Assembly: GCA_947479935.1 (NCBI GenBank)
Contig: CANKBG010000011.1
Location: 1-64,000 of the forward strand
Direction: 5' to 3'
Length of the DNA: 64,000 nucleotides
Source of the DNA: Comamonadaceae bacterium
Lineage (GTDB): Bacteria > Pseudomonadota > Gammaproteobacteria > Burkholderiales > Burkholderiaceae_C
Shown here: positions 1 through 64,000 of the stretch, one piece after another
How the letters are laid out: every line of letters starts with the position of its first letter
Numbering within the stretch: position 1 is the first letter of the stretch
Made by a program: the position numbers and the translations under genes
The notes under the pieces: model-generated
Database searches by the model: none
Seen by the model: only the letters and a program-made list of their open reading frames with translations
Told to the model about the DNA's origin: nothing

Positions 1-17
1 ATGCATTCGCAGTCAAA

Positions 18-803
18 GTGAATGCAAAGAGGAAATTGACCAAAGATGCTAAGGCGATAGCGATCAAGACCCGCCACATTGCCAGGGAGGGCGCGCCGCG
101 CTACCTGCAAATCGCGCATGCGTTACGCGAGGCGATTGCCAGCGGCCGCTACCCGGTGGGGGCGCAAATGCCGACTGAGCACGAGTTATGCGAGCAGCTC
201 AATGTCTCGCGATTCACAATTCGCGAGGCCATTCGCGTTCTTTCGACCGCAGGTTTGGTGCTTCGTAAGCCTCGAGCCGGCACGGTGGTCGCGGCGCTAC
301 CCGATGACACCCGCTACACCCAGGGCATCTACTCCTTACGCGATCTGTTTCAGTACGCCGAGACGACTGATTTCAAATACGTTTACATCGGGCGTGTCAC
401 ATTATCCAAGACTCTTGCTAGGCGCGTGTCAGCGCCCCCAGGCGAAGAATGGATCTACGCCATGGCGATTCGTTATGAGATCGACGGCGAGCGCCCTTTC
501 GGCGTGACACGCCTCTATCTAAACCCAATGCTGAAGGGGATTGGAAACGCCCTGCGCAGCAACCGCGGTCCGGTGTACGCGCTCATCGAGCGCGATTACG
601 GCATGCGCATCGATCGGGTCGAACAGGCCATCATTGGAATCATCCTTGACGAACAAGATGCAGCCAATCTCGGGGTACCGACTGGTACGCCTGGCTTGTC
701 CATCACGCGCAGCTATTTCGACATCAGCGGCCGACTGATCGAGCTTGCCGACAACATCCATCCAGCGGATCGATTTACCTACAGGATGGTCTTACGTCGC
801 TAG
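18..803 (+). CDS. GntR-family regulator with UTRA domain
   Basis: Transcriptional regulator of the GntR superfamily, HutC/UTRA branch. The N-terminal winged helix covers about residues 25-95 (YLQIAHALREAIASGRYPVG, then the recognition-helix stretch NVSRFTIREAIRVL and the wing LRKPRAGTVV). The C-terminal two thirds match the UTRA ligand-binding fold (SITRSYFDISGRLIELADN near the end). The GTG at 18 has no visible ribosome-binding site, and the frame stays open to the left edge of the window, so the true start may lie outside it. It precedes a four-gene catabolic operon on the same strand, separated by 171 bp that hold a strong promoter overlapped by a palindrome. I infer that it represses that operon in answer to a pathway acid or CoA ester. 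Family call firm; ligand unknown. Confidence 0.88.
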   Translation: MNAKRKLTKDAKAIAIKTRHIAREGAPRYLQIAHALREAIASGRYPVGAQMPTEHELCEQLNVSRFTIREAIRVLSTAGLVLRKPRAGTVVAALPDDTRYTQGIYSLRDLFQYAETTDFKYVYIGRVTLSKTLARRVSAPPGEEWIYAMAIRYEIDGERPFGVTRLYLNPMLKGIGNALRSNRGPVYALIERDYGMRIDRVEQAIIGIILDEQDAANLGVPTGTPGLSITRSYFDISGRLIELADNIHPADRFTYRMVLRR

Positions 804-828
804 ACTCAGCCATCTTTGTTAACCTGAT

Positions 829-840
829 CTGACCAGACAA
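829..840. promoter_or_regulatory. upstream operator-like half of a GntR site pair
   Basis: CTGACCAGACAA lies between the GntR gene and the catabolic operon. It differs from the downstream palindrome TTGTCCAGACAA at only two of twelve positions. The two copies are 79 bp apart, centre to centre, both outside coding sequence. This suggests a second, weaker regulator site upstream of the promoter. It is inference from repetition; no binding data. Confidence 0.4.
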
Positions 841-880
841 AGCTGGAATCACCTTAAAACGACACGCCTTAAAACGACTG

Positions 881-909
881 TTGACAGGCCAATTTCTTGA
901 CCATATATT
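881..909 (+). promoter_or_regulatory. sigma70 promoter of the first catabolic operon
   Basis: A perfect -35 hexamer TTGACA (881-886) is followed after exactly 17 bp by TATATT (904-909), five of six matches to the consensus -10. Transcription would start near 916, about 60 nt before the Bug receptor start codon. The -10 overlaps the palindrome at 908-919, so a bound regulator would block RNA polymerase. Confidence 0.75.
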
Positions 910-919
910 GTCCAGACAA
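908..919. promoter_or_regulatory. operator-like palindrome over the -10 box
   Basis: TTGTC-CA-GACAA is an inverted repeat with perfect 5-bp arms and a 2-bp centre, the compact geometry typical of GntR-family operators. It begins inside the -10 hexamer and covers the expected transcription start. The closest regulator gene is the GntR/UTRA protein directly upstream, so it is the obvious ligand. Confidence 0.6.
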
Positions 920-974
920 ATCAAAAGGTATTGAAAGATGCCTTACGGTTTCAATGAATATAGGAGGCCACTTA

Positions 975-1967
975 ATGAAACTGCTTCACACTTTCGCCGT
1001 CAACGTAGTTGGCCTTTTTCTCGTCGCCGTGCTTCCGGCTGCCCATGCCCAGGTCAACGCCGCGCAAGACTATCCAAATAAGCCTGTACGCATTCTGCTC
1101 GGCTTCCCGCCGGGCCAGGCCACCGATGTGCTGGCACGCGCAGTTGCATTCGAATTGACCAAGAACCTTGGTCAACAATTTTATGTAGACAATCGGCCCG
1201 GAGCTGCCGGCATCATCGCAACCGAAATGGCAATCAAAGCGGAGCCAGATGGCTATACGTTGCTGGCTACCTCGAGTGGCCCGCTGGCAGTCAACCCTGC
1301 GCTTTACACCAAGCTGCCTTACAACGTTTCGCGCGATCTGGCGATGGTGTCCGGTCTCGGTATCGTGCCGTATGCGGTATTGGTCAACACCAAATCACCG
1401 ATCAAGGATATAGGGGGGTTGATTGAAGCCGCCAAAGCCAATCCGGGCAAGTTGAATTACGGTTCGGGCGGCAGCGGTGTGACCAACCACCTTGCTACTG
1501 AGAGCTTTAAGTTAGCGGCAGGCATCAACATGCAACACGTACCCTACAAAGGCGGACCGGCTGCAGTCAGCGACTTGATTGGCGGTCAGATCGACGTCAT
1601 GTTCGAAACCCTGGCGGGAACCATTTCTTTAATCAAGGACAATCGCCTGCGGCCGATTGCGGTCTCGAGCATTGCGCGCACCGGGGTTCTGCCCGATGTA
1701 CCTACCATTTCGGAAAGCGGTGTCAGCGGTTTTTCGGCCGTGCCGTGGGTCGCTATGGCGGCACCAGCAAAAGTGCCACGCCCCATCATCGAAAAACTCA
1801 ATTCCGAGATTAACAAGATTCTCAATTCGGCAGAAATCCGTACCCGCTTTCAGTCACTGGGAACCGAACCGATGGTCATTGCACCGGATCAGTTGACTGA
1901 ATACCTGAAAGCGGAAACCACCAAGTGGGCTGCGGCTGTCAAGGCATCGGGCGCCAAGGTCGACTGA
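975..1967 (+). CDS. Bug/TctC-family tripartite tricarboxylate transporter receptor
   Basis: Periplasmic solute receptor of the tripartite tricarboxylate transporter (TTT) class; such proteins bind carboxylates and hand them to a TctAB membrane pair. The start at 975 gives 330 aa and is preceded by AGGAGG at 962-967; an in-frame upstream extension from 897 has no such site. The protein begins with a Sec signal peptide ending near AHAQ, then the family blocks FPPGQATDVLAR and DNRPGAAG and the pocket region YGSGGSGVTNHLATE. No TctA or TctB gene is in the window, so it must borrow a membrane partner encoded elsewhere. It is the first gene of the operon with PrpD-, CaiB- and CitE-like enzymes, so its ligand is probably their substrate. 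Confidence 0.9.
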   Translation: MKLLHTFAVNVVGLFLVAVLPAAHAQVNAAQDYPNKPVRILLGFPPGQATDVLARAVAFELTKNLGQQFYVDNRPGAAGIIATEMAIKAEPDGYTLLATSSGPLAVNPALYTKLPYNVSRDLAMVSGLGIVPYAVLVNTKSPIKDIGGLIEAAKANPGKLNYGSGGSGVTNHLATESFKLAAGINMQHVPYKGGPAAVSDLIGGQIDVMFETLAGTISLIKDNRLRPIAVSSIARTGVLPDVPTISESGVSGFSAVPWVAMAAPAKVPRPIIEKLNSEINKILNSAEIRTRFQSLGTEPMVIAPDQLTEYLKAETTKWAAAVKASGAKVD

Positions 1968-2005
1968 GGTCGAAGTCAGGACGAGGAAGTGAAACAGGAG
2001 CCTTC

Positions 2006-3424
2006 ATGAATGCCGTATTGCGTCCAGCACCTGACCCAGTTGCTTCGGCAATTTCACAGCAATTGGCGGAATTTACTGCCGCTTTGTGCTTAACTGACGT
2101 CCCGCAAGCCGTTGTCACACGGGCCAAATACCTTATGCTGGACGCCATCGGTTGCGCTTATGCGGCGCGTGAAGAAGAGTTCGCGAAGCGCATTGCTGCA
2201 TCGGTTTCTAGGCTGGCCGGAGACGGTCCGCGCGGCGTGATTGGTATGCCGCTTCGGCTACCCATGCGTGATGCTGCTGTGATCAATGGCATGCTGATGC
2301 ACGGACTCGATTACGACGATACGCATGCCGCAGGCGTTACACACTTGACCGTGAGTACATTGCCGGCCGCGCTCGCCAGCGCAGCCCAATTCGGCAGCTC
2401 GGGTACCCAAATGCTGATCGCTTATATTGCCGGGGTCGAAGCCGGCGCGCGTCTAGCCTGCGTGGTCAAAGGGGCTTTTCATCAGGTAGGTTTTCACCCG
2501 ACAGGATTGATCGGCGCCTTTGCCTCCGCACTGGTAGCGGGGCGCCTCATGCACCTTGCGCCAGCGCAACTGGCTGGCGCACAAGGCATCGCACTGTCGT
2601 TTGCGAGCGGCAATTTGCAGTTCATCGAAGACGGCTCCTGGACCAAACGTATCCATCCGGGTTGGTCGGCCGCCAGCGGAATCACGGCAGCAACGCTCGC
2701 CGCCGACGACTTCCCAGCACCGCGCGAGGCTTACGAAGGGCGCTTCGGGCTGTATCGCAGTCACTTGCCACCCGCCGAGTTCGCCGCTTCCGATCTGTCG
2801 CTCGCGACAGCGAACCTTGGCAGCGTCTGGGAACTCGACAATGTTGCCATCAAGCCCTTTCCCGCCTGTCACTTCGTCCATGGTTGCGCCGACGCAGCCA
2901 TCGCTTTGCATAATGCAGGCATCGATACGGCACGCATCCGCTCGATCCGTGCGCTAATTCCGGCCGGCGTGGTCAAGTCAGTCGCAGAACCAGTTGACGC
3001 TAAGCGCAGGCCGAAGAATGATTACGACGCGAAATTCAGTATTCCTTACGCTGTTGCCAGTGGCCTGATGCGCGGCAAACTCGGGCTGGCGGAGATGTTG
3101 CCAGCCGCATTTGTTGAGCCACGTATCTTGGCTTTGATGGATAAGGTCAACTATGAGATCGATGAAGCATCAACCTTCCCGGTCCATTACACCGGCGAAG
3201 TAGTGGTCACGCTCGACGACGGGCGCGTCATGCAACATCGCGTTGCGGTCAATCGCGGCAATCCGGAACAGCCGCTCAGCAACACAGAAATCGAAGCAAA
3301 GTATTTTGACAACTGCGCCCTCAACCTGCCGCACGCACAGGCGCTTAGGGTGCGCGACATGGTGCTCGATCTGGAGTCGGTGACCAGCGCCGCGCAATTT
3401 GAAGCAGAACTGGCATCGAACTGA
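2006..3424 (+). CDS. MmgE/PrpD family protein
   Basis: Member of the MmgE/PrpD family, which includes 2-methylcitrate dehydratase and the IRG1-type cis-aconitate decarboxylases. The start at 2006 follows ACAGGAG (1994-2000) and yields 472 aa, the usual length. Visible family marks are the all-helical N-terminal domain with MLMHGLDYDDTHAAGVTHLT, a lid region (HQVGFHPTGLIGAFASA) and the C-terminal cap with FPACHFVHGCADAA. The gene sits 38 bp after the receptor gene and 16 bp before the CoA-transferase. It probably acts on a hydroxy or unsaturated tri- or dicarboxylate as a dehydratase, hydratase or decarboxylase. Which reaction cannot be decided from sequence alone. Confidence 0.87.
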   Translation: MNAVLRPAPDPVASAISQQLAEFTAALCLTDVPQAVVTRAKYLMLDAIGCAYAAREEEFAKRIAASVSRLAGDGPRGVIGMPLRLPMRDAAVINGMLMHGLDYDDTHAAGVTHLTVSTLPAALASAAQFGSSGTQMLIAYIAGVEAGARLACVVKGAFHQVGFHPTGLIGAFASALVAGRLMHLAPAQLAGAQGIALSFASGNLQFIEDGSWTKRIHPGWSAASGITAATLAADDFPAPREAYEGRFGLYRSHLPPAEFAASDLSLATANLGSVWELDNVAIKPFPACHFVHGCADAAIALHNAGIDTARIRSIRALIPAGVVKSVAEPVDAKRRPKNDYDAKFSIPYAVASGLMRGKLGLAEMLPAAFVEPRILALMDKVNYEIDEASTFPVHYTGEVVVTLDDGRVMQHRVAVNRGNPEQPLSNTEIEAKYFDNCALNLPHAQALRVRDMVLDLESVTSAAQFEAELASN

Positions 3425-3440
3425 ATTACCCTTAAGACTT

Positions 3441-4655
3441 ATGACTATTGGCACCTCAAACACTCGCCCTCTACCCCTTGCCGGGGTTCGCATCCTCGCA
3501 GTTGAACAGTACGGAGCCGGTCCCTTTGGAACCCTCTATTTAGCCGACCTGGGCGCAGAAGTAATCAAGATCGAAAATCACCGAGATGGCGGTGATGTCG
3601 GACGCAGCGTAGGCCCACATTTTTTCGGTCCTGGTGACAGCCATTTTTTTCAGACATTCAACCGCAACAAGAAAAGCGTCACCCTTGACCTTAAACATCC
3701 GGATGGCTACGCTGCCTTTTTGGCATTGGTCACCCAGGCCGATGCAGTTCTCGACAACCTGCGAGGTGACCTTCCGGTCAAACTCGGTCTGACCTACGAC
3801 GACCTTAAGGCAAGCAACCCGCGCATAGTCTGCACCCACCTGTCTGCCTATGGGCGCAATGGTTCGCGTACGGCCTGGCCTGGCTACGATTACCTGATGC
3901 AGGCTGAAGCCGGGCACATGTCGCTGACCGGCGAACCGGATGGCCCGCCGACACGATACGGCTTGTCAATCGTAGATCTGATGACAGGCCTAGCCGCAGC
4001 GTTCGGCTTGCTCGCGGGCGTCGTCAGTTCACGCAACACCGGTCAGGGCATGGATGTCGATACCTCTCTGTTCGATGTGGCCTTGCACAACCTCAATTAC
4101 CCCGGCACCTGGTTTCTCAATCAGGGGGTGGTGACCGGTCGCAGCCCGCGTTCTGGACACCCGAGTCTGACCCCCAGTCAACTTTATCGCACCAAAGACG
4201 GCTGGATCTTTCTGATGTGCAACAAGGAAAAATTCTGGGGAGTGCTGGTCGGCTTGCTGTGCAAGCCCGAATGGAACGCCGACCCCGATTTCGCCACTTT
4301 TGCCAAGCGCCTAGAAAATCGCGAGCGCGTCACGCAAATGCTTGACGGTGTGCTGATGCAACGCATCACCGCCGACTGGATGACCCTGTTCGCCGGTAAG
4401 GTACCGGCCTCACCGGTCTATGACATCGCGCAGGCTCTTGAAAATCCATATTTGGCCGAGCGTGAGGCGCTGGCCGACTATCTCTATCCAGATGGACGCT
4501 CGGCGCGCATGGTTGCCGGACCGATCCGCGTCGCAGGCGTCAGCTTGCCGCACGTTGCAGCGCCAGCCATGGGAGCCGATACCGATGCCATGCTGTTGGA
4601 CGCGGGTTATTCTGCCGATCAGATCGATGTCTTGCGGCAAGCGGGCGTGATTTAG
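3441..4655 (+). CDS. CaiB/BaiF family (class III) CoA-transferase
   Basis: Class III CoA-transferase, moving CoA between carboxylic acids. The 404-aa protein shows the N-terminal block VRILAVEQYGAGPFGT, the ADLGAEVIKIE loop, NRNKKSVTLDL, and the SIVDLMTG segment where Asp179 (counted from 3441) matches the catalytic aspartate that forms the acyl-anhydride intermediate. The reading frame extends upstream to 3399 inside the previous gene, but the ATG at 3441 is the first one outside it and places the conserved start correctly. Together with the CitE-like lyase downstream it suggests activation of a dicarboxylate to its CoA ester followed by cleavage, as in itaconate or citramalate degradation. 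Substrate is inference. Confidence 0.9.
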   Translation: MTIGTSNTRPLPLAGVRILAVEQYGAGPFGTLYLADLGAEVIKIENHRDGGDVGRSVGPHFFGPGDSHFFQTFNRNKKSVTLDLKHPDGYAAFLALVTQADAVLDNLRGDLPVKLGLTYDDLKASNPRIVCTHLSAYGRNGSRTAWPGYDYLMQAEAGHMSLTGEPDGPPTRYGLSIVDLMTGLAAAFGLLAGVVSSRNTGQGMDVDTSLFDVALHNLNYPGTWFLNQGVVTGRSPRSGHPSLTPSQLYRTKDGWIFLMCNKEKFWGVLVGLLCKPEWNADPDFATFAKRLENRERVTQMLDGVLMQRITADWMTLFAGKVPASPVYDIAQALENPYLAEREALADYLYPDGRSARMVAGPIRVAGVSLPHVAAPAMGADTDAMLLDAGYSADQIDVLRQAGVI

Positions 4656-4764
4656 GCCTGACACATAGGGCATGCCGCTGCAAAGCGCTAACCGATGATC
4701 GCATCGCGCCCACCGGAACCATTCGAAACGACTTGCGCGCAGCCAGCATGAAATGGAGATATGA

Positions 4765-5589
4765 ATGAAGCGTAGTTATCTGTTCGTCCCCGGCAACCGT
4801 CCCGAACGCTTCACTAAAGGCATCGCCTCGGGCGCTGGCGGAGTTGTGTTCGATCTAGAAGATGCCGTTCAACCAGAAGAGAAGCTCGCGACTCGCAGCG
4901 TTGTTTGCAGTTGGCTGACTCAGCGTCAGGACGATGTACCAAACGTCTGGGTGCGCGTCAACAGTGTCGATACCGAATACTTCGAAGAGGACATGCGCGC
5001 CGTCGCCGCAGCCCGGCCCCTGGGAATCATGCTGCCGAAGACCGAATCAATAGCCGACGTAAAACGGGTTGTCAGCCTGCTCGGGGCGCTCGAATTACCC
5101 GTCATGCCGATCATAGAATCGGCCGCCGGACTTCTGAATGCGCTAGAAATTGCGCGCGGTCCGCACGTGCAGCAACTGGTTTTCGGCTCAGTCGACTTTC
5201 AGCTTGATACCGGCATCATTGCTGAGGGTGATCCCTTGCTGTTTGCCCGTTCAACGATGGTAATCGTCTCGGCCGCCGCGCGCATTGCCGCTCCTCTCGA
5301 TGGCGTTACCTTGCAGATCGGCGACGAGGCGCAATTGCGTAGCGATGTGTCGCGCGCACGCGATCTGGGATTTGGCGGCAAGCTTTGCATTCATCCGAAT
5401 CAGGTCGCACTTGTTGAAAGCGGCTTTAGTCCGAGCGAGGAAGAACTGCTCTGGGCGCGCGCCGTGATTATTGCTAGCGATGCCGCGAAAGGTCGGGCGA
5501 TACGGCTTGACGGCAAGCTGATCGATCTGCCGGTTGTCCAACGTGCACGGCGCATGCTCCAGTGTCCGTCTTCAAATTGTATTGTCTAA
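4765..5589 (+). CDS. HpcH/HpaI aldolase, CitE-like CoA-ester lyase
   Basis: CitE-like enzyme of the HpcH/HpaI superfamily, 274 aa, an Mg2+-dependent TIM-barrel lyase for beta-hydroxyacyl-CoA esters such as malyl-CoA or citramalyl-CoA. Visible features are RSYLFVPGNRPERF, the FDLEDAV block (residues 29-35), the metal-ligand candidates Glu118 (MPIIESAAG) and Asp144 (FGSVDF), and the C-terminal KLCIHPNQV motif. GGAG at 4755-4758 fits the ATG at 4765; an overlapping ATG at 4761 stops at once. It is the last gene of the operon with Bug receptor, PrpD-like and CaiB-like proteins, 109 bp after the latter. In that context (S)-citramalyl-CoA lyase or a close analogue is the best guess. Confidence 0.87.
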   Translation: MKRSYLFVPGNRPERFTKGIASGAGGVVFDLEDAVQPEEKLATRSVVCSWLTQRQDDVPNVWVRVNSVDTEYFEEDMRAVAAARPLGIMLPKTESIADVKRVVSLLGALELPVMPIIESAAGLLNALEIARGPHVQQLVFGSVDFQLDTGIIAEGDPLLFARSTMVIVSAAARIAAPLDGVTLQIGDEAQLRSDVSRARDLGFGGKLCIHPNQVALVESGFSPSEEELLWARAVIIASDAAKGRAIRLDGKLIDLPVVQRARRMLQCPSSNCIV

Positions 5590-5716
5590 TGCCTACAAAA
5601 CCAACTTCAACTCTTACCAACGCATGTCGCGTTTGAACCAGACCAAGCTGTAGCTCATTTAGGTAGATTGCAATTGCGCCAAAGTGACGAAATCAAGTGC
5701 CCGGCTGTGCGTACAT

Positions 5717-7921
5717 TCAAGCGCCACAGGTGAATCCATTTCCCCTGGCCGAATGCAGCTTCTTGTAGCTGTCTATCAAGCGATGGTGCCTGTCCAAACC
5801 TTCTAGCTTCATGCTGGTGGGCGTTAAACCAAAGAAGCGCACACTGCCATACACCGAGCCCAGCACGGCGTCCATGCGCGCGTTGCCAAACATACGACGG
5901 AAGTTGTGTTCGTAGTTTTCTATTTCGAGTTCTAGGTCTAAAGCAACTTCTAGCACCACATCCAAAGCTTGGTAAAACAGTTTGCGTTCAACGGTGTTGT
6001 CGTTGTATTGCAAAAAGGCACTGACCAAATCGTGCGTCGCTTCCAATTGTTTTAACGCCAAATGAATCAACAGTTTCAACTCCAACACAGTCAACTGCCC
6101 CCACTCGGTGTTCTCATCAAACTCAATGCCAATCAGGGTGGCGATGTCGGCGTACTCGTCCAGTTCGTTGTTTTCCAAACGGTTTAGCAGTGCAGCCAAT
6201 TGCTTATCGTTTAAGCGATGCAAGTTCAAAATATCTTCTCGGAATAACAAGGCTTTGTTGGTGTTGTCCCAAATTAAATCCTCGATTGGGTAAATTTCCG
6301 AATACCCTGGCACCAATATTCTGCAAGCCATAGCGCCCAGTTGGTCGTGTACGGTGGTGTAAACCTCTTTGCCCATCTTGTGCAAAATACCAAACAAAGT
6401 TGTGGCTTCGTCTGCATTAGCTGTGTTGCCTTGACCTGCAAAATTCCACTCCACAAATTCATAATCTGCTTTGTCACTGAAGAAGCGCCAAGACACAATG
6501 CCACTGGAGTCGATGAAATGCTCTACAAAATTGTAGGGCTCGGTCACAGCGTTGCTTTCAAAGGTGGGCGGCGGTAAATCATTCAGGCCTTCAAAGCTTC
6601 GGCCTTGCAGGAGCTCTGTCAGACTGCGCTCTAGTGCCACTTCCAAGCTGGGGTGCGCGCCAAAGGAAGCAAACACGCCACCTGTGCGGGGGTTCATTAA
6701 GGTCACGCACATGACAGGGTAGGTGCCACCCAAGGAAGCGTCTTTGACCAAGACTGGAAAGCCTTGGGCTTCTAGGCCTTGAATGCCAGCCATGATGCTG
6801 GGATATTTGGCCAACACTTCGGGCGGCACATCAGGCAAACAAATTTCGCCTTCCAGAATTTCTCGCTTGACGGCGCGCTCAAAAATTTCTGACAAGCATT
6901 GCACTTGCGCTTCGGCCAGTGTATTGCCGGCGCTCATGCCGTTGCTCACAAACAAGTTTTCGACCAAGTTGGACGGAAAGTACACCACTTGTTTGTCGGA
7001 CTGACGCACAAAAGGCAGTGAACAAATGCCACGCGCCACATTGCCCGAGTTGGTATCGATCAAGTGCGAGCCTTTTAACTCACCCTCGGGGTTGTAAATT
7101 TTGAGGCAGTACGCATCCAAAATTTCTTTGGGCAACGCATCCTTCTTATTCGGCTTGAACCATCGCTCGTTAGGGTAGTGCACAAACTCAGCATTGGCCA
7201 AGTCTTCTCCCCAGTAGACGCCCGCATAGAAATGGTTGTTGTTAAGTCGCTCGATGTATTCGCCCAGTGCAGAAGCCAATGCACTTTCTTTGGTCGCCCC
7301 TTTGCCGTTGGTAAAACACATCGGCGAATGCGCATCGCGAATATGCAAGGACCATACATTGGGAATGATGTTGCGCCATGAGGCAATTTCAATCTTGATG
7401 CCCAAGTTGGCCAAGATGCCCGACATGTTGGCAATGGTTTGTTCTAGAGGCAAATCTTTGCCAAGGATAAAAGTGTTGGTTTCAGCCGATGGTTTTAGGC
7501 TAAGCAAGGACTGTGCATCGGCATCCAGGTTGGCCACTTCTTCAATGACAAACTCTGGGCCAGCTTGTACCACTTTTTTCACAGTACAGCGCTCAATCGA
7601 ATTCAAAATACCACGGCGATCAACTTCGGAAATTTCAGGTGGCAACTCAACTTGGATTTTGAAAATCTGCAGGTAGCGGTTCTTCGGATCCACAATGTTG
7701 TTTTGCGAGAGGCGAATATTTTCTGTCGAGATGTTGCGTGTGAGGCAATACAACTTGACGAAGTAAGCCGCACACAAAGCCGACGAAGCTAAAAAATAAT
7801 CAAAGGGGCCGGGGGCTGAACCATCGCCTTTGTAACGGATGGGCTGGTCGGCCACCAAAGTGAAGTCATCGAACTTAGCTTCAATACGAAGCTTGTCGAG
7901 AAAGTTGACCTTGATTTCCAT
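5717..7921 (-). CDS. OsmC domain-YcaO domain fusion protein
   Basis: A 734-aa fusion. Residues 1-130 are an OsmC/Ohr-like domain with a cysteine pair in the expected places (Cys50 in SSALCAAYF, Cys112 in SIERCTVKK), the arrangement used by peroxide-reducing OsmC proteins. Residues about 180-580 form a YcaO ATP-binding domain: GKG at 206-208, then SALASALGEYIER (213-225) and AQVQCLSEIFER (338-349), matching the conserved Glu/Arg nucleotide pocket. The last 150 residues resemble the helical tail of E. coli YcaO. YcaO enzymes activate amide backbones with ATP; E. coli YcaO is linked to methylthiolation of ribosomal protein S12. No RiPP precursor or cyclisation partner is nearby. The gene follows the Bug receptor after 35 bp and is clearly poorer in G+C than the first operon. 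Confidence 0.88.
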   Translation of the reverse strand: MEIKVNFLDKLRIEAKFDDFTLVADQPIRYKGDGSAPGPFDYFLASSALCAAYFVKLYCLTRNISTENIRLSQNNIVDPKNRYLQIFKIQVELPPEISEVDRRGILNSIERCTVKKVVQAGPEFVIEEVANLDADAQSLLSLKPSAETNTFILGKDLPLEQTIANMSGILANLGIKIEIASWRNIIPNVWSLHIRDAHSPMCFTNGKGATKESALASALGEYIERLNNNHFYAGVYWGEDLANAEFVHYPNERWFKPNKKDALPKEILDAYCLKIYNPEGELKGSHLIDTNSGNVARGICSLPFVRQSDKQVVYFPSNLVENLFVSNGMSAGNTLAEAQVQCLSEIFERAVKREILEGEICLPDVPPEVLAKYPSIMAGIQGLEAQGFPVLVKDASLGGTYPVMCVTLMNPRTGGVFASFGAHPSLEVALERSLTELLQGRSFEGLNDLPPPTFESNAVTEPYNFVEHFIDSSGIVSWRFFSDKADYEFVEWNFAGQGNTANADEATTLFGILHKMGKEVYTTVHDQLGAMACRILVPGYSEIYPIEDLIWDNTNKALLFREDILNLHRLNDKQLAALLNRLENNELDEYADIATLIGIEFDENTEWGQLTVLELKLLIHLALKQLEATHDLVSAFLQYNDNTVERKLFYQALDVVLEVALDLELEIENYEHNFRRMFGNARMDAVLGSVYGSVRFFGLTPTSMKLEGLDRHHRLIDSYKKLHSARGNGFTCGA

Positions 7922-7956
7922 GGGCGATATTTAAGAATAAAGTCAAAGGGTGAGTA

Positions 7957-8931
7957 TCACTCAGGCAGAACACCAATTTCTTTGGTGATGGACTGCCATC
8001 TTGCAGACTCGCTTCGCAAAAATGCACCCACAGCTTCCAAATTCATGCTGCTGTCCACCAAGGGGCCAATGCTGGCTATGCGATCGGCCACCTCCTTGTC
8101 GGCCAACAGTGCATTGATGTCTCGGTTGCTGCGTTCAATGGCCGCTGCCGGTGTACCTGTAGGCGCCACCACGGCAAACCATCCCACCATGTCAAAGCCA
8201 GGCAGCTTCTCTGACAACGCGGGCACGTTTTCCCAACCTTGGACACGTTTGGCAGACGTAGTGGCCAATATTCTTAACTTGCCCTGTCGAACTAAGGGTG
8301 CGGTGCTGGCCAAGTCGGCCACCATGGCGTCCACATGACCGCCCATGAGATCGGTTGTGCCCTGCCCTACATTTGCATAAGCCACCAAGTTAGCGCCAGC
8401 GCCAGCACGCGCATTGAACAAACGTGCAATCATGCCACTGAAGGTACGCGGGCCTTCGTTGCCCAGGCTCAATTTGCCAGCAGATGCTTTTGATTTGGCA
8501 ATCAAATCATCCAAACTGGCAATGGTTGAATCGCCTTTGACCAATAATGCAAAAGGGCTGCGCGCAATAAAAGCAACAGGCACAAAGTCTTTGGCAGTGT
8601 CGTAGGGCAAATTTTTAAACAGCAATGGATTGGTAATCAAAGCCGCCGTGGTAGCAAAGTAAAACGTACCGCCATCGGGTGCAGAACGCGCAGCAGCCAG
8701 CGCACCAATGGTGTTTTGTCCACCTGGCTTGTTGTCAATGACCACCGCTTGACCCCATAACTTGGCCAGTCGATCTGACAAAATTCGCGCCACATTGTCT
8801 GGGCCTGAGCCTGGGGGTTGAGACAAGGTCCATTTGATGGGCTTGTCGGTCCAGCTTTGCGCCAGAGCGCTCGTCATCCATGAACCTGCCGCCAATATCA
8901 AACTGGCTTGGGTGAAGTGCCGTCTTTTCAT
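7957..8931 (-). CDS. Bug/TctC-family TTT receptor
   Basis: Periplasmic TTT receptor, 324 aa, with a twin-basic-looking signal start (MKRRHFTQASLI) and cleavage near SALAQS. The family blocks TLSQPPGSGPDNVARILSDRL and VIDNKPGGQN are present in shortened recognisable form (PGSGPDNVAR, DNKPGGQN). A good ribosome-binding site, AAGGAG, lies eight bases before the ATG. It follows the FAD hydroxylase gene by 20 bp, so it belongs to the aromatic-type operon. It is the second Bug receptor in that operon, and neither has TctAB partners here. Confidence 0.9.
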   Translation of the reverse strand: MKRRHFTQASLILAAGSWMTSALAQSWTDKPIKWTLSQPPGSGPDNVARILSDRLAKLWGQAVVIDNKPGGQNTIGALAAARSAPDGGTFYFATTAALITNPLLFKNLPYDTAKDFVPVAFIARSPFALLVKGDSTIASLDDLIAKSKASAGKLSLGNEGPRTFSGMIARLFNARAGAGANLVAYANVGQGTTDLMGGHVDAMVADLASTAPLVRQGKLRILATTSAKRVQGWENVPALSEKLPGFDMVGWFAVVAPTGTPAAAIERSNRDINALLADKEVADRIASIGPLVDSSMNLEAVGAFLRSESARWQSITKEIGVLPE

Positions 8932-8951
8932 GTGCTTGTCTCCTTTTTATT

Positions 8952-10454
8952 TCAATTTAAATGGGTGCGCCAATTTTCAAACAATTTCTCAGCATCAGCC
9001 GCATGAGCTGCGCTTGCAAAAACATAATGGTCAGGACGAACCAAGGCAGCATGAACGCCATGACGCTGCATCCAAAGCGCCGCCACACCTTCTGTTTCTG
9101 GCTGCTCCGACAAATCAATGACGCTGATACCCTTTGGCAGTTCTGTTTTCACGGTGCCATCGGTCACCCAACGCCATAGGTACCCATACAACTGGTCCAT
9201 CAACTGACCTGCTTGCATATGCGGTTGTGGAAACAAGGTTCCAGCGCCTGGACTAGGAAAAATCAAACCTGTACTGAGTGCAGGCAAGATATCTTGCCTA
9301 GGCGTGTCTTTTACAATTCCACCACAATCGGCTAAAAGTTTGAGATCTCTTGAACGTGCTTTTTCAACATCGCGTTCACAAACCAAAGCGCCGACCCCTT
9401 TGATTCGAGAGGTGAGTTCACGCACATGGGCCTTGCGCTCATTGCCATAACTGTTGAGTAGTTTCTCTGCAGCCTGTCCTTTCACTTCGTCTTTTAAAAC
9501 AGAAGTGAGTTTCCAGGCTAAATTGGCCACATCGCGCACACCTTGACACATGCCTTGGCCCAAAAAGGGAGGCTGCATGTGGGCTGCATCACCTGCTAAA
9601 AATACACGGCCTTCGCGCCAACGCTCTGCGACCAAGGCATGAAAACGATAACTGCTTTGACGCCACAGTTCCCCATCTTCTGGCGTCAGCCAACGGCTTA
9701 AGAGTTTCCAAGTGGCTTCTGGCGTAGCAGCTTGCACGGGGTCTTCTCCTGGCTTGAGACTGATCTCCCAGCGCCGATGGTTTTGAGGGCCAATGACCAG
9801 TGTGCAGGGACGTTCGGGTTGGCAATACTGGACACTGGTTTTGGGTAACTTGGCCAGGCCCTTTTCGTTCACAAGAACGTCAACAACCAGCCAAGGTTCG
9901 TCAAAATCTAAATCTTCAAAGCCAATCCCTAGACTGTCTCGCATGGCACTACCGCCCCCATCACAAGCCACGGCATATTTCGCTTGCACTTGGGTCGAGT
10001 CCTCGTAGTTTAAATAAACGCCACTTGCATCTTGTGAAAACTGGGTCATGGCCAAACCCATGGCCATGCTCACTTTCGGCAAGCCTGAAATATGTTGACG
10101 TAGAATTTTTTCTACAGGAGGTTGCGAGAACACCACCGAGGGTGTGTAGCCTTGTGGATAAGGTGCTTGCACCATGGTCATGCGACGGATCAACTGACCC
10201 TCTACACCAAAAAATTCTGAGTTGGTAAAAGGCTCTGTGAAAGGCATCACCTGCTCTATCACACCCATCTGTTGAAACACTCGCAAAATTTCATGGTCTA
10301 GTGAAATGGCTCGCGGAATTTCATACACACCTGGAAGTCGATCGCAAATGTGAACTCGAATACCAGCCTGCCCAAGCAATGCAGCCAATACAACACCCGC
10401 AGGGCCGCAGCCCACAATGGCCACATCAACTTGAGTCACTGATTGATTCAGCAT
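8952..10454 (-). CDS. FAD-dependent aromatic hydroxylase, MhpA-like
   Basis: Group A flavoprotein monooxygenase, 500 aa, of the 3-(3-hydroxyphenyl)propionate hydroxylase (MhpA)/ phenol hydroxylase kind, which adds one oxygen to an aromatic ring using NAD(P)H. It shows the Rossmann FAD loop VAIVGCGPAG (residues 11-20), the ACDGGGSAMR (DG) motif, the GDAAHMQPPFLGQGM motif and a C-terminal thioredoxin-like tail. The ATG at 10454 lies one base past the stop of the upstream receptor gene, which points to translational coupling; a longer frame from 10505 would overlap that gene. With the extradiol dioxygenase two genes upstream it makes a hydroxylation and ring-cleavage pair. Substrate unknown. Confidence 0.88.
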   Translation of the reverse strand: MLNQSVTQVDVAIVGCGPAGVVLAALLGQAGIRVHICDRLPGVYEIPRAISLDHEILRVFQQMGVIEQVMPFTEPFTNSEFFGVEGQLIRRMTMVQAPYPQGYTPSVVFSQPPVEKILRQHISGLPKVSMAMGLAMTQFSQDASGVYLNYEDSTQVQAKYAVACDGGGSAMRDSLGIGFEDLDFDEPWLVVDVLVNEKGLAKLPKTSVQYCQPERPCTLVIGPQNHRRWEISLKPGEDPVQAATPEATWKLLSRWLTPEDGELWRQSSYRFHALVAERWREGRVFLAGDAAHMQPPFLGQGMCQGVRDVANLAWKLTSVLKDEVKGQAAEKLLNSYGNERKAHVRELTSRIKGVGALVCERDVEKARSRDLKLLADCGGIVKDTPRQDILPALSTGLIFPSPGAGTLFPQPHMQAGQLMDQLYGYLWRWVTDGTVKTELPKGISVIDLSEQPETEGVAALWMQRHGVHAALVRPDHYVFASAAHAADAEKLFENWRTHLN

Positions 10455-10455
10455 G

Positions 10456-11448
10456 TTATTCGGCTTGAATGCCCGCCATGGCAATGGCTTTTTTATTGGT
10501 GGCAATGTCTTTTTCTAAAAAACGTCTGAATTCAACAGCGGTAGAAGATGAAGGAACTGCGCCATTGGACTCAAACGCTTGAATCACTTCACGCGCCTGC
10601 AAAGCTTTTTGAACTGTTTCTACCAAGGCCGTTGAAATGACCAGTGGCAAGCCCTTGGGCGCGAGCAAGCCAATCCAACCTGCAAATTCAAATCCAGGGA
10701 CGGTTGAAGCCAATGAAGGCGCATCGCCAACACCAGCACCACCCACTGGCAGGCTGTGCCCTAATAAACGCAGACGATCGCCAGCCACCAAGGACATGGC
10801 GGCAGGGGCGGGGGTAAGCACCCAATCGGTTTCTCCCGAGACCACGGACGCAACCCCTTGACTGCCCCCTTTGTAGGGAACATGCAGTGATGTGAACCCC
10901 GCAGCAGACTGAAAAGCCAAGCCCGCTAAATGGCTGGCAGAGCCCACGCCTGCTGAGGCCATGTTGCTTTTATCGCCTTTGCTTTTGGCATACGCGATCA
11001 AATCTTTTGCAGTCTTGACGGGTAGCGCAGGGTTGCAAACCAAAACGTTGGGCAACAATGCCACCAAACTGATCAATTCAAAATCGGCCAAGGGATCGTA
11101 GCGTGCGGCCTTTTGCAGCAAGGGCGCAGTAGAAATGGCTGTGGTCGAGCCAATGAGCAAGGTATAGCCATCGGCTAATGCAAGGCGTGTAGCTTCAGCA
11201 CCCAAAGCGCCTGCAGCACCTGCCTTGTTGTCTGCCACAGCAGCTTGTTGAAGTGACTTGGCCATTTCATTCATTAACAAACGACCAATGGTGTCGACTG
11301 AGCTTCCTGGCGCATTGGGAATGATGAATTTCACAGGCCTTTGAGGCCAATTTCCTGCAGACCGCAATGGAAAAGTAGCGGCTTGTGCGATAGCTACATC
11401 GAACAGGCTGAGACCTGCAGCAATGAGTGTTCGTCTAGACAAATACAT
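10456..11448 (-). CDS. Bug/TctC-family TTT receptor
   Basis: Periplasmic TTT receptor, 330 aa from the ATG at 11448 (MYLSRRTLIAAGLSL, signal peptide ending near AQAAT). An earlier ATG at 11478 would add ten residues in front of the signal peptide and is less likely. Family blocks FIIPNAPGSSVDTIGR, DNKAGAAGALGAE and the pocket ASAGVGSASHLAG are clear. It lies between the extradiol dioxygenase and the FAD hydroxylase, so its ligand is probably the aromatic acid those enzymes use. It is only moderately similar to the other receptor of the same operon, so the two may bind different compounds. Confidence 0.9.
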   Translation of the reverse strand: MYLSRRTLIAAGLSLFDVAIAQAATFPLRSAGNWPQRPVKFIIPNAPGSSVDTIGRLLMNEMAKSLQQAAVADNKAGAAGALGAEATRLALADGYTLLIGSTTAISTAPLLQKAARYDPLADFELISLVALLPNVLVCNPALPVKTAKDLIAYAKSKGDKSNMASAGVGSASHLAGLAFQSAAGFTSLHVPYKGGSQGVASVVSGETDWVLTPAPAAMSLVAGDRLRLLGHSLPVGGAGVGDAPSLASTVPGFEFAGWIGLLAPKGLPLVISTALVETVQKALQAREVIQAFESNGAVPSSSTAVEFRRFLEKDIATNKKAIAMAGIQAE

Positions 11449-11482
11449 GTTTTTATCTCTGTGAAATGAACTCAGCAATTGA

Positions 11483-12388
11483 TCAATCGAGGTGTGGCAT
11501 GAACAACACTCTGCGTTGTGCTTGCTTCAATTGCTCAGTGGGCATTTGGCCAATGCCCCACTGATCATTTCGACCAAGGGGCCACGTCCAATCTTCGGGG
11601 CGGCCAGCTTGGTAGGTGTCATCAATTTGTTCGATTTCTGCAGTGTATTCAATGACGATGCCAAAGGGGTCGACAAAGTAATTGAAAGCATTGTCGCCAG
11701 GACCATGGCGACCTGGGCCCCATTGAGGCGGCAGTCCTTGATCTTTCAAGCGCCCGCCGCCGCGCATCACGGCGTCAAGGTTGGGCATGAGAAAGGCCAC
11801 ATGATTGAGTGCGTCGTTGTCGGTATCGCCTAAAGCAATGGTGTGGTGATCGTTGTCGCAATTCATAAAGGCCATGATGCGTGTTCGGTCGGCCAAAACA
11901 AAACCCAATGCTTTTTCAAAAAAAACTCGCGTGGCTTCCACAGCATGACTGTTCAGGACCGCATGCGCCAGACGGATTGGTTGATCTTTTGGCACCGGTG
12001 CATCGTTTGCCCGCAATGCATCGCCATGCACCACTTCAATTCGACGTCCATCCGAATCGCGAATCACCACAACACTGCCGCCAGCAGGATCAGATGCGGC
12101 GCCTCTGCGCTCCACCTCACCCCCAGCGGCCAAGGCAGCTTGCGCAATCTCATCTAAGGCTTTTGCACTGCGTGCGCGCAAAGTCACCCAGCGCAACTGA
12201 GGTGTGCCAGCCGCTTCATGCAACGCCAGCAAATGATGATCGTTGCCACTGCCGCGAAAGTAAATCGTACCCCAACTTCTATCGGCCACTGTCAAGCCCC
12301 AAGTTTGGGTATAAAAAGTTTCTGCAGCCGCTAAGTTGGGCACTGTAAGCGACACACTTCGCAGCCCAGAGATCCAGGGCGATTTCAT
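11483..12388 (-). CDS. type I extradiol ring-cleavage dioxygenase (VOC fold)
   Basis: Two-domain vicinal-oxygen-chelate protein, 301 aa, the size of type I extradiol dioxygenases that open catechols next to the two hydroxyls. The C-terminal domain keeps the 2-His-1-carboxylate iron site: His142 (RLAHAVL), His196 (ALNHVAF) and Glu247 (GIVIEYTAE). The N-terminal domain (residues 1-125) has the same fold without the full metal set, as usual. The gene is followed by a Bug receptor and an FAD hydroxylase on the same strand. I infer that it cleaves the hydroxylase product. No ring-fission hydrolase of the MhpC type is in the window, so the pathway is completed elsewhere or the product leaves it early. 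Confidence 0.85.
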   Translation of the reverse strand: MKSPWISGLRSVSLTVPNLAAAETFYTQTWGLTVADRSWGTIYFRGSGNDHHLLALHEAAGTPQLRWVTLRARSAKALDEIAQAALAAGGEVERRGAASDPAGGSVVVIRDSDGRRIEVVHGDALRANDAPVPKDQPIRLAHAVLNSHAVEATRVFFEKALGFVLADRTRIMAFMNCDNDHHTIALGDTDNDALNHVAFLMPNLDAVMRGGGRLKDQGLPPQWGPGRHGPGDNAFNYFVDPFGIVIEYTAEIEQIDDTYQAGRPEDWTWPLGRNDQWGIGQMPTEQLKQAQRRVLFMPHLD

Positions 12389-12415
12389 TGCTTGTCCTTC
12401 ATCCGTTGATGCACC

Positions 12416-12841
12416 TCAAAGGTGAAGCAAACCAGCTGCCGCAATACCGGCGATCACAATTTCTTCATCCTCATCGCCTGTTCCGCCGGAAGCCCCAACT
12501 GCGCCAATCATTTCGCCTTTTGCATTGGTGATGAGAACTGCGCCAGTTTGAGGGATAAAGGGGTGCTTTGCATTGGTGGCAATGGTGCCGAAAAAAGCTG
12601 GCATGTCTTTGGCGCGTAACGCCAAGGCTCTGCTGCTCACACCCATGCCAATGGCAGCGCCAGCTTTGCCATGCGCGATGTCCAAGCGCAAAGCACTCGC
12701 GCCATCTTCACGTGCAAAGGCAATGGCTTGAGTCGCGGCGTCAACCACGACCACACCCATGGGTTTATAGCCTTTTTTTCGGGCTGCAGCAAGCGCTCCT
12801 TCAATCACGGCCTGGGCTTGAGTCAAACTTAAAGAATTCAT
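12416..12841 (-). CDS. GlcG/HbpS-like protein
   Basis: Small protein of the GlcG/HbpS (DUF336) family, 141 aa. It shows GVVVVDAATQAIAFAREDGA, the RLDIAHGKAGAA helix and the glycine-rich end GAVGASGGTGDEDEEI, all family marks. HbpS of Streptomyces binds haem; GlcG accompanies glycolate oxidase; members also turn up in many catabolic operons with no assigned job. Two ATGs are in tandem; the one at 12841 is six bases after GGAG and is preferred. It is the first gene of the aromatic-type operon and faces the chromate transporter gene across 140 bp. Confidence 0.83.
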   Translation of the reverse strand: MNSLSLTQAQAVIEGALAAARKKGYKPMGVVVVDAATQAIAFAREDGASALRLDIAHGKAGAAIGMGVSSRALALRAKDMPAFFGTIATNAKHPFIPQTGAVLITNAKGEMIGAVGASGGTGDEDEEIVIAGIAAAGLLHL

Positions 12842-12981
12842 CATTTACTCCATTGAAATATGGGGAATAGTCTAATCACAAAAAAAGGGCACAGCTAAAA
12901 GCCTCTAATTTGGCTTTCGACGCATTTTGAAGCCATCTTTGCATAAGTGAATCGGTCATAACCCGATAGACTTGGACAACC

Positions 12982-14346
12982 ATGACTTCGCCAAACCCAA
13001 TCGTAACGCTTGCTACGACCGAAAGACCTCTATCTGTGAGCTTTTGGCAAGCCCTGATTTTTTGGTTCAAATTGGGCTTCATTAGCTTTGGCGGACCTGC
13101 CGGTCAAATTGCCATCATGCATGAGGAATTGGTGGTTCGCAGGCGATGGCTATCTGAAAAACGTTTCTTGCATGCGCTCAATTACTGCATGGTCTTGCCA
13201 GGGCCAGAAGCACAGCAACTGGCCACCTACATTGGCTGGTTGATGCACAAAACAAGGGGCGGCATTGTGGCCGGTGTTTTGTTTGTATTGCCTTCGCTTT
13301 TCCTGTTGATTGCCCTGTCTTGGATTTACATCGCCTATGGTCAAGTGACATGGGTGGCTGGTTTGTTCTATGGCATCAAACCCGCCGTCACTGCCATCGT
13401 GATTCAAGCCGCACATCGCATTGGTTCGCGCGCTTTGAAAAACAATCTGCTGTTGGCCATAGCGGCATCAAGTTTCGTGGCTATTTTTATATTCAATGTG
13501 CCCTTTCCGATCATTGTCTTGGTTGCTGCTTTCATTGGTTTTTTTGCAGGACGCTTGTCGCCAGAATCGTTCAATGAGAGCAGTAGTCACACAGTTTCAG
13601 TAGCTTCTAAGGGCCCTGCATTGATAGACGATGACACGCCAACGCCATCTCATGCGCTGTTCAATTGGAAGCGCTTTGCGCAAGTGCTGCTGGCCGGCGC
13701 TGTTTTGTGGGCGTTGCCCATGGGGTACTTGGTCATGCAAAACGGATGGGGCCACACATTCACTCAAATGAGTTGGTTCTTCACCAAAGCCGCGCTGCTG
13801 ACCTTTGGCGGCGCATATGCCGTGTTGCCTTATGTGTACCAAGGTGCGGTAGAACAGTTTGGCTGGATAACCGCCACTCAAATGATGGATGGCTTGGCTT
13901 TGGGTGAAACCACACCTGGCCCGCTCATCATGGTGGTGGCCTTTGTGGGTTTTGTGGGTGGCTATGTGAAAGCAGTGTTGGGCCCTGAAAGCTTGTTTTT
14001 GGCCGGCGCCTTGGCGGCCACACTGGTCACGTGGTTTACTTTTTTACCGTCCTTCATTTTTATTCTGGCTGGTGGACCCTTCGTAGAGAGCACGCACAAT
14101 GATTTGAAGTTCATTGCGCCATTGACAGCCATCACGGCGGCGGTGGTTGGTGTGATTGTGAATTTGGCTTTGTTCTTCGGCTATCACACCCTCTGGCCGC
14201 AAGGCTTTGGTGAATTATTGGATATACCTTCTGCACTCATTGCTGTAGCTGCTGCTATTGCGTTGTTTAAATACAAGCGCAACGTGATGCATGTCATTGG
14301 GGTTTGTGGGTTGATTGGCATTTGCTTGCAATATGGGTTGAAATAA
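12982..14346 (+). CDS. chrA: chromate transporter, CHR family
   Basis: Inner-membrane anion transporter of the CHR family, 454 aa, the long two-domain form that exports chromate. Each half carries the signature: residues about 33-48 FGGPAGQIAIMHEEL with VLPGPEAQQLATYIGW, and the second half TFGGAYAVLPYVYQGAV with LGETTPGPLIMV. About ten hydrophobic segments are visible. It is transcribed alone, divergent from the GlcG-like gene; no ChrB regulator or ChrF is next to it. Physiological substrate could also be sulfate or another oxyanion. Confidence 0.9.
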   Translation: MTSPNPIVTLATTERPLSVSFWQALIFWFKLGFISFGGPAGQIAIMHEELVVRRRWLSEKRFLHALNYCMVLPGPEAQQLATYIGWLMHKTRGGIVAGVLFVLPSLFLLIALSWIYIAYGQVTWVAGLFYGIKPAVTAIVIQAAHRIGSRALKNNLLLAIAASSFVAIFIFNVPFPIIVLVAAFIGFFAGRLSPESFNESSSHTVSVASKGPALIDDDTPTPSHALFNWKRFAQVLLAGAVLWALPMGYLVMQNGWGHTFTQMSWFFTKAALLTFGGAYAVLPYVYQGAVEQFGWITATQMMDGLALGETTPGPLIMVVAFVGFVGGYVKAVLGPESLFLAGALAATLVTWFTFLPSFIFILAGGPFVESTHNDLKFIAPLTAITAAVVGVIVNLALFFGYHTLWPQGFGELLDIPSALIAVAAAIALFKYKRNVMHVIGVCGLIGICLQYGLK

Positions 14347-14418
14347 GTCATGGTCTATTTACACAAAGGCAATCAACAATCACTCGTCAGTTTTATGCAC
14401 TCGTTGCCTTGACATGCC

Positions 14419-14568
14419 ATGGAAGATGTACCACTCAAGCGTGATAAAAGTCTCACACGTAACCTGATCGGCGCAACTGCTGCGCATCACGGTTTAACCA
14501 TAGTTACGCGTCACAGCAAAGATTTTAAAAACTTAGGACTTGACGTCCTTAACCCTTGGAACGATTGA
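14419..14568 (+). pseudogene. C-terminal stub of a PIN-domain (VapC/FitB-like) toxin gene
   Basis: A 49-codon frame from ATG 14419 to TGA 14568 encodes the C-terminal part of a PIN-domain RNase: NLIGATAAHHGLTIVTRHSK is followed by DFKNLGLDVLNPW, the standard ending of VapC and FitB proteins with the last acidic residue of the active site (Asp in KDF). A TGA at 14410-14412 closes the frame upstream, and the N-terminal two thirds with the other acidic residues are absent, as is any antitoxin. It is therefore a remnant of a toxin-antitoxin locus, probably without activity. Its 3' end overlaps the leading TTG-initiated extension of the next gene, which argues that the next gene starts at 14573. 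Confidence 0.7.
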
Positions 14569-14572
14569 AAAA

Positions 14573-15733
14573 ATGACCAAAGAATTCGATATCGTCGTGC
14601 ACGGCGCCACTGGCTTTACGGGACGCCTCATTGCAGAGTATTTACTCACCCGCTCAGACACAGGGCTTCAATGGGCCATGGGAGGCCGAAGCATGGACAA
14701 ACTGCAAGCGGTACGCGACGAAATTGGCGCGCCTTCTTCTATGCCCTTGGTGGTCATTGAAAGTGGCGACGAAGCCTCTTTAAAGTCTCTCATGTCTCGC
14801 ACTCGCTTGGTCATTTCAGCAGTTGGCCCTTACCAGTTGTATGGCAACGAATTGGTCAAAGCCTGCGCTGAATCAGGCGTTGACTACGTTGACTTGTGCG
14901 GTGAACCCGCATGGATGCGCCAAATGATTGACAAGCACCAAAGCACTGCAGAAAAAAGTTGCGCGCGCTTGGTCTTTTCTTGTGGCTTTGACTCCAGCCC
15001 TTTTGACTTAGGCGTGTTCATGGCACAAGACGAAATGGCCAAGCGTTATGGCAAACCTGCACAGCGTGTGCGCGGACGCGTGCGCAAAATGAAGGGTACA
15101 TTTTCTGGCGGTACAGCAGCCAGTTTCAAGGCCACCATGGCCGCTGCAGCCACGCAGCCCGGTGTGATTGATTTGCTCAAAAATCCGTTTTCACTTACAC
15201 CCGGATTTGAAGGCCCCCGTCAACCCACAGGACACAAGCCTATGTTGGACGAAGTGATGGGCGTTTGGGTTGCGCCTTTCATCATGGCCACCATCAACAC
15301 GAGAAATGTTCACCGCTCCAACTTTTTACTGAACCATGTGTGGGGCTCAGATTTTGCCTACGACGAAATGATCGTGACGGGACCTGGCGAAAAAGGCGAA
15401 GCCATTGCCAACGCCATTGCACAAGACAAGAGCATGAGCGAAGACAAACTGAAACCGGGCGAAGGCCCCTCCAAAGCCGAACGCGAAGCGGGTAGTTATG
15501 ACGTGCTGTTCATTGCGACCAATGCGCAAGGTCAATCCGTTAAAGTGGGCGTCAAAGGCGATCGAGACCCTGGCTACGGCAGCACTTCCAAAATGATTTC
15601 TGAAGCGGCCATTTGTTTGTTGAAAGATGCCTCAGATACAAAGGGTGGTTTTTGGACACCCGCTTCAGCCATGGGACATGCCCTCATTGCGCGGCTACAG
15701 TCGCATGCCGGTCTAGCCTTCAGGGTGGAATGA
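14573..15733 (+). CDS. saccharopine dehydrogenase-like / enoyl reductase family protein
   Basis: NAD(P)-binding protein of the saccharopine dehydrogenase-like family, 386 aa from ATG 14573. The Rossmann loop HGATGFTGRLIAEYLL (residues 9-24) is followed by GGRSMDKL and by VDLCGEPAWMRQMIDKHQ, features shared with the trans-acting enoyl reductases of mycobacteria and their many uncharacterised bacterial relatives. The enzyme is likely a cytosolic or membrane-associated reductase of lipid-like substrates, but no partner is nearby. The frame can be extended to a TTG at 14540, but that extension lies in the PIN-domain stub and is rejected. It converges with the P1 peptidase gene. Confidence 0.8.
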   Translation: MTKEFDIVVHGATGFTGRLIAEYLLTRSDTGLQWAMGGRSMDKLQAVRDEIGAPSSMPLVVIESGDEASLKSLMSRTRLVISAVGPYQLYGNELVKACAESGVDYVDLCGEPAWMRQMIDKHQSTAEKSCARLVFSCGFDSSPFDLGVFMAQDEMAKRYGKPAQRVRGRVRKMKGTFSGGTAASFKATMAAAATQPGVIDLLKNPFSLTPGFEGPRQPTGHKPMLDEVMGVWVAPFIMATINTRNVHRSNFLLNHVWGSDFAYDEMIVTGPGEKGEAIANAIAQDKSMSEDKLKPGEGPSKAEREAGSYDVLFIATNAQGQSVKVGVKGDRDPGYGSTSKMISEAAICLLKDASDTKGGFWTPASAMGHALIARLQSHAGLAFRVE

Positions 15734-15758
15734 ATCAAAAATCCTGCAAGTACAAACC

Positions 15759-16838
15759 TTAAGAATTCAGCTCCATCGCTGCAGGCACATAGCCCTTTAA
15801 TGTATGCACGCCGTTCGCAAATAAGATGGCATTCACTGTGGCTTGCGCTGTAGCTTCTGCTGCCATCACAGTCAGCAACATCATGTCGGGCTCAGCACTT
15901 TCAGCACACGTGGCCATGGCAAACAAAGTATCGCCATCCAAAGTGGTGTGAGCCGGACGAATACTTCTTGCAAAGCCATCATGCGCACTCATGGCCAGTC
16001 GCTTGGCTTGTGCTTTGTTCAGGGTTGCATTGGTGGCCACTACGCCAATGGTGGTGTTGGTTCCTGCCATCGGCTTTGCCGCCGTCTGTCCTAATAACAA
16101 CGCCTCTTGAGTGTTGAGCAAATTTGTGCCATCTGCTGAGCGGGCGCCGGCCAGTACTTTGCCGGTGACCGGATCCACCACATCACCCACGGCATTGCAG
16201 GCCACCATGGCACCGACTTGCCAAGCGCCCACTTGAACCAGCGCATGACCGATACCACCCTTCATGGCGCGGTTCATTCCAAATAATTTACCCACCACTG
16301 CACCCGCACCCGCACCGACATTGCCAGACAGTGGATAACCCGCTGCACGCATTAAACTGGCTGAGAGCGGTTTTTGATAGATGGCATCTTCGCAAGCAGC
16401 ATAGCCAGCGGCGGCGTCGGGTCGGACTTTGGGGTTGTCGCCTTGGCGTACAAGCGGCAAGTCGAATAACACCGCTGCCGGCACAATGGGCACACAGCCA
16501 TGGCCTGTTTGAAATCCCATGTTGCGCTCATCCAACCAGCGCATCACGCCACTGGCGGCATCTAGTCCAAACGCACTGCCACCCGACAACAACACAGCAT
16601 GCACCTTGTCAACCAAATTGGCTGGGTCGAGCAAGTCGGTCTCTCGGGTGCCAGGCGCGGCACCTCGAACATCGACGCCCCCTACGGCCCCTTGGGGTGC
16701 CAAGATCACGGAGCAACCCGTCAGCCTTTGGCTCGAAGTGAAATGACCAATGTGCAAGCCTGGTATGTCAGCAATGCTGCCCTGATGTGGGTTGGACCTT
16801 TCACTTAGGCGGTTGTTTACAATGTTCTGAGATGTCAT
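15759..16838 (-). CDS. P1 family (DmpA/S58) self-processing peptidase
   Basis: N-terminal-nucleophile hydrolase of peptidase family P1, 359 aa from ATG 16838. Relatives are L-aminopeptidase D-Ala-esterase DmpA, beta-peptidyl aminopeptidases and pantetheine hydrolase ThnT. Motifs are ADIPGLHIGHFT, VDVRGAAPGTRETDLL, LSGGSAFGLDAASGV and GNVGAGAGAVVGK. The presumed autocleavage site is Asn261/Thr262 in AGTNTTIGVVATNA, which would leave Thr262 as nucleophile, as in ThnT. The gene is divergent, by 92 bp, from a complete peptide-type ABC transporter, suggesting that it trims the imported peptide or beta-peptide-like amide. No signal peptide, so cytoplasmic. Confidence 0.87.
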   Translation of the reverse strand: MTSQNIVNNRLSERSNPHQGSIADIPGLHIGHFTSSQRLTGCSVILAPQGAVGGVDVRGAAPGTRETDLLDPANLVDKVHAVLLSGGSAFGLDAASGVMRWLDERNMGFQTGHGCVPIVPAAVLFDLPLVRQGDNPKVRPDAAAGYAACEDAIYQKPLSASLMRAAGYPLSGNVGAGAGAVVGKLFGMNRAMKGGIGHALVQVGAWQVGAMVACNAVGDVVDPVTGKVLAGARSADGTNLLNTQEALLLGQTAAKPMAGTNTTIGVVATNATLNKAQAKRLAMSAHDGFARSIRPAHTTLDGDTLFAMATCAESAEPDMMLLTVMAAEATAQATVNAILFANGVHTLKGYVPAAMELNS

Positions 16839-16930
16839 TTGAAAACCTTTTATCCATGCCACATCCCTCAACAGCACAATGGACTGAATGGGCTCATTGG
16901 GTTCGGCGACTGAAGTTACAAGGATAACGC

Positions 16931-17899
16931 GTGTCTTCGTTTGTGTTCCAACGTTTCTTTAGTTTTTTCATCACGTTGGCTGTGACGTCGGTGGTCGTAT
17001 TTGGCGTACTTGAGTGGTTGCCTGGCAATGCAGCACAGGTTATTTTGGGCGAAACTGCCACCCCTGAATCCTTGGCAGCCATGGAAGAAAAGCTGGGCTT
17101 GAACCAGCCCGCCTTGAACCGCTATTTCCAATGGACTGGCGGCCTGCTTCAAGGCCATTCCGGCATGAGCATCTCCTACGACACCCCTACGGCAGAGCTC
17201 ATGCTGGAGCGCATGCATGTCACTCTGCCTTTGGCCATCATGGCCATGGGCCTTACGGTGGTCATAGCGCTTTGCCTTGGCTTGTATGCTGCTTCCAAAC
17301 AAAACAGCTCGGTTGATATGGGCGTAATGACGCTCAGCCAATTGGGTTTGGCTTTGCCGAATTTTTGGTTGGCCATCCTTTTGATATTGTTGTTTGCAGT
17401 GCATTTGCAATGGGTGAGTGCAGGTGGATTTCCAGGTTGGTCTGCAGACAATGGGGGTGGGCTTCGGGCGGGGTTAGCTGCCCTGCTTTTACCTGCCATG
17501 GCTTTGGCCGCTGTGCAAACGGCCATCCTCACGCGCGTCACGCGGTCTGCAGTCATTGAATCAATGTCGGAAGACTATGTCCGCACTGCAAGGGCCAAGG
17601 GTTTGTCTAAGTCTCAAGTGCTTTGGCGCCATGTGCTTCGCAACGCTATGATTCCGGTGGTCACCGTCATGGGTTTGCAATTTGGCAATCTCATCACCAG
17701 CGCCATCGTGATTGAAAACGTGTTTGTCTTGCCCGGCATTGGACGCCTCATTTTTCAGGCCATAGCCAACCGCGATCTGATTGTGGTGCGCGATGTGGTC
17801 ATGCTTTTATCGGCCATGGTCATTTTGATTAACTTCTTAATTGACTTGCTTTACGCGTGGATCGATCCGCGACTCAAGACAGTTGCTGCAGGTTCATGA
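16931..17899 (+). CDS. peptide/nickel-type ABC transporter permease, DppB-like
   Basis: Inner-membrane permease of the DppB/OppB family, 322 aa, six predicted membrane segments. The N-terminal DppB block SFFITLAVTSVVVFGVLEWLPG and the EAA cytoplasmic loop RTARAKGLSKSQVLWRHVLRNA are clear. GTG at 16931 is preceded by AAGGAT, a fair ribosome-binding site. The next permease gene starts in an ATGA overlap with its stop. It is first of five transporter genes (B, C, D, F, A order), divergent from the P1 peptidase. Confidence 0.92.
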   Translation: MSSFVFQRFFSFFITLAVTSVVVFGVLEWLPGNAAQVILGETATPESLAAMEEKLGLNQPALNRYFQWTGGLLQGHSGMSISYDTPTAELMLERMHVTLPLAIMAMGLTVVIALCLGLYAASKQNSSVDMGVMTLSQLGLALPNFWLAILLILLFAVHLQWVSAGGFPGWSADNGGGLRAGLAALLLPAMALAAVQTAILTRVTRSAVIESMSEDYVRTARAKGLSKSQVLWRHVLRNAMIPVVTVMGLQFGNLITSAIVIENVFVLPGIGRLIFQAIANRDLIVVRDVVMLLSAMVILINFLIDLLYAWIDPRLKTVAAGS

Positions 17900-18741
17900 G
17901 CAACATGAACCCATTTCTCAAACGAGCCCTGAAGCATCCTAGTTTCGTGGCGGGTTCTACTGTTGTATTGTTGCTTGTAGTCAGTGCTTTCATTTCATTG
18001 TTTTGGTCGCCTTATCCAGTGGGCGACATTGACATTCCTCATAAATTAGCGGCCTCCAGTGCACAACATTGGTTTGGCACCGACAGCTTGGGGCGCGACA
18101 TTGCCTCCTTGTTATTGGTAGGCAGTCAAAACTCCTTGTTGGTGGGTTTCATTGCCGTAGGAATTGGCTTGGGGGCTGGCGTTCCTATGGGTTTATTGGC
18201 ATCTGCCAGGCGTGGATGGGTTGAAGAGGTGGTGATGCGCGCTGCCGATTTCACCTTCGCTTTCCCGGCTTTGTTGTCAGCCATCTTGCTCACGTCTATC
18301 TACGGGCCTGGCTTGGTGGTCAGTATCACAGCCATTGGCATTTTCAACATACCAGTGTTTGCACGCATCACGCGTGGCGCCGCCAATTCAGTGTGGTCTC
18401 GCGACTACACCCTCGCTGCCAGGGTTGCAGGTAAAACCAAATGGGCTATCACTTGGGAGCACGTACTGCCTAATATTGCAAGTGTGCTCATTGTTCAAGC
18501 CACTGTGCAATTTGCCATTGCCATTTTGGCTGAGGCCGCCCTGTCGTATTTAGGTTTGGGCACACAACCCCCTCAACCCAGTTGGGGCCGTATGCTGAAC
18601 GAAGCGCAGTCGCAAATGTTCCAAGCCCCCATGTTGGCTGTCTACCCCGGTGTGGCCATTGCACTGGCTGTGCTGGGCTTCAATCTCATGGGTGATGGCC
18701 TTCGCGACCTGCTCGATCCACGCTTGTCCAGAATAAGATAA
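17896..18741 (+). CDS. peptide-type ABC transporter permease, DppC-like
   Basis: Second permease, DppC/OppC family, 281 aa. The ATG at 17896 overlaps the previous stop (ATGA), so the two are translationally coupled. It has the DppC N-terminal periplasmic segment with HWFGTDSLGRDIASLLLVG and the EAA loop YTLAARVAGKTKWAITWEHV, ending in LMGDGLRDLLDPRL, the usual end of this family. It pairs with the DppB-like permease to form the channel. Confidence 0.92.
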   Translation: MSNMNPFLKRALKHPSFVAGSTVVLLLVVSAFISLFWSPYPVGDIDIPHKLAASSAQHWFGTDSLGRDIASLLLVGSQNSLLVGFIAVGIGLGAGVPMGLLASARRGWVEEVVMRAADFTFAFPALLSAILLTSIYGPGLVVSITAIGIFNIPVFARITRGAANSVWSRDYTLAARVAGKTKWAITWEHVLPNIASVLIVQATVQFAIAILAEAALSYLGLGTQPPQPSWGRMLNEAQSQMFQAPMLAVYPGVAIALAVLGFNLMGDGLRDLLDPRLSRIR

Positions 18742-18751
18742 GCCTCTACGC

Positions 18752-19801
18752 ATGAACCCCTCAAGCCCTGACTCTCATTCACAACAGATACCCTTGCTGT
18801 CAGTTCGTGATTTGCGCGTGGCACTTCAAACTGTGCACGGCCATGTGGAAGCATTGCGCGGTGTGAGCTTTGTCATGCAACGCGGCGAAACCTTGGGCTT
18901 GATAGGGGAAAGCGGTTGCGGCAAATCTCTCACAGCATTGGCCGTCATGGGCTTGCTGCCAGAACGGACCCAAGTGACAGGCTCTGTTCAACTGAATGGC
19001 ACTGAACTCACTCAAATGACTGACGCTGCACTTTGCAAAGTGCGAGGTGCTCGCATGGCCATGATTTTTCAGGAGCCCATGACAGCGCTAAATCCATTGC
19101 ATCCTATTTGGAAGCAAATTGCTGAACCACTTCAGTTGCATCAGGGCATGACTATGGCTGCGGCTAAATCGCGTGCGCTGGAATTGCTAGAGCGTGTGCA
19201 ATTGCCACGGGCTAAAGAGCGACTTGACGCCTATCCGCACCAACTCTCTGGCGGGCAACGGCAGCGCGTGATGATCTCCATCGCTCTCGCTTGTCAACCC
19301 GATATTCTCATTGCTGACGAACCCACTACAGCGCTGGATGTGACCGTGCAAAAAGAAGTGTTGTCACTGATTCGCCAATTGGTTACCGAAGAAGGTATGG
19401 GCTTGCTACTCATCAGCCACGACTTGGGCCTGATGCGCGATCAGGTCGACCGCGTCATGGTGATGTACGGCGGCACGGTAGTGGAGAGCGCCCGTACGAC
19501 AGCATTGTTTAGAAAACGCGTACACCCTTACACACAAGGCCTGTTTGCAGCCCGTCCTCAATTGGGCTTAAAACGCGGCACTCGCTTGCAAACTATCCCT
19601 GGTAAGGTTCCCGAAATTTTCAACTGGCCACAAGGTTGTGCATTTGCAGATCGTTGCCCTGATGCTGAAGCCAATTGCCGAATGGCGGTACCATCACCTG
19701 AAAAAATTACGTCAAATCTCAATACCGATGCGGCCCCTTTGCCTGCCCATGAACATTGGGTGAGTTGCCTGAAGTGGCAGCAACTGGGGGCATCTGCATG
19801 A
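18752..19801 (+). CDS. peptide-type ABC transporter ATPase, DppD-like
   Basis: ATP-binding subunit, 349 aa. Walker A is GESGCGKS (about residue 50), the signature LSGGQRQRVMISIAL and Walker B ILIADEPTTALD follow in order. The C-terminal oligopeptide-transporter region with GCAFADRCPDAEANC has the cysteine cluster typical of DppD/OppD, which in some members binds an iron-sulfur cluster. It starts 10 bp after the permease gene and ends in an ATGA overlap with the next ATPase. Confidence 0.92.
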   Translation: MNPSSPDSHSQQIPLLSVRDLRVALQTVHGHVEALRGVSFVMQRGETLGLIGESGCGKSLTALAVMGLLPERTQVTGSVQLNGTELTQMTDAALCKVRGARMAMIFQEPMTALNPLHPIWKQIAEPLQLHQGMTMAAAKSRALELLERVQLPRAKERLDAYPHQLSGGQRQRVMISIALACQPDILIADEPTTALDVTVQKEVLSLIRQLVTEEGMGLLLISHDLGLMRDQVDRVMVMYGGTVVESARTTALFRKRVHPYTQGLFAARPQLGLKRGTRLQTIPGKVPEIFNWPQGCAFADRCPDAEANCRMAVPSPEKITSNLNTDAAPLPAHEHWVSCLKWQQLGASA

Positions 19802-20619
19802 GTGCCCATCCAAAAGTTTTGCTGGACGTGCAACATGTGAGTCAGCATTACGCCTTGCCCAAAACTTCCTTCCTATCCAAGGCAGGTCAACTCCAAGCTT
19901 TGACCGATGTGAGTTTTAAATTGGAAGCTGGCAAGAATTTAGGCATTGTGGGAGAGTCTGGCTCTGGCAAATCTACCTTGGCCAGATTGGTCATGGCCCT
20001 TGAGAAACCAACACAAGGACAGATTTTTTATAAAGAACAAAATCTGAATGCATTGCCTGCAAACATGTTGCGAGAAATTCGAAGCGATTTTCAAATGGTA
20101 TTTCAAGACCCTTATGGGTCACTCGATCCACGGCAAACAATTTTGCGCATTGTGAGCGAGCCTCTTCACAGCACTTTGGACATCGCATCCGGTCAGTCAC
20201 TCAATGCACTTGATTTAAAAGACCGCGCCGCGACGGCCTTAACGGAGGTGGGATTGCGGGCGTCTGATTTAAACAAGTACCCGCACGAATTTTCGGGTGG
20301 CCAGCGCCAGCGCATTGCCATTGCCCGTGCGCTCATCACTCGGCCTTCGCTGATTGTGGCCGACGAACCCGTCAGCGCCCTAGATGTCTCGGTGCAAGCC
20401 CAAGTGCTCAACCTGCTGATGGACCTGCAGGACCGATTTGGCTTGAGTTACTTGTTTATCAGCCACGATCTTGCAGTTGTCAACCTGATGTGCGACGATG
20501 TCATCGTTTTGCAGCACGGGCAGGTGGTGGAAGCAGGCTCAGCCGAAGATATTTTCCAAAATGCACAGCATGCTTACACTCAAGCTTTGCTGTCGGCCAT
20601 TCTAGGAAATTCACATTGA
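19798..20619 (+). CDS. peptide-type ABC transporter ATPase, DppF-like
   Basis: Second ATP-binding subunit, 273 aa, start in the ATGA overlap at 19798. Walker A GESGSGKSTLARLVM, the Q-loop MVFQDPYGSLDPR, signature FSGGQRQRIAIARAL and Walker B LIVADEPVSALDVS are present. DppF members normally end with a cysteine cluster; this one stops soon after HAYTQALLSAI, so it is slightly shorter than many. It completes the heterodimeric ATPase with the DppD-like subunit. Confidence 0.92.
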   Translation: MSAHPKVLLDVQHVSQHYALPKTSFLSKAGQLQALTDVSFKLEAGKNLGIVGESGSGKSTLARLVMALEKPTQGQIFYKEQNLNALPANMLREIRSDFQMVFQDPYGSLDPRQTILRIVSEPLHSTLDIASGQSLNALDLKDRAATALTEVGLRASDLNKYPHEFSGGQRQRIAIARALITRPSLIVADEPVSALDVSVQAQVLNLLMDLQDRFGLSYLFISHDLAVVNLMCDDVIVLQHGQVVEAGSAEDIFQNAQHAYTQALLSAILGNSH

Positions 20620-20667
20620 ATTCTCGTGATGTAACCCAAGCATTTCAACACGAAGTCTAATTTTTTG

Positions 20668-22203
20668 ATGAAGAAGTTTTTCATGACACAAGCACCACGT
20701 TCAACGCGACGTCAGTTAGGCCAATTTGGCTTTGCCCTGATGATTGCTTCCTGCCTGATTCTGCTAAACCCTGCCGCACATGGACAGTCCAGAAAAGACA
20801 GCGTGGTGGTGGGTATGATTTTGGAACCCACCAGCCTTGACCCCACCACTGCACCAGCCGCAGCCATTGGTGAGGTGGTGCACTACAACATCTTAGAAGG
20901 CTTGACCAAAATCAATATGGATGGTGCCATCACACCCTTGCTGGCTGAAAGCTGGGTCATGGATGCCGATGGCAAAGCCTTCACTTTCAAATTGCGTAAA
21001 GGCGTGAAGTTTCAAGATGGCGCACCCTTCGACTCTGCCGCTGTGAAGTTCAGCTTTGATCGCGCTAAAGCCGAGAAGAGTACCAACAAAGCCAAAGGCG
21101 CTGTGTTCAATAACATTGCCCACATCTCAACGCCCGATGCGCACACTGTGGTCTTGGTTTTAACCAACCCCGATGGCAATTTTTTATTCCGCATGGGCGA
21201 AAACACCGCAGTCATTTTGCACCCTAACTCTGCTGACAATGCGGCTACCAAGCCGATCGGCACAGGCCCTTACAAATTAGAAAACTGGGCCAAAGGCACT
21301 GCTGTCACATTGACAAAATGGGAAGGTTTTCGTGATGCAAGCAACGTCAAAATGAAAAAAGTCACTTTTCGATTCATCAACGATTCCTCCGCGCAAGTGG
21401 CCGCCCTGTTGGCCGGCGACATTGATGGTATGCCCCGCTTTCAGTCTCCCCAAAGTTTGAAGCAATTCCAATCCGACAAACGCTTCATGGTTGAAATGGG
21501 CAGCTCGGCCGGCAAAGGCATCATGACCATCAACAACAAAAAGAAACCCTTTGACGATGTGCGCGTCAGGCGTGCTTTGTCGCACGCCATTGATAAGAAT
21601 GCTTTCATTGATGGCGTGTTTGAAGGTTTGGCCAAACCCATTGGCAGCCACATGGCACCCACTGATGCAGGCTATGTGGATCTCACTGGTCAATATGCTT
21701 ATGACCCCGAAAAAGCCAAGTCTCTGCTCAAAGAAGCCGGCGTGCAGACGCCTTTGAATGTGATCCTCACTTTGCCTCCTCCACCCTACGCGCGCAAAGG
21801 CGGAGAAATTTTAGCGGCTCAGTTGGCCAAGGTTGGCATCGTGGCCAAAATAGAGAATGTTGAATGGGCCCAATGGCTAGGTGGCGCCTTCAAAGGCAAC
21901 TTTGACTTGACTGTCATTAACCACGTAGAGCCTCTCGACTATATGGCCTATGCCAACCCTCAGTACTACTGGGGTTACGACAGCAAGGCCTTCCGCGATT
22001 TGGCGGCCAAGCACTCTGCCACCGCTGGTGCCAAAGACCGCATCAAATTGTTTGGCGACATGCAACGCATGATTGCCAATGACGCGGTCAATGTATTCTT
22101 GTTCAATGCCACCAACACGGCGGTCTACAAGAAGGGCTTAAAAGGCTTGTGGTCGAGTTCTCCCATTTTTGCCAACGACATGGCATCAGTTTCCTGGAAT
22201 TAA
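20668..22203 (+). CDS. peptide-type ABC transporter substrate-binding protein, DppA-like
   Basis: Periplasmic binding protein of the SBP_bac_5 family, 511 aa from ATG 20668 (another ATG at 20683 is possible). The signal peptide ends near AAHGQS. Family marks are VVVGMILEPTSLDP, HYNILEGLTKI, TFKLRKGVKFQDGAPF, GTGPYKLENWAKG and VRRALSHAIDKNAF. It lies 48 bp after the second ATPase gene and closes the transporter operon. Ligand may be a peptide, but the family also binds opines, nickel and glutathione; linkage to a P1 peptidase favours a peptide-like amide. Confidence 0.9.
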   Translation: MKKFFMTQAPRSTRRQLGQFGFALMIASCLILLNPAAHGQSRKDSVVVGMILEPTSLDPTTAPAAAIGEVVHYNILEGLTKINMDGAITPLLAESWVMDADGKAFTFKLRKGVKFQDGAPFDSAAVKFSFDRAKAEKSTNKAKGAVFNNIAHISTPDAHTVVLVLTNPDGNFLFRMGENTAVILHPNSADNAATKPIGTGPYKLENWAKGTAVTLTKWEGFRDASNVKMKKVTFRFINDSSAQVAALLAGDIDGMPRFQSPQSLKQFQSDKRFMVEMGSSAGKGIMTINNKKKPFDDVRVRRALSHAIDKNAFIDGVFEGLAKPIGSHMAPTDAGYVDLTGQYAYDPEKAKSLLKEAGVQTPLNVILTLPPPPYARKGGEILAAQLAKVGIVAKIENVEWAQWLGGAFKGNFDLTVINHVEPLDYMAYANPQYYWGYDSKAFRDLAAKHSATAGAKDRIKLFGDMQRMIANDAVNVFLFNATNTAVYKKGLKGLWSSSPIFANDMASVSWN

Positions 22204-22206
22204 TTT

Positions 22207-23217
22207 ATGAAAATTTTGGTGACAGGTGGTACAGGCTATATCGGTAGCCACACATGTGTGCAGTTGATCGAAAAAGGCTGGCAGCCTGTCATCATTGACT
22301 CTTTGGTCAATTCCAAAATCAGCGTTTTAGACCGCATCCAAAAAATCACGGGTACACGCCCTTCTTTTATTCAAGGCGATGTACGCGAAGGTGATTTGCT
22401 GAAGAAGGTTTTAAGAGAGCATGCCATTGAGGCAGTGATTCATTTTGCCGGCTTAAAAGCGGTGGGCGAATCTATCAACATGCCCTTGAATTACTACGAC
22501 AACAATGTACATGGCAGCATGGTACTCATGGAAGCCATGAAACAGTGCAAGGTCAAAACACTTGTGTTCAGTTCTTCGGCCACGGTTTATGGCGATGCGG
22601 CAGAAATGCCTTTGAAAGAAGATGCGCCCACGTCTGCCACCAACCCCTACGGTCAAAGCAAATTGATGGTGGAGAAAATCATTGCAGATCTTTGCGCATC
22701 AGAACCTGGTTGGTCCATCACAGCACTACGTTACTTCAATCCAGTAGGTGCTCATGTCAGCGGCTTAATTGGCGAAGATCCACAGGGCATTCCCAATAAT
22801 TTAATGCCCTTTTTAGCGCAAGTGGCTGTTGGAAGACGAGAAGAACTAAAGGTATTTGGCAACGACTACAAAACACCAGATGGCACGGGTGTGAGAGACT
22901 ATATTCACGTGATTGATCTTGCCAAGGGGCATCTTTCCGCCTTAACCCATGGCCATGGCAAAGCAGGCCATCATGTCTTTAATTTAGGCACTGGCAAAGG
23001 CAACAGCGTCCTTGAAATGCTCAACGCATTTGGAAAAGCTTGCGGCAAAGAACTGAAGTGCAAATTTGTATCGCGCAGACCAGGAGATGTAGCTGCATCA
23101 TGGGCAGACCCTCACAAAGCTCAATCCGTCTTAGGTTGGCAAGCCGAAAAATCAATCGATGACATGTGCCAAGACACTTGGCGCTGGCAGTCTCAGAATC
23201 CAACGGGATATCCCTGA
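22207..23217 (+). CDS. galE: UDP-glucose 4-epimerase
   Basis: Short-chain dehydrogenase that interconverts UDP-glucose and UDP-galactose for surface polysaccharides. 336 aa, the standard length. The NAD loop GGTGYIGSHTCVQL is at residues 7-20; the SSSATVYG strand and the YGQSK catalytic pair follow, then ALRYFNPVGAH and the GTGVRDYIHV block of GalE. It begins only 3 bp after the binding-protein gene, so it may be co-transcribed with the transporter although it has no obvious role there. Confidence 0.95.
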   Translation: MKILVTGGTGYIGSHTCVQLIEKGWQPVIIDSLVNSKISVLDRIQKITGTRPSFIQGDVREGDLLKKVLREHAIEAVIHFAGLKAVGESINMPLNYYDNNVHGSMVLMEAMKQCKVKTLVFSSSATVYGDAAEMPLKEDAPTSATNPYGQSKLMVEKIIADLCASEPGWSITALRYFNPVGAHVSGLIGEDPQGIPNNLMPFLAQVAVGRREELKVFGNDYKTPDGTGVRDYIHVIDLAKGHLSALTHGHGKAGHHVFNLGTGKGNSVLEMLNAFGKACGKELKCKFVSRRPGDVAASWADPHKAQSVLGWQAEKSIDDMCQDTWRWQSQNPTGYP

Positions 23218-23310
23218 AACACTGACTTGGTATGCCTTTTGCTTTTTAGCATCTGTTAAAGTCTTCCACAGAATCATATCAACCGTTTTGGTGCATACAA
23301 AGGATCTTTC

Positions 23311-24162
23311 ATGTCACGTTCCCTCGCCTCTTCCCCTACTTTTAAAAAATCTTGCTTAGCTGTTGTTGCTGGTTTGGCCAGCTTGGCCTTAGCCCCTGCG
23401 CAAGCTGCAAACTGGAGTGATACCTCTGTAGGCATGCGTTATGTCTCTGAGCAATCAGAACCCGGTGTCACTGACAGTGTGTCTAAGAATGTGATGAACT
23501 TCACCCACGTGAGTGGCGATAATTTGGGCTCCAACTTCTTCACCATCGACTTACTTAAATCAAGCAGCGTCGACCCTAGCAACAAAGGTCCTAGTGGCGC
23601 GCAAGAATGGTACGGCTTTTACAAACGCAGCTTCTCTTTGAGTGCCATGACAGGCAACAAGAGCGGCTACGGTATTGCCAAAGACCTGAGCCTCATTGCA
23701 CGTTTCGACGCAGGCACCAAAAACACCACTTTTGCACCATCACCGCGCAAAGTGCGTTTAGGTATGAGTGCCGCCATGCCCGTCACAGCGGGCTTCTGGG
23801 ATGTAGGCGTAGAAGTGATGAAAGAATCCAATCACAACGGCATTGTGGGCAAAGACGTGAGTTTCTCATCTGCCCCGGTTTTCACAACCGCTTGGTCTGT
23901 CGCCATGGGTCCAGGTAGCTTCACTGGTTTTCTCGACATTGTGGGTGCGAAAGGTAAAGATGGCTTTGGTGAAGAAACCAAGACAGAGACTTTGGGTCGC
24001 GCACTCTACATGATCGACGTTGCTGGGCCTAAAGGTGGTTTGAAAGCTGGCGTAGGGATGGAGTACTGGAACAACAAGTTTGGCTGTCACAACGCCAAAT
24101 CTTTCGTGAAAAACAGCTGCACGGCCACGACACCCGTGTTGGTAGTTGAATACCACATGTAA
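23311..24162 (+). CDS. exported beta-barrel protein, Tsx-like
   Basis: Exported protein of 283 aa with a clear signal peptide (hydrophobic LAVVAGLASLALAPAQAA). The mature part consists of alternating short strands and loops, as in a 12-strand outer-membrane barrel, with SDTSVGMRYVSEQSEPG, FFTIDLLKSS and a C-terminal strand ending in VLVVEYHM. This resembles nucleoside-specific Tsx-type channels. The terminal residue is Met rather than the usual Phe. Two cysteines near the end (FGCHNAKSFVKNSCT) could form a disulfide. It stands alone before a strong terminator. Family call moderate. Confidence 0.6.
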   Translation: MSRSLASSPTFKKSCLAVVAGLASLALAPAQAANWSDTSVGMRYVSEQSEPGVTDSVSKNVMNFTHVSGDNLGSNFFTIDLLKSSSVDPSNKGPSGAQEWYGFYKRSFSLSAMTGNKSGYGIAKDLSLIARFDAGTKNTTFAPSPRKVRLGMSAAMPVTAGFWDVGVEVMKESNHNGIVGKDVSFSSAPVFTTAWSVAMGPGSFTGFLDIVGAKGKDGFGEETKTETLGRALYMIDVAGPKGGLKAGVGMEYWNNKFGCHNAKSFVKNSCTATTPVLVVEYHM

Positions 24163-24169
24163 TTCAACC

Positions 24170-24197
24170 ATCGGCCACCTGAGTGGCCGATATTTTT
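24170..24197 (+). terminator. rho-independent terminator after the Tsx-like gene
   Basis: Nine-base arms ATCGGCCAC (24170-24178) and GTGGCCGAT (24183-24191) enclose a CTGA loop and run into ATTTTT. It lies 8 bp past the Tsx-like stop codon. The opposite strand lacks a U-tract, so it acts on the plus strand only. Confidence 0.88.
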
Positions 24198-24245
24198 CCA
24201 AGTCGTGGACAGCTCACAATGCCCGCGCCAATGACTTAGATGTGT

Positions 24246-25148
24246 TTAGTTTGCAGATTCATGTGTGCCGTCGTATTGTTTTCCGAGGGCTAATAAACTG
24301 GGTGTGCCAATGACTTGATTCAAAGCATCAAAGTCAAGCATCTTGTCACGCCAAGGCGTGGTAGTTTGATGCCGTTGCAAGCTGCCGTAATAAGCTTGTA
24401 ATGAATGAGCCACTGCCCGCGCCGTACCGCCTGGAAAAATCACAATCCGAAAACCAAGTTGCCCCAATTCAGCTGCACTTTGAATGGGCGTTTGACCGCC
24501 TTCCACCATATTGGCCAGCAAAGGAATTCGGTGTGAAAATTGTGCACACGCTTGTTTCATTTGTTCAGGACTTCGCAGCGCCTCAATGAACAACGCATCT
24601 ACGCCACAGGCTAAATATTTCTCAGCACGCTCTAGCGCAGCTTCCATGCCCTCAACTGCCAATGCATCGGTGCGCGCCAAAATCAGGGTGTTTGAATTTT
24701 GCCTTGCATCCAAAGCCGCACGCAATTTACCTTGCATCTCGGCCACAGGCACCACACCTTTGCCATCCAAATGCCCACATCGCTTAGGAAAAGTTTGATC
24801 TTCAATTTGAATCATGGCTGCGCCCGCGCGCTCAAAATCACGAACGGTGCGTTGCATATTCAAAGCATTACCAAAACCGGTATCAGCATCCACGATCACG
24901 GGCAAATTAACTCTATCGGTGATGTGCGCCAAGGTTTGTGCCACTTCGGTGGCCGAAGTCAGCCCAATGTCAGACCTGCCCAGTTTTGTATAGGCTATGG
25001 AGGCTCCAGATAAATACAAAGCTTCAAAGCCCGCTTGCTCTGCAATCAAGGCGCTCAAGGCATCGTAAACACCTGGCGCTAGCAAAGCTTGGTTTTGTTG
25101 AAGTCTTTGGGCCAGGCTTGGCTTGTCTGTCTGTTGTGCGTGTGTCAC
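24246..25148 (-). CDS. isocitrate lyase/PEP mutase family lyase
   Basis: TIM-barrel enzyme of the isocitrate lyase/phosphoenolpyruvate mutase superfamily, 300 aa, from a GTG start. It has VDADTGFGN (residues 86-94), the Mg2+-binding IEDQ (115-118) and the mobile loop PKRCGH (121-126). The K-[KR]-C-G-H loop marks the C-C bond lyases (2-methylisocitrate lyase, 2,3-dimethylmalate lyase, alkylmalate lyases) rather than the phosphonate mutases. It would split a 2-hydroxy dicarboxylate into pyruvate or glyoxylate plus a second acid. It is the last gene of the long minus-strand cluster; with the LeuC/LeuD-like hydro-lyase it recalls the DmdAB and Dml steps of anaerobic nicotinate breakdown. Confidence 0.87.
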   Translation of the reverse strand: MTHAQQTDKPSLAQRLQQNQALLAPGVYDALSALIAEQAGFEALYLSGASIAYTKLGRSDIGLTSATEVAQTLAHITDRVNLPVIVDADTGFGNALNMQRTVRDFERAGAAMIQIEDQTFPKRCGHLDGKGVVPVAEMQGKLRAALDARQNSNTLILARTDALAVEGMEAALERAEKYLACGVDALFIEALRSPEQMKQACAQFSHRIPLLANMVEGGQTPIQSAAELGQLGFRIVIFPGGTARAVAHSLQAYYGSLQRHQTTTPWRDKMLDFDALNQVIGTPSLLALGKQYDGTHESAN

Positions 25149-25172
25149 GTTGACTCCGTCAATTTTGTGTTT

Positions 25173-26564
25173 CTAAATTTTTTCTGCCAAGTTTTCGACC
25201 AATGGGGCTACAGCATGCGCCGCAATGTGACCACCAGCAATGGCACTCAATAAACCATTGCCCGACAAATAGCCCCAAACCTCAGAACCCGAAACGCCCC
25301 GAGCAGCGCCCCCTGCAGCAAACAAATTAGGCAAAGTCTGGCCATTCGATTTGAGCACTTGGCAATGATCATTGATGCTTAATCCACCTTGCGTGTGAAA
25401 TAACGCTCCCGTCACTTGGATGGCATGAAATGGCGCTTCTAAAGGCCGTTTAAATTGTCTGCCCATCGTATCTGGCAAAGAATTCAATACAGATGCGTTG
25501 ATTTTTTCAAAGGTCGCCGAGAGTGCAAGCTCTCTGCAACCTATCAGTGCAGCTAAAGCCTCAATGGTGCCAGCCGACTTCACGGCACCTGCGGCTTGAG
25601 CTGCCACAAAATCGGGAAAGTCTTGCGCAAATCTAAGCAGTTGTGTGTCAAAGACACTCCAAGCCCCACTCCCAGGTTGATTCAACACTTGCACTGCTGC
25701 TTCTGAATACCCTTGTGTCTCATCATGAAAGCGTTGGCCGTGTGCATTGATTTGCACGCCACCTTCCATCATGAGCGCCCAAGTAATCAGACTTCCTTGC
25801 GGAATAGCCCAAGAACCATGACCTTGATAAGCACCCATGTCGCAAAGTTCTGCCCCCAATTTAAGGCCCCATTCAATGGCACTGCCATCATTGCCGACAT
25901 GCCCTGCATATTGCGCGTCACGCATGGCCGGTAAATGCTGTTTCACCAAATCGGCGTTGCCACCAAAACCATTGCTGGCCAATATCAAGGCCTGACAAGA
26001 CAGCGAACTCAAGACGCCATCAGGCTGCATGTATTTCAAACCTAGCATCACGCCACTTGCATCCGACACCAATTCAGTCACACGGGATTGTGTGAGCACC
26101 ACCACACCCGCTGCATCGGCTGCTGCACGCAACCTAGACATCAAGCCCTCGCCTGTTTTCTCCGGCACCGCATGCATGCGATGAACACTATGGCCAGGGT
26201 ATAAAAATTGGTCCAACACATGCCAAGGTATTTGATGATGCAACTCAAGAGCATCCATGGCAGGGCCTATGGCTTCACTGTAGGCCTTGACCAAATGAGG
26301 CGCAGCTTGTCCATGGGCTTTGTTTTGAATATCTTGCGCAAACAAGGCAGGGCTGTCTTGAACATGCGCCGCACGCTGCACCCGCGTCGATGCGGCAGGC
26401 ACAAAACCAGATGACAACGCCGTGGAACCGGAAGGCACCGCATCGCGCTCAAGCACCACGCAATCTATGCCAAGCCTGTGCAGTGCCAAAGCGGCTGTTA
26501 AGCCGCAGGCACCTGCGCCCACAATGGCAACGGGGGTGTGAACTTCAGCTTCGAAAAATGTCAT
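25173..26564 (-). CDS. FAD-dependent dehydrogenase, fumarate reductase/KSTD type
   Basis: Flavoprotein of the fumarate reductase/3-ketosteroid dehydrogenase superfamily, 463 aa. The FAD loop VAIVGAGACGLTAALAL (12-28) with LERDAVPSGSTALSSGF, a middle substrate-binding cap, and the C-terminal FAD-closing block LPNLFAAGGAARGVSG with GYLSGNGLLSAIAGG are visible. Such enzymes put in or remove a carbon-carbon double bond next to a carbonyl. It has no haem-binding or FMN domain, so the electron partner is unknown. Its start overlaps the end of the isochorismatase-fold gene by four bases. Confidence 0.87.
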   Translation of the reverse strand: MTFFEAEVHTPVAIVGAGACGLTAALALHRLGIDCVVLERDAVPSGSTALSSGFVPAASTRVQRAAHVQDSPALFAQDIQNKAHGQAAPHLVKAYSEAIGPAMDALELHHQIPWHVLDQFLYPGHSVHRMHAVPEKTGEGLMSRLRAAADAAGVVVLTQSRVTELVSDASGVMLGLKYMQPDGVLSSLSCQALILASNGFGGNADLVKQHLPAMRDAQYAGHVGNDGSAIEWGLKLGAELCDMGAYQGHGSWAIPQGSLITWALMMEGGVQINAHGQRFHDETQGYSEAAVQVLNQPGSGAWSVFDTQLLRFAQDFPDFVAAQAAGAVKSAGTIEALAALIGCRELALSATFEKINASVLNSLPDTMGRQFKRPLEAPFHAIQVTGALFHTQGGLSINDHCQVLKSNGQTLPNLFAAGGAARGVSGSEVWGYLSGNGLLSAIAGGHIAAHAVAPLVENLAEKI

Positions 26565-27175
26565 GCCAAGTTTTGGACAAAATCATGGCAAGTGGTCACC
26601 AGGCCAATCGACGACAAATCGGCTAGCGATGCTTGATGCAAGGCATCGCTAAAGGCGGCACAACCGTCACTCAACACCACCACGTTGTAGTCGCGCAAAT
26701 GCGCATCACGTGCTGTGCTGGCCACTCCGCCATTGGTCACAATACCGCACACCACAACCGTCTCGATGGCCGCTTTTCGCAAGACCCAATCCAGTTGGGT
26801 GTTGAAAAAAGCAGAGTACGCCACTTTGCAAACCACCAGGTCAACACAGTCCTTGAGTTCAGGCACATTGGCTTGGCCCACGCTGCCTGGCGCAAAATCA
26901 CCTTGGCGCAAAAAAGGGCGTTTCTCTAATAAATGCGGCGAGACCATGGGCTTGCCATTGGCATCTGGCCACAAGGTAAATTGACTGGCAGCCACATAGC
27001 CACCCTTGTCTTTCAAAGCTTTGGCAACAGGCGCAACGCGCGCAGGCAACAACAAAGCCTCAGAGCTTACTGTCTTGCCTCTTGCATAAGCACCGGTTGC
27101 TGACAAAAAATCATTTTGCAAATCAACAATGATCAACGCACATTGGGTGCCGAGAATTTTGGAAGTCTGTGTCAT
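26561..27175 (-). CDS. isochorismatase-fold hydrolase lacking the nucleophile cysteine
   Basis: Isochorismatase-like alpha/beta hydrolase, 204 aa. Asp18 (IIVDLQNDF) and Lys117 (VCKVAYSAF) of the catalytic triad are present. The third position, Cys in the usual TNxCVxST motif, is Gly150 here (GIVTNGGVASTARDAH). Most family members are cysteine amidases (nicotinamidase, maleamate amidase); loss of the cysteine is the state known from the isochorismatase PhzD, which cleaves a vinyl ether without a thiol. The enzyme may therefore be a vinyl-ether-type or unusual hydrolase rather than an amidase. Four-base overlap with the FAD dehydrogenase downstream and an 18-bp gap from HyuA upstream place it in the same operon. 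Confidence 0.85.
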   Translation of the reverse strand: MTQTSKILGTQCALIIVDLQNDFLSATGAYARGKTVSSEALLLPARVAPVAKALKDKGGYVAASQFTLWPDANGKPMVSPHLLEKRPFLRQGDFAPGSVGQANVPELKDCVDLVVCKVAYSAFFNTQLDWVLRKAAIETVVVCGIVTNGGVASTARDAHLRDYNVVVLSDGCAAFSDALHQASLADLSSIGLVTTCHDFVQNLA

Positions 27176-27193
27176 GAATTACTTTCTTGCACA

Positions 27194-29242
27194 TCAATTT
27201 TGAGCAGTGACCAAGAGATTGCCCATGGCATCTACTTTGGCTTCAAACCCGGGTTCTAACCAAACGGTGGTATCAGCTTGCTCCAGAATGGCAGGCCCAT
27301 GAACCACGGCGCCCACTGGCAAGTCCAAACGCGCATACCGATTTGCATCCCACCACTTGCCTTGGTGGTACACACGTTGCACGCCCAATGGCTTGGTACT
27401 GCCTTCACCCACGGGCGCTAACACCGACAAATCAAACTTAGGACGGCGCCCAATGCGGGCGTAGCGTAAGTTCATGACACGAATTGCGGGGCCTTCCAAC
27501 ACTCGACCAAATGCGTTTTGATAGGCTTCTGAAAATGCTTTTCGCAAACCTTCTAAGCCAAGTTGCACACGTTGCACATTCACTTGGAGGGTGTGCGTTT
27601 GGCCTGTAAAGAGCATGTCCAGTGAAATGCTCTCGTCGACCGAAACAAATCGAACACCCGCAGAGTCCAAGCGCGTTTGACAAGCAGATGCCAACTGATC
27701 GACGCGAGCCACGACGTCTTTGAAGTTCACATCGCTCAGCGCTTGGTTCAAGGTTTGAACCGCATCGTGACGCATGTCGGCCATGACACAGCCTAAAGCA
27801 GAAGTGACACCCGGATAGCGCGGCACGATGCCGGTAGACACACCCACCTCGCGCATCATGGCGCACACATGCAAACCACCACCGCCACCAAAAGGCATGT
27901 AGGCAAACTGCCTAGGATCGTGGCCCTTTTCAATAGAGACCACACGCACAGCACCTGCCATCTTGGCATTGGCCACCGTCAAAATTGCTTCAGCCGCTGC
28001 CAATGTGCTTAATCCCAAAGGTTCTGCCACATGTTTTTGAATGGCTATTTCTGAAAGATCAGCACGCAAGGCTTGAAGCAAGCCACCGCCCAAAGGACGA
28101 TCGGCCGCAATGCGCCCTAACAACACATTGGCATCTGTCACCGTTGGGCGAGCATTGCCTTTGTCGTAGCAGGCAGGACCCGGCACACTGCCCGCCGATT
28201 CTGGACCTACTTGCAACATGTCACTGGCGTCTACCGAAGCAATCGAGCCACCGCCGGCACCAATGGTTTCAATTTGAATCATGGGAGAGCGCACCACCAA
28301 ACCAAATTCAATGGATGTTTGCGCAGCAAGTGCTGCTTCCCCCTTAGCCACCAACGACACATCAAAAGAGGTACCCCCCATGTCACCCGTCATGACATTG
28401 GGAAATCCAGCCGCTCGTGCAATAGCGGCACACGCCATCACGCCTGCAGCAGGGCCTGAAAGCGCCGTGCGCACAGGCACATCGCAAGCCGTCTGGCGCG
28501 ACATCACGCCGCCGTTACTTTGCACAATCAGAAGTTCGCCGGCAAAACCTTGAGCGCGCAAATCATTTTCAAGGCGCGACAAATAACTGCCCACCACAGG
28601 CTGCAAAGCGGCGTTCAAGGTGGCAGTAGAGCAGCGTTCAAATTCACGAATTTCGGGCAACACTTCACTGGCAGCAGTGACATGCGGGTTGGGCCACATG
28701 GCTCTGACCGCGGCCACTGCAGCTTTCTCGTTGGCTGTGTTGGCGTAGGCGTTAATGAAGAACACGCAAACGGCTTCACAACCGGCATCGCGCAAAACTT
28801 TGGCCTGATGGATGACTTGGTCAATATCAACAGGCGTGTGAATTTGTCCATCAGCCAACACTCGCTCATCCACTTCCAAACGCAAAGTGCGCGGCACAAT
28901 GGGTGTAAAGCTTCCCCGCAAGCCCCAAGTTTGGGGGCGATCACGCCTGCGCATTTCCAAAACATCCCGAAAACCGCGAGTGGTAATCATGCCTGTCCGG
29001 GCTACTTTTCTTTCGAGCAAGGCGTTGGTGCCAACGGTGGTGCCATGCACTATGCTGGCCACATCTTTGGCCGAACCATCTTCCGAAATTTTCTGAATTC
29101 CGTTCATAAATCCACGCGCTTCTTCGCCGCGCGTGGAAGGCACTTTCACAATGCGTGCCGTACCAGTTTGTTCATCCAGCACAAACAAGTCTGTGAATGT
29201 GCCACCCACATCCACGCCAACCACCCAGCGCTTCTGGCTCAT
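27194..29242 (-). CDS. hyuA: hydantoinase/oxoprolinase family protein, subunit A
   Basis: Large ATPase-fold subunit of the HyuA family, 682 aa. It starts with VGVDVGGTFTDLFVLDE, the acetate-kinase-like phosphate-binding loop, and carries GTTVGTNALLERK and the domain with GDMGGTSFDVSLV. Relatives couple ATP hydrolysis to opening of cyclic amides (N-methylhydantoinase, 5-oxoprolinase, caprolactamase) or to carboxylation (acetone and acetophenone carboxylases). It forms an ATGA overlap with hyuB upstream. No third carboxylase subunit is present, which favours ring opening over carboxylation. Substrate unknown. Confidence 0.9.
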   Translation of the reverse strand: MSQKRWVVGVDVGGTFTDLFVLDEQTGTARIVKVPSTRGEEARGFMNGIQKISEDGSAKDVASIVHGTTVGTNALLERKVARTGMITTRGFRDVLEMRRRDRPQTWGLRGSFTPIVPRTLRLEVDERVLADGQIHTPVDIDQVIHQAKVLRDAGCEAVCVFFINAYANTANEKAAVAAVRAMWPNPHVTAASEVLPEIREFERCSTATLNAALQPVVGSYLSRLENDLRAQGFAGELLIVQSNGGVMSRQTACDVPVRTALSGPAAGVMACAAIARAAGFPNVMTGDMGGTSFDVSLVAKGEAALAAQTSIEFGLVVRSPMIQIETIGAGGGSIASVDASDMLQVGPESAGSVPGPACYDKGNARPTVTDANVLLGRIAADRPLGGGLLQALRADLSEIAIQKHVAEPLGLSTLAAAEAILTVANAKMAGAVRVVSIEKGHDPRQFAYMPFGGGGGLHVCAMMREVGVSTGIVPRYPGVTSALGCVMADMRHDAVQTLNQALSDVNFKDVVARVDQLASACQTRLDSAGVRFVSVDESISLDMLFTGQTHTLQVNVQRVQLGLEGLRKAFSEAYQNAFGRVLEGPAIRVMNLRYARIGRRPKFDLSVLAPVGEGSTKPLGVQRVYHQGKWWDANRYARLDLPVGAVVHGPAILEQADTTVWLEPGFEAKVDAMGNLLVTAQN

Positions 29243-30939
29243 GCTTTTTCCTTTGTGACGTAGGCTTCTTCAAGGTCTTTGTCGCGTGCTGCTGCACTTC
29301 GATTGACGGGCAATCCCCAGCCGCCACCCCCAGGCGTTTGCAAGCGAACGCGTTCACCTTTTTTCAGACGAATGCCTAGCATTTTGGAAACCATGGGCGG
29401 CTTTTTCCAAACGCCCTCGTTTTCATATTCAAAAACATTGGGTAACGCCGACTTCCCACCCGCGATGCCTTTTGGAGAAGCTTTGCCACGTTCACCAAAG
29501 ATAAACACCTCTGCTGATTCTTCCAGCAATTCAATTTCGTAGACGGCACCCAAACCACCGCGGTGTTGACCATCACCACCCGAATTAGGCCTTAGCGCCC
29601 ACTGTGTAAAGCGCACTGGGTAGGCTGCTTCCAAAATTTCTAAAGGTGGAATGGTGGCTGTCGAAATGGGTGCATTGCTGTGTGACAAACCATCTGCATC
29701 CGAATGTCCGCCATGCCCCCCGCCAAAAAAGCTGAACATCACCCAACGTTGTCCTTTGCGTTTTTCGTCGGTGCGGTGCCCAGCAATCGACAGCGCGTTA
29801 ATCGTGCCATAGGCATGTGCCACAGCGCGATTGGGATCTGCCATGGCTGTGGCGCTGAAGATCACATCAATCATGCGCAAAATGGTTTCGGTATAACCGC
29901 CCACAGGGCGCGGGCGCGAGGCACTGATGACCAAGCCATCCGGTATGATGAAGTCAACCGCATCGAGCACACCCGCATTGGCAGGCACATCTGGAAACAC
30001 ATGCTTCAGGGCCACATAGCAGGCTGCCACTGCCGTGGCCATCGAAATATTGACAGGGCCTGCGCACTGCGGAGAAGTTCTAGAAAAATCCAATGTCAGA
30101 CGATCGCCTTTGATGGTCATGTCCAGCGCAATGGTGAGCGGCGCATCGACCACGCCGTCGTTGTCTAGCACATCTTCAAAGCTATAACACCCTTCAGGCA
30201 ATCTGGCAATGTGTGAGCGCATCAAACGAACCGCTCTTAAACGCAATTCAGACATCGCCTGCGCCACCTTCCGATCCCCGTATTCATCGAGCAAGCCATT
30301 GAGTCGTTTGGCGCCCAATTCCAAGGCAGCCAATTGGCCATTCAAGTCGCCCCACAAGCTATCGGGCAAGCGTGTATTGGCTCGCAAAATGGCCAGGACA
30401 TCTTCATCGAGCACGCCGGCGCGCAAAATACGAACGGGTGGAATTTGAACCGCTTCTTGCCAACACTCGGTGGCAGCAGGGTTGTAATTGCCTGGCACCG
30501 CGCCACCGACATCATGCCAATGCGCGGCTGAGGCTAGAAAACAAAACAACTTACCTGCTCTGAAAAACGGGCGAACCAATTTGAAATCGTTGGCGTGCGT
30601 GCCACCCTCATAGGGGTCATTGAACAACCAGATGTCGCCATCTTGCATGCCACCACGCGTAGCAGCCACCTTGGCAGCTGCGCGTACCGCAAACGCCATG
30701 GCACCTACAAAAACGGGCAGCCCAGATTTACCTTGGACCAACGTATCACCTGACACCCCGTCGTAAATACCGTGACACGCGTCATGGGCCTCCGCAATAA
30801 TGGGATTGAACGCACTTCGATACAAAGTGGCGTCCATTTCATCGGCCACTTGCTCTAATCGGCCCCTCAGAACAGCCAAGGTCACGGGGTCCAAGGGGTT
30901 TTGAAAATCGTGCTGCTGCTCACTCATTTGAAATTCCAT
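29239..30939 (-). CDS. hyuB: hydantoinase B/oxoprolinase family protein, subunit B
   Basis: Partner subunit of the HyuB family, 566 aa (562 if the second ATG at 30927 is used; the base context does not decide). It begins LDPVTLAVLRGRLEQVADEMD, the classical HyuB start, followed by GDIWLFNDPYEGGTHANDFK and PFFRAGKLFCFLASAAHWHDVGG-type metal-binding stretches (His and Asp rich), and ends with LQTPGGGGWGLP. It sits 3 bp after the LeuD-like gene and overlaps hyuA by four bases, so an A/B complex is made stoichiometrically. Confidence 0.9.
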   Translation of the reverse strand: MEFQMSEQQHDFQNPLDPVTLAVLRGRLEQVADEMDATLYRSAFNPIIAEAHDACHGIYDGVSGDTLVQGKSGLPVFVGAMAFAVRAAAKVAATRGGMQDGDIWLFNDPYEGGTHANDFKLVRPFFRAGKLFCFLASAAHWHDVGGAVPGNYNPAATECWQEAVQIPPVRILRAGVLDEDVLAILRANTRLPDSLWGDLNGQLAALELGAKRLNGLLDEYGDRKVAQAMSELRLRAVRLMRSHIARLPEGCYSFEDVLDNDGVVDAPLTIALDMTIKGDRLTLDFSRTSPQCAGPVNISMATAVAACYVALKHVFPDVPANAGVLDAVDFIIPDGLVISASRPRPVGGYTETILRMIDVIFSATAMADPNRAVAHAYGTINALSIAGHRTDEKRKGQRWVMFSFFGGGHGGHSDADGLSHSNAPISTATIPPLEILEAAYPVRFTQWALRPNSGGDGQHRGGLGAVYEIELLEESAEVFIFGERGKASPKGIAGGKSALPNVFEYENEGVWKKPPMVSKMLGIRLKKGERVRLQTPGGGGWGLPVNRSAAARDKDLEEAYVTKEKA

Positions 30940-30942
30940 TCA

Positions 30943-31482
30943 TCACACGCGTCCAACCACTGAATTCTGATTCATGTGCTTCAAATGCATGCGTTTTTTT
31001 AAAACATTGACCAAGCCACCGGTTTCAACCATGTCCATCAAGAACGAAGGGACAGGCTCGCAGGCCATGCTTCGACCGTCTCGCGTTGTCACCACGGGAT
31101 GCGGCTCTTGGCAGTCAAACCGCACGGCATCGTTTTCTTGCAAGGACTCTGCTTCAGCACAAGTTAGTAGCAACAATCCCAGATTGAACGCATTTCTAAA
31201 AAAGAGTCCGCTGTAAGAAGGTGCAATAACAGCAGCAATGCCAAGTTGCTTTAGCGCACCGGCTGCTTGTTCACGAGAAGATCCAATTCCAAAATTAGGG
31301 CCCGCTACCAAAACATCGCCGTGCTTTACAGCACTCGCAAAATCTGCACGGTGTACTTCCAAGCAATGCGCCGCAATGATCTCGATGCCATGCTTCATGT
31401 AGGCTCCAGGCGCCAGTGCATCGGTATCAATGTTGGCACCCAGCCGCCAAACCTTGCGAAATTCCAAAGTACTTTGACTCAT
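30943..31482 (-). CDS. aconitase-family small (swivel) subunit, LeuD-like
   Basis: Small subunit of a two-part aconitase-family hydro-lyase, 179 aa. It shows the swivel-domain core FGIGSSREQAAGALKQLGIAAVI in recognisable form (FGIGSSREQA) and NAFNLGLLLL. The substrate-recognition loop reads NIDTDALAPGAYMKHG; isopropylmalate and homoaconitate enzymes have YLR in this place, so the substrate is probably different. The ATG at 31482 overlaps the large-subunit stop by four bases (ATGA); a longer frame to 31542 is rejected. It would work with the LeuC-like protein upstream to hydrate or dehydrate a branched unsaturated dicarboxylate. Confidence 0.87.
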   Translation of the reverse strand: MSQSTLEFRKVWRLGANIDTDALAPGAYMKHGIEIIAAHCLEVHRADFASAVKHGDVLVAGPNFGIGSSREQAAGALKQLGIAAVIAPSYSGLFFRNAFNLGLLLLTCAEAESLQENDAVRFDCQEPHPVVTTRDGRSMACEPVPSFLMDMVETGGLVNVLKKRMHLKHMNQNSVVGRV

Positions 31483-32753
31483 GCCAATACCTCGCGCACA
31501 TCGGAAATGTGCCCCGTCAATGCCGCAGCCGCTACAGACCAAGGCGAGGCCAAATAGACTTGCACACTGGCGGGCCCCATTCGACCCTGAAAATTGCGTG
31601 CCGTGCTAGAAATAACGGTGGCACCGTCTGCGAAGGTAGCCCCATACCCCGCGCAAGCGCCGCAGGCATTGGGCAACACACTGGCCCCCGCATCGATCAA
31701 TATTTGCATCACGCCTTCTCGCGCCGCCTGCGCTTGATCGCGCGCACTAGCGGGTGCCACCATGAGTTGGATGCCTGCGGCCACTTTGCGGCCTTTTAAG
31801 ACTTCGGCGGCGGCTCTAAGATCGGACAACTTGGCGCCTGTACAAGCACCAATATAAGCCACTGTGGGTTTGATGTTGATGAATTCAGCCACAGGGTGAG
31901 TGTTCTCTGGGCTGTGCGGTGCAGCCACCTGCGGACTGAGCACAGAGGCTTCGAATTCAAAGCGCTGGCAATCAGCATTTAAATCTGTTTCGAAATATTC
32001 GCATCGGTCAATGTCGGCTTCTGAAACGTTGACCGATTTTAAATAAGCACGGGTGGTATCGTCGGCCGCAATCAATCCCACTTGAGCACCCATTTCCGCG
32101 CTCATATTAGAAAGCGTCATACGCTCTTGCATGCCCAAGCCCCGCACAGTGCTGCCTGCAAATTCAACCGCTTGATAATTGCCACCGTTCATGCCAAATT
32201 TGCCAATCATGTGCAGCATCATGTCTTTGGCACACACGCCGCGTTGCAGAGCACCATTCCACACCATTCGCAAAGTGTGCGGAACTTGCACCCAAATTTC
32301 TCCGGTGGCCACGACACCCAGCATTTCGGTGGCACCAATGCCAAACATATAGGTACCAAAGGCACCGCCAGTGGGTGAATGAGAGTCGCCACCAACACAG
32401 AAATTGCCAGGTCTTAAGTGGCCCCGCTCGGGCAACACCACATGGCAAATTCCTTCAGAGTCAATGACGTGTGGTAGCGCCCACTCTTTGGCCACATCGC
32501 GCGTGAGGCGAATGATTTTTTCGGAATCGGCATCGCGTGCAGGTACGTAGTGGTCTAACACCAAAACCACTTTGTTGCGATCCCAAATTTGCGCGCCAAT
32601 TTCTGCCAGCATGGGCTTCAAACGACGTGGACCTGATGAATCGTGAAACATGGCCAAGTCAACCTGACATGTCACCACCTCACCCACATTCACGTGAGCC
32701 CGGCCCGCAGCCCGCGCTATCAACTTTTGCGCCAAGGTAGCTTCTGTGTTCAT
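31479..32753 (-). CDS. aconitase-family large subunit, LeuC-like
   Basis: Iron-sulfur hydro-lyase large subunit, 424 aa from ATG 32753 (ATGA overlap with the receptor gene upstream). It carries CVGGDSHSPTGGAFGTYMFGIGATEM, readable as VGGDSHSPTGGAFGTY, and the cluster cysteines in YIGACTGAKLSDLR and NACGACAGYG. The length and the form of the cysteine motifs match the short LeuC/homoaconitase class rather than bacterial leucine-pathway LeuC. No other leucine genes are near, and its neighbours are catabolic, so I infer a degradative role such as 2,3-dimethylmalate or citramalate dehydration. Confidence 0.87.
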   Translation of the reverse strand: MNTEATLAQKLIARAAGRAHVNVGEVVTCQVDLAMFHDSSGPRRLKPMLAEIGAQIWDRNKVVLVLDHYVPARDADSEKIIRLTRDVAKEWALPHVIDSEGICHVVLPERGHLRPGNFCVGGDSHSPTGGAFGTYMFGIGATEMLGVVATGEIWVQVPHTLRMVWNGALQRGVCAKDMMLHMIGKFGMNGGNYQAVEFAGSTVRGLGMQERMTLSNMSAEMGAQVGLIAADDTTRAYLKSVNVSEADIDRCEYFETDLNADCQRFEFEASVLSPQVAAPHSPENTHPVAEFINIKPTVAYIGACTGAKLSDLRAAAEVLKGRKVAAGIQLMVAPASARDQAQAAREGVMQILIDAGASVLPNACGACAGYGATFADGATVISSTARNFQGRMGPASVQVYLASPWSVAAAALTGHISDVREVLA

Positions 32754-33730
32754 TCTGGCTTGGCTCCCGAATACTGGACCACAGTACGCCAACGAACAAT
32801 TTCAGATTCAACAAATTTTGTGAACTCTTGCGGACTGTTGCCGGCAGGAATAGCGCCTTCCATTTCAATACGACGTTTCACCTCAGGACTTTGAATGGCC
32901 ACCCGAGCTGCATCACTCAAGCGCTTGGCTAATTCTGGATTCATGCGGCCAGGCGCAAACAATCCAAACCAAGCACTCGATTCATAGCCGGGCAAAGTTT
33001 CGCCAATGGCCTGTACGTCGGGAAATGCAGCCAAACGCTTAGGGCTGGTCACCCCAATGGCTTTTAATTTACCGGCCTTGATGTGGGCTTGTGCATTGCC
33101 CACTGCCGCAAACATCAACTCCACCTGCCCGGCCAAAACATCTTGCACTGCAGGCGCAGTACCGCGGTAAGGAATGTTCACAATGAAGACGCCGGCCTTC
33201 ATTTTGAAAGAGTCACCGGCCAAGTGAAGAGAAGAACCCAGAGCACCAATGGCGAAATTCAGTTGACCCGGTTTTTCTTTGGCAAGCTTAACCAAGTCGG
33301 CCACATTCTTGACCGGAAGTGAGGGATGCGCTACCAAAATAGAAGGCGAAGTAGACACCATGGTGAGCGGCGTGAAGTCTTTGATGGGGTCAAAGGGCAA
33401 GGAAGAGTAAAGCGATGCATTGATGGCATGACTGGTAAAACTCATGAGCAAGGTATTGCCATCAGCAGGTGCCTTGGCCACCATGTCAGCCGCCAAATTT
33501 CCGCCAGCGCCGGGTTTGTTTTCAACCACGACGGTGCGGCCCAATTGCTGGCCTAGGGCCTGCGCCAATGCGCGCGCCATGGTGTCGGTGGTACCGCCAG
33601 CTGGTGCACCTACCAAGATTCGAATCGGTGGCGTGTTAGCCGTTTGTGATTGCGCATGGCTCAACATCATCAACATGCTCACAGCACTTAGCAAGAGTTT
33701 GAAAAAGCGTTGTTTCATTAATCTACTCAT
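32750..33730 (-). CDS. Bug/TctC-family TTT receptor
   Basis: Periplasmic TTT receptor, 326 aa (322 from the second ATG at 33718). Signal peptide MKQRFFKLLLSAVSMLMML ends near HAQSQT; then IRILVGAPAGGTTDTMAR, VENKPGAGGNLAADMV and the pocket AIGALGSSLHLAG. It stands between the Liv ABC transporter genes and the LeuC-like gene. That one operon carries both an ABC importer and a TTT receptor is unusual and suggests either two substrates or redundant uptake. No TctAB genes here. Confidence 0.9.
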   Translation of the reverse strand: MSRLMKQRFFKLLLSAVSMLMMLSHAQSQTANTPPIRILVGAPAGGTTDTMARALAQALGQQLGRTVVVENKPGAGGNLAADMVAKAPADGNTLLMSFTSHAINASLYSSLPFDPIKDFTPLTMVSTSPSILVAHPSLPVKNVADLVKLAKEKPGQLNFAIGALGSSLHLAGDSFKMKAGVFIVNIPYRGTAPAVQDVLAGQVELMFAAVGNAQAHIKAGKLKAIGVTSPKRLAAFPDVQAIGETLPGYESSAWFGLFAPGRMNPELAKRLSDAARVAIQSPEVKRRIEMEGAIPAGNSPQEFTKFVESEIVRWRTVVQYSGAKPE

Positions 33731-33748
33731 TCCATTTCGACACGGACA

Positions 33749-34459
33749 TCACATGCCCAAATAGGCTTGGCGCAAGGCATCACTGGCCAATAACTCTGCG
33801 GGCTTGCCTGTAAAACGAATCAAGCCGTTTTCCATCACATAGGCACGGTCTGCAATTTCCAATGACTGCCCCACGTTTTGCTCCACCAACAACACCGCCA
33901 GGCCACTTGACTTGAGTTGGCCTATCAGGGTGAACATTTCTTCAACCAAAATCGGCGACAAGCCTAGCGATGGCTCATCCAAAATGAGCAGCTTAGGTTC
34001 AGCCATCAAACCACGGCCAATCGCTAGCATTTGCTGCTCGCCGCCACTTAAAGTGCCGGCCAATTGAGGAATTCGCTCACGCAATCTAGGGAAAATGCCA
34101 AATATTTTTTCCAAATTTGCTGCACGCCGTTCACGACCTCGCGTGAAGGCACCCAGCGATAGATTTTCCAAAACACTTAAATTGGGGAACACCTTGCGGC
34201 CTTCTGGCACATGGATCAAGCCTGCTTGAACCACCTTGCGCGCATGCCATCCTGTGATGTCATGCGCTTCAAAACTAACTTGCCCTTTGCGAGCTTTGAC
34301 CAAACCACTCAACACGCCATTCAAAGTGGTTTTACCCGCGCCATTGCTGCCCAACAATGCGACCGTTTCGCCGGGCATGACCTCAAGATCAACACCGCGT
34401 AGAACTTCCACCGCACCATAGCCGGCATGCAGTTGCGTGACTTGAAGCAACGGACTCAA
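33749..34459 (-). CDS. livF: branched-chain amino acid-type ABC transporter ATPase, LivF-like
   Basis: ATP-binding subunit, 236 aa, with Walker A LLGSNGAGKTTLNGVLSG, signature LSGGEQQMLAIGRGL and Walker B LLILDEPSLGLSP. The C-terminal block GLAVLLVEQNVGQSLEIADRAYV is LivF-specific (readable as LLVEQNVGQSLEIADRAYV). It starts in an ATGA overlap with livG and ends 18 bp before the Bug receptor gene. The Liv name gives the family, not the substrate, which in catabolic clusters is often an aromatic or other carboxylate. Confidence 0.92.
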   Translation of the reverse strand: MSPLLQVTQLHAGYGAVEVLRGVDLEVMPGETVALLGSNGAGKTTLNGVLSGLVKARKGQVSFEAHDITGWHARKVVQAGLIHVPEGRKVFPNLSVLENLSLGAFTRGRERRAANLEKIFGIFPRLRERIPQLAGTLSGGEQQMLAIGRGLMAEPKLLILDEPSLGLSPILVEEMFTLIGQLKSSGLAVLLVEQNVGQSLEIADRAYVMENGLIRFTGKPAELLASDALRQAYLGM

Positions 34460-35217
34460 AGGGCCACCTCTGCTTGACGCAATCTGGCTGCAGTGCCGTG
34501 CCCTAAGTAGGCTTCAATCACTTGCGGGTGCCGCGTCACTTCTGCCGGCGATCCTTGCGCAATCAATTGACCCTGTGCCAAGACCCAAACGTACTCCGCC
34601 AAACTCATGACAGCCTGCATGACATGTTCAATCATGAGCACTGTGACGCCAGATGTGGCAATGGCACGAACCACAGGAATCATTTCTGCAATTTCTTGCG
34701 GATTGAGTCCCGCCAACACTTCATCGAGTAACAACAATTGAGGTTGCGTGGCCAAGGCTCTGGCCAGTTCTAAGCGCTTTCGCCCCGCCACTGTCAAGTC
34801 GCTGGCCAACTTGTCCAGTTGATCAGCCAACCCCACGCGCTGCGCCACTTGCTCTGCATCTGCAAGTGCTTGCGCTCGCGATGCGGCATGCAAATGTGCG
34901 CCCACCGCAATGTTTTCACGCACAGTTTGGGCGGCAAAGGGTTGAACAATTTGGAAGGTACGCGTCATGCCAAGCCGCGCGTTTAAATGTGGGGCTTGGC
35001 CCGTAATGTCTTGACCTGCAAACACCACACGCCCGACATCGGGCGTGAGGAAACCAGACAGCAATGCAAACAATGTGGTTTTACCCGCACCATTGGGCCC
35101 AATCAAAGCGGTCAGCGATCCTTGCGGCACTGACAGGCTGACATTTTGAACAGCTTTCAAGCCACCAAAAGAACGGCTCACACCTTGCACTTGCAACAAA
35201 TGTTGAGGCTTAGTCAT
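34456..35217 (-). CDS. livG: branched-chain amino acid-type ABC transporter ATPase, LivG-like
   Basis: ATP-binding subunit, 253 aa from ATG 35217. It has GLKAVQNVSLSVPQG, Walker A LIGPNGAGKTTLFALLSG, the LivG-typical RTFQIVQPFAAQTVREN, signature LTVAGRKRLELARAL and Walker B LLLLDEVLAGLNP; the aspartate-glutamate pair is kept. The signature motif reads TVAGRKR instead of LSGGQ, usual for LivG. Its start lies eight bases inside the livM end. Confidence 0.92.
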   Translation of the reverse strand: MTKPQHLLQVQGVSRSFGGLKAVQNVSLSVPQGSLTALIGPNGAGKTTLFALLSGFLTPDVGRVVFAGQDITGQAPHLNARLGMTRTFQIVQPFAAQTVRENIAVGAHLHAASRAQALADAEQVAQRVGLADQLDKLASDLTVAGRKRLELARALATQPQLLLLDEVLAGLNPQEIAEMIPVVRAIATSGVTVLMIEHVMQAVMSLAEYVWVLAQGQLIAQGSPAEVTRHPQVIEAYLGHGTAARLRQAEVAL

Positions 35218-36178
35218 GGCGCCTCCAAGATTTGGGTGTGTAGGTTGACAATCCCGCAATGCCACGTGGCAGGAACATCACAATGACAATCAGAACTGCG
35301 CCATAAATGACCATGTTGATGCCAGGCATTTGTCCAAACAAATTGCGCGTGAGGTCGGCCAACACGTGCAACACCAAAGCGCCTAACACAGGCCCCCACA
35401 AAGTGCCCATGCCTCCCACAATGGCACCCACCAAGGCTTCAACCGACGTGTGTGAGCCAAACCCAATGCTGGGATCAATGTATTGGAATACCTGCACATA
35501 AAAGGCGCCCGCAGAGCCCATCAGTGCACCCGACAAAACAGTTGCCCAGGTTTTGACATGAAAAGGATTGACGCCAATGGCTCGCGCTGCGTCCTCGTTG
35601 TCACGCACTGCTTGTAAGTACGCACCAAACCGTGAATGACGCAAATAGGCTGTCACGCTCAATGCCAAGGTGACCAACGCTAAGATGAGCCACACAAATC
35701 CTGCACGAGAACCAAACTGCATGTTGGAAACAGACTCTTTCAAGGGCAGCATTAAGCCCACACCTGCGCCTGTGAACGGCACGGACAAACTCACAATCCT
35801 AAAAACTTCTGCAAAGGCCAAAGTGACCAATGCAAAGTACGAGCCTTTCAAACCGTAACGGAAAGACAGCGCACCGACCCATGCACCCACCAAGGCAGCA
35901 GCCAGCATGGCACCGGGCAATGCGAGCCAAGGATTCCAGCCCCAAGAAATTTGGGAGATCGCTTGAAAATAAGCGCCCGTGCCAAAGAACAAGGCATGGC
36001 CAAAAGAGAACTGACCGCCAAAGCCCCCCAACACATTCCAGGCTTGCGCAATCAAGCAGGCAAACAAGGCCATCATCACAAAATTGAGAATCACCCCGGA
36101 TGAGGTGAAGAAAGGTATGGCAGCAACAACCCCCACAAAAAGTGCGATGCTGAAAACATCTCTGAATGATTTGCTCAT
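35210..36178 (-). CDS. livM: branched-chain amino acid-type ABC permease, LivM-like
   Basis: Membrane subunit, 322 aa from ATG 36178, with eight to ten hydrophobic segments. LivM marks are AWNVLGGFGGQFSFGHALFFG (seen as GGFGGQFSFGHALFFGTGAY), AVRDNEDAARAIGVN, the EAA-like coupling loop, and GGMGTLWGPVLGA. A longer frame to 36238 would run into livH and is rejected. Pairs with the LivH-like permease. Confidence 0.92.
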   Translation of the reverse strand: MSKSFRDVFSIALFVGVVAAIPFFTSSGVILNFVMMALFACLIAQAWNVLGGFGGQFSFGHALFFGTGAYFQAISQISWGWNPWLALPGAMLAAALVGAWVGALSFRYGLKGSYFALVTLAFAEVFRIVSLSVPFTGAGVGLMLPLKESVSNMQFGSRAGFVWLILALVTLALSVTAYLRHSRFGAYLQAVRDNEDAARAIGVNPFHVKTWATVLSGALMGSAGAFYVQVFQYIDPSIGFGSHTSVEALVGAIVGGMGTLWGPVLGALVLHVLADLTRNLFGQMPGINMVIYGAVLIVIVMFLPRGIAGLSTYTPKSWRRHD

Positions 36179-36188
36179 GCGCGAGCCT

Positions 36189-37079
36189 TCATGTCTTGGC
36201 ACCAAATAAGCCTTCAGGCCGCAGCAACAACACCGCAATGAAAATCACAAAGATACCCACTTGCCCTAGAGATTCACCGAGAAACAAACCTCCAAAAGAT
36301 TCCACCACACCGATCAGCAAGCCGCCTAGCAATGCACCCGCAAAACTTCCCATGCCACCTAGCACCACCACCGTGAAAGCCACCAGCACAAAACCATTTC
36401 CCACTTGCGGATTCACGTAATAAGCTGGCAACAAGAAGCAAGCTGCAGCACCCAAACAAGCCAAGCCCAAACCAAAGCACATGGCATAGACATGCTCCAC
36501 ATCAATGCCCATCAGCCGCGCACCTTGCTTCTCTTTGGCCACAGCACGAATGGCCCTGCCTAAGTCAGTGCGCTGCAAAATAACAATGAGCAAAGCGGAC
36601 ACCACCAAAGCACCTGCAAAGGCCACCAACTTCGGCACAGAAACCATCACCTGCGCAGATTCAGGGCCCATGGCAACAGTACTCAAGGTGTAGGTGGTGT
36701 CAATGGTGCGTGTATCAGACTTAAAGAACAGCAAGGCTAAGTTTTCCATGACGATGGAAAGACCCAAAGTCACCAGCAAAATGTTTTCATCTTTGCCGTG
36801 GCTGGCACGGTTAATGACAATGCGCTGCATGGCATAACCCAACACAAACATGGCGGGCACCATGAATGGCAAGGCTAAGTAGGGATCAATCCCCCAGCGC
36901 TCTTTCAGTGCATACACACCATAAAGGGCCATCATGAGTGAAGCACCATGCGCAAAGTTGATGATGTGCAAAACACCATAAATCAAGGTCAACCCGAGCG
37001 CAATCAAAGCATAGACTGCGCCCGTGGTCAGACCATTGAGCAAGGCTGACAGCAAAATGCTGGCATCAAACATCATCAA
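36189..37079 (-). CDS. livH: branched-chain amino acid-type ABC permease, LivH-like
   Basis: Membrane subunit, 296 aa; two ATGs six bases apart can serve as start. It shows LLNGLTTGAVYALIALGLTLIYGVLHIINFAHG in part (GAVYALIALGLTLIYGV, INFAHG), AVAKEKQGARLMGIDVEHV (the coupling loop) and VVLGGMGSFAGALLGGL. It starts 32 bp after the binding-protein gene and ends 10 bp before livM. Confidence 0.92.
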   Translation of the reverse strand: MMMFDASILLSALLNGLTTGAVYALIALGLTLIYGVLHIINFAHGASLMMALYGVYALKERWGIDPYLALPFMVPAMFVLGYAMQRIVINRASHGKDENILLVTLGLSIVMENLALLFFKSDTRTIDTTYTLSTVAMGPESAQVMVSVPKLVAFAGALVVSALLIVILQRTDLGRAIRAVAKEKQGARLMGIDVEHVYAMCFGLGLACLGAAACFLLPAYYVNPQVGNGFVLVAFTVVVLGGMGSFAGALLGGLLIGVVESFGGLFLGESLGQVGIFVIFIAVLLLRPEGLFGAKT

Positions 37080-37111
37080 ACCTTTGTGCTCAAAAAATCA
37101 ACCTAACTTGA

Positions 37112-38314
37112 TCAAGCGTTCAAAGGAAAGACAGGTTCCACTTCGCGGTAGTCACGCGGCACGATCACTTTAATGTCACCTTTGACCACTTGCGTCATCA
37201 GAGGCTGCGCGCCCATGTTTTGACCATTCACAAATTGTGTGGTGCCATACGGCATGATGTGATTGGAGAAAGTGCTCTTGTTCAAAGCATCAATGATGGC
37301 CGCACGGTCAGTTGACTTGGCGCGTTCAATGGCATCAGCCAACAAAGACATGGCGGTGTAGGTCATGAACACTTCATAGCTGAAGAACTGACCTTGCGCT
37401 TCCACACGTTTTTTCAATTCCAAAGAACGCTTATCGCGGGGGTTGAACCAGTGGTTGCAATCAATGATGCCGTTGGCAGCATCTGGGAATTCTTTCACAA
37501 ACTTGTAGCTAGACGCTGCGCCGCCGAGCACTGAGTAGATGGCTTTGGGCGAGATTTTTTGCTGCTGCATCGTACGCACCAACAACGCATATTCGTTGTA
37601 ATAGTTGGCAGGAATCACGATGTCTGGATTGACCTGCTTGATGCGCAGCGCAATGTTGTTGAAGTCGCGTGTGGGGTTGGCATGCTTGATCACTTCTTTC
37701 ACGTCATAGCCATAACCTGGCAACTCTTTGGACAGCAAGTTGGCAGTGCCGGTGCCAAACAAAGACTCTTCGTGAATGATCATCACGCTGCGAGCGGGCT
37801 TGCCCGCAGCTGTATTGAGCACGTGCAAATTGGCAACAGCCACTTCGGCACATTTTCTGTAACCCGGGCCAAAGCGGAACGTATTTTTCAAACCACGTTC
37901 CACAATTTGGTCAGCCACGCCCACATCAACCACGTGCGGCAAGTTGTACTTGGCTGCTGCTTGGGTGGTGGCCAAACAAATGGCGGAAGCAAAAGCACCC
38001 ACCACCGCGCTCACCCCAGCTTCGTTCATCTTTTCAATTTCGGCTGTGCCTGCTTGTGGGCTCGATTGCGCATCGCCCAACAAAGCTTCAATTTTGGCGC
38101 CGCCCAATGACTTGATGCCGCCTGCTTTGTTAATGTCTTCAATGGCCATCAATGCCCCCATGCGGCATTGCTGACCCGAGTAAGCCAAAGCACCTGTGAC
38201 AGGGTGCAAGACTCCGACTTTCACCGTTTTGGCTTGCGCACCGCCAATCAAAGGGAAAGACATGACAGAAGCCGCGGCAGCGGTCTGGCTCATAAAGTGA
38301 CGACGTGTGGTCAT
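37112..38314 (-). CDS. ABC transporter substrate-binding protein, LivK/amide-urea type
   Basis: Periplasmic binding protein of the type I (leucine/amide-binding) fold, 400 aa. ATG 38314 is six bases after AAAGGAGC, an excellent ribosome-binding site; the longer frame to 38473 overlaps the regulator gene and is rejected. The signal peptide carries a twin-arginine-like start TTRRHFMSQ and a hydrophobic core, ending near GGAQAK. Then VKVGVLHPVTGALAYSGQQCRMG and GDAQSSPQAGTAEIEKM mark the fold. It is probably co-transcribed with the GntR gene 19 bp upstream and with livHMGF downstream. Ligand unknown. Confidence 0.9.
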   Translation of the reverse strand: MTTRRHFMSQTAAAASVMSFPLIGGAQAKTVKVGVLHPVTGALAYSGQQCRMGALMAIEDINKAGGIKSLGGAKIEALLGDAQSSPQAGTAEIEKMNEAGVSAVVGAFASAICLATTQAAAKYNLPHVVDVGVADQIVERGLKNTFRFGPGYRKCAEVAVANLHVLNTAAGKPARSVMIIHEESLFGTGTANLLSKELPGYGYDVKEVIKHANPTRDFNNIALRIKQVNPDIVIPANYYNEYALLVRTMQQQKISPKAIYSVLGGAASSYKFVKEFPDAANGIIDCNHWFNPRDKRSLELKKRVEAQGQFFSYEVFMTYTAMSLLADAIERAKSTDRAAIIDALNKSTFSNHIMPYGTTQFVNGQNMGAQPLMTQVVKGDIKVIVPRDYREVEPVFPLNA

Positions 38315-38333
38315 GGGAAGCTCCTTTTGAAAA

Positions 38334-39158
38334 TCAATGAAAATTAGCCGACAGTTCTTTGTCCACCCAAATTTGGGCGTCAATACTGCCAACACGAGAC
38401 AACTGCATTTGGTACTCATAGCGGTCAGGGCGATACAAACCCAACAACCACTGAACAGGTAAATCCTGATCATCGTAAATCAATCGGCGAACGGCCAACA
38501 AAGCAGATCCTACAGACACATCCAAGTGCCGCGCCATTTCAGCATCGGCCAAACGTGCAGAAATTTTTTGTTCTGCCCGCCCCACTTTGACACCAGCCTC
38601 TTCCAGCAGCACCAAGATTGGTTTTTGCGACAACTCGCGTCGCCCAAATCCATGCGCAATCGACTCTGGCACCCAAGTTGTGATGTGCGACACAGGGCCC
38701 GCACGCGTGCTCCGCACTCGCTCAGCTTTTTGAACCATGGCGCCTTCAGTCAGTTTCAATTTTTCACCGACATCTTTGGGCGCTCTGAGGTGCTGAACGG
38801 ACAATACTTTGACGGAAGTTCGCAAACCCATGGTGACCAAGTTTTCTAACAAGCCGGTTAATCTGGCTTGCTGCCCTTCAGGCCCAGGCGTTTGTCCTAA
38901 TTTACCCAATTTATCGGTGGCTTCGTTTTTGAGGGGCCTTGTACCCCTTCCCGGTTCACGTTTGATCAGTCCCTCCTCGGCCATTTGGGACAAGGCACGT
39001 CGCACCGTGACGCGCGCAACGGAAAACTGCTGCATGAGGGCCAACTCGCCAGGCAAACCCGTGTCAAACTTTCCTTCTTGCAATTGCTCGCACAGCACCA
39101 GATAAATCTGGTGATACTTTGGCAAGGGCAAACTTTGGTTCATGTCGCGATGTTTCAT
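38334..39158 (-). CDS. GntR-family regulator with UTRA domain
   Basis: HutC-type GntR regulator, 274 aa from ATG 39158; an ATG at 39143 and an upstream extension to 39206 are also in frame. The winged helix spans about residues 10-80 (PKYHQIYLVLCEQLQEGKF, FSVARVTVRRALSQMAEEG, REPGRGTRPL) and the UTRA domain follows (SHITTWVPESIAHGFGRREL, LAVRRLIYDDQDLPVQWLLG). Its 5' region holds two spaced palindromes that look like its own operators. It lies between the acyl-CoA ligase and the transporter genes of the long cluster, so it probably regulates both itself and the cluster. Confidence 0.9.
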   Translation of the reverse strand: MKHRDMNQSLPLPKYHQIYLVLCEQLQEGKFDTGLPGELALMQQFSVARVTVRRALSQMAEEGLIKREPGRGTRPLKNEATDKLGKLGQTPGPEGQQARLTGLLENLVTMGLRTSVKVLSVQHLRAPKDVGEKLKLTEGAMVQKAERVRSTRAGPVSHITTWVPESIAHGFGRRELSQKPILVLLEEAGVKVGRAEQKISARLADAEMARHLDVSVGSALLAVRRLIYDDQDLPVQWLLGLYRPDRYEYQMQLSRVGSIDAQIWVDKELSANFH

Positions 39159-39172
39159 CAGTCCTAATGATC

Positions 39173-39200
39173 TGTCAATAGGACATTTGTATAGGACAAA
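39173..39200. promoter_or_regulatory. paired operator-like palindromes before the second GntR gene
   Basis: TGTC-N5-GACA (39173-39185) and TTTGT-N5-ACAAA (39186-39200) lie back to back, 15 bp upstream of the GntR start at 39158. The second contains TTGTATAGGACAA, close to the TTGTATATACAA form typical of HutC-type operators. Both share the core ATAGGACA (39178-39185 and 39191-39198). On the minus strand TATACA in the second site is a possible -10 box. Autoregulation is the inference. Confidence 0.5.
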
Positions 39201-39264
39201 TCCCAACCGGCAATCAGGGAGACAGTCAACCTAAGCCAAGGTAAGCGTAGACGGCTTTGCCTCA

Positions 39265-40839
39265 TCAAGTGGCGTAGCTGGTTCTCAGTTCCCGCTTCAG
39301 TAATTTACCGCTTGGATTTTTAGGCAAGGCTTCTGCAAAAACCACACGTTTGGGCGACTTGAATGTGGCCATGTGCTGATGGCAATGGGCTATCACCTCA
39401 GCTTCGGACAAAGTTTGTCCTGCCTTGAGCACGATCACCGCCGTTACTGCCTCCACCCACTTTGGATCGGGCAGGCCAATGACCGCCACTTCGCTGACCG
39501 CAGGCAAGCGATAAATCATTTCCTCAACCTCTCGACTGGCCACGTTTTCACCACCGGTTTTAATCATGTCCTTCTTGCGATCGACCACGCTGATGAACCC
39601 TTCTTCGTCAATGGTGGCCAAATCGCCACTGTGAAACCAATCACCCGAAAAAGCAGCGCGTGTTTTTTCTTCATCGTTGAAATAGCCCAGCATCAGATGT
39701 GGCGAGCGGTGCACAATTTCACCCACCTCGCCAAGCTTCACGTCTTGCATGTCATCGCTTACCACGCGCGTTTCAACATTGAGCACAGCTTTGCCACAAG
39801 AGCCCGGTTTACGCAGTTGGTCGTCTGGGCCTAGCATGGTGGCCAAGGGCGCAATTTCGGTTTGGCCGTACAAGTTCCATAAACGAACTTTGGGCAAGCG
39901 TGCCGCCAATTCCTTCAAAACTTCGACCGGCATGATGGAAGCGCCGTAATAACCTTTGGCCAAATGTTTCAGCTTGTCAGCGTCAAACAAGGGCGAGCGC
40001 AACAGCGCAATCCAAACTGTAGGCGGCGCAAAGAAACTGGTAATTTTGTACTTCTCAATGAGCGCCAGCAAATTGTCTGGCACAGGTTTGGCTGTAATCA
40101 CATTGCTACTGCCAATGTAAATGGCAGGGCCAAAAAACACATCCAGTTGCGCACAGTGATAGAGCGGCAATGCGTGCAAGGCCAAATCTTGCTCGGCAAT
40201 TTCAGCATTCACCACACAGCTCACGTATTGCCACAACACGGCATCGTGCGTCAGCATGGCGCCTTTGGGCATCGATTCTGTGCCACTGGTGTACACAATT
40301 TGAGCCAAGTCTTGACTGGCCAAGGCGGTCTCTGGCAATGCGGCCGTGCATGCAACCAACTCATGAAAACTGTGCATTCCCTGAACAGTTTCACTCGGGT
40401 CCTCTGAGGGCAGCCAGATAAATTGCTTCACTTGCGTGTCCAACTGCGCGGCTTGCTTTGCCAAGTTGGCCAGCCCACTGTCAGTGGCCAGTGTTTTGGC
40501 TCCTGCATGGCGCAGGATGTAAGCCACCTCTTCTGCCTTGAGCATGAAATTAATCGGCACCATGACAGCACCCATGCGCGCCAATGCAAACCGAAGGGCC
40601 GCAAACCCGTGAGAGTTCCGAGCCAGCACAGCCACGCGATCACCGGGCTTCACACCCAAGCCAGACAAGCCAGCGGCCAGTCGTGTGACCACGGCATCAA
40701 ATTCAGCATAGGTCCAAGAAGTGGCGCCACAAACAATGCCTAACTTTTGGGGCAAGCGCAATGCGGTCCGGCGCAGAGCGTCGGCAATGGTTTGACGCCT
40801 GACAACCGGAGAAATGAGCGTCTTTGCTGCACTTGACAT
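39265..40839 (-). CDS. AMP-dependent acyl-CoA synthetase/ligase
   Basis: Acyl-adenylate-forming enzyme, 524 aa from ATG 40839 (GGAGC eight bases upstream). Motif A3 is YTSGTESMPKGAML (183-196), then LYGQTEIAPLATMLG, the hinge region FHSGDLATIDEEGFISVVDRKKD (seen as HSGDLATIDEEGF, VVDRKKDMI) and the catalytic lysine near the end in PKNPSGKLLKREL. It would couple a carboxylic acid to CoA at the cost of ATP. It is the first gene of the long minus-strand cluster, 106 bp before the regulator gene. Fatty, aromatic and short dicarboxylic acids are all possible substrates. Confidence 0.9.
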   Translation of the reverse strand: MSSAAKTLISPVVRRQTIADALRRTALRLPQKLGIVCGATSWTYAEFDAVVTRLAAGLSGLGVKPGDRVAVLARNSHGFAALRFALARMGAVMVPINFMLKAEEVAYILRHAGAKTLATDSGLANLAKQAAQLDTQVKQFIWLPSEDPSETVQGMHSFHELVACTAALPETALASQDLAQIVYTSGTESMPKGAMLTHDAVLWQYVSCVVNAEIAEQDLALHALPLYHCAQLDVFFGPAIYIGSSNVITAKPVPDNLLALIEKYKITSFFAPPTVWIALLRSPLFDADKLKHLAKGYYGASIMPVEVLKELAARLPKVRLWNLYGQTEIAPLATMLGPDDQLRKPGSCGKAVLNVETRVVSDDMQDVKLGEVGEIVHRSPHLMLGYFNDEEKTRAAFSGDWFHSGDLATIDEEGFISVVDRKKDMIKTGGENVASREVEEMIYRLPAVSEVAVIGLPDPKWVEAVTAVIVLKAGQTLSEAEVIAHCHQHMATFKSPKRVVFAEALPKNPSGKLLKRELRTSYAT

Positions 40840-40863
40840 TAAAAGCTCCAAAACAAATCGATA

Positions 40864-41466
40864 ATGCGTGCATTGAACCTGAAATTTAAGAGGCTGACAT
40901 TGGCACTTCCACCACCCTCCCCCCGAAAACTTTCTCACACCCGAACGGTCATTTACTCAGGCTATCTGCGCGAAGACGGTCTGTGGGACATTGAAGCCGC
41001 GCTGAAAGACATTAAAACTTATGCCATCGTGATTCCAAGCCAAGGCCCCAGAGAAGCTGGTGAACCCATTCATGGCTTGAGCATCCGATTGACAGTAGAC
41101 GATCAATTCATCATTCGCGATGTTCTAACGGACATGGCTTTCATTCCCCATCCAGAATGTTCGCAAGCCCCACAAGGTATGCACAAATTGATTGGCTGCA
41201 CTTTAGGCTCGGGCTGGCGCAAAGCCATCGACGCCCATATTGGCGGCGTGGCAGGCTGCACACACTTGCGAGAAATGTTGTTCAACATGGCCACCGCGGC
41301 CTATCAAACCATTCCCTCTGCGCGTCATTTTGAAAGACAACAGGCGGGGCTGCCAGATCAAATTCCAACGACACCACCGCCCCACGTGGGCAAGTGCATG
41401 TCTTGGGCTTTTGACGGTCCGGTGGTGCAACGCTACTACCCGATGTTTTTTCGCAAACAGCCCTGA
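40864..41466 (+). CDS. DUF2889 family protein
   Basis: Protein of unknown function, 200 aa, matching DUF2889: RTVIYSGYLREDGLWDIEAAL near residues 27-47 (seen as GYLREDGLWDIEA), GEPIHGLSIRLTVDD, and the C-terminal GGVAGCTHLREMLFNMATAAYQT (seen as GCTHLREML). The His and Cys residues in these blocks are the conserved ones, hinting at a metal or catalytic site. A TTG at 40900 preceded by AAGAGG could be the real start. It diverges from the acyl-CoA ligase with only 24 bp between the ATGs. Members often lie near genes for breakdown of aromatic or CoA-activated acids, but no reaction is known to me. Confidence 0.8.
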   Translation: MRALNLKFKRLTLALPPPSPRKLSHTRTVIYSGYLREDGLWDIEAALKDIKTYAIVIPSQGPREAGEPIHGLSIRLTVDDQFIIRDVLTDMAFIPHPECSQAPQGMHKLIGCTLGSGWRKAIDAHIGGVAGCTHLREMLFNMATAAYQTIPSARHFERQQAGLPDQIPTTPPPHVGKCMSWAFDGPVVQRYYPMFFRKQP

Positions 41467-41573
41467 CCGCCAAAGCCAGACCTGCGATAATTGCCCGTTA
41501 ACCTGCCCGCCGTTGTGGCTCAGGTTCTTCCATCAGCCCCTGGATATAAACCAGTCAACGCTTGGAGTCTCTT

Positions 41574-42920
41574 GTGAGCAAAAAAGTATTTATCAAAACC
41601 TTTGGCTGCCAAATGAACGAGTACGACTCGGACAAAATGGCAGACGTCATGAAGGTCGCCGAGGGCTACGAGCCCACACAAAACGTCGATGAAGCCGACC
41701 TCATTTTGTTCAACACCTGCTCGGTACGTGAACGCGCTCAAGAAAAAGTTTTCAGCGATCTAGGCCGTGTGAAACACCTCAAAGCACGCGGCGTTCTGAT
41801 TGGCGTCGGCGGCTGCGTGGCCAGCCAAGAGGGTGCAGACATCATCAAACGAGCGCCTTATGTCGATGTGGTGTTTGGCCCGCAAACTTTGCACCGCCTG
41901 CCCGAACTCTTGGCCAACCGCATTGCCAAAAAACGCCCGCAAGTTGACATCTCTTTTCCTGAGATTGAAAAATTTGATCACCTCCCGCCCGCTAAAATGG
42001 ACGGCCCTACTGCCTTCGTGTCGATCATGGAAGGTTGCAGCAAATATTGCAGTTACTGCGTGGTGCCTTATACCCGCGGCGAAGAGGTAAGTCGTCCGTT
42101 TGAAGATGTGTTGGTTGAAGTGGCCGGCTTGGCCGAACAAGGCGTGAAAGAAGTCACCTTGCTGGGTCAGAACGTCAATGCCTACCGCGGCAAGATGGGC
42201 GACACCACTGAAGTTGCCGACTTTGCCCTGCTGATTGAATACGTGGCCGACATGCCTGGCATTGAGCGCATTCGCTACACCACCAGCCACCCCAACGAAT
42301 TTACCCAGCGCCTCATTGAAGCCTACGACAAAGTGCCCAAGCTGGTAAGCCACTTGCACCTGCCGGTACAACACGGTTCGGACAAAATTTTGATGGCCAT
42401 GAAACGCGGCTACACCGCAATGGAATACAAGAGCACCATTCGCAAACTGCGCGCCATTCGGCCCGATATGGCCATGAGCAGCGACTTCATTGTGGGCTTT
42501 CCTGGTGAAACCGATGAAGACTTCAACAAGATGATGAAGCTCATTGACGATGTGGGCTACGACACCAGTTTCAGTTTCATTTTCAGTCCTAGGCCAGGCA
42601 CCCCTGCTGCCAATTTGCAAGACGACACGCCCCACGATGTGAAGTTAAAAAGGCTGCATCATTTGCAAGCTGTGATTGAAGCCAATGTGAAACGAATTGG
42701 CGACAGCAAATTGGACACGGTTCAAAGAATTTTGGTGGAACGCCCCGCCAGAAAAGACGCTACCGAAATGGCGGGCCGATCGGAGTGCAATCGTGTTGTG
42801 AATTTCCCAGCAGGCCCCAACGGCATGCGCTTAGTGGGGCAGATGGTCGATGTGCGAATCAACACCGCGTTATCGCATTCTTTGCGCGGCGAGTTGGTCC
42901 TCACGGAATCAACACTTTGA
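41574..42920 (+). CDS. miaB: tRNA-2-methylthio-N6-dimethylallyladenosine synthase
   Basis: Radical-SAM methylthiotransferase that adds a methylthio group to i6A37 of tRNAs, 448 aa. The GTG at 41574 follows GGAG (41564-41567); the TTG at 41562 lies inside that site and is rejected. The N-terminal cluster cysteines are Cys12, Cys49 and Cys81 ([25 protein letters not shown]); the radical-SAM triad is Cys155, Cys159 and Cys162 (CSKYCSYC). A C-terminal TRAM domain ([10 protein letters not shown] onward) binds RNA. It stands alone and converges with the cyclotransferase gene, two bases apart. Confidence 0.96.
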
Positions 42921-42922
42921 AT

Positions 42923-43339
42923 TTACCTAGAAATTAAATGGCGGCGAAAGTCGCCATGTTCAATGCGTGGTTTTCCCGCCAACGACCATTGATAGACATA
43001 CACTTGCGCACGTACATTTTGGAGTCCTTCATCGGATTGCCATTGCACCCCTACCGAAACTCGCAAGTACATTGAGTTTTCTATTGAATCTGGGTCCACT
43101 TCTTCCAAGACGTCCAAACGGCACCAATGGTCTGGCTCAATTTTGTACAACTCGCCCATCACAAGACCCAAAGGCTGAGCCAACTCACCCTGCACAATGA
43201 GGGCGGGATATTCCCCCATGTCAAACAAGGCGGCCTGAATGTTGGCTTCCCCCATACAGGTTGCACCAGCCATGTGATGGTGGTTACTGAGGCCAGAGAG
43301 CAAGGTGCCGTAAACAAACAAAAGATTTTCAGAATTCAT
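42923..43339 (-). CDS. gamma-glutamylcyclotransferase-fold protein
   Basis: Small protein of the GGCT/AIG2 fold, 138 aa from ATG 43339; a longer frame to 43375 exists. The signature FVYGTLLSGLSNH (residues about 7-19) is followed by FDMGEYPALI and LGLVMGELYKI, LDVLEEVDP (candidate catalytic acid region), and YVYQWSL near the end. Such enzymes release 5-oxoproline from gamma-glutamyl amines or amino acids. It is divergent, by 107 bp, from a Rieske oxygenase and a glutamine-synthetase-like enzyme, so it may remove a gamma-glutamyl tag in the same pathway. A general glutathione-related role is the alternative. Confidence 0.82.
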   Translation of the reverse strand: MNSENLLFVYGTLLSGLSNHHHMAGATCMGEANIQAALFDMGEYPALIVQGELAQPLGLVMGELYKIEPDHWCRLDVLEEVDPDSIENSMYLRVSVGVQWQSDEGLQNVRAQVYVYQWSLAGKPRIEHGDFRRHLISR

Positions 43340-43446
43340 ACTTTGTTTCAAGAAGTGGTCCCGCATCTTTTGCACTTGGGCCAGAAATGAACCGACTGGA
43401 AGCTTAAATCATTTTCTTTCCAAGCATTTTGCGTTAAAGTGATTTG

Positions 43447-44811
43447 ATGAGAGCAGAACAAAATGAGCGCGTCACGCGCATTGGCCCCAGCACCCCTTGT
43501 GGACAAGTCATGCGCCACTACTGGCACCCAGTGGCCTTGTTGGATGAGTTCAATCCCGCGCTAGATCCTCGCATGGGCGTTCGCGCAGTGAAGGCTGTCA
43601 AATTGCTGGGACAAGACTTGGTCTTGTTCAAAAACGCACAAGGTGAATTTGGTTTGCTTGACCGCGACTGTCCGCACCGCGGCGCCGACTTAGCCTACGG
43701 TCGCAACGAAGGCGATGGCCTTCGCTGCCCCTTCCATGGCTGGAAATTTGACGTGACAGGACAATGCTTGGAAACACCCGCCGAACCCAAAGGCAGCGTT
43801 TTGTGTACGCGCATCAAGCAACGAAATTATCCCGTCCAAGAACGCAGCGGTATTTTGTTTGCGTGGATGGGCGTTGAAGGCAGTACGCCGCCGCCCTTGC
43901 CAGAACTCGATTGTTTCAAAGCACCTGGCACACACACCTTCGCATTCAAAGGTTTGTGGCATTGCAATTGGCTTCAAGCATTTGAAGTGGGCATCGACCC
44001 TGCGCATGCTTCTTTCTTGCACCGTTTTTTCAACGACGCCTCGCTTGAAGACACCTACGGCAAGCAATTTCGCGGCGCCAGTGCTGGCGAAATAGAGGGT
44101 GAAAAATGGCCTATGACGAAGGTCATGCGCGAGTTTGATCAGCCGGATATTTCTTTTGCAGAAAAGCCCTACGGTTTCCAATTGACCACCCTCAGGCCCT
44201 TGAACGAAAAACTCACCCACGTTCGCATTACCAATTCCTTGTTTCCCAACACCTTTGTGATTCCTTTGTCGGAAACCATGACCATCACCCAAATGCATGT
44301 GCCGGTAGACGACACTCACACCTACTGGTATGCGGTGTTCACCAGTTTTGCCGATCCTGTCAACAAAGACGCCATGCGCAACCAACGCCTGGCAGCAGTC
44401 AGTTTGCCCGACTACATTCCAAAATCTGGCCAACACAACCAATGGGGCTTTAACCCAGAAGAGCAAATGACGCGCACCTTTTTAGGCATGGGCGAAGACG
44501 ATATCAATGTGCATGATCAGTGGGCTTGCGAAAGCATGGGCGCCATCCAAAACCGCACACGCGAACATTTAGGCACCTCTGACAAAGTGATCATTGCCAA
44601 CCGGCGCATTTTGGCCAAGGCCATTGACGATGTGGCCGCGGGTTTGTTGCCGCCAGGTTTTGCCAACGCTGAAGTGGCCGCTTCCCGAATCGGACCCGAC
44701 ACTGTGGACGGTATTGCACCCGCCCATCAATGGCAAACATGGTCCACCGACACCATGCAGGCCAAACGCAAAGGTGCATCTTGGAATGCTTCATTGACCG
44801 AAGCGCCATGA
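43447..44811 (+). CDS. Rieske-type ring-hydroxylating oxygenase, large subunit
   Basis: Rieske non-haem iron oxygenase, 454 aa, of the phthalate 4,5-dioxygenase-like group. The [2Fe-2S] ligands are Cys75/His77 (DCPHRG) and Cys94/His97 (RCPFHGW). The catalytic iron site is in EVGIDPAHASFLHRFF with Asp184, His187 and His192. A TTG directly before the ATG at 43447 is ignored. No beta subunit, ferredoxin or reductase is in the window, so electron donors come from elsewhere; homotrimeric alpha-only enzymes are normal in this group. It overlaps the GS-like gene by four bases. Confidence 0.9.
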   Translation: MRAEQNERVTRIGPSTPCGQVMRHYWHPVALLDEFNPALDPRMGVRAVKAVKLLGQDLVLFKNAQGEFGLLDRDCPHRGADLAYGRNEGDGLRCPFHGWKFDVTGQCLETPAEPKGSVLCTRIKQRNYPVQERSGILFAWMGVEGSTPPPLPELDCFKAPGTHTFAFKGLWHCNWLQAFEVGIDPAHASFLHRFFNDASLEDTYGKQFRGASAGEIEGEKWPMTKVMREFDQPDISFAEKPYGFQLTTLRPLNEKLTHVRITNSLFPNTFVIPLSETMTITQMHVPVDDTHTYWYAVFTSFADPVNKDAMRNQRLAAVSLPDYIPKSGQHNQWGFNPEEQMTRTFLGMGEDDINVHDQWACESMGAIQNRTREHLGTSDKVIIANRRILAKAIDDVAAGLLPPGFANAEVAASRIGPDTVDGIAPAHQWQTWSTDTMQAKRKGASWNASLTEAP

Positions 44812-46319
44812 ATCTAAGCCGCAGCACCTTTGCTGAGCAATGCGGCCAGAACTCGCCCCAGCGACAAGCTGAAGTTCAACGCGTCTTGTCCTTAGCGCAG
44901 GCCTCAGGTTTGGAATGGACTCGCTTGGTCTGGTGCGACGTGCACGGCAGCTTAAGAGGCAAAACATGGGTCACCTCTGAATTGGCCACAGCCTTCGCGG
45001 AGGGCCTGGGCATGGTCAGCACCCTCCTTCTCAAAGACACTTCAGACCGCACGGTGTACAAAGTGTTTGAAGCTCAAATCAAACAGGCGCTGCCAGGGTT
45101 TGAAGGGGCCAGCAATGTGTTGCTGTTGCCCGATCCCAGCACCTTCAAAATTTTGCCATGGGCTGAAAAAACCGGCTGGCTGCTGTGTCAACCTTGGTTT
45201 CCCAATGCTCAGCCCGTGCCCTACGATTCACGTCGCATTTTGCAAACAGCGCTTGAAAAATTAGCGTTGAAGGGCTGGGGTTTGCGATGCGGTCTAGAAG
45301 TTGAATTTCATATTTACAAACTCAATGACCCCTTGCATGGCGATGATACCGATCCTGCGCAAGCGGCTTGGCCTGGGCCAGCACCGCAAGTGAGCATGGT
45401 TCACCCAGGCTACAACCTGCTTAACGAACTGTGGTTTGACCGAGCCGAACCTGCACTGCGCATTGTGAAAAATACAGCGCAAGATTTGGGTCTGCCGCTT
45501 TTGTCGCTGGAAATTGAACTCGGCCCTAGCCAAGTTGAAGCTGTGTTCAAAGCAACCGATGCACTCACGGCTGCTGACAGCATGGTTTTGTTTAGAAGCG
45601 CCGTTAAACAAGCACTTCGGCGCGAGGGTTATCACGCCACATTCATGTGCCGTCCCCCGTTTGAAAACATCATGAGCAGCGGCTGGCATTTGCATCAATC
45701 GCTTTACGATCTGCAAAGCGGGCAGAATCTTTTTGCGCGCACATCGGCAGCAGATATTCAAAAAGCAGGCCTGCTGAATGCCGACGACGCGCGCCACACT
45801 CTCACTTGTTTAGGCGCTCAGTATTTAGCGGGGCTGCTGTCTCACGCGCAAGGCATGACGTCTTTGTGTACCACCACAGTCAATGGCTTTGGAAGATTCA
45901 AGCCCAACGCGCTTGCACCTCAATCTATTTTGTGGGGTCTTGACAATCGCGGCGCCATGCTCAGGGTGGTGGGCGGTCCGGGTGACCCTGCTACGCGCAT
46001 CGAAAACAGATTGGGTGAACCTGCAGCCAACCCCTATTTGTACATGGCATCTCAAATTCTGGCAGGCCTTGACGGCATTCAAAATTCATTAGAGCCACCG
46101 TTGGCCACGCAAGCGCCTTATGCAGAATCTGCCGCCAGGCTTCCCCTGACATTGGGCGATGCCATTGCGCATCTAGGCCAAGACAAAGCGCTTTGCGAGG
46201 GTTTAGGCGAACACTTCGTGCGCTACTACCAACACATCAAACAATCTGAACACAATCGCTTTGAAGAAGCGGAAGACAAAGTCGAATTTCAACGGCGCGA
46301 GTATTTCAGCCGAATTTAG
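44808..46319 (+). CDS. glutamine synthetase-like gamma-glutamyl ligase
   Basis: Glutamine synthetase family protein, 503 aa, start in an ATGA overlap with the Rieske oxygenase gene. The C-terminal catalytic domain shows LEIELGPSQVEAVF (metal glutamates), SGWHLHQSLYD, NGFGRFKPNALAP and RIENRLGEPAANPYLYM. This set marks the gamma-glutamyl-amine ligases (PuuA, isopropylamine IpuC, aniline-type) as well as GS itself; the normal nitrogen-regulation neighbours ntrBC are missing. Coupling to an oxygenase resembles aniline dioxygenase systems where a GS-like enzyme first makes gamma-glutamylanilide. I infer ATP-dependent gamma-glutamylation of an amine before oxidation. Confidence 0.85.
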   Translation: MNLSRSTFAEQCGQNSPQRQAEVQRVLSLAQASGLEWTRLVWCDVHGSLRGKTWVTSELATAFAEGLGMVSTLLLKDTSDRTVYKVFEAQIKQALPGFEGASNVLLLPDPSTFKILPWAEKTGWLLCQPWFPNAQPVPYDSRRILQTALEKLALKGWGLRCGLEVEFHIYKLNDPLHGDDTDPAQAAWPGPAPQVSMVHPGYNLLNELWFDRAEPALRIVKNTAQDLGLPLLSLEIELGPSQVEAVFKATDALTAADSMVLFRSAVKQALRREGYHATFMCRPPFENIMSSGWHLHQSLYDLQSGQNLFARTSAADIQKAGLLNADDARHTLTCLGAQYLAGLLSHAQGMTSLCTTTVNGFGRFKPNALAPQSILWGLDNRGAMLRVVGGPGDPATRIENRLGEPAANPYLYMASQILAGLDGIQNSLEPPLATQAPYAESAARLPLTLGDAIAHLGQDKALCEGLGEHFVRYYQHIKQSEHNRFEEAEDKVEFQRREYFSRI

Positions 46320-46329
46320 AAAATTCTAA

Positions 46330-46346
46330 AAGCGCCCTTAGCGCTT
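46330..46346 (-). terminator. possible terminator overlapping the ffh stop codon
   Basis: Six-base arms AAGCGC and GCGCTT enclose a 5-base loop that contains the ffh TAA; on the minus strand TTTTAGAATTTT follows. Short stem, so modest confidence. The region separates converging GS-like and ffh genes that are only 18 bp apart. Confidence 0.42.
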
Positions 46347-47735
46347 CATGCCGGGAAATCCGCCCCCGCCCATGCCGCCAAAGCCGCCCATGCCTTTCAT
46401 GCCCCCCAAGCGTTTCATCATTTTCATCATGCCGCCGCCCGACATTTTTTTCATCATGTCTTGCATCTGCTCAAATTCTTTCAGCAGGCGGTTCACTTCC
46501 TGCACTTGAACACCCGCGCCCATGGCAATCCGGCGTTTGCGAGTGGCTTTAATAAGTTCAGGTTTGGTGCGCTCTCTGGGCGTCATGCTGTGAATGATGC
46601 CCTGCTTGCGCGCGATGTCTTTTTCTGCTTTGTCCATGTCCATGTGGCCTGCTTTGGCAGCCAACTGAGTGGGTAACTTGTCCATCAAACTCGACAAACC
46701 GCCCATCTGTTTCATCTGTTGAATTTGTGCCAAAAAATCATTCAAATCAAAGCCGCCACCACTTTTCACTTTGGCCGCCAACTTTTGGGCAGCCTCCATG
46801 TCCACATTGGCCGTGACTTGCTCCACCAAGGCCAAAATATCGCCCATGCCCAAAATACGGCCAGCATGGCGCTCAGCGTCAAAAACTTCTAAGCCATCAA
46901 TCTTTTCGCTGGTACCGGCAAACTTAATGGGTGCGCCCGTAATTTGGCGCACAGACAAGGCCGCACCACCGCGTGAATCGCCGTCCATTTTGGTCAACAC
47001 AATGCCGGTCAAAGGCAAGGCATCCTTAAACGCCTTGGCTGTGTTGGCGGCGTCCTGGCCTTGCATGGCATCGACCACAAACAAGGTTTCAACAGGGTTC
47101 AACACCGCGTGCAATTCTCTAATTTCTGCCATCAAGGCTTCGTCGATGGCCAAGCGGCCCGCCGTGTCCACCAGCAGCACATCAAAGAAATGCTTGCGGG
47201 CATAGTCAATGGCCGCACGGGCAATGTCTAAAGGCTTTTGATCGGGCGAACTGGGAAACCACTCGGCGCCGGCTTGCGCTGTGACCATTTTCAATTGCTC
47301 AATGGCAGCAGGCCGGTAAACGTCGCCCGATACCGTCAGCACCTTCTTCTTGCGTTTTTCAATCAGGTGCTTGGCGAGTTTGGCCGTGGTGGTGGTTTTA
47401 CCTGCGCCTTGCAGACCTGCCATCAAAATGACCGCGGGCGGTTGCGCCGCCAGGTTGATGTCCGCCACACCTTCGCCCATGGTGGCAGCCAACTCGCGGT
47501 TCACAATGGCCACCAAAGCTTGGCCGGGCTTCAATGAGCCCAAGACTTCTTGACCTAAAGCTTTGTCTTTGACGCGTGCAATGAAATCGCGCACCACCGG
47601 CAAGGCCACATCGGCCTCCAAAAGGGCCATACGAACCTCGCGCAACATGTCGGTGACGTTGGATTCAGTGATCCGCGCTTGACCGCTGATTTGCTTAACG
47701 AGTTGCGAGAGTTTGTCGGTGAGGGCGGAAGCCAT
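46338..47735 (-). CDS. ffh: signal recognition particle GTPase Ffh
   Basis: SRP protein that binds signal sequences of nascent membrane proteins and 4.5S RNA, 465 aa. The N domain (residues 1-90) is followed by the G domain with MAGLQGAGKTTTTAKL (G1), LLVDTAGRLAIDE (G3), TKMDGDSRGGAALS (G4) and the C-terminal M domain, rich in methionine (MMKKMSGGGMMKMM) and ending in a glycine-rich tail. It is divergent from the CcsA-like gene; the 4.5S RNA gene is not in the window. Confidence 0.97.
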   Translation of the reverse strand: MASALTDKLSQLVKQISGQARITESNVTDMLREVRMALLEADVALPVVRDFIARVKDKALGQEVLGSLKPGQALVAIVNRELAATMGEGVADINLAAQPPAVILMAGLQGAGKTTTTAKLAKHLIEKRKKKVLTVSGDVYRPAAIEQLKMVTAQAGAEWFPSSPDQKPLDIARAAIDYARKHFFDVLLVDTAGRLAIDEALMAEIRELHAVLNPVETLFVVDAMQGQDAANTAKAFKDALPLTGIVLTKMDGDSRGGAALSVRQITGAPIKFAGTSEKIDGLEVFDAERHAGRILGMGDILALVEQVTANVDMEAAQKLAAKVKSGGGFDLNDFLAQIQQMKQMGGLSSLMDKLPTQLAAKAGHMDMDKAEKDIARKQGIIHSMTPRERTKPELIKATRKRRIAMGAGVQVQEVNRLLKEFEQMQDMMKKMSGGGMMKMMKRLGGMKGMGGFGGMGGGGFPGMKR

Positions 47736-47811
47736 AGAAAATTTCTTATAAACCGTTAGGTTTTTAGTCCATCTCCAGATTGCAGGGACTCAAAACGCTA
47801 AACTAGGAAGC

Positions 47812-48618
47812 ATGATTTTAGCCAGTCCCTCAGAATTAGCGATGTGGTTGTCGGTTTTAACCGCCATTGCCTACGGCATCCCCGCTCTCGTGGCTGATCG
47901 CATGGGCCCCAGCTTGACCCATCGATACCTCTGGCTCGCATGGCTACTGCATGGCTGCACCTGGGGTTTGGGCTTGTGGGGTGAAACGCCGCGGTTTGGT
48001 TTTGCACCGGCTTTGTCCGTCACCGTCTGGTGGGTACTCACGGCGTATGCCTTCGAAAGCCAATATTTCCCGCAGCTCAAGGCGCGCTGGGCCATGGCCA
48101 CCTTGGGCAGTGCAGCTGTGGCACTGGCATGGTTCTTCCCTGGACAGCCCCTTCAATTGTCTGCCTCCATTTGGCTGCCATTGCATTGGGCCTTGGGCAT
48201 TGCCTCCTATGGCATGTTTGCCGCAGCGGTGGTTCATGCCTCCCTCATGACAGGTGCAGAAATAGAAATTCGCAAGGGCAATGAGAATCAAAGTGGCTTA
48301 CCGCTCCTCACACTTGAGCGCTTGATGTTCCGCTTTGTAATGCTGGGCTTTATTTTGCTCACCTTCACCCTCATTGCAGGCATTGTGTTTGGCGAACAAC
48401 TCTATGGTGCAGCAGGCGCTCACTGGAAATGGGATCACAAAACAGTGTTTTCCATTTTGTCGTGGCTCACCTTTGGCGCATTGCTCTTAGGACGCTATCT
48501 ACTAGGATGGCGCGGCCGCAGGGCCGTGCGGGTGCTTTACATCGGATCGGCCTTTTTATTGTTGGCCTATGCGGGTTCGCGCTTTGTCCTTGAAGTGATT
48601 TTGGATCGTACGTCTTGA
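47812..48618 (+). CDS. CcsA/YpjD-type inner-membrane protein
   Basis: Polytopic membrane protein, 268 aa with eight predicted helices, of the cytochrome c assembly (CcsA/ResC) superfamily, YpjD subgroup. The core LHWALGIASYGMFAAAVVHA and the haem-handling-like segment GAHWKWDHKTVFSILSWL (with tryptophan-rich WKWDHK) are visible, as is GWRGRRAVRVLYIGSA near the end. In proteobacteria this gene normally lies beside ffh, as here, and its exact function is not established; no CcsB partner is adjacent. The following small gene starts inside its stop codon. Confidence 0.85.
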   Translation: MILASPSELAMWLSVLTAIAYGIPALVADRMGPSLTHRYLWLAWLLHGCTWGLGLWGETPRFGFAPALSVTVWWVLTAYAFESQYFPQLKARWAMATLGSAAVALAWFFPGQPLQLSASIWLPLHWALGIASYGMFAAAVVHASLMTGAEIEIRKGNENQSGLPLLTLERLMFRFVMLGFILLTFTLIAGIVFGEQLYGAAGAHWKWDHKTVFSILSWLTFGALLLGRYLLGWRGRRAVRVLYIGSAFLLLAYAGSRFVLEVILDRTS

Positions 48619-48881
48619 AAGTCTTCGTCTTTTTATTGACTGTTTTATTTGCCGTTTGGTTGTGGCGCAGAAACCGCCTGAAGCGATTCAAAGACAAACA
48701 AACGCCGACAAAAGAGCCGTCGCCACTCCGTTCAGAGGCCTCATCGGCCCTGCAACCCAGTCCCATGCAAGCTTGTCATCATTGCGGCCTTCACATGCCC
48801 GAAAGCGACATGTTACCCGGGCAATTGGGGCTTTACTGCTCTGCAAACCATCGGCAAGCCGCCTCTGATAACCCACCTTGA
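48615..48881 (+). CDS. PP0621 family protein
   Basis: Small conserved protein, 88 aa. It has an N-terminal membrane anchor (VFVFLLTVLFAVWLW), a basic linker RRNRLKRFKDK, and a C-terminal zinc-ribbon-like patch with two cysteine pairs, CHHCGLHMPESD and GLYCSANHR. The only good start is TTG at 48615, which overlaps the preceding stop (TTGA), consistent with coupled translation. PP0621 proteins are widespread in Burkholderiales next to ffh and ampD; the function is unknown to me. The cysteine set suggests metal binding. Confidence 0.8.
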   Translation: MKVFVFLLTVLFAVWLWRRNRLKRFKDKQTPTKEPSPLRSEASSALQPSPMQACHHCGLHMPESDMLPGQLGLYCSANHRQAASDNPP

Positions 48882-48887
48882 GCCAGC

Positions 48888-49457
48888 ATGACATTCGACA
48901 TTTGGCAAGACGGTTGGTGCCTAGGGGCAAAAAAATGCGAATCTCCCAACTTTGGCGCACGCCCGCCACAAGCCCAAATTGATTTGATCGTGGTGCACTC
49001 AATCAGTCTACCGCCCGGTGAATACGGGGGGCAAGCGGTTCAGCAGTTATTTACCAACCAACTCTACTGGGATGCACACCCCTACTTTCAAACCATTCGC
49101 GGATTGGAAGTATCGTCACATTTTTTCATTGAACGCACGGGTGAAATTTGGCAATTTGTAAGCTGCGATGACAAAGCTTGGCACGCTGGAGTTTCGCGTT
49201 ATCGCGGCCGCGACCATTGCAATGATGACTCTATTGGGATTGAGTTAGAGGGTTTAGAAGGCCAAACATTTGAAGCCGAGCAGTACACTGCGCTGACTTC
49301 TTTGTGCCAGGCACTTGTAATTCACTACCCCATTGCGCACATTGCCGGTCATGAGCACATTGCGCCAGGCCGAAAAAAAGATCCAGGTCCAGGATTTAAT
49401 TGGGCCTTGTTGCAGAAAAATGTTGCGTGGCCACCTCAGAATTTCCCCAAATCATGA
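48888..49457 (+). CDS. ampD: 1,6-anhydro-N-acetylmuramyl-L-alanine amidase
   Basis: Cytoplasmic zinc amidase that cuts anhydromuropeptides during cell-wall recycling, 189 aa, the standard AmpD size. Zinc ligands are His in LIVVHSISLPPGEYGG, His in KAWHAGVSRYRGR-type and in GHEHIAPGRKKDPGPGF (His and Asp). The SSHFFIERTGEIWQFV block is typical. It begins 6 bp after the PP0621 gene, so the three genes form an operon. Loss of AmpD raises AmpC beta-lactamase in species that carry ampR-ampC; none is here. Confidence 0.95.
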   Translation: MTFDIWQDGWCLGAKKCESPNFGARPPQAQIDLIVVHSISLPPGEYGGQAVQQLFTNQLYWDAHPYFQTIRGLEVSSHFFIERTGEIWQFVSCDDKAWHAGVSRYRGRDHCNDDSIGIELEGLEGQTFEAEQYTALTSLCQALVIHYPIAHIAGHEHIAPGRKKDPGPGFNWALLQKNVAWPPQNFPKS

Positions 49458-49751
49458 ATTTTTCACCACAGATATAAAAATATTTTAAAAATATTTTCAG
49501 TTACTTTTTTTGCACCGTTAGAGCGCGTACTTTCACAAAATATTTTAATTGTTCTTTTAAAAAGCAAGTATTTACAAGGGTTTGCGCAAGTAAATGCAAG
49601 CAAAGGCGCACCACTTCTAGCGTGGCATTAAAACAAGCTGATTTAATGCGCATTTCAAGACAAGGTTTTAGCGCCCCAAATTTGCGCTCGTTGCACACCC
49701 ACGGCGCCTTAGCCACAGCAACAGTCACAAAAGTCGCAAAAAGGTCACAGT
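49458..49751. other. non-coding region upstream of the nrdA control region
   Basis: About 290 bp without a supported gene. It begins with an A+T-rich stretch (49470-49500, runs like AAAATATTTT) directly after ampD with no convincing terminator. It contains the partial repeat GCAAGTATTTAC and GCAAGTAAATGC around 49563-49600. An 84-codon antisense frame here has no family features and is not counted as a gene. Confidence 0.6.
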
Positions 49752-49767
49752 ACACTACCCCTAGTGG
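49752..49767. promoter_or_regulatory. NrdR box 1
   Basis: ACACTACCCCTAGTGG matches the NrdR consensus ACACTATATATTGTGT at ten of sixteen positions and contains the perfect palindrome CACTA-N4-TAGTG. It lies just upstream of the -35 box and is exactly 32 bp, centre to centre, from box 2: three helical turns, the spacing usual for NrdR pairs. Confidence 0.68.
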
Positions 49768-49768
49768 C

Positions 49769-49797
49769 TTGAAATCACCTTAGACCCCAGATATAGT
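49769..49797 (+). promoter_or_regulatory. sigma70 promoter of nrdA
   Basis: TTGAAA (49769-49774), 17 bp, TATAGT (49792-49797), five and five of six consensus bases. Transcription would start near 49804, leaving a leader of about 130 nt before the nrdA ATG. The -10 lies inside NrdR box 2. Confidence 0.7.
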
Positions 49798-49799
49798 GT
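49784..49799. promoter_or_regulatory. NrdR box 2
   Basis: Read on the minus strand, ACACTATATCTGGGGT matches the NrdR consensus at thirteen of sixteen positions. It covers the -10 hexamer of the nrdA promoter. NrdR is an ATP/dATP-sensing repressor of ribonucleotide reductase genes; binding here would block polymerase. The nrdR gene itself is not in the window. Confidence 0.78.
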
Positions 49800-49935
49800 C
49801 CCATCGCCTAAGACGCAGTCAGGTGAAAAGTAAGAAAAACACCACTTTGACGTCCCAGATGGGTCTTCAAACCCACTCCAAGTTCGATCCCCCATCGAAC
49901 TGAAATTTGAACCGACATTGACCATTGAGAACGCT

Positions 49936-52845
49936 ATGCAAATTGAGCTGAAAACGACATCTACAAACATCGGCTACACAACTGCCCTCGACGCCTCCCA
50001 AACGCCCCCTGCGGCCGCCAGCGCATTGGCTAACTACCAAATCATTCGCCGCAACGGTGCCGTAGTGCCGTTTGAGCCCAACAAAATTGCGGTGGCCCTG
50101 ATGAAAGCCTTTTTGGCAGTTCATGGCACACAAGGCGCTGCCTCTGCCAGTGTTCGCGAAGTGGTCGACAGCCTCACCCAAGGTGTCATGCGTGCATTGG
50201 TGCGTTCACGTCCTGGCGGCGGAACTTTTCACATTGAAGATGTGCAAGATCAAGTTGAATTGGGCCTGATGCGCAGCAGCAACCACGAAGTGGCGCGCGC
50301 TTATGTGTTGTACCGCGAACGTCGTACGCAAGAACGCGCTCAGATCAAAGAAGAAAAAGCAGCCGCCAGCAACTCCCCCACCTTGCATGTCATCGACGGC
50401 GGCCAACGCGTGCCCCTCGACCTGAACTACTTGCAAGGTTTGATTGTGAACGCCTGCCAGGGCTTGGGCAAAGATGTGCAGCCCGATCCCATCATGGCCG
50501 AAACCATGCGCAACCTCTATGACGGTGTGCCCATGGAAGAGGTTTACAAGGCGTCCATCTTGGCATCTCGCACCCTGATCGAGAAAGACCCTGACTACAC
50601 TTACGCCACAGCCCGTCTGCTCATGCACACCATTGCCAAAGAAGTTTTGGGAAAAGAAGTGCTCTTGAAAGACATGGCTGCTCATTACCTTGACTACTTC
50701 CCAGGCTATGTGAAAAACGGCGTGGACAACGGCTTGCTAGACGAGAGGCTCCTGCAGTTTGACCTAGAAAAACTGGCCAAAGCCCTCAAAGCCGATCGCG
50801 ATTTACAGTTTGACTACCTCGGCCTGCAAACTTTGTACGACCGCTACTTCCTCCACGTTCGCAAAACGCGCATTGAGCTGCCCCAATCCTTCTTTATGCG
50901 CGTGGCCATGGGCCTGGCCTTGGGCGAAGCCGACCGCGAAGCCCGTGCCATCGAGTTTTATGAAGTTCTGTCCTCCTTCGACTTCATGTCCAGCACGCCC
51001 ACTCTCTTTAACAGTGCCGGTTTGCGCTCACAGCTCTCCAGCTGCTACCTCACCACCGTGCCAGACGACCTCGACGGTATTTACGAGTCCATCAAAGAAA
51101 ACGCTTTGCTGTCCAAATTTGCGGGTGGCTTGGGCAATGACTGGACGCGCGTGCGCGCTTTGGGCAGCCACATCAAGGGTACCAACGGCGAATCACAAGG
51201 CGTGGTGCCCTTCCTCAAAGTGGTCAATGACACAGCCGTGGCCGTGAACCAAGGCGGCAAGCGCAAAGGCGCGGTTTGCACCTACCTTGAAACATGGCAC
51301 CTGGACATTGAAGAGTTCCTGGAACTGCGCAAAAACACCGGCGACGACCGCCGCCGCACGCACGACATGAACACAGCCAACTGGATCCCCGACTTGTTCA
51401 TGCGCCGTGTGATGGAAAAAGGCAATTGGACATTGTTCTCCCCTTCCGACTGTCCCGATTTGCACGACAAATTTGGCATTGAGTTTGAAAAAGCCTATGT
51501 GGCCTACGAACAAAAAGCCGCTGCCGGAGAAATCAAGCCTAGCCGCACCGTTGAGGCCAATGACCTGTGGCGCAAGATGCTCTCTATGCTGTTTGAAACA
51601 GGTCATCCTTGGATCACTTTCAAAGATGCTTGCAATATTCGCTCCCCCCAACAGCATGCTGGCGTGGTGCACTCCTCCAATTTGTGCACCGAAATCACTT
51701 TAAACACCAGCGACACCGAAACCGCGGTCTGCAACTTAGGTTCTGTGAACTTGCCCCAGCACTTGATCGATGGCCCCAATGGCAAACAAATTGACCACGC
51801 CAAACTTCAGCGCACCATCAAAACGGCCATGCGCATGCTCGATAACGTGATCGACATTAATTACTATGCTGTCAAAAAAGCGCGCGATTCCAACATGCGT
51901 CATCGCCCTGTGGGCCTTGGCCTCATGGGTTTCCAAGACGCCCTGTACCAATTGCGTGTGCCCTATGCTTCACAAGAAGCCGTGGAGTTTGCCGACAAGT
52001 CCATGGAAGCGATCTGCTACTACGCTTACTGGGCGTCTACCGAGTTGGCCGCAGAGCGCGGCAGGTACTCAACCTACCAAGGTTCGTTGTGGGATCAGGG
52101 CATCATGCCTTTGGACACCTTGGACATGCTCCAGAAAGCCCGTGGCGGCTATGTTGAAGTTGACCGCAGCAGCAGCATGGACTGGGACACTTTGCGTAAA
52201 AAGATTGCCAAAGACGGCATGCGCAACTCAAACTGCGTGGCCATTGCCCCTACCGCAACCATCTCCAACATCATTGGGGTGGATGCCTGTATCGAGCCTT
52301 GCTTCGGCAACTTGTCCGTCAAGTCCAACTTGTCTGGCGAGTTCACCATCATCAACAGCTACCTGGTGCGCGACTTGAAACGCTTGGGCCTGTGGGACGA
52401 CGTCATGGTCATGGACTTGAAGCACTTCGACGGCTCCTTGCGCCCTATCGACCGTGTCCCCCAAGAAATCAAGGCCTTGTACGCCACCGCCTTTGAAGTG
52501 GAAACCACTTGGATTGTGGAAGCTGCAGCTCGCCGCCAGAAATGGATTGACCAAGCCCAATCACTCAATATTTACATGTCGGGCGCGTCAGGCAAAAAGC
52601 TGGACGACACCTACAAGTTGGCTTGGTTGCGTGGCCTCAAAACCACTTATTACCTGCGCACCATCAGCGCTACGCACGCTGAAAAATCGACCGTGTCTAA
52701 CAATCAAATGAATGCGGTGTCTTCTGGCGCAGCATCAGGTGTTGCCGCATCGAACGCATCAGCAGCTTCGCAGTTTTCTGCAGTGCCCGCCACCGATGTG
52801 AAGTTCACGGCCATCGATGACGAGGGCTGCGAAGCTTGCCAATGA
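49936..52845 (+). CDS. nrdA: ribonucleoside-diphosphate reductase class Ia, alpha subunit
   Basis: Large subunit that reduces ribonucleotides to deoxyribonucleotides, 969 aa from ATG 49936; an in-frame TTG at 49918 is less likely. An N-terminal ATP-cone (YQIIRRNGAVVPFEPNKI onward) mediates dATP inhibition. Active-site residues are seen in SSCYLTTVPDDLDGIY (first redox cysteine), SSNLCTEITL (Asn-Cys-Glu radical site) and ETAVCNLGSVN (second redox cysteine). The tail ends in GCEACQ, the thiol pair that accepts electrons from thioredoxin, after an Ala/Ser-rich linker. Longer than E. coli NrdA (761 aa), as is common in Burkholderiales. Regulated by the NrdR box pair upstream. Confidence 0.96.
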   Translation: MQIELKTTSTNIGYTTALDASQTPPAAASALANYQIIRRNGAVVPFEPNKIAVALMKAFLAVHGTQGAASASVREVVDSLTQGVMRALVRSRPGGGTFHIEDVQDQVELGLMRSSNHEVARAYVLYRERRTQERAQIKEEKAAASNSPTLHVIDGGQRVPLDLNYLQGLIVNACQGLGKDVQPDPIMAETMRNLYDGVPMEEVYKASILASRTLIEKDPDYTYATARLLMHTIAKEVLGKEVLLKDMAAHYLDYFPGYVKNGVDNGLLDERLLQFDLEKLAKALKADRDLQFDYLGLQTLYDRYFLHVRKTRIELPQSFFMRVAMGLALGEADREARAIEFYEVLSSFDFMSSTPTLFNSAGLRSQLSSCYLTTVPDDLDGIYESIKENALLSKFAGGLGNDWTRVRALGSHIKGTNGESQGVVPFLKVVNDTAVAVNQGGKRKGAVCTYLETWHLDIEEFLELRKNTGDDRRRTHDMNTANWIPDLFMRRVMEKGNWTLFSPSDCPDLHDKFGIEFEKAYVAYEQKAAAGEIKPSRTVEANDLWRKMLSMLFETGHPWITFKDACNIRSPQQHAGVVHSSNLCTEITLNTSDTETAVCNLGSVNLPQHLIDGPNGKQIDHAKLQRTIKTAMRMLDNVIDINYYAVKKARDSNMRHRPVGLGLMGFQDALYQLRVPYASQEAVEFADKSMEAICYYAYWASTELAAERGRYSTYQGSLWDQGIMPLDTLDMLQKARGGYVEVDRSSSMDWDTLRKKIAKDGMRNSNCVAIAPTATISNIIGVDACIEPCFGNLSVKSNLSGEFTIINSYLVRDLKRLGLWDDVMVMDLKHFDGSLRPIDRVPQEIKALYATAFEVETTWIVEAAARRQKWIDQAQSLNIYMSGASGKKLDDTYKLAWLRGLKTTYYLRTISATHAEKSTVSNNQMNAVSSGAASGVAASNASAASQFSAVPATDVKFTAIDDEGCEACQ

Positions 52846-53050
52846 TTTTTAAAATTTCCAAATTCAAAAATTCATTCAAGAGATCATCTTTGAGAAATCA
52901 CCGCGAAGAAAATTGAAGCGAACTTCGAAAAGAAATTCAAATCAAGACGATGCAAAAGCACAACACTTATTCGTTTGATTTCATTTCTTTTCAAAACTTT
53001 GCTTTGCATTTCGCTTACAAGCTTTCATAATTCACACATTGGAAATTTCT

Positions 53051-54271
53051 ATGTTGTCCTGGGACGATTCATCTAAACCCGCATTGCAACCTGCAATGCC
53101 AAGCTTCCCCCCAAGCGGTCCAACTGCCGACCGCTTTGCCAATCTGTCTTCTTTTAATTCCGCACCGCCTGCCACTCCTTCCTCACCTGTGATGTCTGCT
53201 TCCACGGTTGCATCGTCAGCTGCTGCCCCAGCATCAGCACCATCAGGTACCGCACGCCGCGTGAATGCAGCAGACAAGCGCATCATCAATGGCCAAACCG
53301 ACGTCAACCAGTTGGTGCCTTTCAAATACAAATGGGCCTGGGAAAAATACCTCGCCACTTGCGCCAACCACTGGATGCCGCAAGAAGTGAACATGACGCG
53401 CGACATTGCGCTCTGGAAAGACCCCAACGGTTTGACCGAAGACGAGCGCCGGTTGGTCAAGCGCAACCTGGGTTTCTTTGTAACCGCCGATTCTTTGGCA
53501 GCCAACAACATCACGCTGGGCACTTATCGCCACATTACAGCGCCTGAGTGCCGCCAATTCTTGCTGCGCCAAGCCTTTGAAGAAGCCATTCATACCCACG
53601 CCTACCAGTACATCACTGAGTCCTTGGGTCTGGACGAAAGCGAAATCTTCAACGCTTACAACGAAGTTAAGTCGATTCGTGACAAAGATGAGTTCCTCAT
53701 CCCATTCATTCACGCCATCATGGACCCGCACTTCAAGACAGGCACCCAAGAAACAGATCAGACGCTCTTAAAGTCTTTGATCGTGTTTGCTTGCCTCATG
53801 GAAGGTTTGTTCTTCTATGTGGGTTTCACACAAATCCTGGCTTTGGGCCGCCAAAACAAGATGACCGGTGCTGCCGAGCAATACCAATACATCCTGCGCG
53901 ACGAATCCATGCACTGCAACTTCGGCATTGACTTGATCAATACAATCAAACTCGAAAATCCACAGTTGTGGACCCCTGAATTCAAAGCCGAAATCAATGA
54001 ACTGTTCTTGAAAGCCGTTGAATTGGAATACCGCTACGCCGAAGACACCATGCCCCGCGGCGTGCTCGGCCTGAATGCTTCCATGTTCAAGGGCTACTTG
54101 CGCTACATCGCCAATCGCCGTGCCACACAAATTGGCTTGGAAGCCCTCTTCCCAAATGAAGAGAATCCCTTCCCTTGGATGAGCGAAATGATTGACTTGA
54201 AGAAAGAACGCAATTTCTTCGAGACCCGCGTCATTGAATACCAATCGGGCGGCGCCCTTTCTTGGGATTAA
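53051..54271 (+). CDS. nrdB: ribonucleoside-diphosphate reductase class Ia, beta subunit
   Basis: Radical-generating subunit, 406 aa from ATG 53051. After an Ala/Ser/Pro-rich N-terminal 70 residues, the helical ferritin-like core holds the di-iron ligands Asp147 (VTADSLAAN), Glu178 and His181 ([10 protein letters not shown]), with Tyr185 in the place of the radical tyrosine of E. coli (Y122). The second ligand set is in [12 protein letters not shown] and [10 protein letters not shown]. The C-terminal peptide that docks to NrdA is short (QSGGALSWD). A 205-bp spacer with no clear gene or terminator separates it from nrdA; the two are probably co-transcribed. Confidence 0.96.
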
Positions 54272-54296
54272 ACATCCAAACATGATGATTCTGTTT

Positions 54297-54342
54297 AAAC
54301 CTCATGCCACGACCGCACTTTGCGGCGGTGGGGTGAGGTTTT
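54297..54342 (+). terminator. terminator after nrdB
   Basis: Outer arms AAACCTCA (54297-54304) and TGAGGTTT (54334-54341) with inner arms CCACGACCGC and GCGGCGGTGG form a long G+C-rich hairpin ending in TTTT. It starts 25 bp after the nrdB stop. Confidence 0.65.
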
Positions 54343-54350
54343 CCCGTGTT

Positions 54351-54381
54351 CAAGGTGTTGAGACTCGTTCTCAGCACCTTG
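54351..54381. other. perfect-looking hairpin of unknown role
   Basis: CAAGGTGTTGAGA and TCTCAGCACCTTG flank a 5-base loop CTCGT; twelve of thirteen pairs match. No U-tract follows, so it is not a standard terminator. It lies between the nrdB terminator and the histone-like gene, 75 bp before its start, and might act in that gene's leader. Confidence 0.45.
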
Positions 54382-54455
54382 AATCGCTTTGCGGCTCCAA
54401 CATTCGCAAAGTGTTTCCCTCTGTTGATTTTTCTAATTGATCAAGGAGAAAAACC

Positions 54456-54923
54456 ATGGCAACTGCAAAAAAAGCAGCACCCAAAAAAGCTGCAGCAAAA
54501 AAATCGGCTCCTAAAAAAGCCGTAGCGAGAAAAGCACCTGCTAAAAAAGCAGCTGCAAAGAAAGCCGCCCCAAAGAAAGCCGCTCCTAAAAAAGCAGCTC
54601 CTAAAAAGGCCGTGAGAAAAGCAGCCCCAAAGAAAGCCGCTCCTAAAAAAGCAGCTCCTAAAAAGGCCGTCGCTAGAAAAGCAGCTCCTAAAAAGGCAGC
54701 ACCTAAGAAAGCCGCAGCTAAGAAAGCCGCTCCTAAAAAAGCCGCTAAAAAAGCCGTAGCTAAAAAAGCAACCAAGAAAGCTGCTCCTAAAAAAGCCGCT
54801 AAAAAGCCTGCTAAAAAAGCGGCTAAGAAAGCAGCGAAAGCGCCCGCTGCCCCTGCTGCCGCTGCGCACACAACTTTGAATCCTCAAGCTGCATGGCCGT
54901 TTCCTTCGGCCGCCAAGCCTTGA
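54456..54923 (+). CDS. histone H1-like nucleoid protein
   Basis: Very basic lysine/alanine/proline repeat protein, 155 aa, made almost wholly of units such as KKAAPKKAA, with no acidic residue and a short terminal non-repeat part ([17 protein letters not shown]). This composition matches the histone H1 C-terminal-like proteins of Bordetella (BpH1) and related Burkholderiales, which bind DNA without sequence preference. A strong ribosome-binding site AAGGAG lies seven bases before the ATG. Two exact 46-bp copies, 57 bp apart, within the gene show growth by tandem duplication, so its length probably varies between strains. It is a single-gene unit with its own terminator. Confidence 0.88.
54568..54670 (+). 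repeat. in-frame tandem repeat in the histone H1-like gene
   Basis: The 46-bp segment 54568-54613 recurs exactly at 54625-54670, an offset of 57 bp or 19 codons, so the frame is kept. Shorter copies of the AAA-GCC-GCT-CCT type unit continue on both sides. Confidence 0.85.
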
Positions 54924-54950
54924 TTCAACGTTAACGCGTTAGCCAAAGCC

Positions 54951-54984
54951 AAAGCCCGATGCTGAGAAGCGTCGGGCTTTTTTT
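54951..54984 (+). terminator. rho-independent terminator after the histone H1-like gene
   Basis: AAAGCCCGA (54951-54959) pairs with TCGGGCTTT (54972-54980); an inner GCT/AGC pair closes a GAGA tetraloop, and a run of seven T follows (54978-54984). One mismatched pair (T/G) inside the stem. Confidence 0.9.
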
Positions 54985-55017
54985 ATCCCATCAATCCACC
55001 CTCGCTTTGCCTTTAGT

Positions 55018-55923
55018 TCAATTGTGGTTTGGGGTTTGACATTTGCGCTGAGCTGTCATGAGAATCCAGCCGTCTTCTCGATCTGCCACTGACAGTTTGA
55101 TATACGGCGCATAGGCCAGAATCAGCTCTTCTTCTTGCCGTTCCAAAATGCCTGCCAGCACCAAATGACCGCCGGTTTCAACATAAGCACAGAGCAGGGG
55201 TGCCAAGACTTTCAACGGTGTTGCCAATATATTGGCCAGCACTGTTTGGTAGGTTCCCTGCGCCAAATCTGGCAAGCCAGCGTTCAAGCTTACTTCGTTG
55301 GCCTGTGCATTGAGTTCGGTCGAATGGACGGCCGCCTCGTCAATGTCCACAGCATCAATTTGTTTTGCCCCAAATTTTGCAGCGCCAATGGCCAAAATAC
55401 CGGATCCGCAGCCGTAGTCCAGCACACGCTGAGCTTTTACATTGTGCGTGGCAATCCAACGTAAGCACATGCGCGTGGTGGGGTGAGTGCCGGTACCAAA
55501 CGCCAAACCGGGATCTAAACGAATGACTTTTTGAGCTTGCTCAGGGGGCTCATGCCAAGTGGGCACAATCCAAAACTCTGGCGTAATTTCAACGGGTGCA
55601 AACTGAGATTGTGTGAGACGAACCCAATCTTGGTCTGGTACGGGAGCGATGGAAAGCACAGAACAAGATTTGAAAAAGTCTTGCGCTGCCAATAGAACGG
55701 CGGCTTCACTCGCGGATTCTTCTATGGCAAACAAGGCCACTACCTTGGAGCGATGCCATCCTTCTTTGGGGGGCGGCATGCCGGGTTCACCAAACAAAGC
55801 TTGCTCATGCTCGGTTTCAGCGTCGGCATCTTCAACAGAAACACTCAAAGCGTCTAAGGCTTCAAGGGCTTCACTCAAGACATCAACGCGTGCTTCAGGG
55901 CACAGCAAGTTCAGTTCATACAT
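55018..55923 (-). CDS. prmA: ribosomal protein L11 methyltransferase
   Basis: SAM-dependent enzyme that trimethylates L11, 301 aa from ATG 55923. A longer frame to 55950 would overlap accC. The N-terminal substrate-binding domain starts MYELNLLCPE; the methyltransferase motif I is VLDYGCGSGILAIGAAKFG, preceded by GLAFGTGTHPTTRMCL, and NILATPLKVLAPLL is the catalytic-pocket block. It follows accC after two bases, the accB-accC-prmA order usual in betaproteobacteria. Confidence 0.95.
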   Translation of the reverse strand: MYELNLLCPEARVDVLSEALEALDALSVSVEDADAETEHEQALFGEPGMPPPKEGWHRSKVVALFAIEESASEAAVLLAAQDFFKSCSVLSIAPVPDQDWVRLTQSQFAPVEITPEFWIVPTWHEPPEQAQKVIRLDPGLAFGTGTHPTTRMCLRWIATHNVKAQRVLDYGCGSGILAIGAAKFGAKQIDAVDIDEAAVHSTELNAQANEVSLNAGLPDLAQGTYQTVLANILATPLKVLAPLLCAYVETGGHLVLAGILERQEEELILAYAPYIKLSVADREDGWILMTAQRKCQTPNHN

Positions 55924-55925
55924 GC

Positions 55926-57275
55926 TCAGCCTTTGCGGTGACGCAACCACTCTTCCAAATAGTGAATATTGGTTCCGCCATTCACAAATTTAGCATCTCG
56001 CAAAATTTCACGGTGCAAAGGGATGTTGGTGCTAATGCCTTCAACCACGGTTTCGGCCAAGGCCGTTTGCATGCGGGCAATGGCTTGCTCACGCGTATCA
56101 CCATGGGCAATGATTTTACCAATCATGGAATCGTAGTTGGGCGGCACAAAGTAGTTGTTGTAAACGTGGGAGTCCACGCGAATGCCAGGCCCACCCGGCG
56201 CATGCCAAGTGGTAATACGTCCCGGTGAAGGCGTGAATTTAAAAGGATCTTCGGCATTCACACGGCACTCAATGGCGTGACCTCGAATTTCAATTTGACG
56301 TTGAGTGAAAGGCAACTTTTCACCCGCAGCCACCATGATTTGGGTTTTGACAATGTCAATGCCCGTGACCCATTCTGTAACGGGATGCTCGACCTGAACG
56401 CGGGTATTCATTTCAATGAAATAAAACTCGCCGTTTTCGTACAAAAATTCAAAGGTGCCAGCACCGCGGTAATTGATTTTTTTGCAAGCAGCCACACATC
56501 GCTCGCCAATTTTGTCGATCAATTTACGGGGAATACCGGGTGCGGGCGCTTCTTCCACCACTTTTTGGTGGCGTCGCTGCATGGAGCAATCGCGCTCTCC
56601 CAAATAAACCACATTCTTGTGCTTGTCGGCCAAAATTTGAATTTCAATGTGCCGTGGATTTTGCAAATACTTTTCCATGTAGACCGCAGGATTGCCAAAA
56701 GCGGCGCCTGCTTCTGCCTTGGTCATTTGAACCGCATTGATGAGCGCTGCTTCGGTGTGCACCACGCGCATGCCTCGCCCACCGCCACCGCCTGCCGCCT
56801 TGATGATCACGGGATAACCAATGCTTTTGGCGGTACGCCGAATAACCACGGGATCATCGGGCAGTTCGCCCTCAGAGCCTGGCACACAGGGCACACCCGC
56901 TTTGATCATGGCCTTCTTGGCAGAAACTTTGTCGCCCATGATGCGAATTGACTCGGGTGTGGGGCCAATGAATTGGAAGCCACTTTTTTCAACCCGTTCG
57001 GCAAAGTCGGCGTTTTCACTGAGGAAACCGTAGCCTGGGTGAATGGCTTCGGCATCGGTCACTTCAGCAGCCGAAATGATGGCAGGCATGTTGAGGTAAC
57101 TAAGATTGGAAGCAGCGGGACCAATGCACACGGCCTCTTCCGCCAACTTGATATATTTTGCTTCCCGATCGGCCTCTGAATAAACCATGACAGCTTTGAT
57201 GCCGAGTTCACGGCATGCGCGCTGAATTCGCAGGGCAATTTCGCCGCGATTCGCAACCAGAATTTTCTTGAACAT
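55926..57275 (-). CDS. accC: acetyl-CoA carboxylase, biotin carboxylase subunit
   Basis: ATP-grasp enzyme that carboxylates biotin on BCCP, first step of fatty acid synthesis; 449 aa, the standard length. It begins [21 protein letters not shown]-type (seen as [14 protein letters not shown]), with the glycine-rich ATP loop [34 protein letters not shown]-type (seen as [14 protein letters not shown]) and [14 protein letters not shown]. It starts 15 bp after accB and is co-transcribed with it and prmA. Confidence 0.97.
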
Positions 57276-57290
57276 GAGAAGCCCGGTGTT

Positions 57291-57785
57291 TTATTCGATG
57301 ATGTACAAAGCTTGGCCGTATTCAACGGCCTGGCCGTTTTCGCACAAAACCTGCTTCACAGTCCCTGATTTGTCGGATTCAATTTCATTCAAAATTTTCA
57401 TGGCTTCAATGATGCAAAGCGTGTCGCCCTCTTTCACCGTGTCACCCACTTGAACAAAGGCGGCGGCGCCGGGGCTGGACGATCTGTAAAAAGTGCCCAC
57501 CATGGGGGACTTGACGGTATGACCGGCGGCAGCCTCTTCAGCGGCCACAGCAGCAGCTGTGACGGCGGCGGCATCGGCAATTTGCGTCGGTGTCGGCGGG
57601 GCGGAAGGTGAAGAAGCTGCCTGAGGGGCGGCAGGCACCATGACTTGCTGAGTGAGTACGGGAGCACCTGAAGCAACAGCGCCTTTGACAATTCTGACCT
57701 TGCCTTCTGCTTCTGTGATTTCCAATTCAGTGACGTTTGAATCAGAAACCAAGTCAATCAAGGTTTTGAGTTTGCGCAAATCCAT
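57291..57785 (-). CDS. accB: biotin carboxyl carrier protein
   Basis: Biotin carrier of acetyl-CoA carboxylase, 164 aa from ATG 57785, which follows [24 protein letters not shown] is the normal start; an Ala/Pro-rich linker (residues 50-88) leads to the biotinyl domain with Lys130 in the EAMK motif as attachment point. A longer frame to 57851 lacks a ribosome-binding site. First gene of accB-accC-prmA. Confidence 0.96.
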
Positions 57786-57974
57786 GTTACCCCCTGTGTT
57801 TGCTATCGAAAACGCTGAATCTACACTAAAAATACAGCTAAATAACTGCAATTGCTGTCAATTTTGGCTTTTGTGCTTATTTGAAAGCTGGCCAGCACAG
57901 CTTTATTTGGCCCAGTAAGCGCCAATTTGGTTTGAAAAGGCTTATGACAGGCTTTAACGGGGTTTGAAGTGCCG

Positions 57975-58526
57975 TCAACTGATCAATTTCAGCCAGGCAT
58001 TGAGATCAGATTGCTCTAACTTCCCTGTTTTTTGCGTTAAAAGCCTGCCTTTTGCATCGAAAAGAACGCTAAAAGGCAAAACACTTTGAGCATTGCCAAG
58101 TGTTTTGCCAAGCTCAGTGCCATTGAATCCTGCTAAGCCCACTGGAAACTGCAATGGCTTTTGAGTGAGATAGCGCCTGACCATACTAGGTTGGTCAACC
58201 GCCAATCCAACAACTTGAAGTGATTTAGATTGATTTGCAGTATAGAAGGCGTCAATTAAAGGCAGTTCCTCAATACAAGGCGGGCACCAGGTGGCCCAAA
58301 AATTAACCAAAAGTGGTTTTCCACGCAAGGCATTCATTGCCAGCGTCCCGCCCTCGGGCTTCTCAAACTCCTGAAGCCAGAAGTTTTGAACGGCGGCGTC
58401 AACCACCCCCTTCGGCTGAAACTTTTGCCAAGCCGCAAAGGCCCCCACCAAGCCAGCGGCCACACCAACACCCGCCATTAACCAATGACGACGTGGCGTG
58501 GCTTGTTCATCAACTGCATTTTTCAT
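57975..58526 (-). CDS. TlpA-like membrane-anchored thioredoxin
   Basis: Thioredoxin-fold protein, 183 aa. A basic N-terminus and one hydrophobic segment (LMAGVGVAAGLVGAFAAW) anchor it with the catalytic domain in the periplasm. The active site is WATWCPPC in LLVNFWATWCPPCIEELP (about residue 80). The thioredoxin strand pattern (VVGLAVDQPSMVRRYL, LPFSVLFDAKGRL) is complete. It probably acts as thiol reductase in cytochrome c or other protein maturation; the partner is unknown. It starts 7 bp after the conserved unknown gene and ends 190 bp before accB. Confidence 0.9.
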   Translation of the reverse strand: MKNAVDEQATPRRHWLMAGVGVAAGLVGAFAAWQKFQPKGVVDAAVQNFWLQEFEKPEGGTLAMNALRGKPLLVNFWATWCPPCIEELPLIDAFYTANQSKSLQVVGLAVDQPSMVRRYLTQKPLQFPVGLAGFNGTELGKTLGNAQSVLPFSVLFDAKGRLLTQKTGKLEQSDLNAWLKLIS

Positions 58527-58533
58527 AAGCGCA

Positions 58534-59118
58534 TCATGCCTTAATTAATTGATTCACCGCAGCAAGGTCCCCTCGTGGAGAGCGCCCTTGGGCATCCAAT
58601 TTCAGTGCGCCGCGAACATCGTCATAGTCATTGATGAGTAAATGGACGCCAATTTCTTCACCCAACGCATCACAGAAACTGTGAATGCTCAGGGCTTCAA
58701 CAGGTTCGCCGTGAAGGCCATTGACGGAACGAGCTTCAAAGTCAACGCCCTTGTTGATCAATTCAATTTCACACGATTTGGCGTCATCACAAAACAGTTG
58801 GAGGTAAATGTCCGACAAGCGCGTGGCCGTACCATGCCACACCGCGCCACCCAAATAAGGCCTGAACTCTGCCAAACGTGTCATCCACATCAAGGCATGC
58901 TGACGCAGCGCCTGCAACTCAACTGGCTGCGTTTCAGCGCAAAAAAGTTCAATGTATTCCCTTACCTTAGCCTCCACCTGATCGTTGTTTGGTAGCGGCG
59001 TTCGTGGCGGTAGGCCCAGAACTTTCAAGGCGCGTCTCTTGGCAGGACCGTATTCCAAGCCCTCCTCCACCACGCATTGAGCTGCCGAAGCTGCAATTTC
59101 ATCTTTCAAATCTGTCAT
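58534..59118 (-). CDS. conserved protein of unknown function, nucleotidyltransferase-like
   Basis: Protein of 194 aa that I cannot assign firmly. It has a helical N-terminal half (ECGLEYGPAKRRALKVLGL-like; KVREYIELFCAETQ) and a core FRPYLGGAVWHGTATRLSDI followed by YLQLFCDDAKSCEIELI. The G-x-x-x-x-G-x-A-x-x-L-S-D-I pattern resembles the Gly-Ser/Asp strand-helix of minimal nucleotidyltransferases, but the full metal triad is not evident. It is divergent from mpl by 31 bp and probably co-transcribed with the TlpA-like gene. The same neighbour of mpl is common in Comamonadaceae, as far as I recall. Confidence 0.7.
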   Translation of the reverse strand: MTDLKDEIAASAAQCVVEEGLEYGPAKRRALKVLGLPPRTPLPNNDQVEAKVREYIELFCAETQPVELQALRQHALMWMTRLAEFRPYLGGAVWHGTATRLSDIYLQLFCDDAKSCEIELINKGVDFEARSVNGLHGEPVEALSIHSFCDALGEEIGVHLLINDYDDVRGALKLDAQGRSPRGDLAAVNQLIKA

Positions 59119-59149
59119 AACTCAATTGTGCACCGCCTAAAATCCCCCT

Positions 59150-60541
59150 ATGCATATTCATATTTTGGGCATTTGCGGAACCTTCATGGGCGGCTTGGCC
59201 GCTTTGGCCAGAGAAGCCGGCCACCGCGTCACGGGCTGCGATGTGGGCGTCTACCCTCCCATGAGCGACCAACTGCAAGCTTTGGGCATTGAGTTAATTG
59301 AGGGCTTTGGCAGCGATCAAATGAAGCTCAGGCCAGATCTTTATGTCATTGGCAACGTGGTCAGCCGCAGCCGACTCCCTTCGGGCGAGCCCAAGTTTCC
59401 TTTGATGGAAGCCATTTTGGAAGCAGGTGCACCCTATACCAGCGGGCCCCAATGGTTGTCTGAACATGTACTTCAGGGCCGGCACGTCATGGCGGTGGCT
59501 GGCACACATGGCAAAACATCCACTACGTCGATGTTGTCTTGGATTTTGGAAGCGGCTGGCTTGAAACCTGGCTTCTTGGTAGGCGGTGTGCCTTTGAACT
59601 TTGGCGTTTCGGCACGGTTAGGCCAAGTGGCTTCCGGCCACTCGCGCAACTATTTTGTCATTGAGGCCGATGAATATGACACCGCCTTCTTTGACAAGCG
59701 CAGCAAGTTTGTTCACTATCGACCCCGAACAGCCATCTTGAATAATTTGGAATTTGACCATGCCGATATCTTCGACGACCTGAACGCCATCGAAAGGCAA
59801 TTTCATCATCTGGTCCGCACAGTCCCTGCCAAGGGTCGACTGGTGGTGAACGGTTTAGAAGAAAGTTTGACGCGCGTATTGGCACAAGGTTGCTGGAGCG
59901 AGGTTAGAACTTTTGGCACGACCGTGAGTGACTTTTCAGCGCTGGGTGAGCCAAACAATTTTGACGTTCTTCAACAGGGCCGCAAAGTGGCACAAGCCAC
60001 ATGGGAACTTGGCGGCGTTCACAATCAACTCAACGCCTTGGCTGCCATCGCGGCCGCTGAACATGTGGGTGTATCACCCGAGGTGGCCGCTCACGCTTTG
60101 GCAAGTTTTCAAAACGTCAAGCGACGCATGGAATTGCGCGGTACGGTGGGCGGCATCAAAGTTTACGACGACTTTGCACATCACCCCACTGCCATTCGCA
60201 CCACCCTCGATGGCCTCAGAAGGCAAATTGGGCCTCAGCAACGCATCTTGGCTATTTTCGAGCCCCGCAGCAACACCATGAAATTGGGCACGATGAAGTC
60301 GCAACTGCCTTGGAGCTTGGCGCAAGCCGATCTCTCCTTCTGCCACAGCGGCGGCTTAGATTGGGATGCCCATGCAGCCCTAGCGGAAATGGGCCACAAA
60401 GCCCAAGTCGCAGCCAACATCGATGAATTGGTCAAACAAGTCATGTCACAAGTCAAACCTGGCGACCATCTTTTGTGCATGAGCAACGGAGGTTTTGGCG
60501 GCGTGCATGAGAAGCTATTAAATGCTTTGCAATTAGCTTAA
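59150..60541 (+). CDS. mpl: UDP-N-acetylmuramate:tripeptide ligase Mpl
   Basis: Cell-wall recycling ligase that joins UDP-MurNAc to the tripeptide L-Ala-gamma-D-Glu-mDAP, 463 aa. It starts MHIHILGICGTFMGGLAALA; the Mur-ligase ATP loop is VAGTHGKTSTTSM (about 110-122), followed by FVIEADEYDTAFFDKRSKF (seen as IEADEYDTAFFDKRSKF), LNNLEFDHADIFD and VYDDFAHHPTAI. The EYDTAFFDKRSK block separates Mpl from MurC. It works in the same recycling route as ampD, also in this window. Confidence 0.95.
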   Translation: MHIHILGICGTFMGGLAALAREAGHRVTGCDVGVYPPMSDQLQALGIELIEGFGSDQMKLRPDLYVIGNVVSRSRLPSGEPKFPLMEAILEAGAPYTSGPQWLSEHVLQGRHVMAVAGTHGKTSTTSMLSWILEAAGLKPGFLVGGVPLNFGVSARLGQVASGHSRNYFVIEADEYDTAFFDKRSKFVHYRPRTAILNNLEFDHADIFDDLNAIERQFHHLVRTVPAKGRLVVNGLEESLTRVLAQGCWSEVRTFGTTVSDFSALGEPNNFDVLQQGRKVAQATWELGGVHNQLNALAAIAAAEHVGVSPEVAAHALASFQNVKRRMELRGTVGGIKVYDDFAHHPTAIRTTLDGLRRQIGPQQRILAIFEPRSNTMKLGTMKSQLPWSLAQADLSFCHSGGLDWDAHAALAEMGHKAQVAANIDELVKQVMSQVKPGDHLLCMSNGGFGGVHEKLLNALQLA

Positions 60542-60571
60542 AAAAGAGCCCACTTCAATGGGCGCTCTTTG
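60541..60571. terminator. terminator between mpl and aroG
   Basis: AAAGAG (60544-60549) and CCCA (60550-60553) pair with TGGG (60560-60563) and CTCTTT (60566-60571) around a 6-base loop, with two unpaired bases in the right arm. An A-run at 60541-60546 gives a U-tract on the minus strand, so it serves aroG best; it may also stop mpl transcripts. Confidence 0.7.
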
Positions 60572-60594
60572 CAAAAGCTCGAAACTGAACTGCT

Positions 60595-61713
60595 TTATTT
60601 CTTCCGTCGCCCTTCCACTGCTTTTGACAGAATGTCTAAAACTTTTTCGCTGTCGGGCCAGCCAAGGCAGGCATCCGTAATACTTTGCGCGTACTTCAAA
60701 GACGCTACTTCGTCCTTGCCAGGGGTGAATTTTTGTGCGCCGGCTTCAAGATGACTCTCGACCATCACACCAAAAATTTGCGTTGAACCTTTTCTCACTT
60801 GCGCAGCAATTTCTTGGGTCACCACCACTTGTCGCTCATGCTGCTTGCTGCTGTTGGCATGGCTGCAGTCGATCATCAGCTTAGGTCGCAACTTAGCGGC
60901 CTCTAAGTCTTTGCAAGCGGCATTCACACTGGCTTCATCGTAGTTGGGCGCTTTACCACCGCGCAAAATCACATGGCAATCCGGATTGCCCAGCGTTTGA
61001 ACAATGGCCACTTGTCCGTTTTTATGAACCGACAAAAAGTGATGACCGCGCTCAGCGGCTTGAATGGCATCGGTGGCAATTTTGATGTTGCCATCGGTGC
61101 CATTTTTAAAGCCAATGGGGGCCGACAAGCCTGAGGCCAGCTCTCGGTGAACTTGACTTTCAGTGGTGCGGGCACCTATGGCGCCCCAACTGATCAAGTC
61201 GCCAATGTATTGCGGCGAAATGACGTCCAAGAACTCACTGCCTGCAGGTAAACCTTGACGGTTTATTTCAATCAACAATTGCCGTGCAATGCGCAGGCCT
61301 TCGTCAATGCGGAAGCTTTCATCCAAATACGGATCGTTGATCAAGCCCTTCCAACCCACGGTGGTTCTTGGCTTTTCAAAATACACGCGCATCACAATTT
61401 CCAAAGTACCTTGGTACTTGTCGCGCAGCGGTTTCAAACGACGTGCGTAATCCAAAGCGGCGGCAGGGTCGTGTATGGAGCACGGGCCAATGACCACCAA
61501 CAAGCGGTCGTCTTTACCAATCATGATGTTGTGAATCTTTTTTCGCGTTTGCGAAATCAAAGTTTCCACATTTGTTCCCGCGATTGGGAAAAAGCGCATC
61601 AAGTGCTCTGGGGGCGGCAACACGGTAATGTCCTTGATGCGTTCGTCGTCGGTCTGCCCCTGGCGGTCCAACAGGCTTGCATAACGTGGCTCCGAACTGG
61701 CTTTGGTGTTCAT
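60595..61713 (-). CDS. aroG: 3-deoxy-7-phosphoheptulonate synthase, class I
   Basis: First enzyme of the shikimate pathway, joining PEP and erythrose 4-phosphate, 372 aa. Class I (AroFGH) marks are VIGPCSIHDPAAALDYARRL, MRVYFEKPRTTVGWKGLINDP (seen as FEKPRTTVGWKGLINDP), GARTTESQVHRELASGLS, HVILRGG and DCSHANSSK. ATG 61713 follows AGGAG seven bases upstream. The 5' region holds a leader peptide rich in Phe and Tyr plus a terminator and a competing antiterminator, so expression is very likely controlled by attenuation in answer to charged tRNA-Phe and tRNA-Tyr. By analogy the enzyme itself may be feedback-inhibited by Phe or Tyr. Confidence 0.95.
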   Translation of the reverse strand: MNTKASSEPRYASLLDRQGQTDDERIKDITVLPPPEHLMRFFPIAGTNVETLISQTRKKIHNIMIGKDDRLLVVIGPCSIHDPAAALDYARRLKPLRDKYQGTLEIVMRVYFEKPRTTVGWKGLINDPYLDESFRIDEGLRIARQLLIEINRQGLPAGSEFLDVISPQYIGDLISWGAIGARTTESQVHRELASGLSAPIGFKNGTDGNIKIATDAIQAAERGHHFLSVHKNGQVAIVQTLGNPDCHVILRGGKAPNYDEASVNAACKDLEAAKLRPKLMIDCSHANSSKQHERQVVVTQEIAAQVRKGSTQIFGVMVESHLEAGAQKFTPGKDEVASLKYAQSITDACLGWPDSEKVLDILSKAVEGRRKK

Positions 61714-61766
61714 TGGGTGCTCCTGCTTAAAAAATATGCGATTGAAATTTAAGAGTGGGTTGTGAC

Positions 61767-61800
61767 AAAAAAAAACCGCCGGGGGTTGAGTCCGGCGGTT
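61767..61800 (-). terminator. attenuator terminator in the aroG leader
   Basis: On the minus strand AACCGCCGG (61800-61792) pairs perfectly with CCGGCGGTT (61782-61774) around a 9-base loop, followed by a run of nine U (61775-61767). It lies 53 bp before the aroG ATG and 20 bp after the leader stop codon, the position of a transcription attenuator. Confidence 0.9.
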
Positions 61801-61843
61801 GGTAGAGGGGTTCAGTGACTTATGCGCTGGCCTCTCGTCCGCC
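61792..61843 (-). promoter_or_regulatory. antiterminator alternative in the aroG leader
   Basis: In the transcript GGCGG (61843-61839) inside leader codons 18-20 can pair with CCGCC (61798-61794), the left arm of the terminator, and AGAGG (61835-61831) with CCTCT (61808-61804). The two helices stack around small internal loops. This pairing excludes the terminator. The left half is inside the leader reading frame, downstream of the Phe/Tyr codons, so ribosome position decides which form arises. Confidence 0.75.
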
Positions 61844-61894
61844 TAGGACTGAGAATGCAAAATAAAAGCTGTAAAAGCAAAAGCACTTGTTCAT
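61820..61894 (-). CDS. aroG leader peptide, Phe/Tyr-rich
   Basis: A 24-codon frame from ATG 61894 to TAA 61820-61822, too short for normal gene calls. Its first part reads MNKCFCFYSFYFAF: five Phe and two Tyr in codons 5-14. It is followed by the attenuator hairpin and aroG, the exact layout of the pheA and pheST leaders of enterobacteria. No good ribosome-binding site is visible; a possible extended -10 (TGATACATT, about 61900-61908) so close upstream would give a nearly leaderless message. Translation is inferred from codon content and position. Confidence 0.8.
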   Translation of the reverse strand: MNKCFCFYSFYFAFSVLGGREASA

Positions 61895-61944
61895 GGGATG
61901 AGAATGTATCACAAGTTTCAGATCGAATTCTGACTGGGCGCGAA

Positions 61945-63405
61945 TTAAGCCGTGCCACCCACGGTCAGTCCTTCAATGCGCAGCGTAGGTTGCCCCACTC
62001 CCACAGGCACACTTTGTCCCTCTTTGCCGCAAACACCCACACCTGAGTCCAAACGCATGTCGTTGCCAATCATGCTGACTTGTTTCAAACACTCGGGGCC
62101 ACTGCCCACCAAAGTGGCGCCTTTCACGGGGTATTGAATCTTGCCGTTTTCCACCCAGTAGGCTTCGCTGGCAGAGAACACAAATTTGCCGCTGGTAATG
62201 TCCACCTGGCCGCCGCCAAAGTTGGTGGCATACAAACCTTTTTTGATGCTGGCCACAATTTCTTCGGGTGGTTTATCGCCCCCCAACATGTAGGTGTTGG
62301 TCATGCGCGGCATCGGAATGTGCGCATAGCTTTCGCGGCGCCCATTGCCAGTTGGCTTTACACCCATCAAACGCGCATTCATGGCGTCTTGAATGTAGCC
62401 CTTCAAAATGCCATCTTCAATGAGCACATTGCGCTGACTTGGGCAGCCTTCATCGTCCACATTCAAAGAGCCACGGCGATCCGAAATGGTGCCATCGTCT
62501 AGCACCGTCACGCCCTTGGCTGCCACGCGTTTGCCAATCATGCCGCTAAAGGCGCTGGACCCTTTTCTGTTGAAGTCGCCTTCTAAACCGTGGCCTATGG
62601 CCTCGTGCAACAGCACGCCAGGCCATCCTGAACCCAAGACCACAGTCATCACACCGGCCGGTGCGGGGCGCGCATCCAAGTTGGTCAATGCCGCATGCAC
62701 AGCATCGTTGACATAGGTGTTGACCATGGCATCGTCAAAATAGGCCAAGCCGAAGCGACCTCCTCCACCACCACTGCCCACCTCACGACGACCGTTTTGC
62801 TCGGCAATGACTGTGACCGAAAGTCTGACCAAAGGTCGAACGTCGGCGGCCAATGTGCCATCGGCACGCGCCACCATGACCACGTCGTATTCGCTGGCCA
62901 AGCCCGCCATGACCTGCACCACGCGCGGGTCTTTGGCGCGGGCCAAATGCTCCACTTTTTCTAGCAACTGTACTTTATCAGTGCTGTTCAAAGTACCCAT
63001 GGGATCGAGCGAAGGGTACAAAGAACGAATACCGGCAACTCTGCGCGCAGGCACTTTCGCTTTTCGATTTTGATGCGCTTTCGCAATGGCACGAACCGTC
63101 AGAGCCGCGTCCATCAGGGACGCTTCGGAAATGTCGTCTGAATAAGCAAAGGCTGTTTTTTCACCCGCTACAGCGCGAACTCCCACGCCCTGGTCAATGC
63201 TGAAGCTGCCTGTTTTGACAATGCCTTCTTCCAAACTCCACCCCTCTGAACGGGTGTATTGAAAATACAAATCGGCATCGTCTACTTTGTGAGCCTGAAT
63301 AGATGTCAGCGCCTTGGACAGATGAGACTCATCCAAGCCAAAAGGTTCGAGCAATAGAGATCTGGCCGTGGCCAGGCGTTCAATGGTGGGTTCGCGTGAG
63401 ATCAT
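61945..63405 (-). CDS. tldD: metalloprotease TldD
   Basis: TldD subunit of the TldD/TldE (PmbA) zinc protease that processes small peptides and helps degrade CcdA-type antitoxins, 486 aa. The zinc motif HEAIGHGLEGDFNRKGSS (HExxxH) lies near residue 265-282, and the Gly-rich stretch EVGSGGGGGRFGLAYF precedes it. TldE is not adjacent. It is followed downstream by the aroG leader without a clear terminator of its own other than the attenuator, so some aroG transcription may come from tldD. Confidence 0.95.
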   Translation of the reverse strand: MISREPTIERLATARSLLLEPFGLDESHLSKALTSIQAHKVDDADLYFQYTRSEGWSLEEGIVKTGSFSIDQGVGVRAVAGEKTAFAYSDDISEASLMDAALTVRAIAKAHQNRKAKVPARRVAGIRSLYPSLDPMGTLNSTDKVQLLEKVEHLARAKDPRVVQVMAGLASEYDVVMVARADGTLAADVRPLVRLSVTVIAEQNGRREVGSGGGGGRFGLAYFDDAMVNTYVNDAVHAALTNLDARPAPAGVMTVVLGSGWPGVLLHEAIGHGLEGDFNRKGSSAFSGMIGKRVAAKGVTVLDDGTISDRRGSLNVDDEGCPSQRNVLIEDGILKGYIQDAMNARLMGVKPTGNGRRESYAHIPMPRMTNTYMLGGDKPPEEIVASIKKGLYATNFGGGQVDITSGKFVFSASEAYWVENGKIQYPVKGATLVGSGPECLKQVSMIGNDMRLDSGVGVCGKEGQSVPVGVGQPTLRIEGLTVGGTA

Positions 63406-63456
63406 GTTGCCATTGTAGGCAAGCCTTGAAAGCCCTGCACAAGGAAGCTGGATTTT

Positions 63457-64000
63457 TTAGGTTTGAACCAAGCGCTTGGCCTTGGCAATGGACATCAAAA
63501 TGCCCAAGCCCAATCCAAGAGTGACCATGGCTGTGCCGCCATAACTGATGAATGGCAACGGCACGCCCACCACCGGCAAAATGCCACTGACCATGCCCAT
63601 GTTGACAAAGGCGTAGGTGAAGAAAATCATGCTGACGCTACCAGCCAATAAACGGGTGAACAAGGTGGGCGCCTCACGCGCAATGACCAAGCCCCTGAAG
63701 ACCAGAAAGAAAAAGCCAGCGATCAAAAGAAGCGTCCCCAGCAAGCCAAATTCTTCAGAAAAGGCTGCAAAAATAAAATCGGTGGTTCTCTCGGGGATGA
63801 ACTCCAAGTGAGTTTGTGTGCCCTGCATAAATCCTTTGCCCCAGAAGCCACCCGAACCTATGGCAATCATGCCTTGAATGATGTGAAAACCCTTACCCAA
63901 AGGGTCTCTCGCAGGATCTAGCAGGGTACAAATACGTTGTCGCTGGTACTCATGCAAGACTTTCCAATCCACACCATCGGCACACAACTGCGACTCAAAA
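63457..64000 (-). CDS. rodA: rod shape-determining protein RodA, C-terminal part
   Basis: Peptidoglycan glycosyltransferase of the SEDS family; the gene runs off the right edge and its start is missing. At least 180 residues are present: the periplasmic loop with [40 protein letters not shown] (seen as [18 protein letters not shown]), [17 protein letters not shown] and the end [20 protein letters not shown]. These are the RodA/FtsW signatures, with [15 protein letters not shown] favouring RodA. The frame is open to base 64000. It acts with PBP2 in side-wall growth. Confidence 0.93.

Follow-up and report, generated by a model that had tools for sequence, protein, structure and literature searches.

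A phenylalanine/tyrosine-codon transcription attenuator predicted before aroG in Burkholderiales

Upstream of aroG in the genome of a Comamonadaceae bacterium, within the 64,000-nt stretch of DNA that we analysed (the window), a short frame rich in Phe and Tyr codons is followed by a terminator, and the same arrangement precedes aroG at 89 of the 110 loci that we compared. We propose that this element is a ribosome-mediated transcription attenuator of the trp/phe type, through which the supply of charged aromatic tRNA would set aroG transcription, and we put the probability of this reading at about 0.9. The downstream gene belongs to the pathway of the amino acids that would be sensed, since DAHP synthase is its first step.

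All features of the window locus lie on the minus strand. The leader frame (61820..61894) has an ATG start and 24 codons, encoding MNKCFCFYSFYFAFSVLGGREASA and ending at a stop codon; seven of the 24 codons, at positions 5, 7, 8, 10, 11, 12 and 14, specify Phe or Tyr. Behind the stop codon come 19 bases, a perfect 9-bp hairpin with a 9-nt loop (61800-61774) and a run of nine T (61767..61775) whose first two bases also serve to close the stem; another 53 bases lead to aroG. The left arm of this terminator is AACCGCCGG (arm 3, 61792..61800), and its right arm, supported by both sequence and comparison, is CCGGCGGTT (arm 4, 61774..61782). A preliminary description had claimed a 24-codon leader with seven Phe/Tyr codons in positions 5-14 and a perfect 9-bp terminator with nine U, and both are exact (61894-61820 and 61800-61767), with two of the T overlapping the stem. 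Arm 2 (61831..61843) lies within leader codons 18-22 and forms the 5ʹ side of the predicted antiterminator, with GGCGG at 61843-61839 and AGAGG at 61835-61831. In the fold, the 3ʹ partner of AGAGG is CCTCT (61804..61808), which makes the inner antiterminator helix, and CCGCC (61798-61794) in arm 3 is common to antiterminator and terminator. Arm 1 (61846..61858) is predicted to form the left side of a 1:2 hairpin with 61840-61830, a hairpin that is absent from the preliminary description. The presumed controlled gene, aroG (60595..61713), has a Shine-Dalgarno-like AGGAG at 61720..61724 and encodes a type I DAHP synthase of 372 aa, as judged from Pfam (DAHP_synth_1, E = 1.2e-94) and NCBIfam (TIGR00034 aroFGH, 536 bits, which exceeds the cut-off; NF006723 AroG, 547.4 bits, slightly under the cut-off of 568). 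There is one match to type I DAHP synthase genes in the window's genome, the assembly of which is 93.8% complete.

The leader and terminator are confirmed as a real arrangement, beyond chance. Among 949 ATG frames of 12-40 codons, drawn from both strands of the window rather than from the whole genome, only one has at least six Phe/Tyr codons within 12 codons. This sole frame is the aroG leader, and the terminator sits behind it. When the 277-nt upstream region was dinucleotide-shuffled 2000 times, a frame with at least seven Phe/Tyr codons within 12 never arose. The whole leader of the window folds with z = -2.45 (2 of 200 shuffles are equally stable), and the region 61861-61830, which holds the 1:2 hairpin, folds at -11.4 kcal/mol. 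When the right terminator arm is left out, GGCGG/CCGCC plus AGAGG/CCTCT is the minimum-energy fold (-16.6 kcal/mol), in agreement with the earlier claim of a two-helix antiterminator that starts in codons 18-22 and uses the left arm of the terminator. The antiterminator stretch of the window, taken alone, is not significant (z = -1.42; 16 of 200 shuffles equally stable), and hence the case rests on comparison. A generic scan of 61500-62200 returned no promoter-like and no terminator-like sites; it missed the terminator because its loop limit of 8 excludes the 9-nt loop.

For the comparison we used 110 aroG loci, the window included: 80 from named genomes (L002-L081) and 30 from the window's genome and its relatives (L001 and L082-L110), with some repeats (L083 and L002 are the same sequence region). 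A leader was defined as an ATG frame with at least four Phe/Tyr codons in 12 codons, at most 450 nt upstream of aroG. Such a leader was found at 91 of the 110 loci, and a terminator stands behind 89 of the 91 (all except L067 and L071); the 89 loci with both elements hold 86 distinct leaders. Among the 19 loci lacking an ATG leader, two (L012 and L090) are truncated where their contigs end, L046 carries a GTG-start leader and a terminator, and L014 has a terminator, the leader frame not being found. Neither element was found at the further 15, for example Polynucleobacter L030, L031 and L033 and gammaproteobacterial L063, L074 and L080. The preliminary description had called for an alignment of aroG upstream regions, looking for a kept Phe/Tyr frame and covariation; in our comparison the frame, its codons, the terminator and the competing antiterminator are kept in many relatives. 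Some contigs in the set come from MAGs labelled Planctomycetota, Gemmataceae, Verrucomicrobiia, Anaerolineae and Devosia (L044, L048, L049, L071 and L079). Their AroG proteins are 61-68% identical to betaproteobacterial AroG, reflecting either wrong binning or transfer, and one of these contigs, L079, even has a leader and terminator.

Could the hairpin be a plain terminator of the upstream gene, tldD (61945-63405, on the same strand), and the Phe/Tyr frame an accident? The end of tldD is only 51 bases 5ʹ of the leader ATG, and tldD lies within the fetched flank at 74 of the 89 loci with the element; the other 15 keep the element with no tldD in the fetched flank, although at least one of these flanks may be cut by a contig end. 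Conversely, at L152 and L156 the end of tldD precedes aroG, yet there is no Phe/Tyr leader. Frame-specific Phe/Tyr enrichment and a competing arm would both be superfluous for a plain tldD terminator, and we consider this explanation very unlikely.

The leader frame of the proposed attenuator is, by its pattern, a real coding sequence. In the best 12 codons of the 86 distinct leaders, Phe, Tyr and Trp codons average 7.0 in the leader frame and 2.6 and 2.5 in the two others; the mean is biased upward because the leaders were chosen for Phe/Tyr content, and the contrast between frames partly likewise. The third base of the Phe/Tyr codons varies (TTT 273, TTC 124, TAT 71, TAC 82). Pairwise pooled dN/dS, with no tree correction, is 0.44 for codons 5-14, 0.64 for codons 15-24 and 1.17 for codons 2-4 across 35 leaders aligned at codon 18; in 10 Burkholderia-type leaders, codons 3-12 give 0.11. 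A Trp codon is present in 61 of the 86 distinct leaders, usually as FWFS, whereas in the window leader and those of its nearest relatives FAFS stands in its place, with no Trp codon. Since most relatives also carry the Trp codon, the ancestral signal was probably wider than Phe/Tyr. Hence, the earlier reading of a Phe/Tyr leader is borne out by the kept Phe/Tyr codons but is too narrow for the 61 leaders with Trp.

Arm 2 (GGCGG) was located at 88 of the 89 loci, counting L005 (GGCCG) and L050 (GGTGG) and with a manual assignment to the last GGCGG at L061; no arm 2 was found at L079, which was left out of the arm statistics. CCGCC in arm 3 and GGCGG in arm 4 are common to all 88, such that arm 2, inside the leader, and arm 4, in the terminator, compete for the same CCGCC. 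Relative to the leader frame, GGCGG is in frame 0 at 57 loci, in frame 2 at 30 and in frame 1 at one. At L022, L027, L028 and L029 the leader stop codon lies directly 3ʹ of GGCGG, and the GAGAGG that follows is still kept. Judging by sequence, conservation of the RNA arms does not depend on that of the peptide.

Evidence of covariation rests on the pair flanking the core, because the five core 2:3 pairs hardly vary. The base 5ʹ of GGCGG covaries, with C/G/C at most loci, T/A/T at Burkholderia-type loci and A/T/A at two Oxalobacteraceae-type loci. The flanking bases pair in 2:3 at 69 of 88 loci (shuffle mean 56.1) and in 3:4 at 87 of 88 (shuffle mean 68.7), counts reached in 0 of 5000 shuffles each, with the qualification that the shuffles ignore descent and that the changes are few and mostly between clades. 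With repeated rows collapsed, the counts are 30 of 40 for 2:3 and 39 of 40 for 3:4. The expectation of covariation in both hairpins thus holds for the flanking pair, which changes in step at most loci, but not for the window's own lineage, where the 2:3 flanking pair is broken, with A opposite G (“AG” at 14 of 88 loci). The inner antiterminator helix varies in sequence among loci. RNAalifold on the MAFFT alignment (A1) returned the terminator only, with 7 pairs, 2 of them with changes on both sides; the arm statistics were taken from sequence-anchored arms because A1 shifts GGCGG by at least one column in some clades.

The antiterminator stretch has z < -1 at all 86 distinct loci (mean z -2.8), and the evidence for the 1:2 hairpin is weak, with z < -1 at 40 of 86 (mean z -1.0). 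Mean energies are -21.2 kcal/mol for 2:3, -17.9 for 3:4 and -10.1 for 1:2, and 2:3 is stronger than 3:4 at 76 of 86 loci.

How would these arms act as a switch? We propose that transcription begins at the leader ATG or close beside it and that the leader is translated by a ribosome while RNA polymerase is still elongating. With Phe or Tyr tRNA in short supply, the ribosome would stall on codons 5-12 and leave arm 2 (GGCGG...AGAGG) free; arm 2 would then capture arm 3 (CCTCT...CCGCC) ahead of the synthesis of arm 4, and the polymerase would read into aroG. If the tRNAs were charged, the ribosome would cover arm 2, or arm 1 would re-pair with arm 2 after ribosome release. With arm 2 occupied, arm 3 would pair with arm 4, and transcription would stop at the T run. 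In most relatives, the Trp codon beside the Phe/Tyr run would make the leader a sensor of all three pathway end products; the window's lineage would have kept the Phe/Tyr signal alone. Our analysis shows the anatomy, its conservation, the covariation and the folding; translation of the leader and the amino-acid response are what we infer, and very probably the leader and switch sense a Phe/Tyr shortage in the classic attenuator manner.

Folding with the ribosome represented as a mask fits this scheme: when the ribosome stalls at a middle aromatic codon, the 2:3 helix is in place before arm 4 at 86 of 86 loci, and with the ribosome at the stop codon the terminator forms at 86 of 86. The stall-and-stop model of the preliminary description fits these folds. 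At the window locus, the spacing suggests that a ribosome at the stop codon would cover AGAGG and only part of GGCGG. At full-length equilibrium the terminator still wins despite a stalled ribosome (mean 0.90, versus 0.10 for the antiterminator). Therefore, the switch must be kinetic, depending on the order of synthesis. At 45 of 86 loci the last aromatic codon is only 9 nt 5ʹ of GGCGG, and a stall there would cover arm 2 because it is so close; each leader has 4-8 aromatic codons that lie 12 nt or more 5ʹ of GGCGG, and a ribosome stalled at these leaves arm 2 free.

In the same co-transcriptional folds, 2:3 forms before arm 4 at 39 of 86 loci even when there is no translation, as might be expected of a regulatory RNA that acts without translation, either a riboswitch or a leader bound by a protein, in which case the T-rich stretch would be a feature of the RNA. 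Riboswitches also use alternative terminator and antiterminator arms. Such an RNA is nonetheless highly improbable here, given that aromatic enrichment is confined to one frame and comes with third-base freedom, that the segment separating leader from terminator is short and variable, and that A1 has no conserved aptamer-like core. The Rfam 15 covariance models gave no credible match at E ≤ 5 in 60000-63500 and none at gathering score in eight relatives. Seven Rfam matches in 60000-63500, to eukaryotic microRNA/snoRNA, CRISPR-repeat and unrelated sRNA models, are far below gathering scores and were rejected as chance.

The mRNA carrying the attenuator is predicted to be leaderless, that is, to start at or next to the leader ATG. 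Of the 86 distinct leaders, 62 have a -10-like hexamer (usually TGNTACATT) ending 6-9 nt 5ʹ of their ATG; at L098 the finder took a worse site, although TACATT lies 6 nt before the ATG there too. At the window locus, the predicted extended -10 element is TGATACATT (61903..61911), 8 nt 5ʹ of the ATG, and a clear -35 box is not evident in the promoter scan of 61500-62200. The usual spacing between a -10 element and the transcription start would put the 5ʹ end of the mRNA at or next to the leader ATG, and a Shine-Dalgarno-like word at -18 to -4 of this ATG occurs in only 1 of 86 leaders. It is from these two observations that we infer the transcription start. At Burkholderia-type and Oxalobacteraceae-type loci, by contrast, the boxes are TATA-like and lie 20-40 nt upstream, which probably gives the mRNA a short 5ʹ leader. 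The preliminary description does not mention a leaderless start. A direct repeat resembling TGTCA-N5/6-TGTCA lies upstream of the -10 element at 14 of 89 loci (e.g. L092, L095 and L102), about 20-30 nt 5ʹ of it in several Limnohabitans-type loci, with a partial version in the window; this repeat may be a regulator site.

To follow the element further, we built a covariance model (R1) from 56 of the 87 distinct sequences, a construction that by itself accounts for several of the matches. Full-length matches (E ≤ 1e-12) occur once each in 42 of the 60 genomes of the relatives set: in 35 of 36 genomes of the genus (all but G021) and, for other families of the order, in 7 of 24. Partial matches (E 1e-6 to 0.01) cover only the terminator end and were taken as ordinary terminators. 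In a survey of the order, 94 of 349 genomes match at E ≤ 1e-6 (95 matches), and 46 of the 50 matches checked from these 95 stand directly before aroG (30 of the 30 best and 16 of the 20 weakest). At L166 the match is to a terminator only, with no aroG. The distribution within the order is wide but patchy, and many genomes have no match. Across the class, 5 of 274 genomes match, two of them outside the order and both in one family; these two matches also precede aroG and have leaders like MNAARASFYFWYYFPKPLAEEGLRSP, and Xanthomonas bonasiae (L081) has a leader of the same kind. No such leader precedes aroG at eight loci of other families that were selected for their lack of an R1 match. Second aroG copies in the genus (L141-L149, about 53-55% identical) have the leader in 0 of 9 cases; hence, one copy seems to be attenuated and the other not. 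At L150 (G057), an F/Y/W leader precedes only the first gene of a tandem aroG pair. In genus g83, a leader rich in F/Y/W codons and a terminator stand before a protein other than AroG (L163, about 1727-1874, minus strand; L164, 1111-1263, plus strand; L165, 1092-1244), the L164 leader being, as read by eye, MITFSAVFNAYFYWYRSSRRLQGASLD. No Pfam or NCBIfam model scores above cut-off against the downstream protein (L164:1320-1928), whose gene is a possible second target.

An attenuator leader can have roles beyond its own operon: in Sinorhizobium meliloti, a leaderless attenuator transcript is described as acting in trans (PMC7298713). If the aroG leader RNA, its peptide or both were mainly trans-acting, in the manner of rnTrpL/peTrpL, control of aroG would be secondary. 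The good conservation of the RNA arms would suit such a role, yet the element stays with aroG, and the C-termini of the peptides differ among clades in both frame and sequence, evidence against a conserved function of the peptide. We think there is little chance that trans action is the main role.

Extending the attenuator reading, we tentatively suggest, at somewhat less than even odds, that a pan-aromatic (Phe, Tyr and Trp), leaderless attenuator is a main control of shikimate entry in much of the Burkholderiales and in some Xanthomonadales-like relatives, and that window-like lineages narrowed the signal by losing the Trp codon. If so, one ribosome queue would read three end products together, as the ilv leaders do for branched-chain amino acids. 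E. coli aroG is controlled by DNA-binding regulators, not by attenuation. If the attenuator is conserved, many betaproteobacteria would, unlike E. coli, set the first aromatic step by tRNA charging. The leader series offers a natural range of codon compositions, with and without Trp, and the element would be an easily tested regulator, and a predicted naturally leaderless attenuator, in a culturable proteobacterial group.

Proteobacterial attenuators were reportedly treated by Vitreschak et al. in 2004. Our literature search, for which subscription papers and supplementary tables were mostly out of reach, recognised no description of an attenuator before aroG in Burkholderiales. Transcript studies of B. 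cenocepacia ascribe 82 short 5ʹ UTRs to attenuation or processing, and the available parts of their main text, tables excluded, do not name aroG. Within the literature searched, the predicted Burkholderiales aroG attenuator appears undescribed; its kind is known, and its target is known once, in another phylum.

Parallels in kind are the attenuators of E. coli pheA (pheL) and pheST, in which Phe codons, a stalled ribosome and alternative antiterminator and terminator structures act together (PMC11802643). Their targets are the Phe branch and Phe-tRNA synthetase rather than the first step of the shikimate pathway. In the same source, the E. coli DAHP synthase genes are described under TyrR and TrpR (PMC11802643). 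For gammaproteobacteria, attenuators have been proposed upstream of DAHP synthase genes, namely Vibrio aroA-tyrA (PMC1173090, Table 7) and Shewanella/E. coli aroF (PMC2659441, Table 3); as far as those tables and their accompanying text go, they concern another operon (with tyrA) in another lineage and are predictions or have indirect evidence. With regard to the predicted mRNA start, the attenuator leaders of S. meliloti trpL (PMC7298713, in the available text) and C. glutamicum ilvBNC (going by a reference title in PMC4046766) likewise start at the ATG or lack a ribosome binding site, but carry Trp or branched-chain codons and belong to other operons. The closest described system is Corynebacterium glutamicum aroR, a leader predicted earlier (PMC4046766), at which a stalled ribosome is reported to raise DAHP synthase transcription under Phe limitation (PMC11802643). 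As in the window, a leader precedes a DAHP synthase gene, in C. glutamicum that of the aroF operon; the aroR leader contains Phe-Tyr-Phe. Hence, the preliminary remark on novelty stands for Burkholderiales aroG but has to allow for the aroR-aroF leader already described. The available account of aroR reports three aromatic codons, versus seven in the window leader, and a response to Phe but not Tyr, with no mention of Trp. C. glutamicum is an actinobacterium and so of another phylum than the window bacterium, and aroR and the Burkholderiales leader are likely to have arisen independently.
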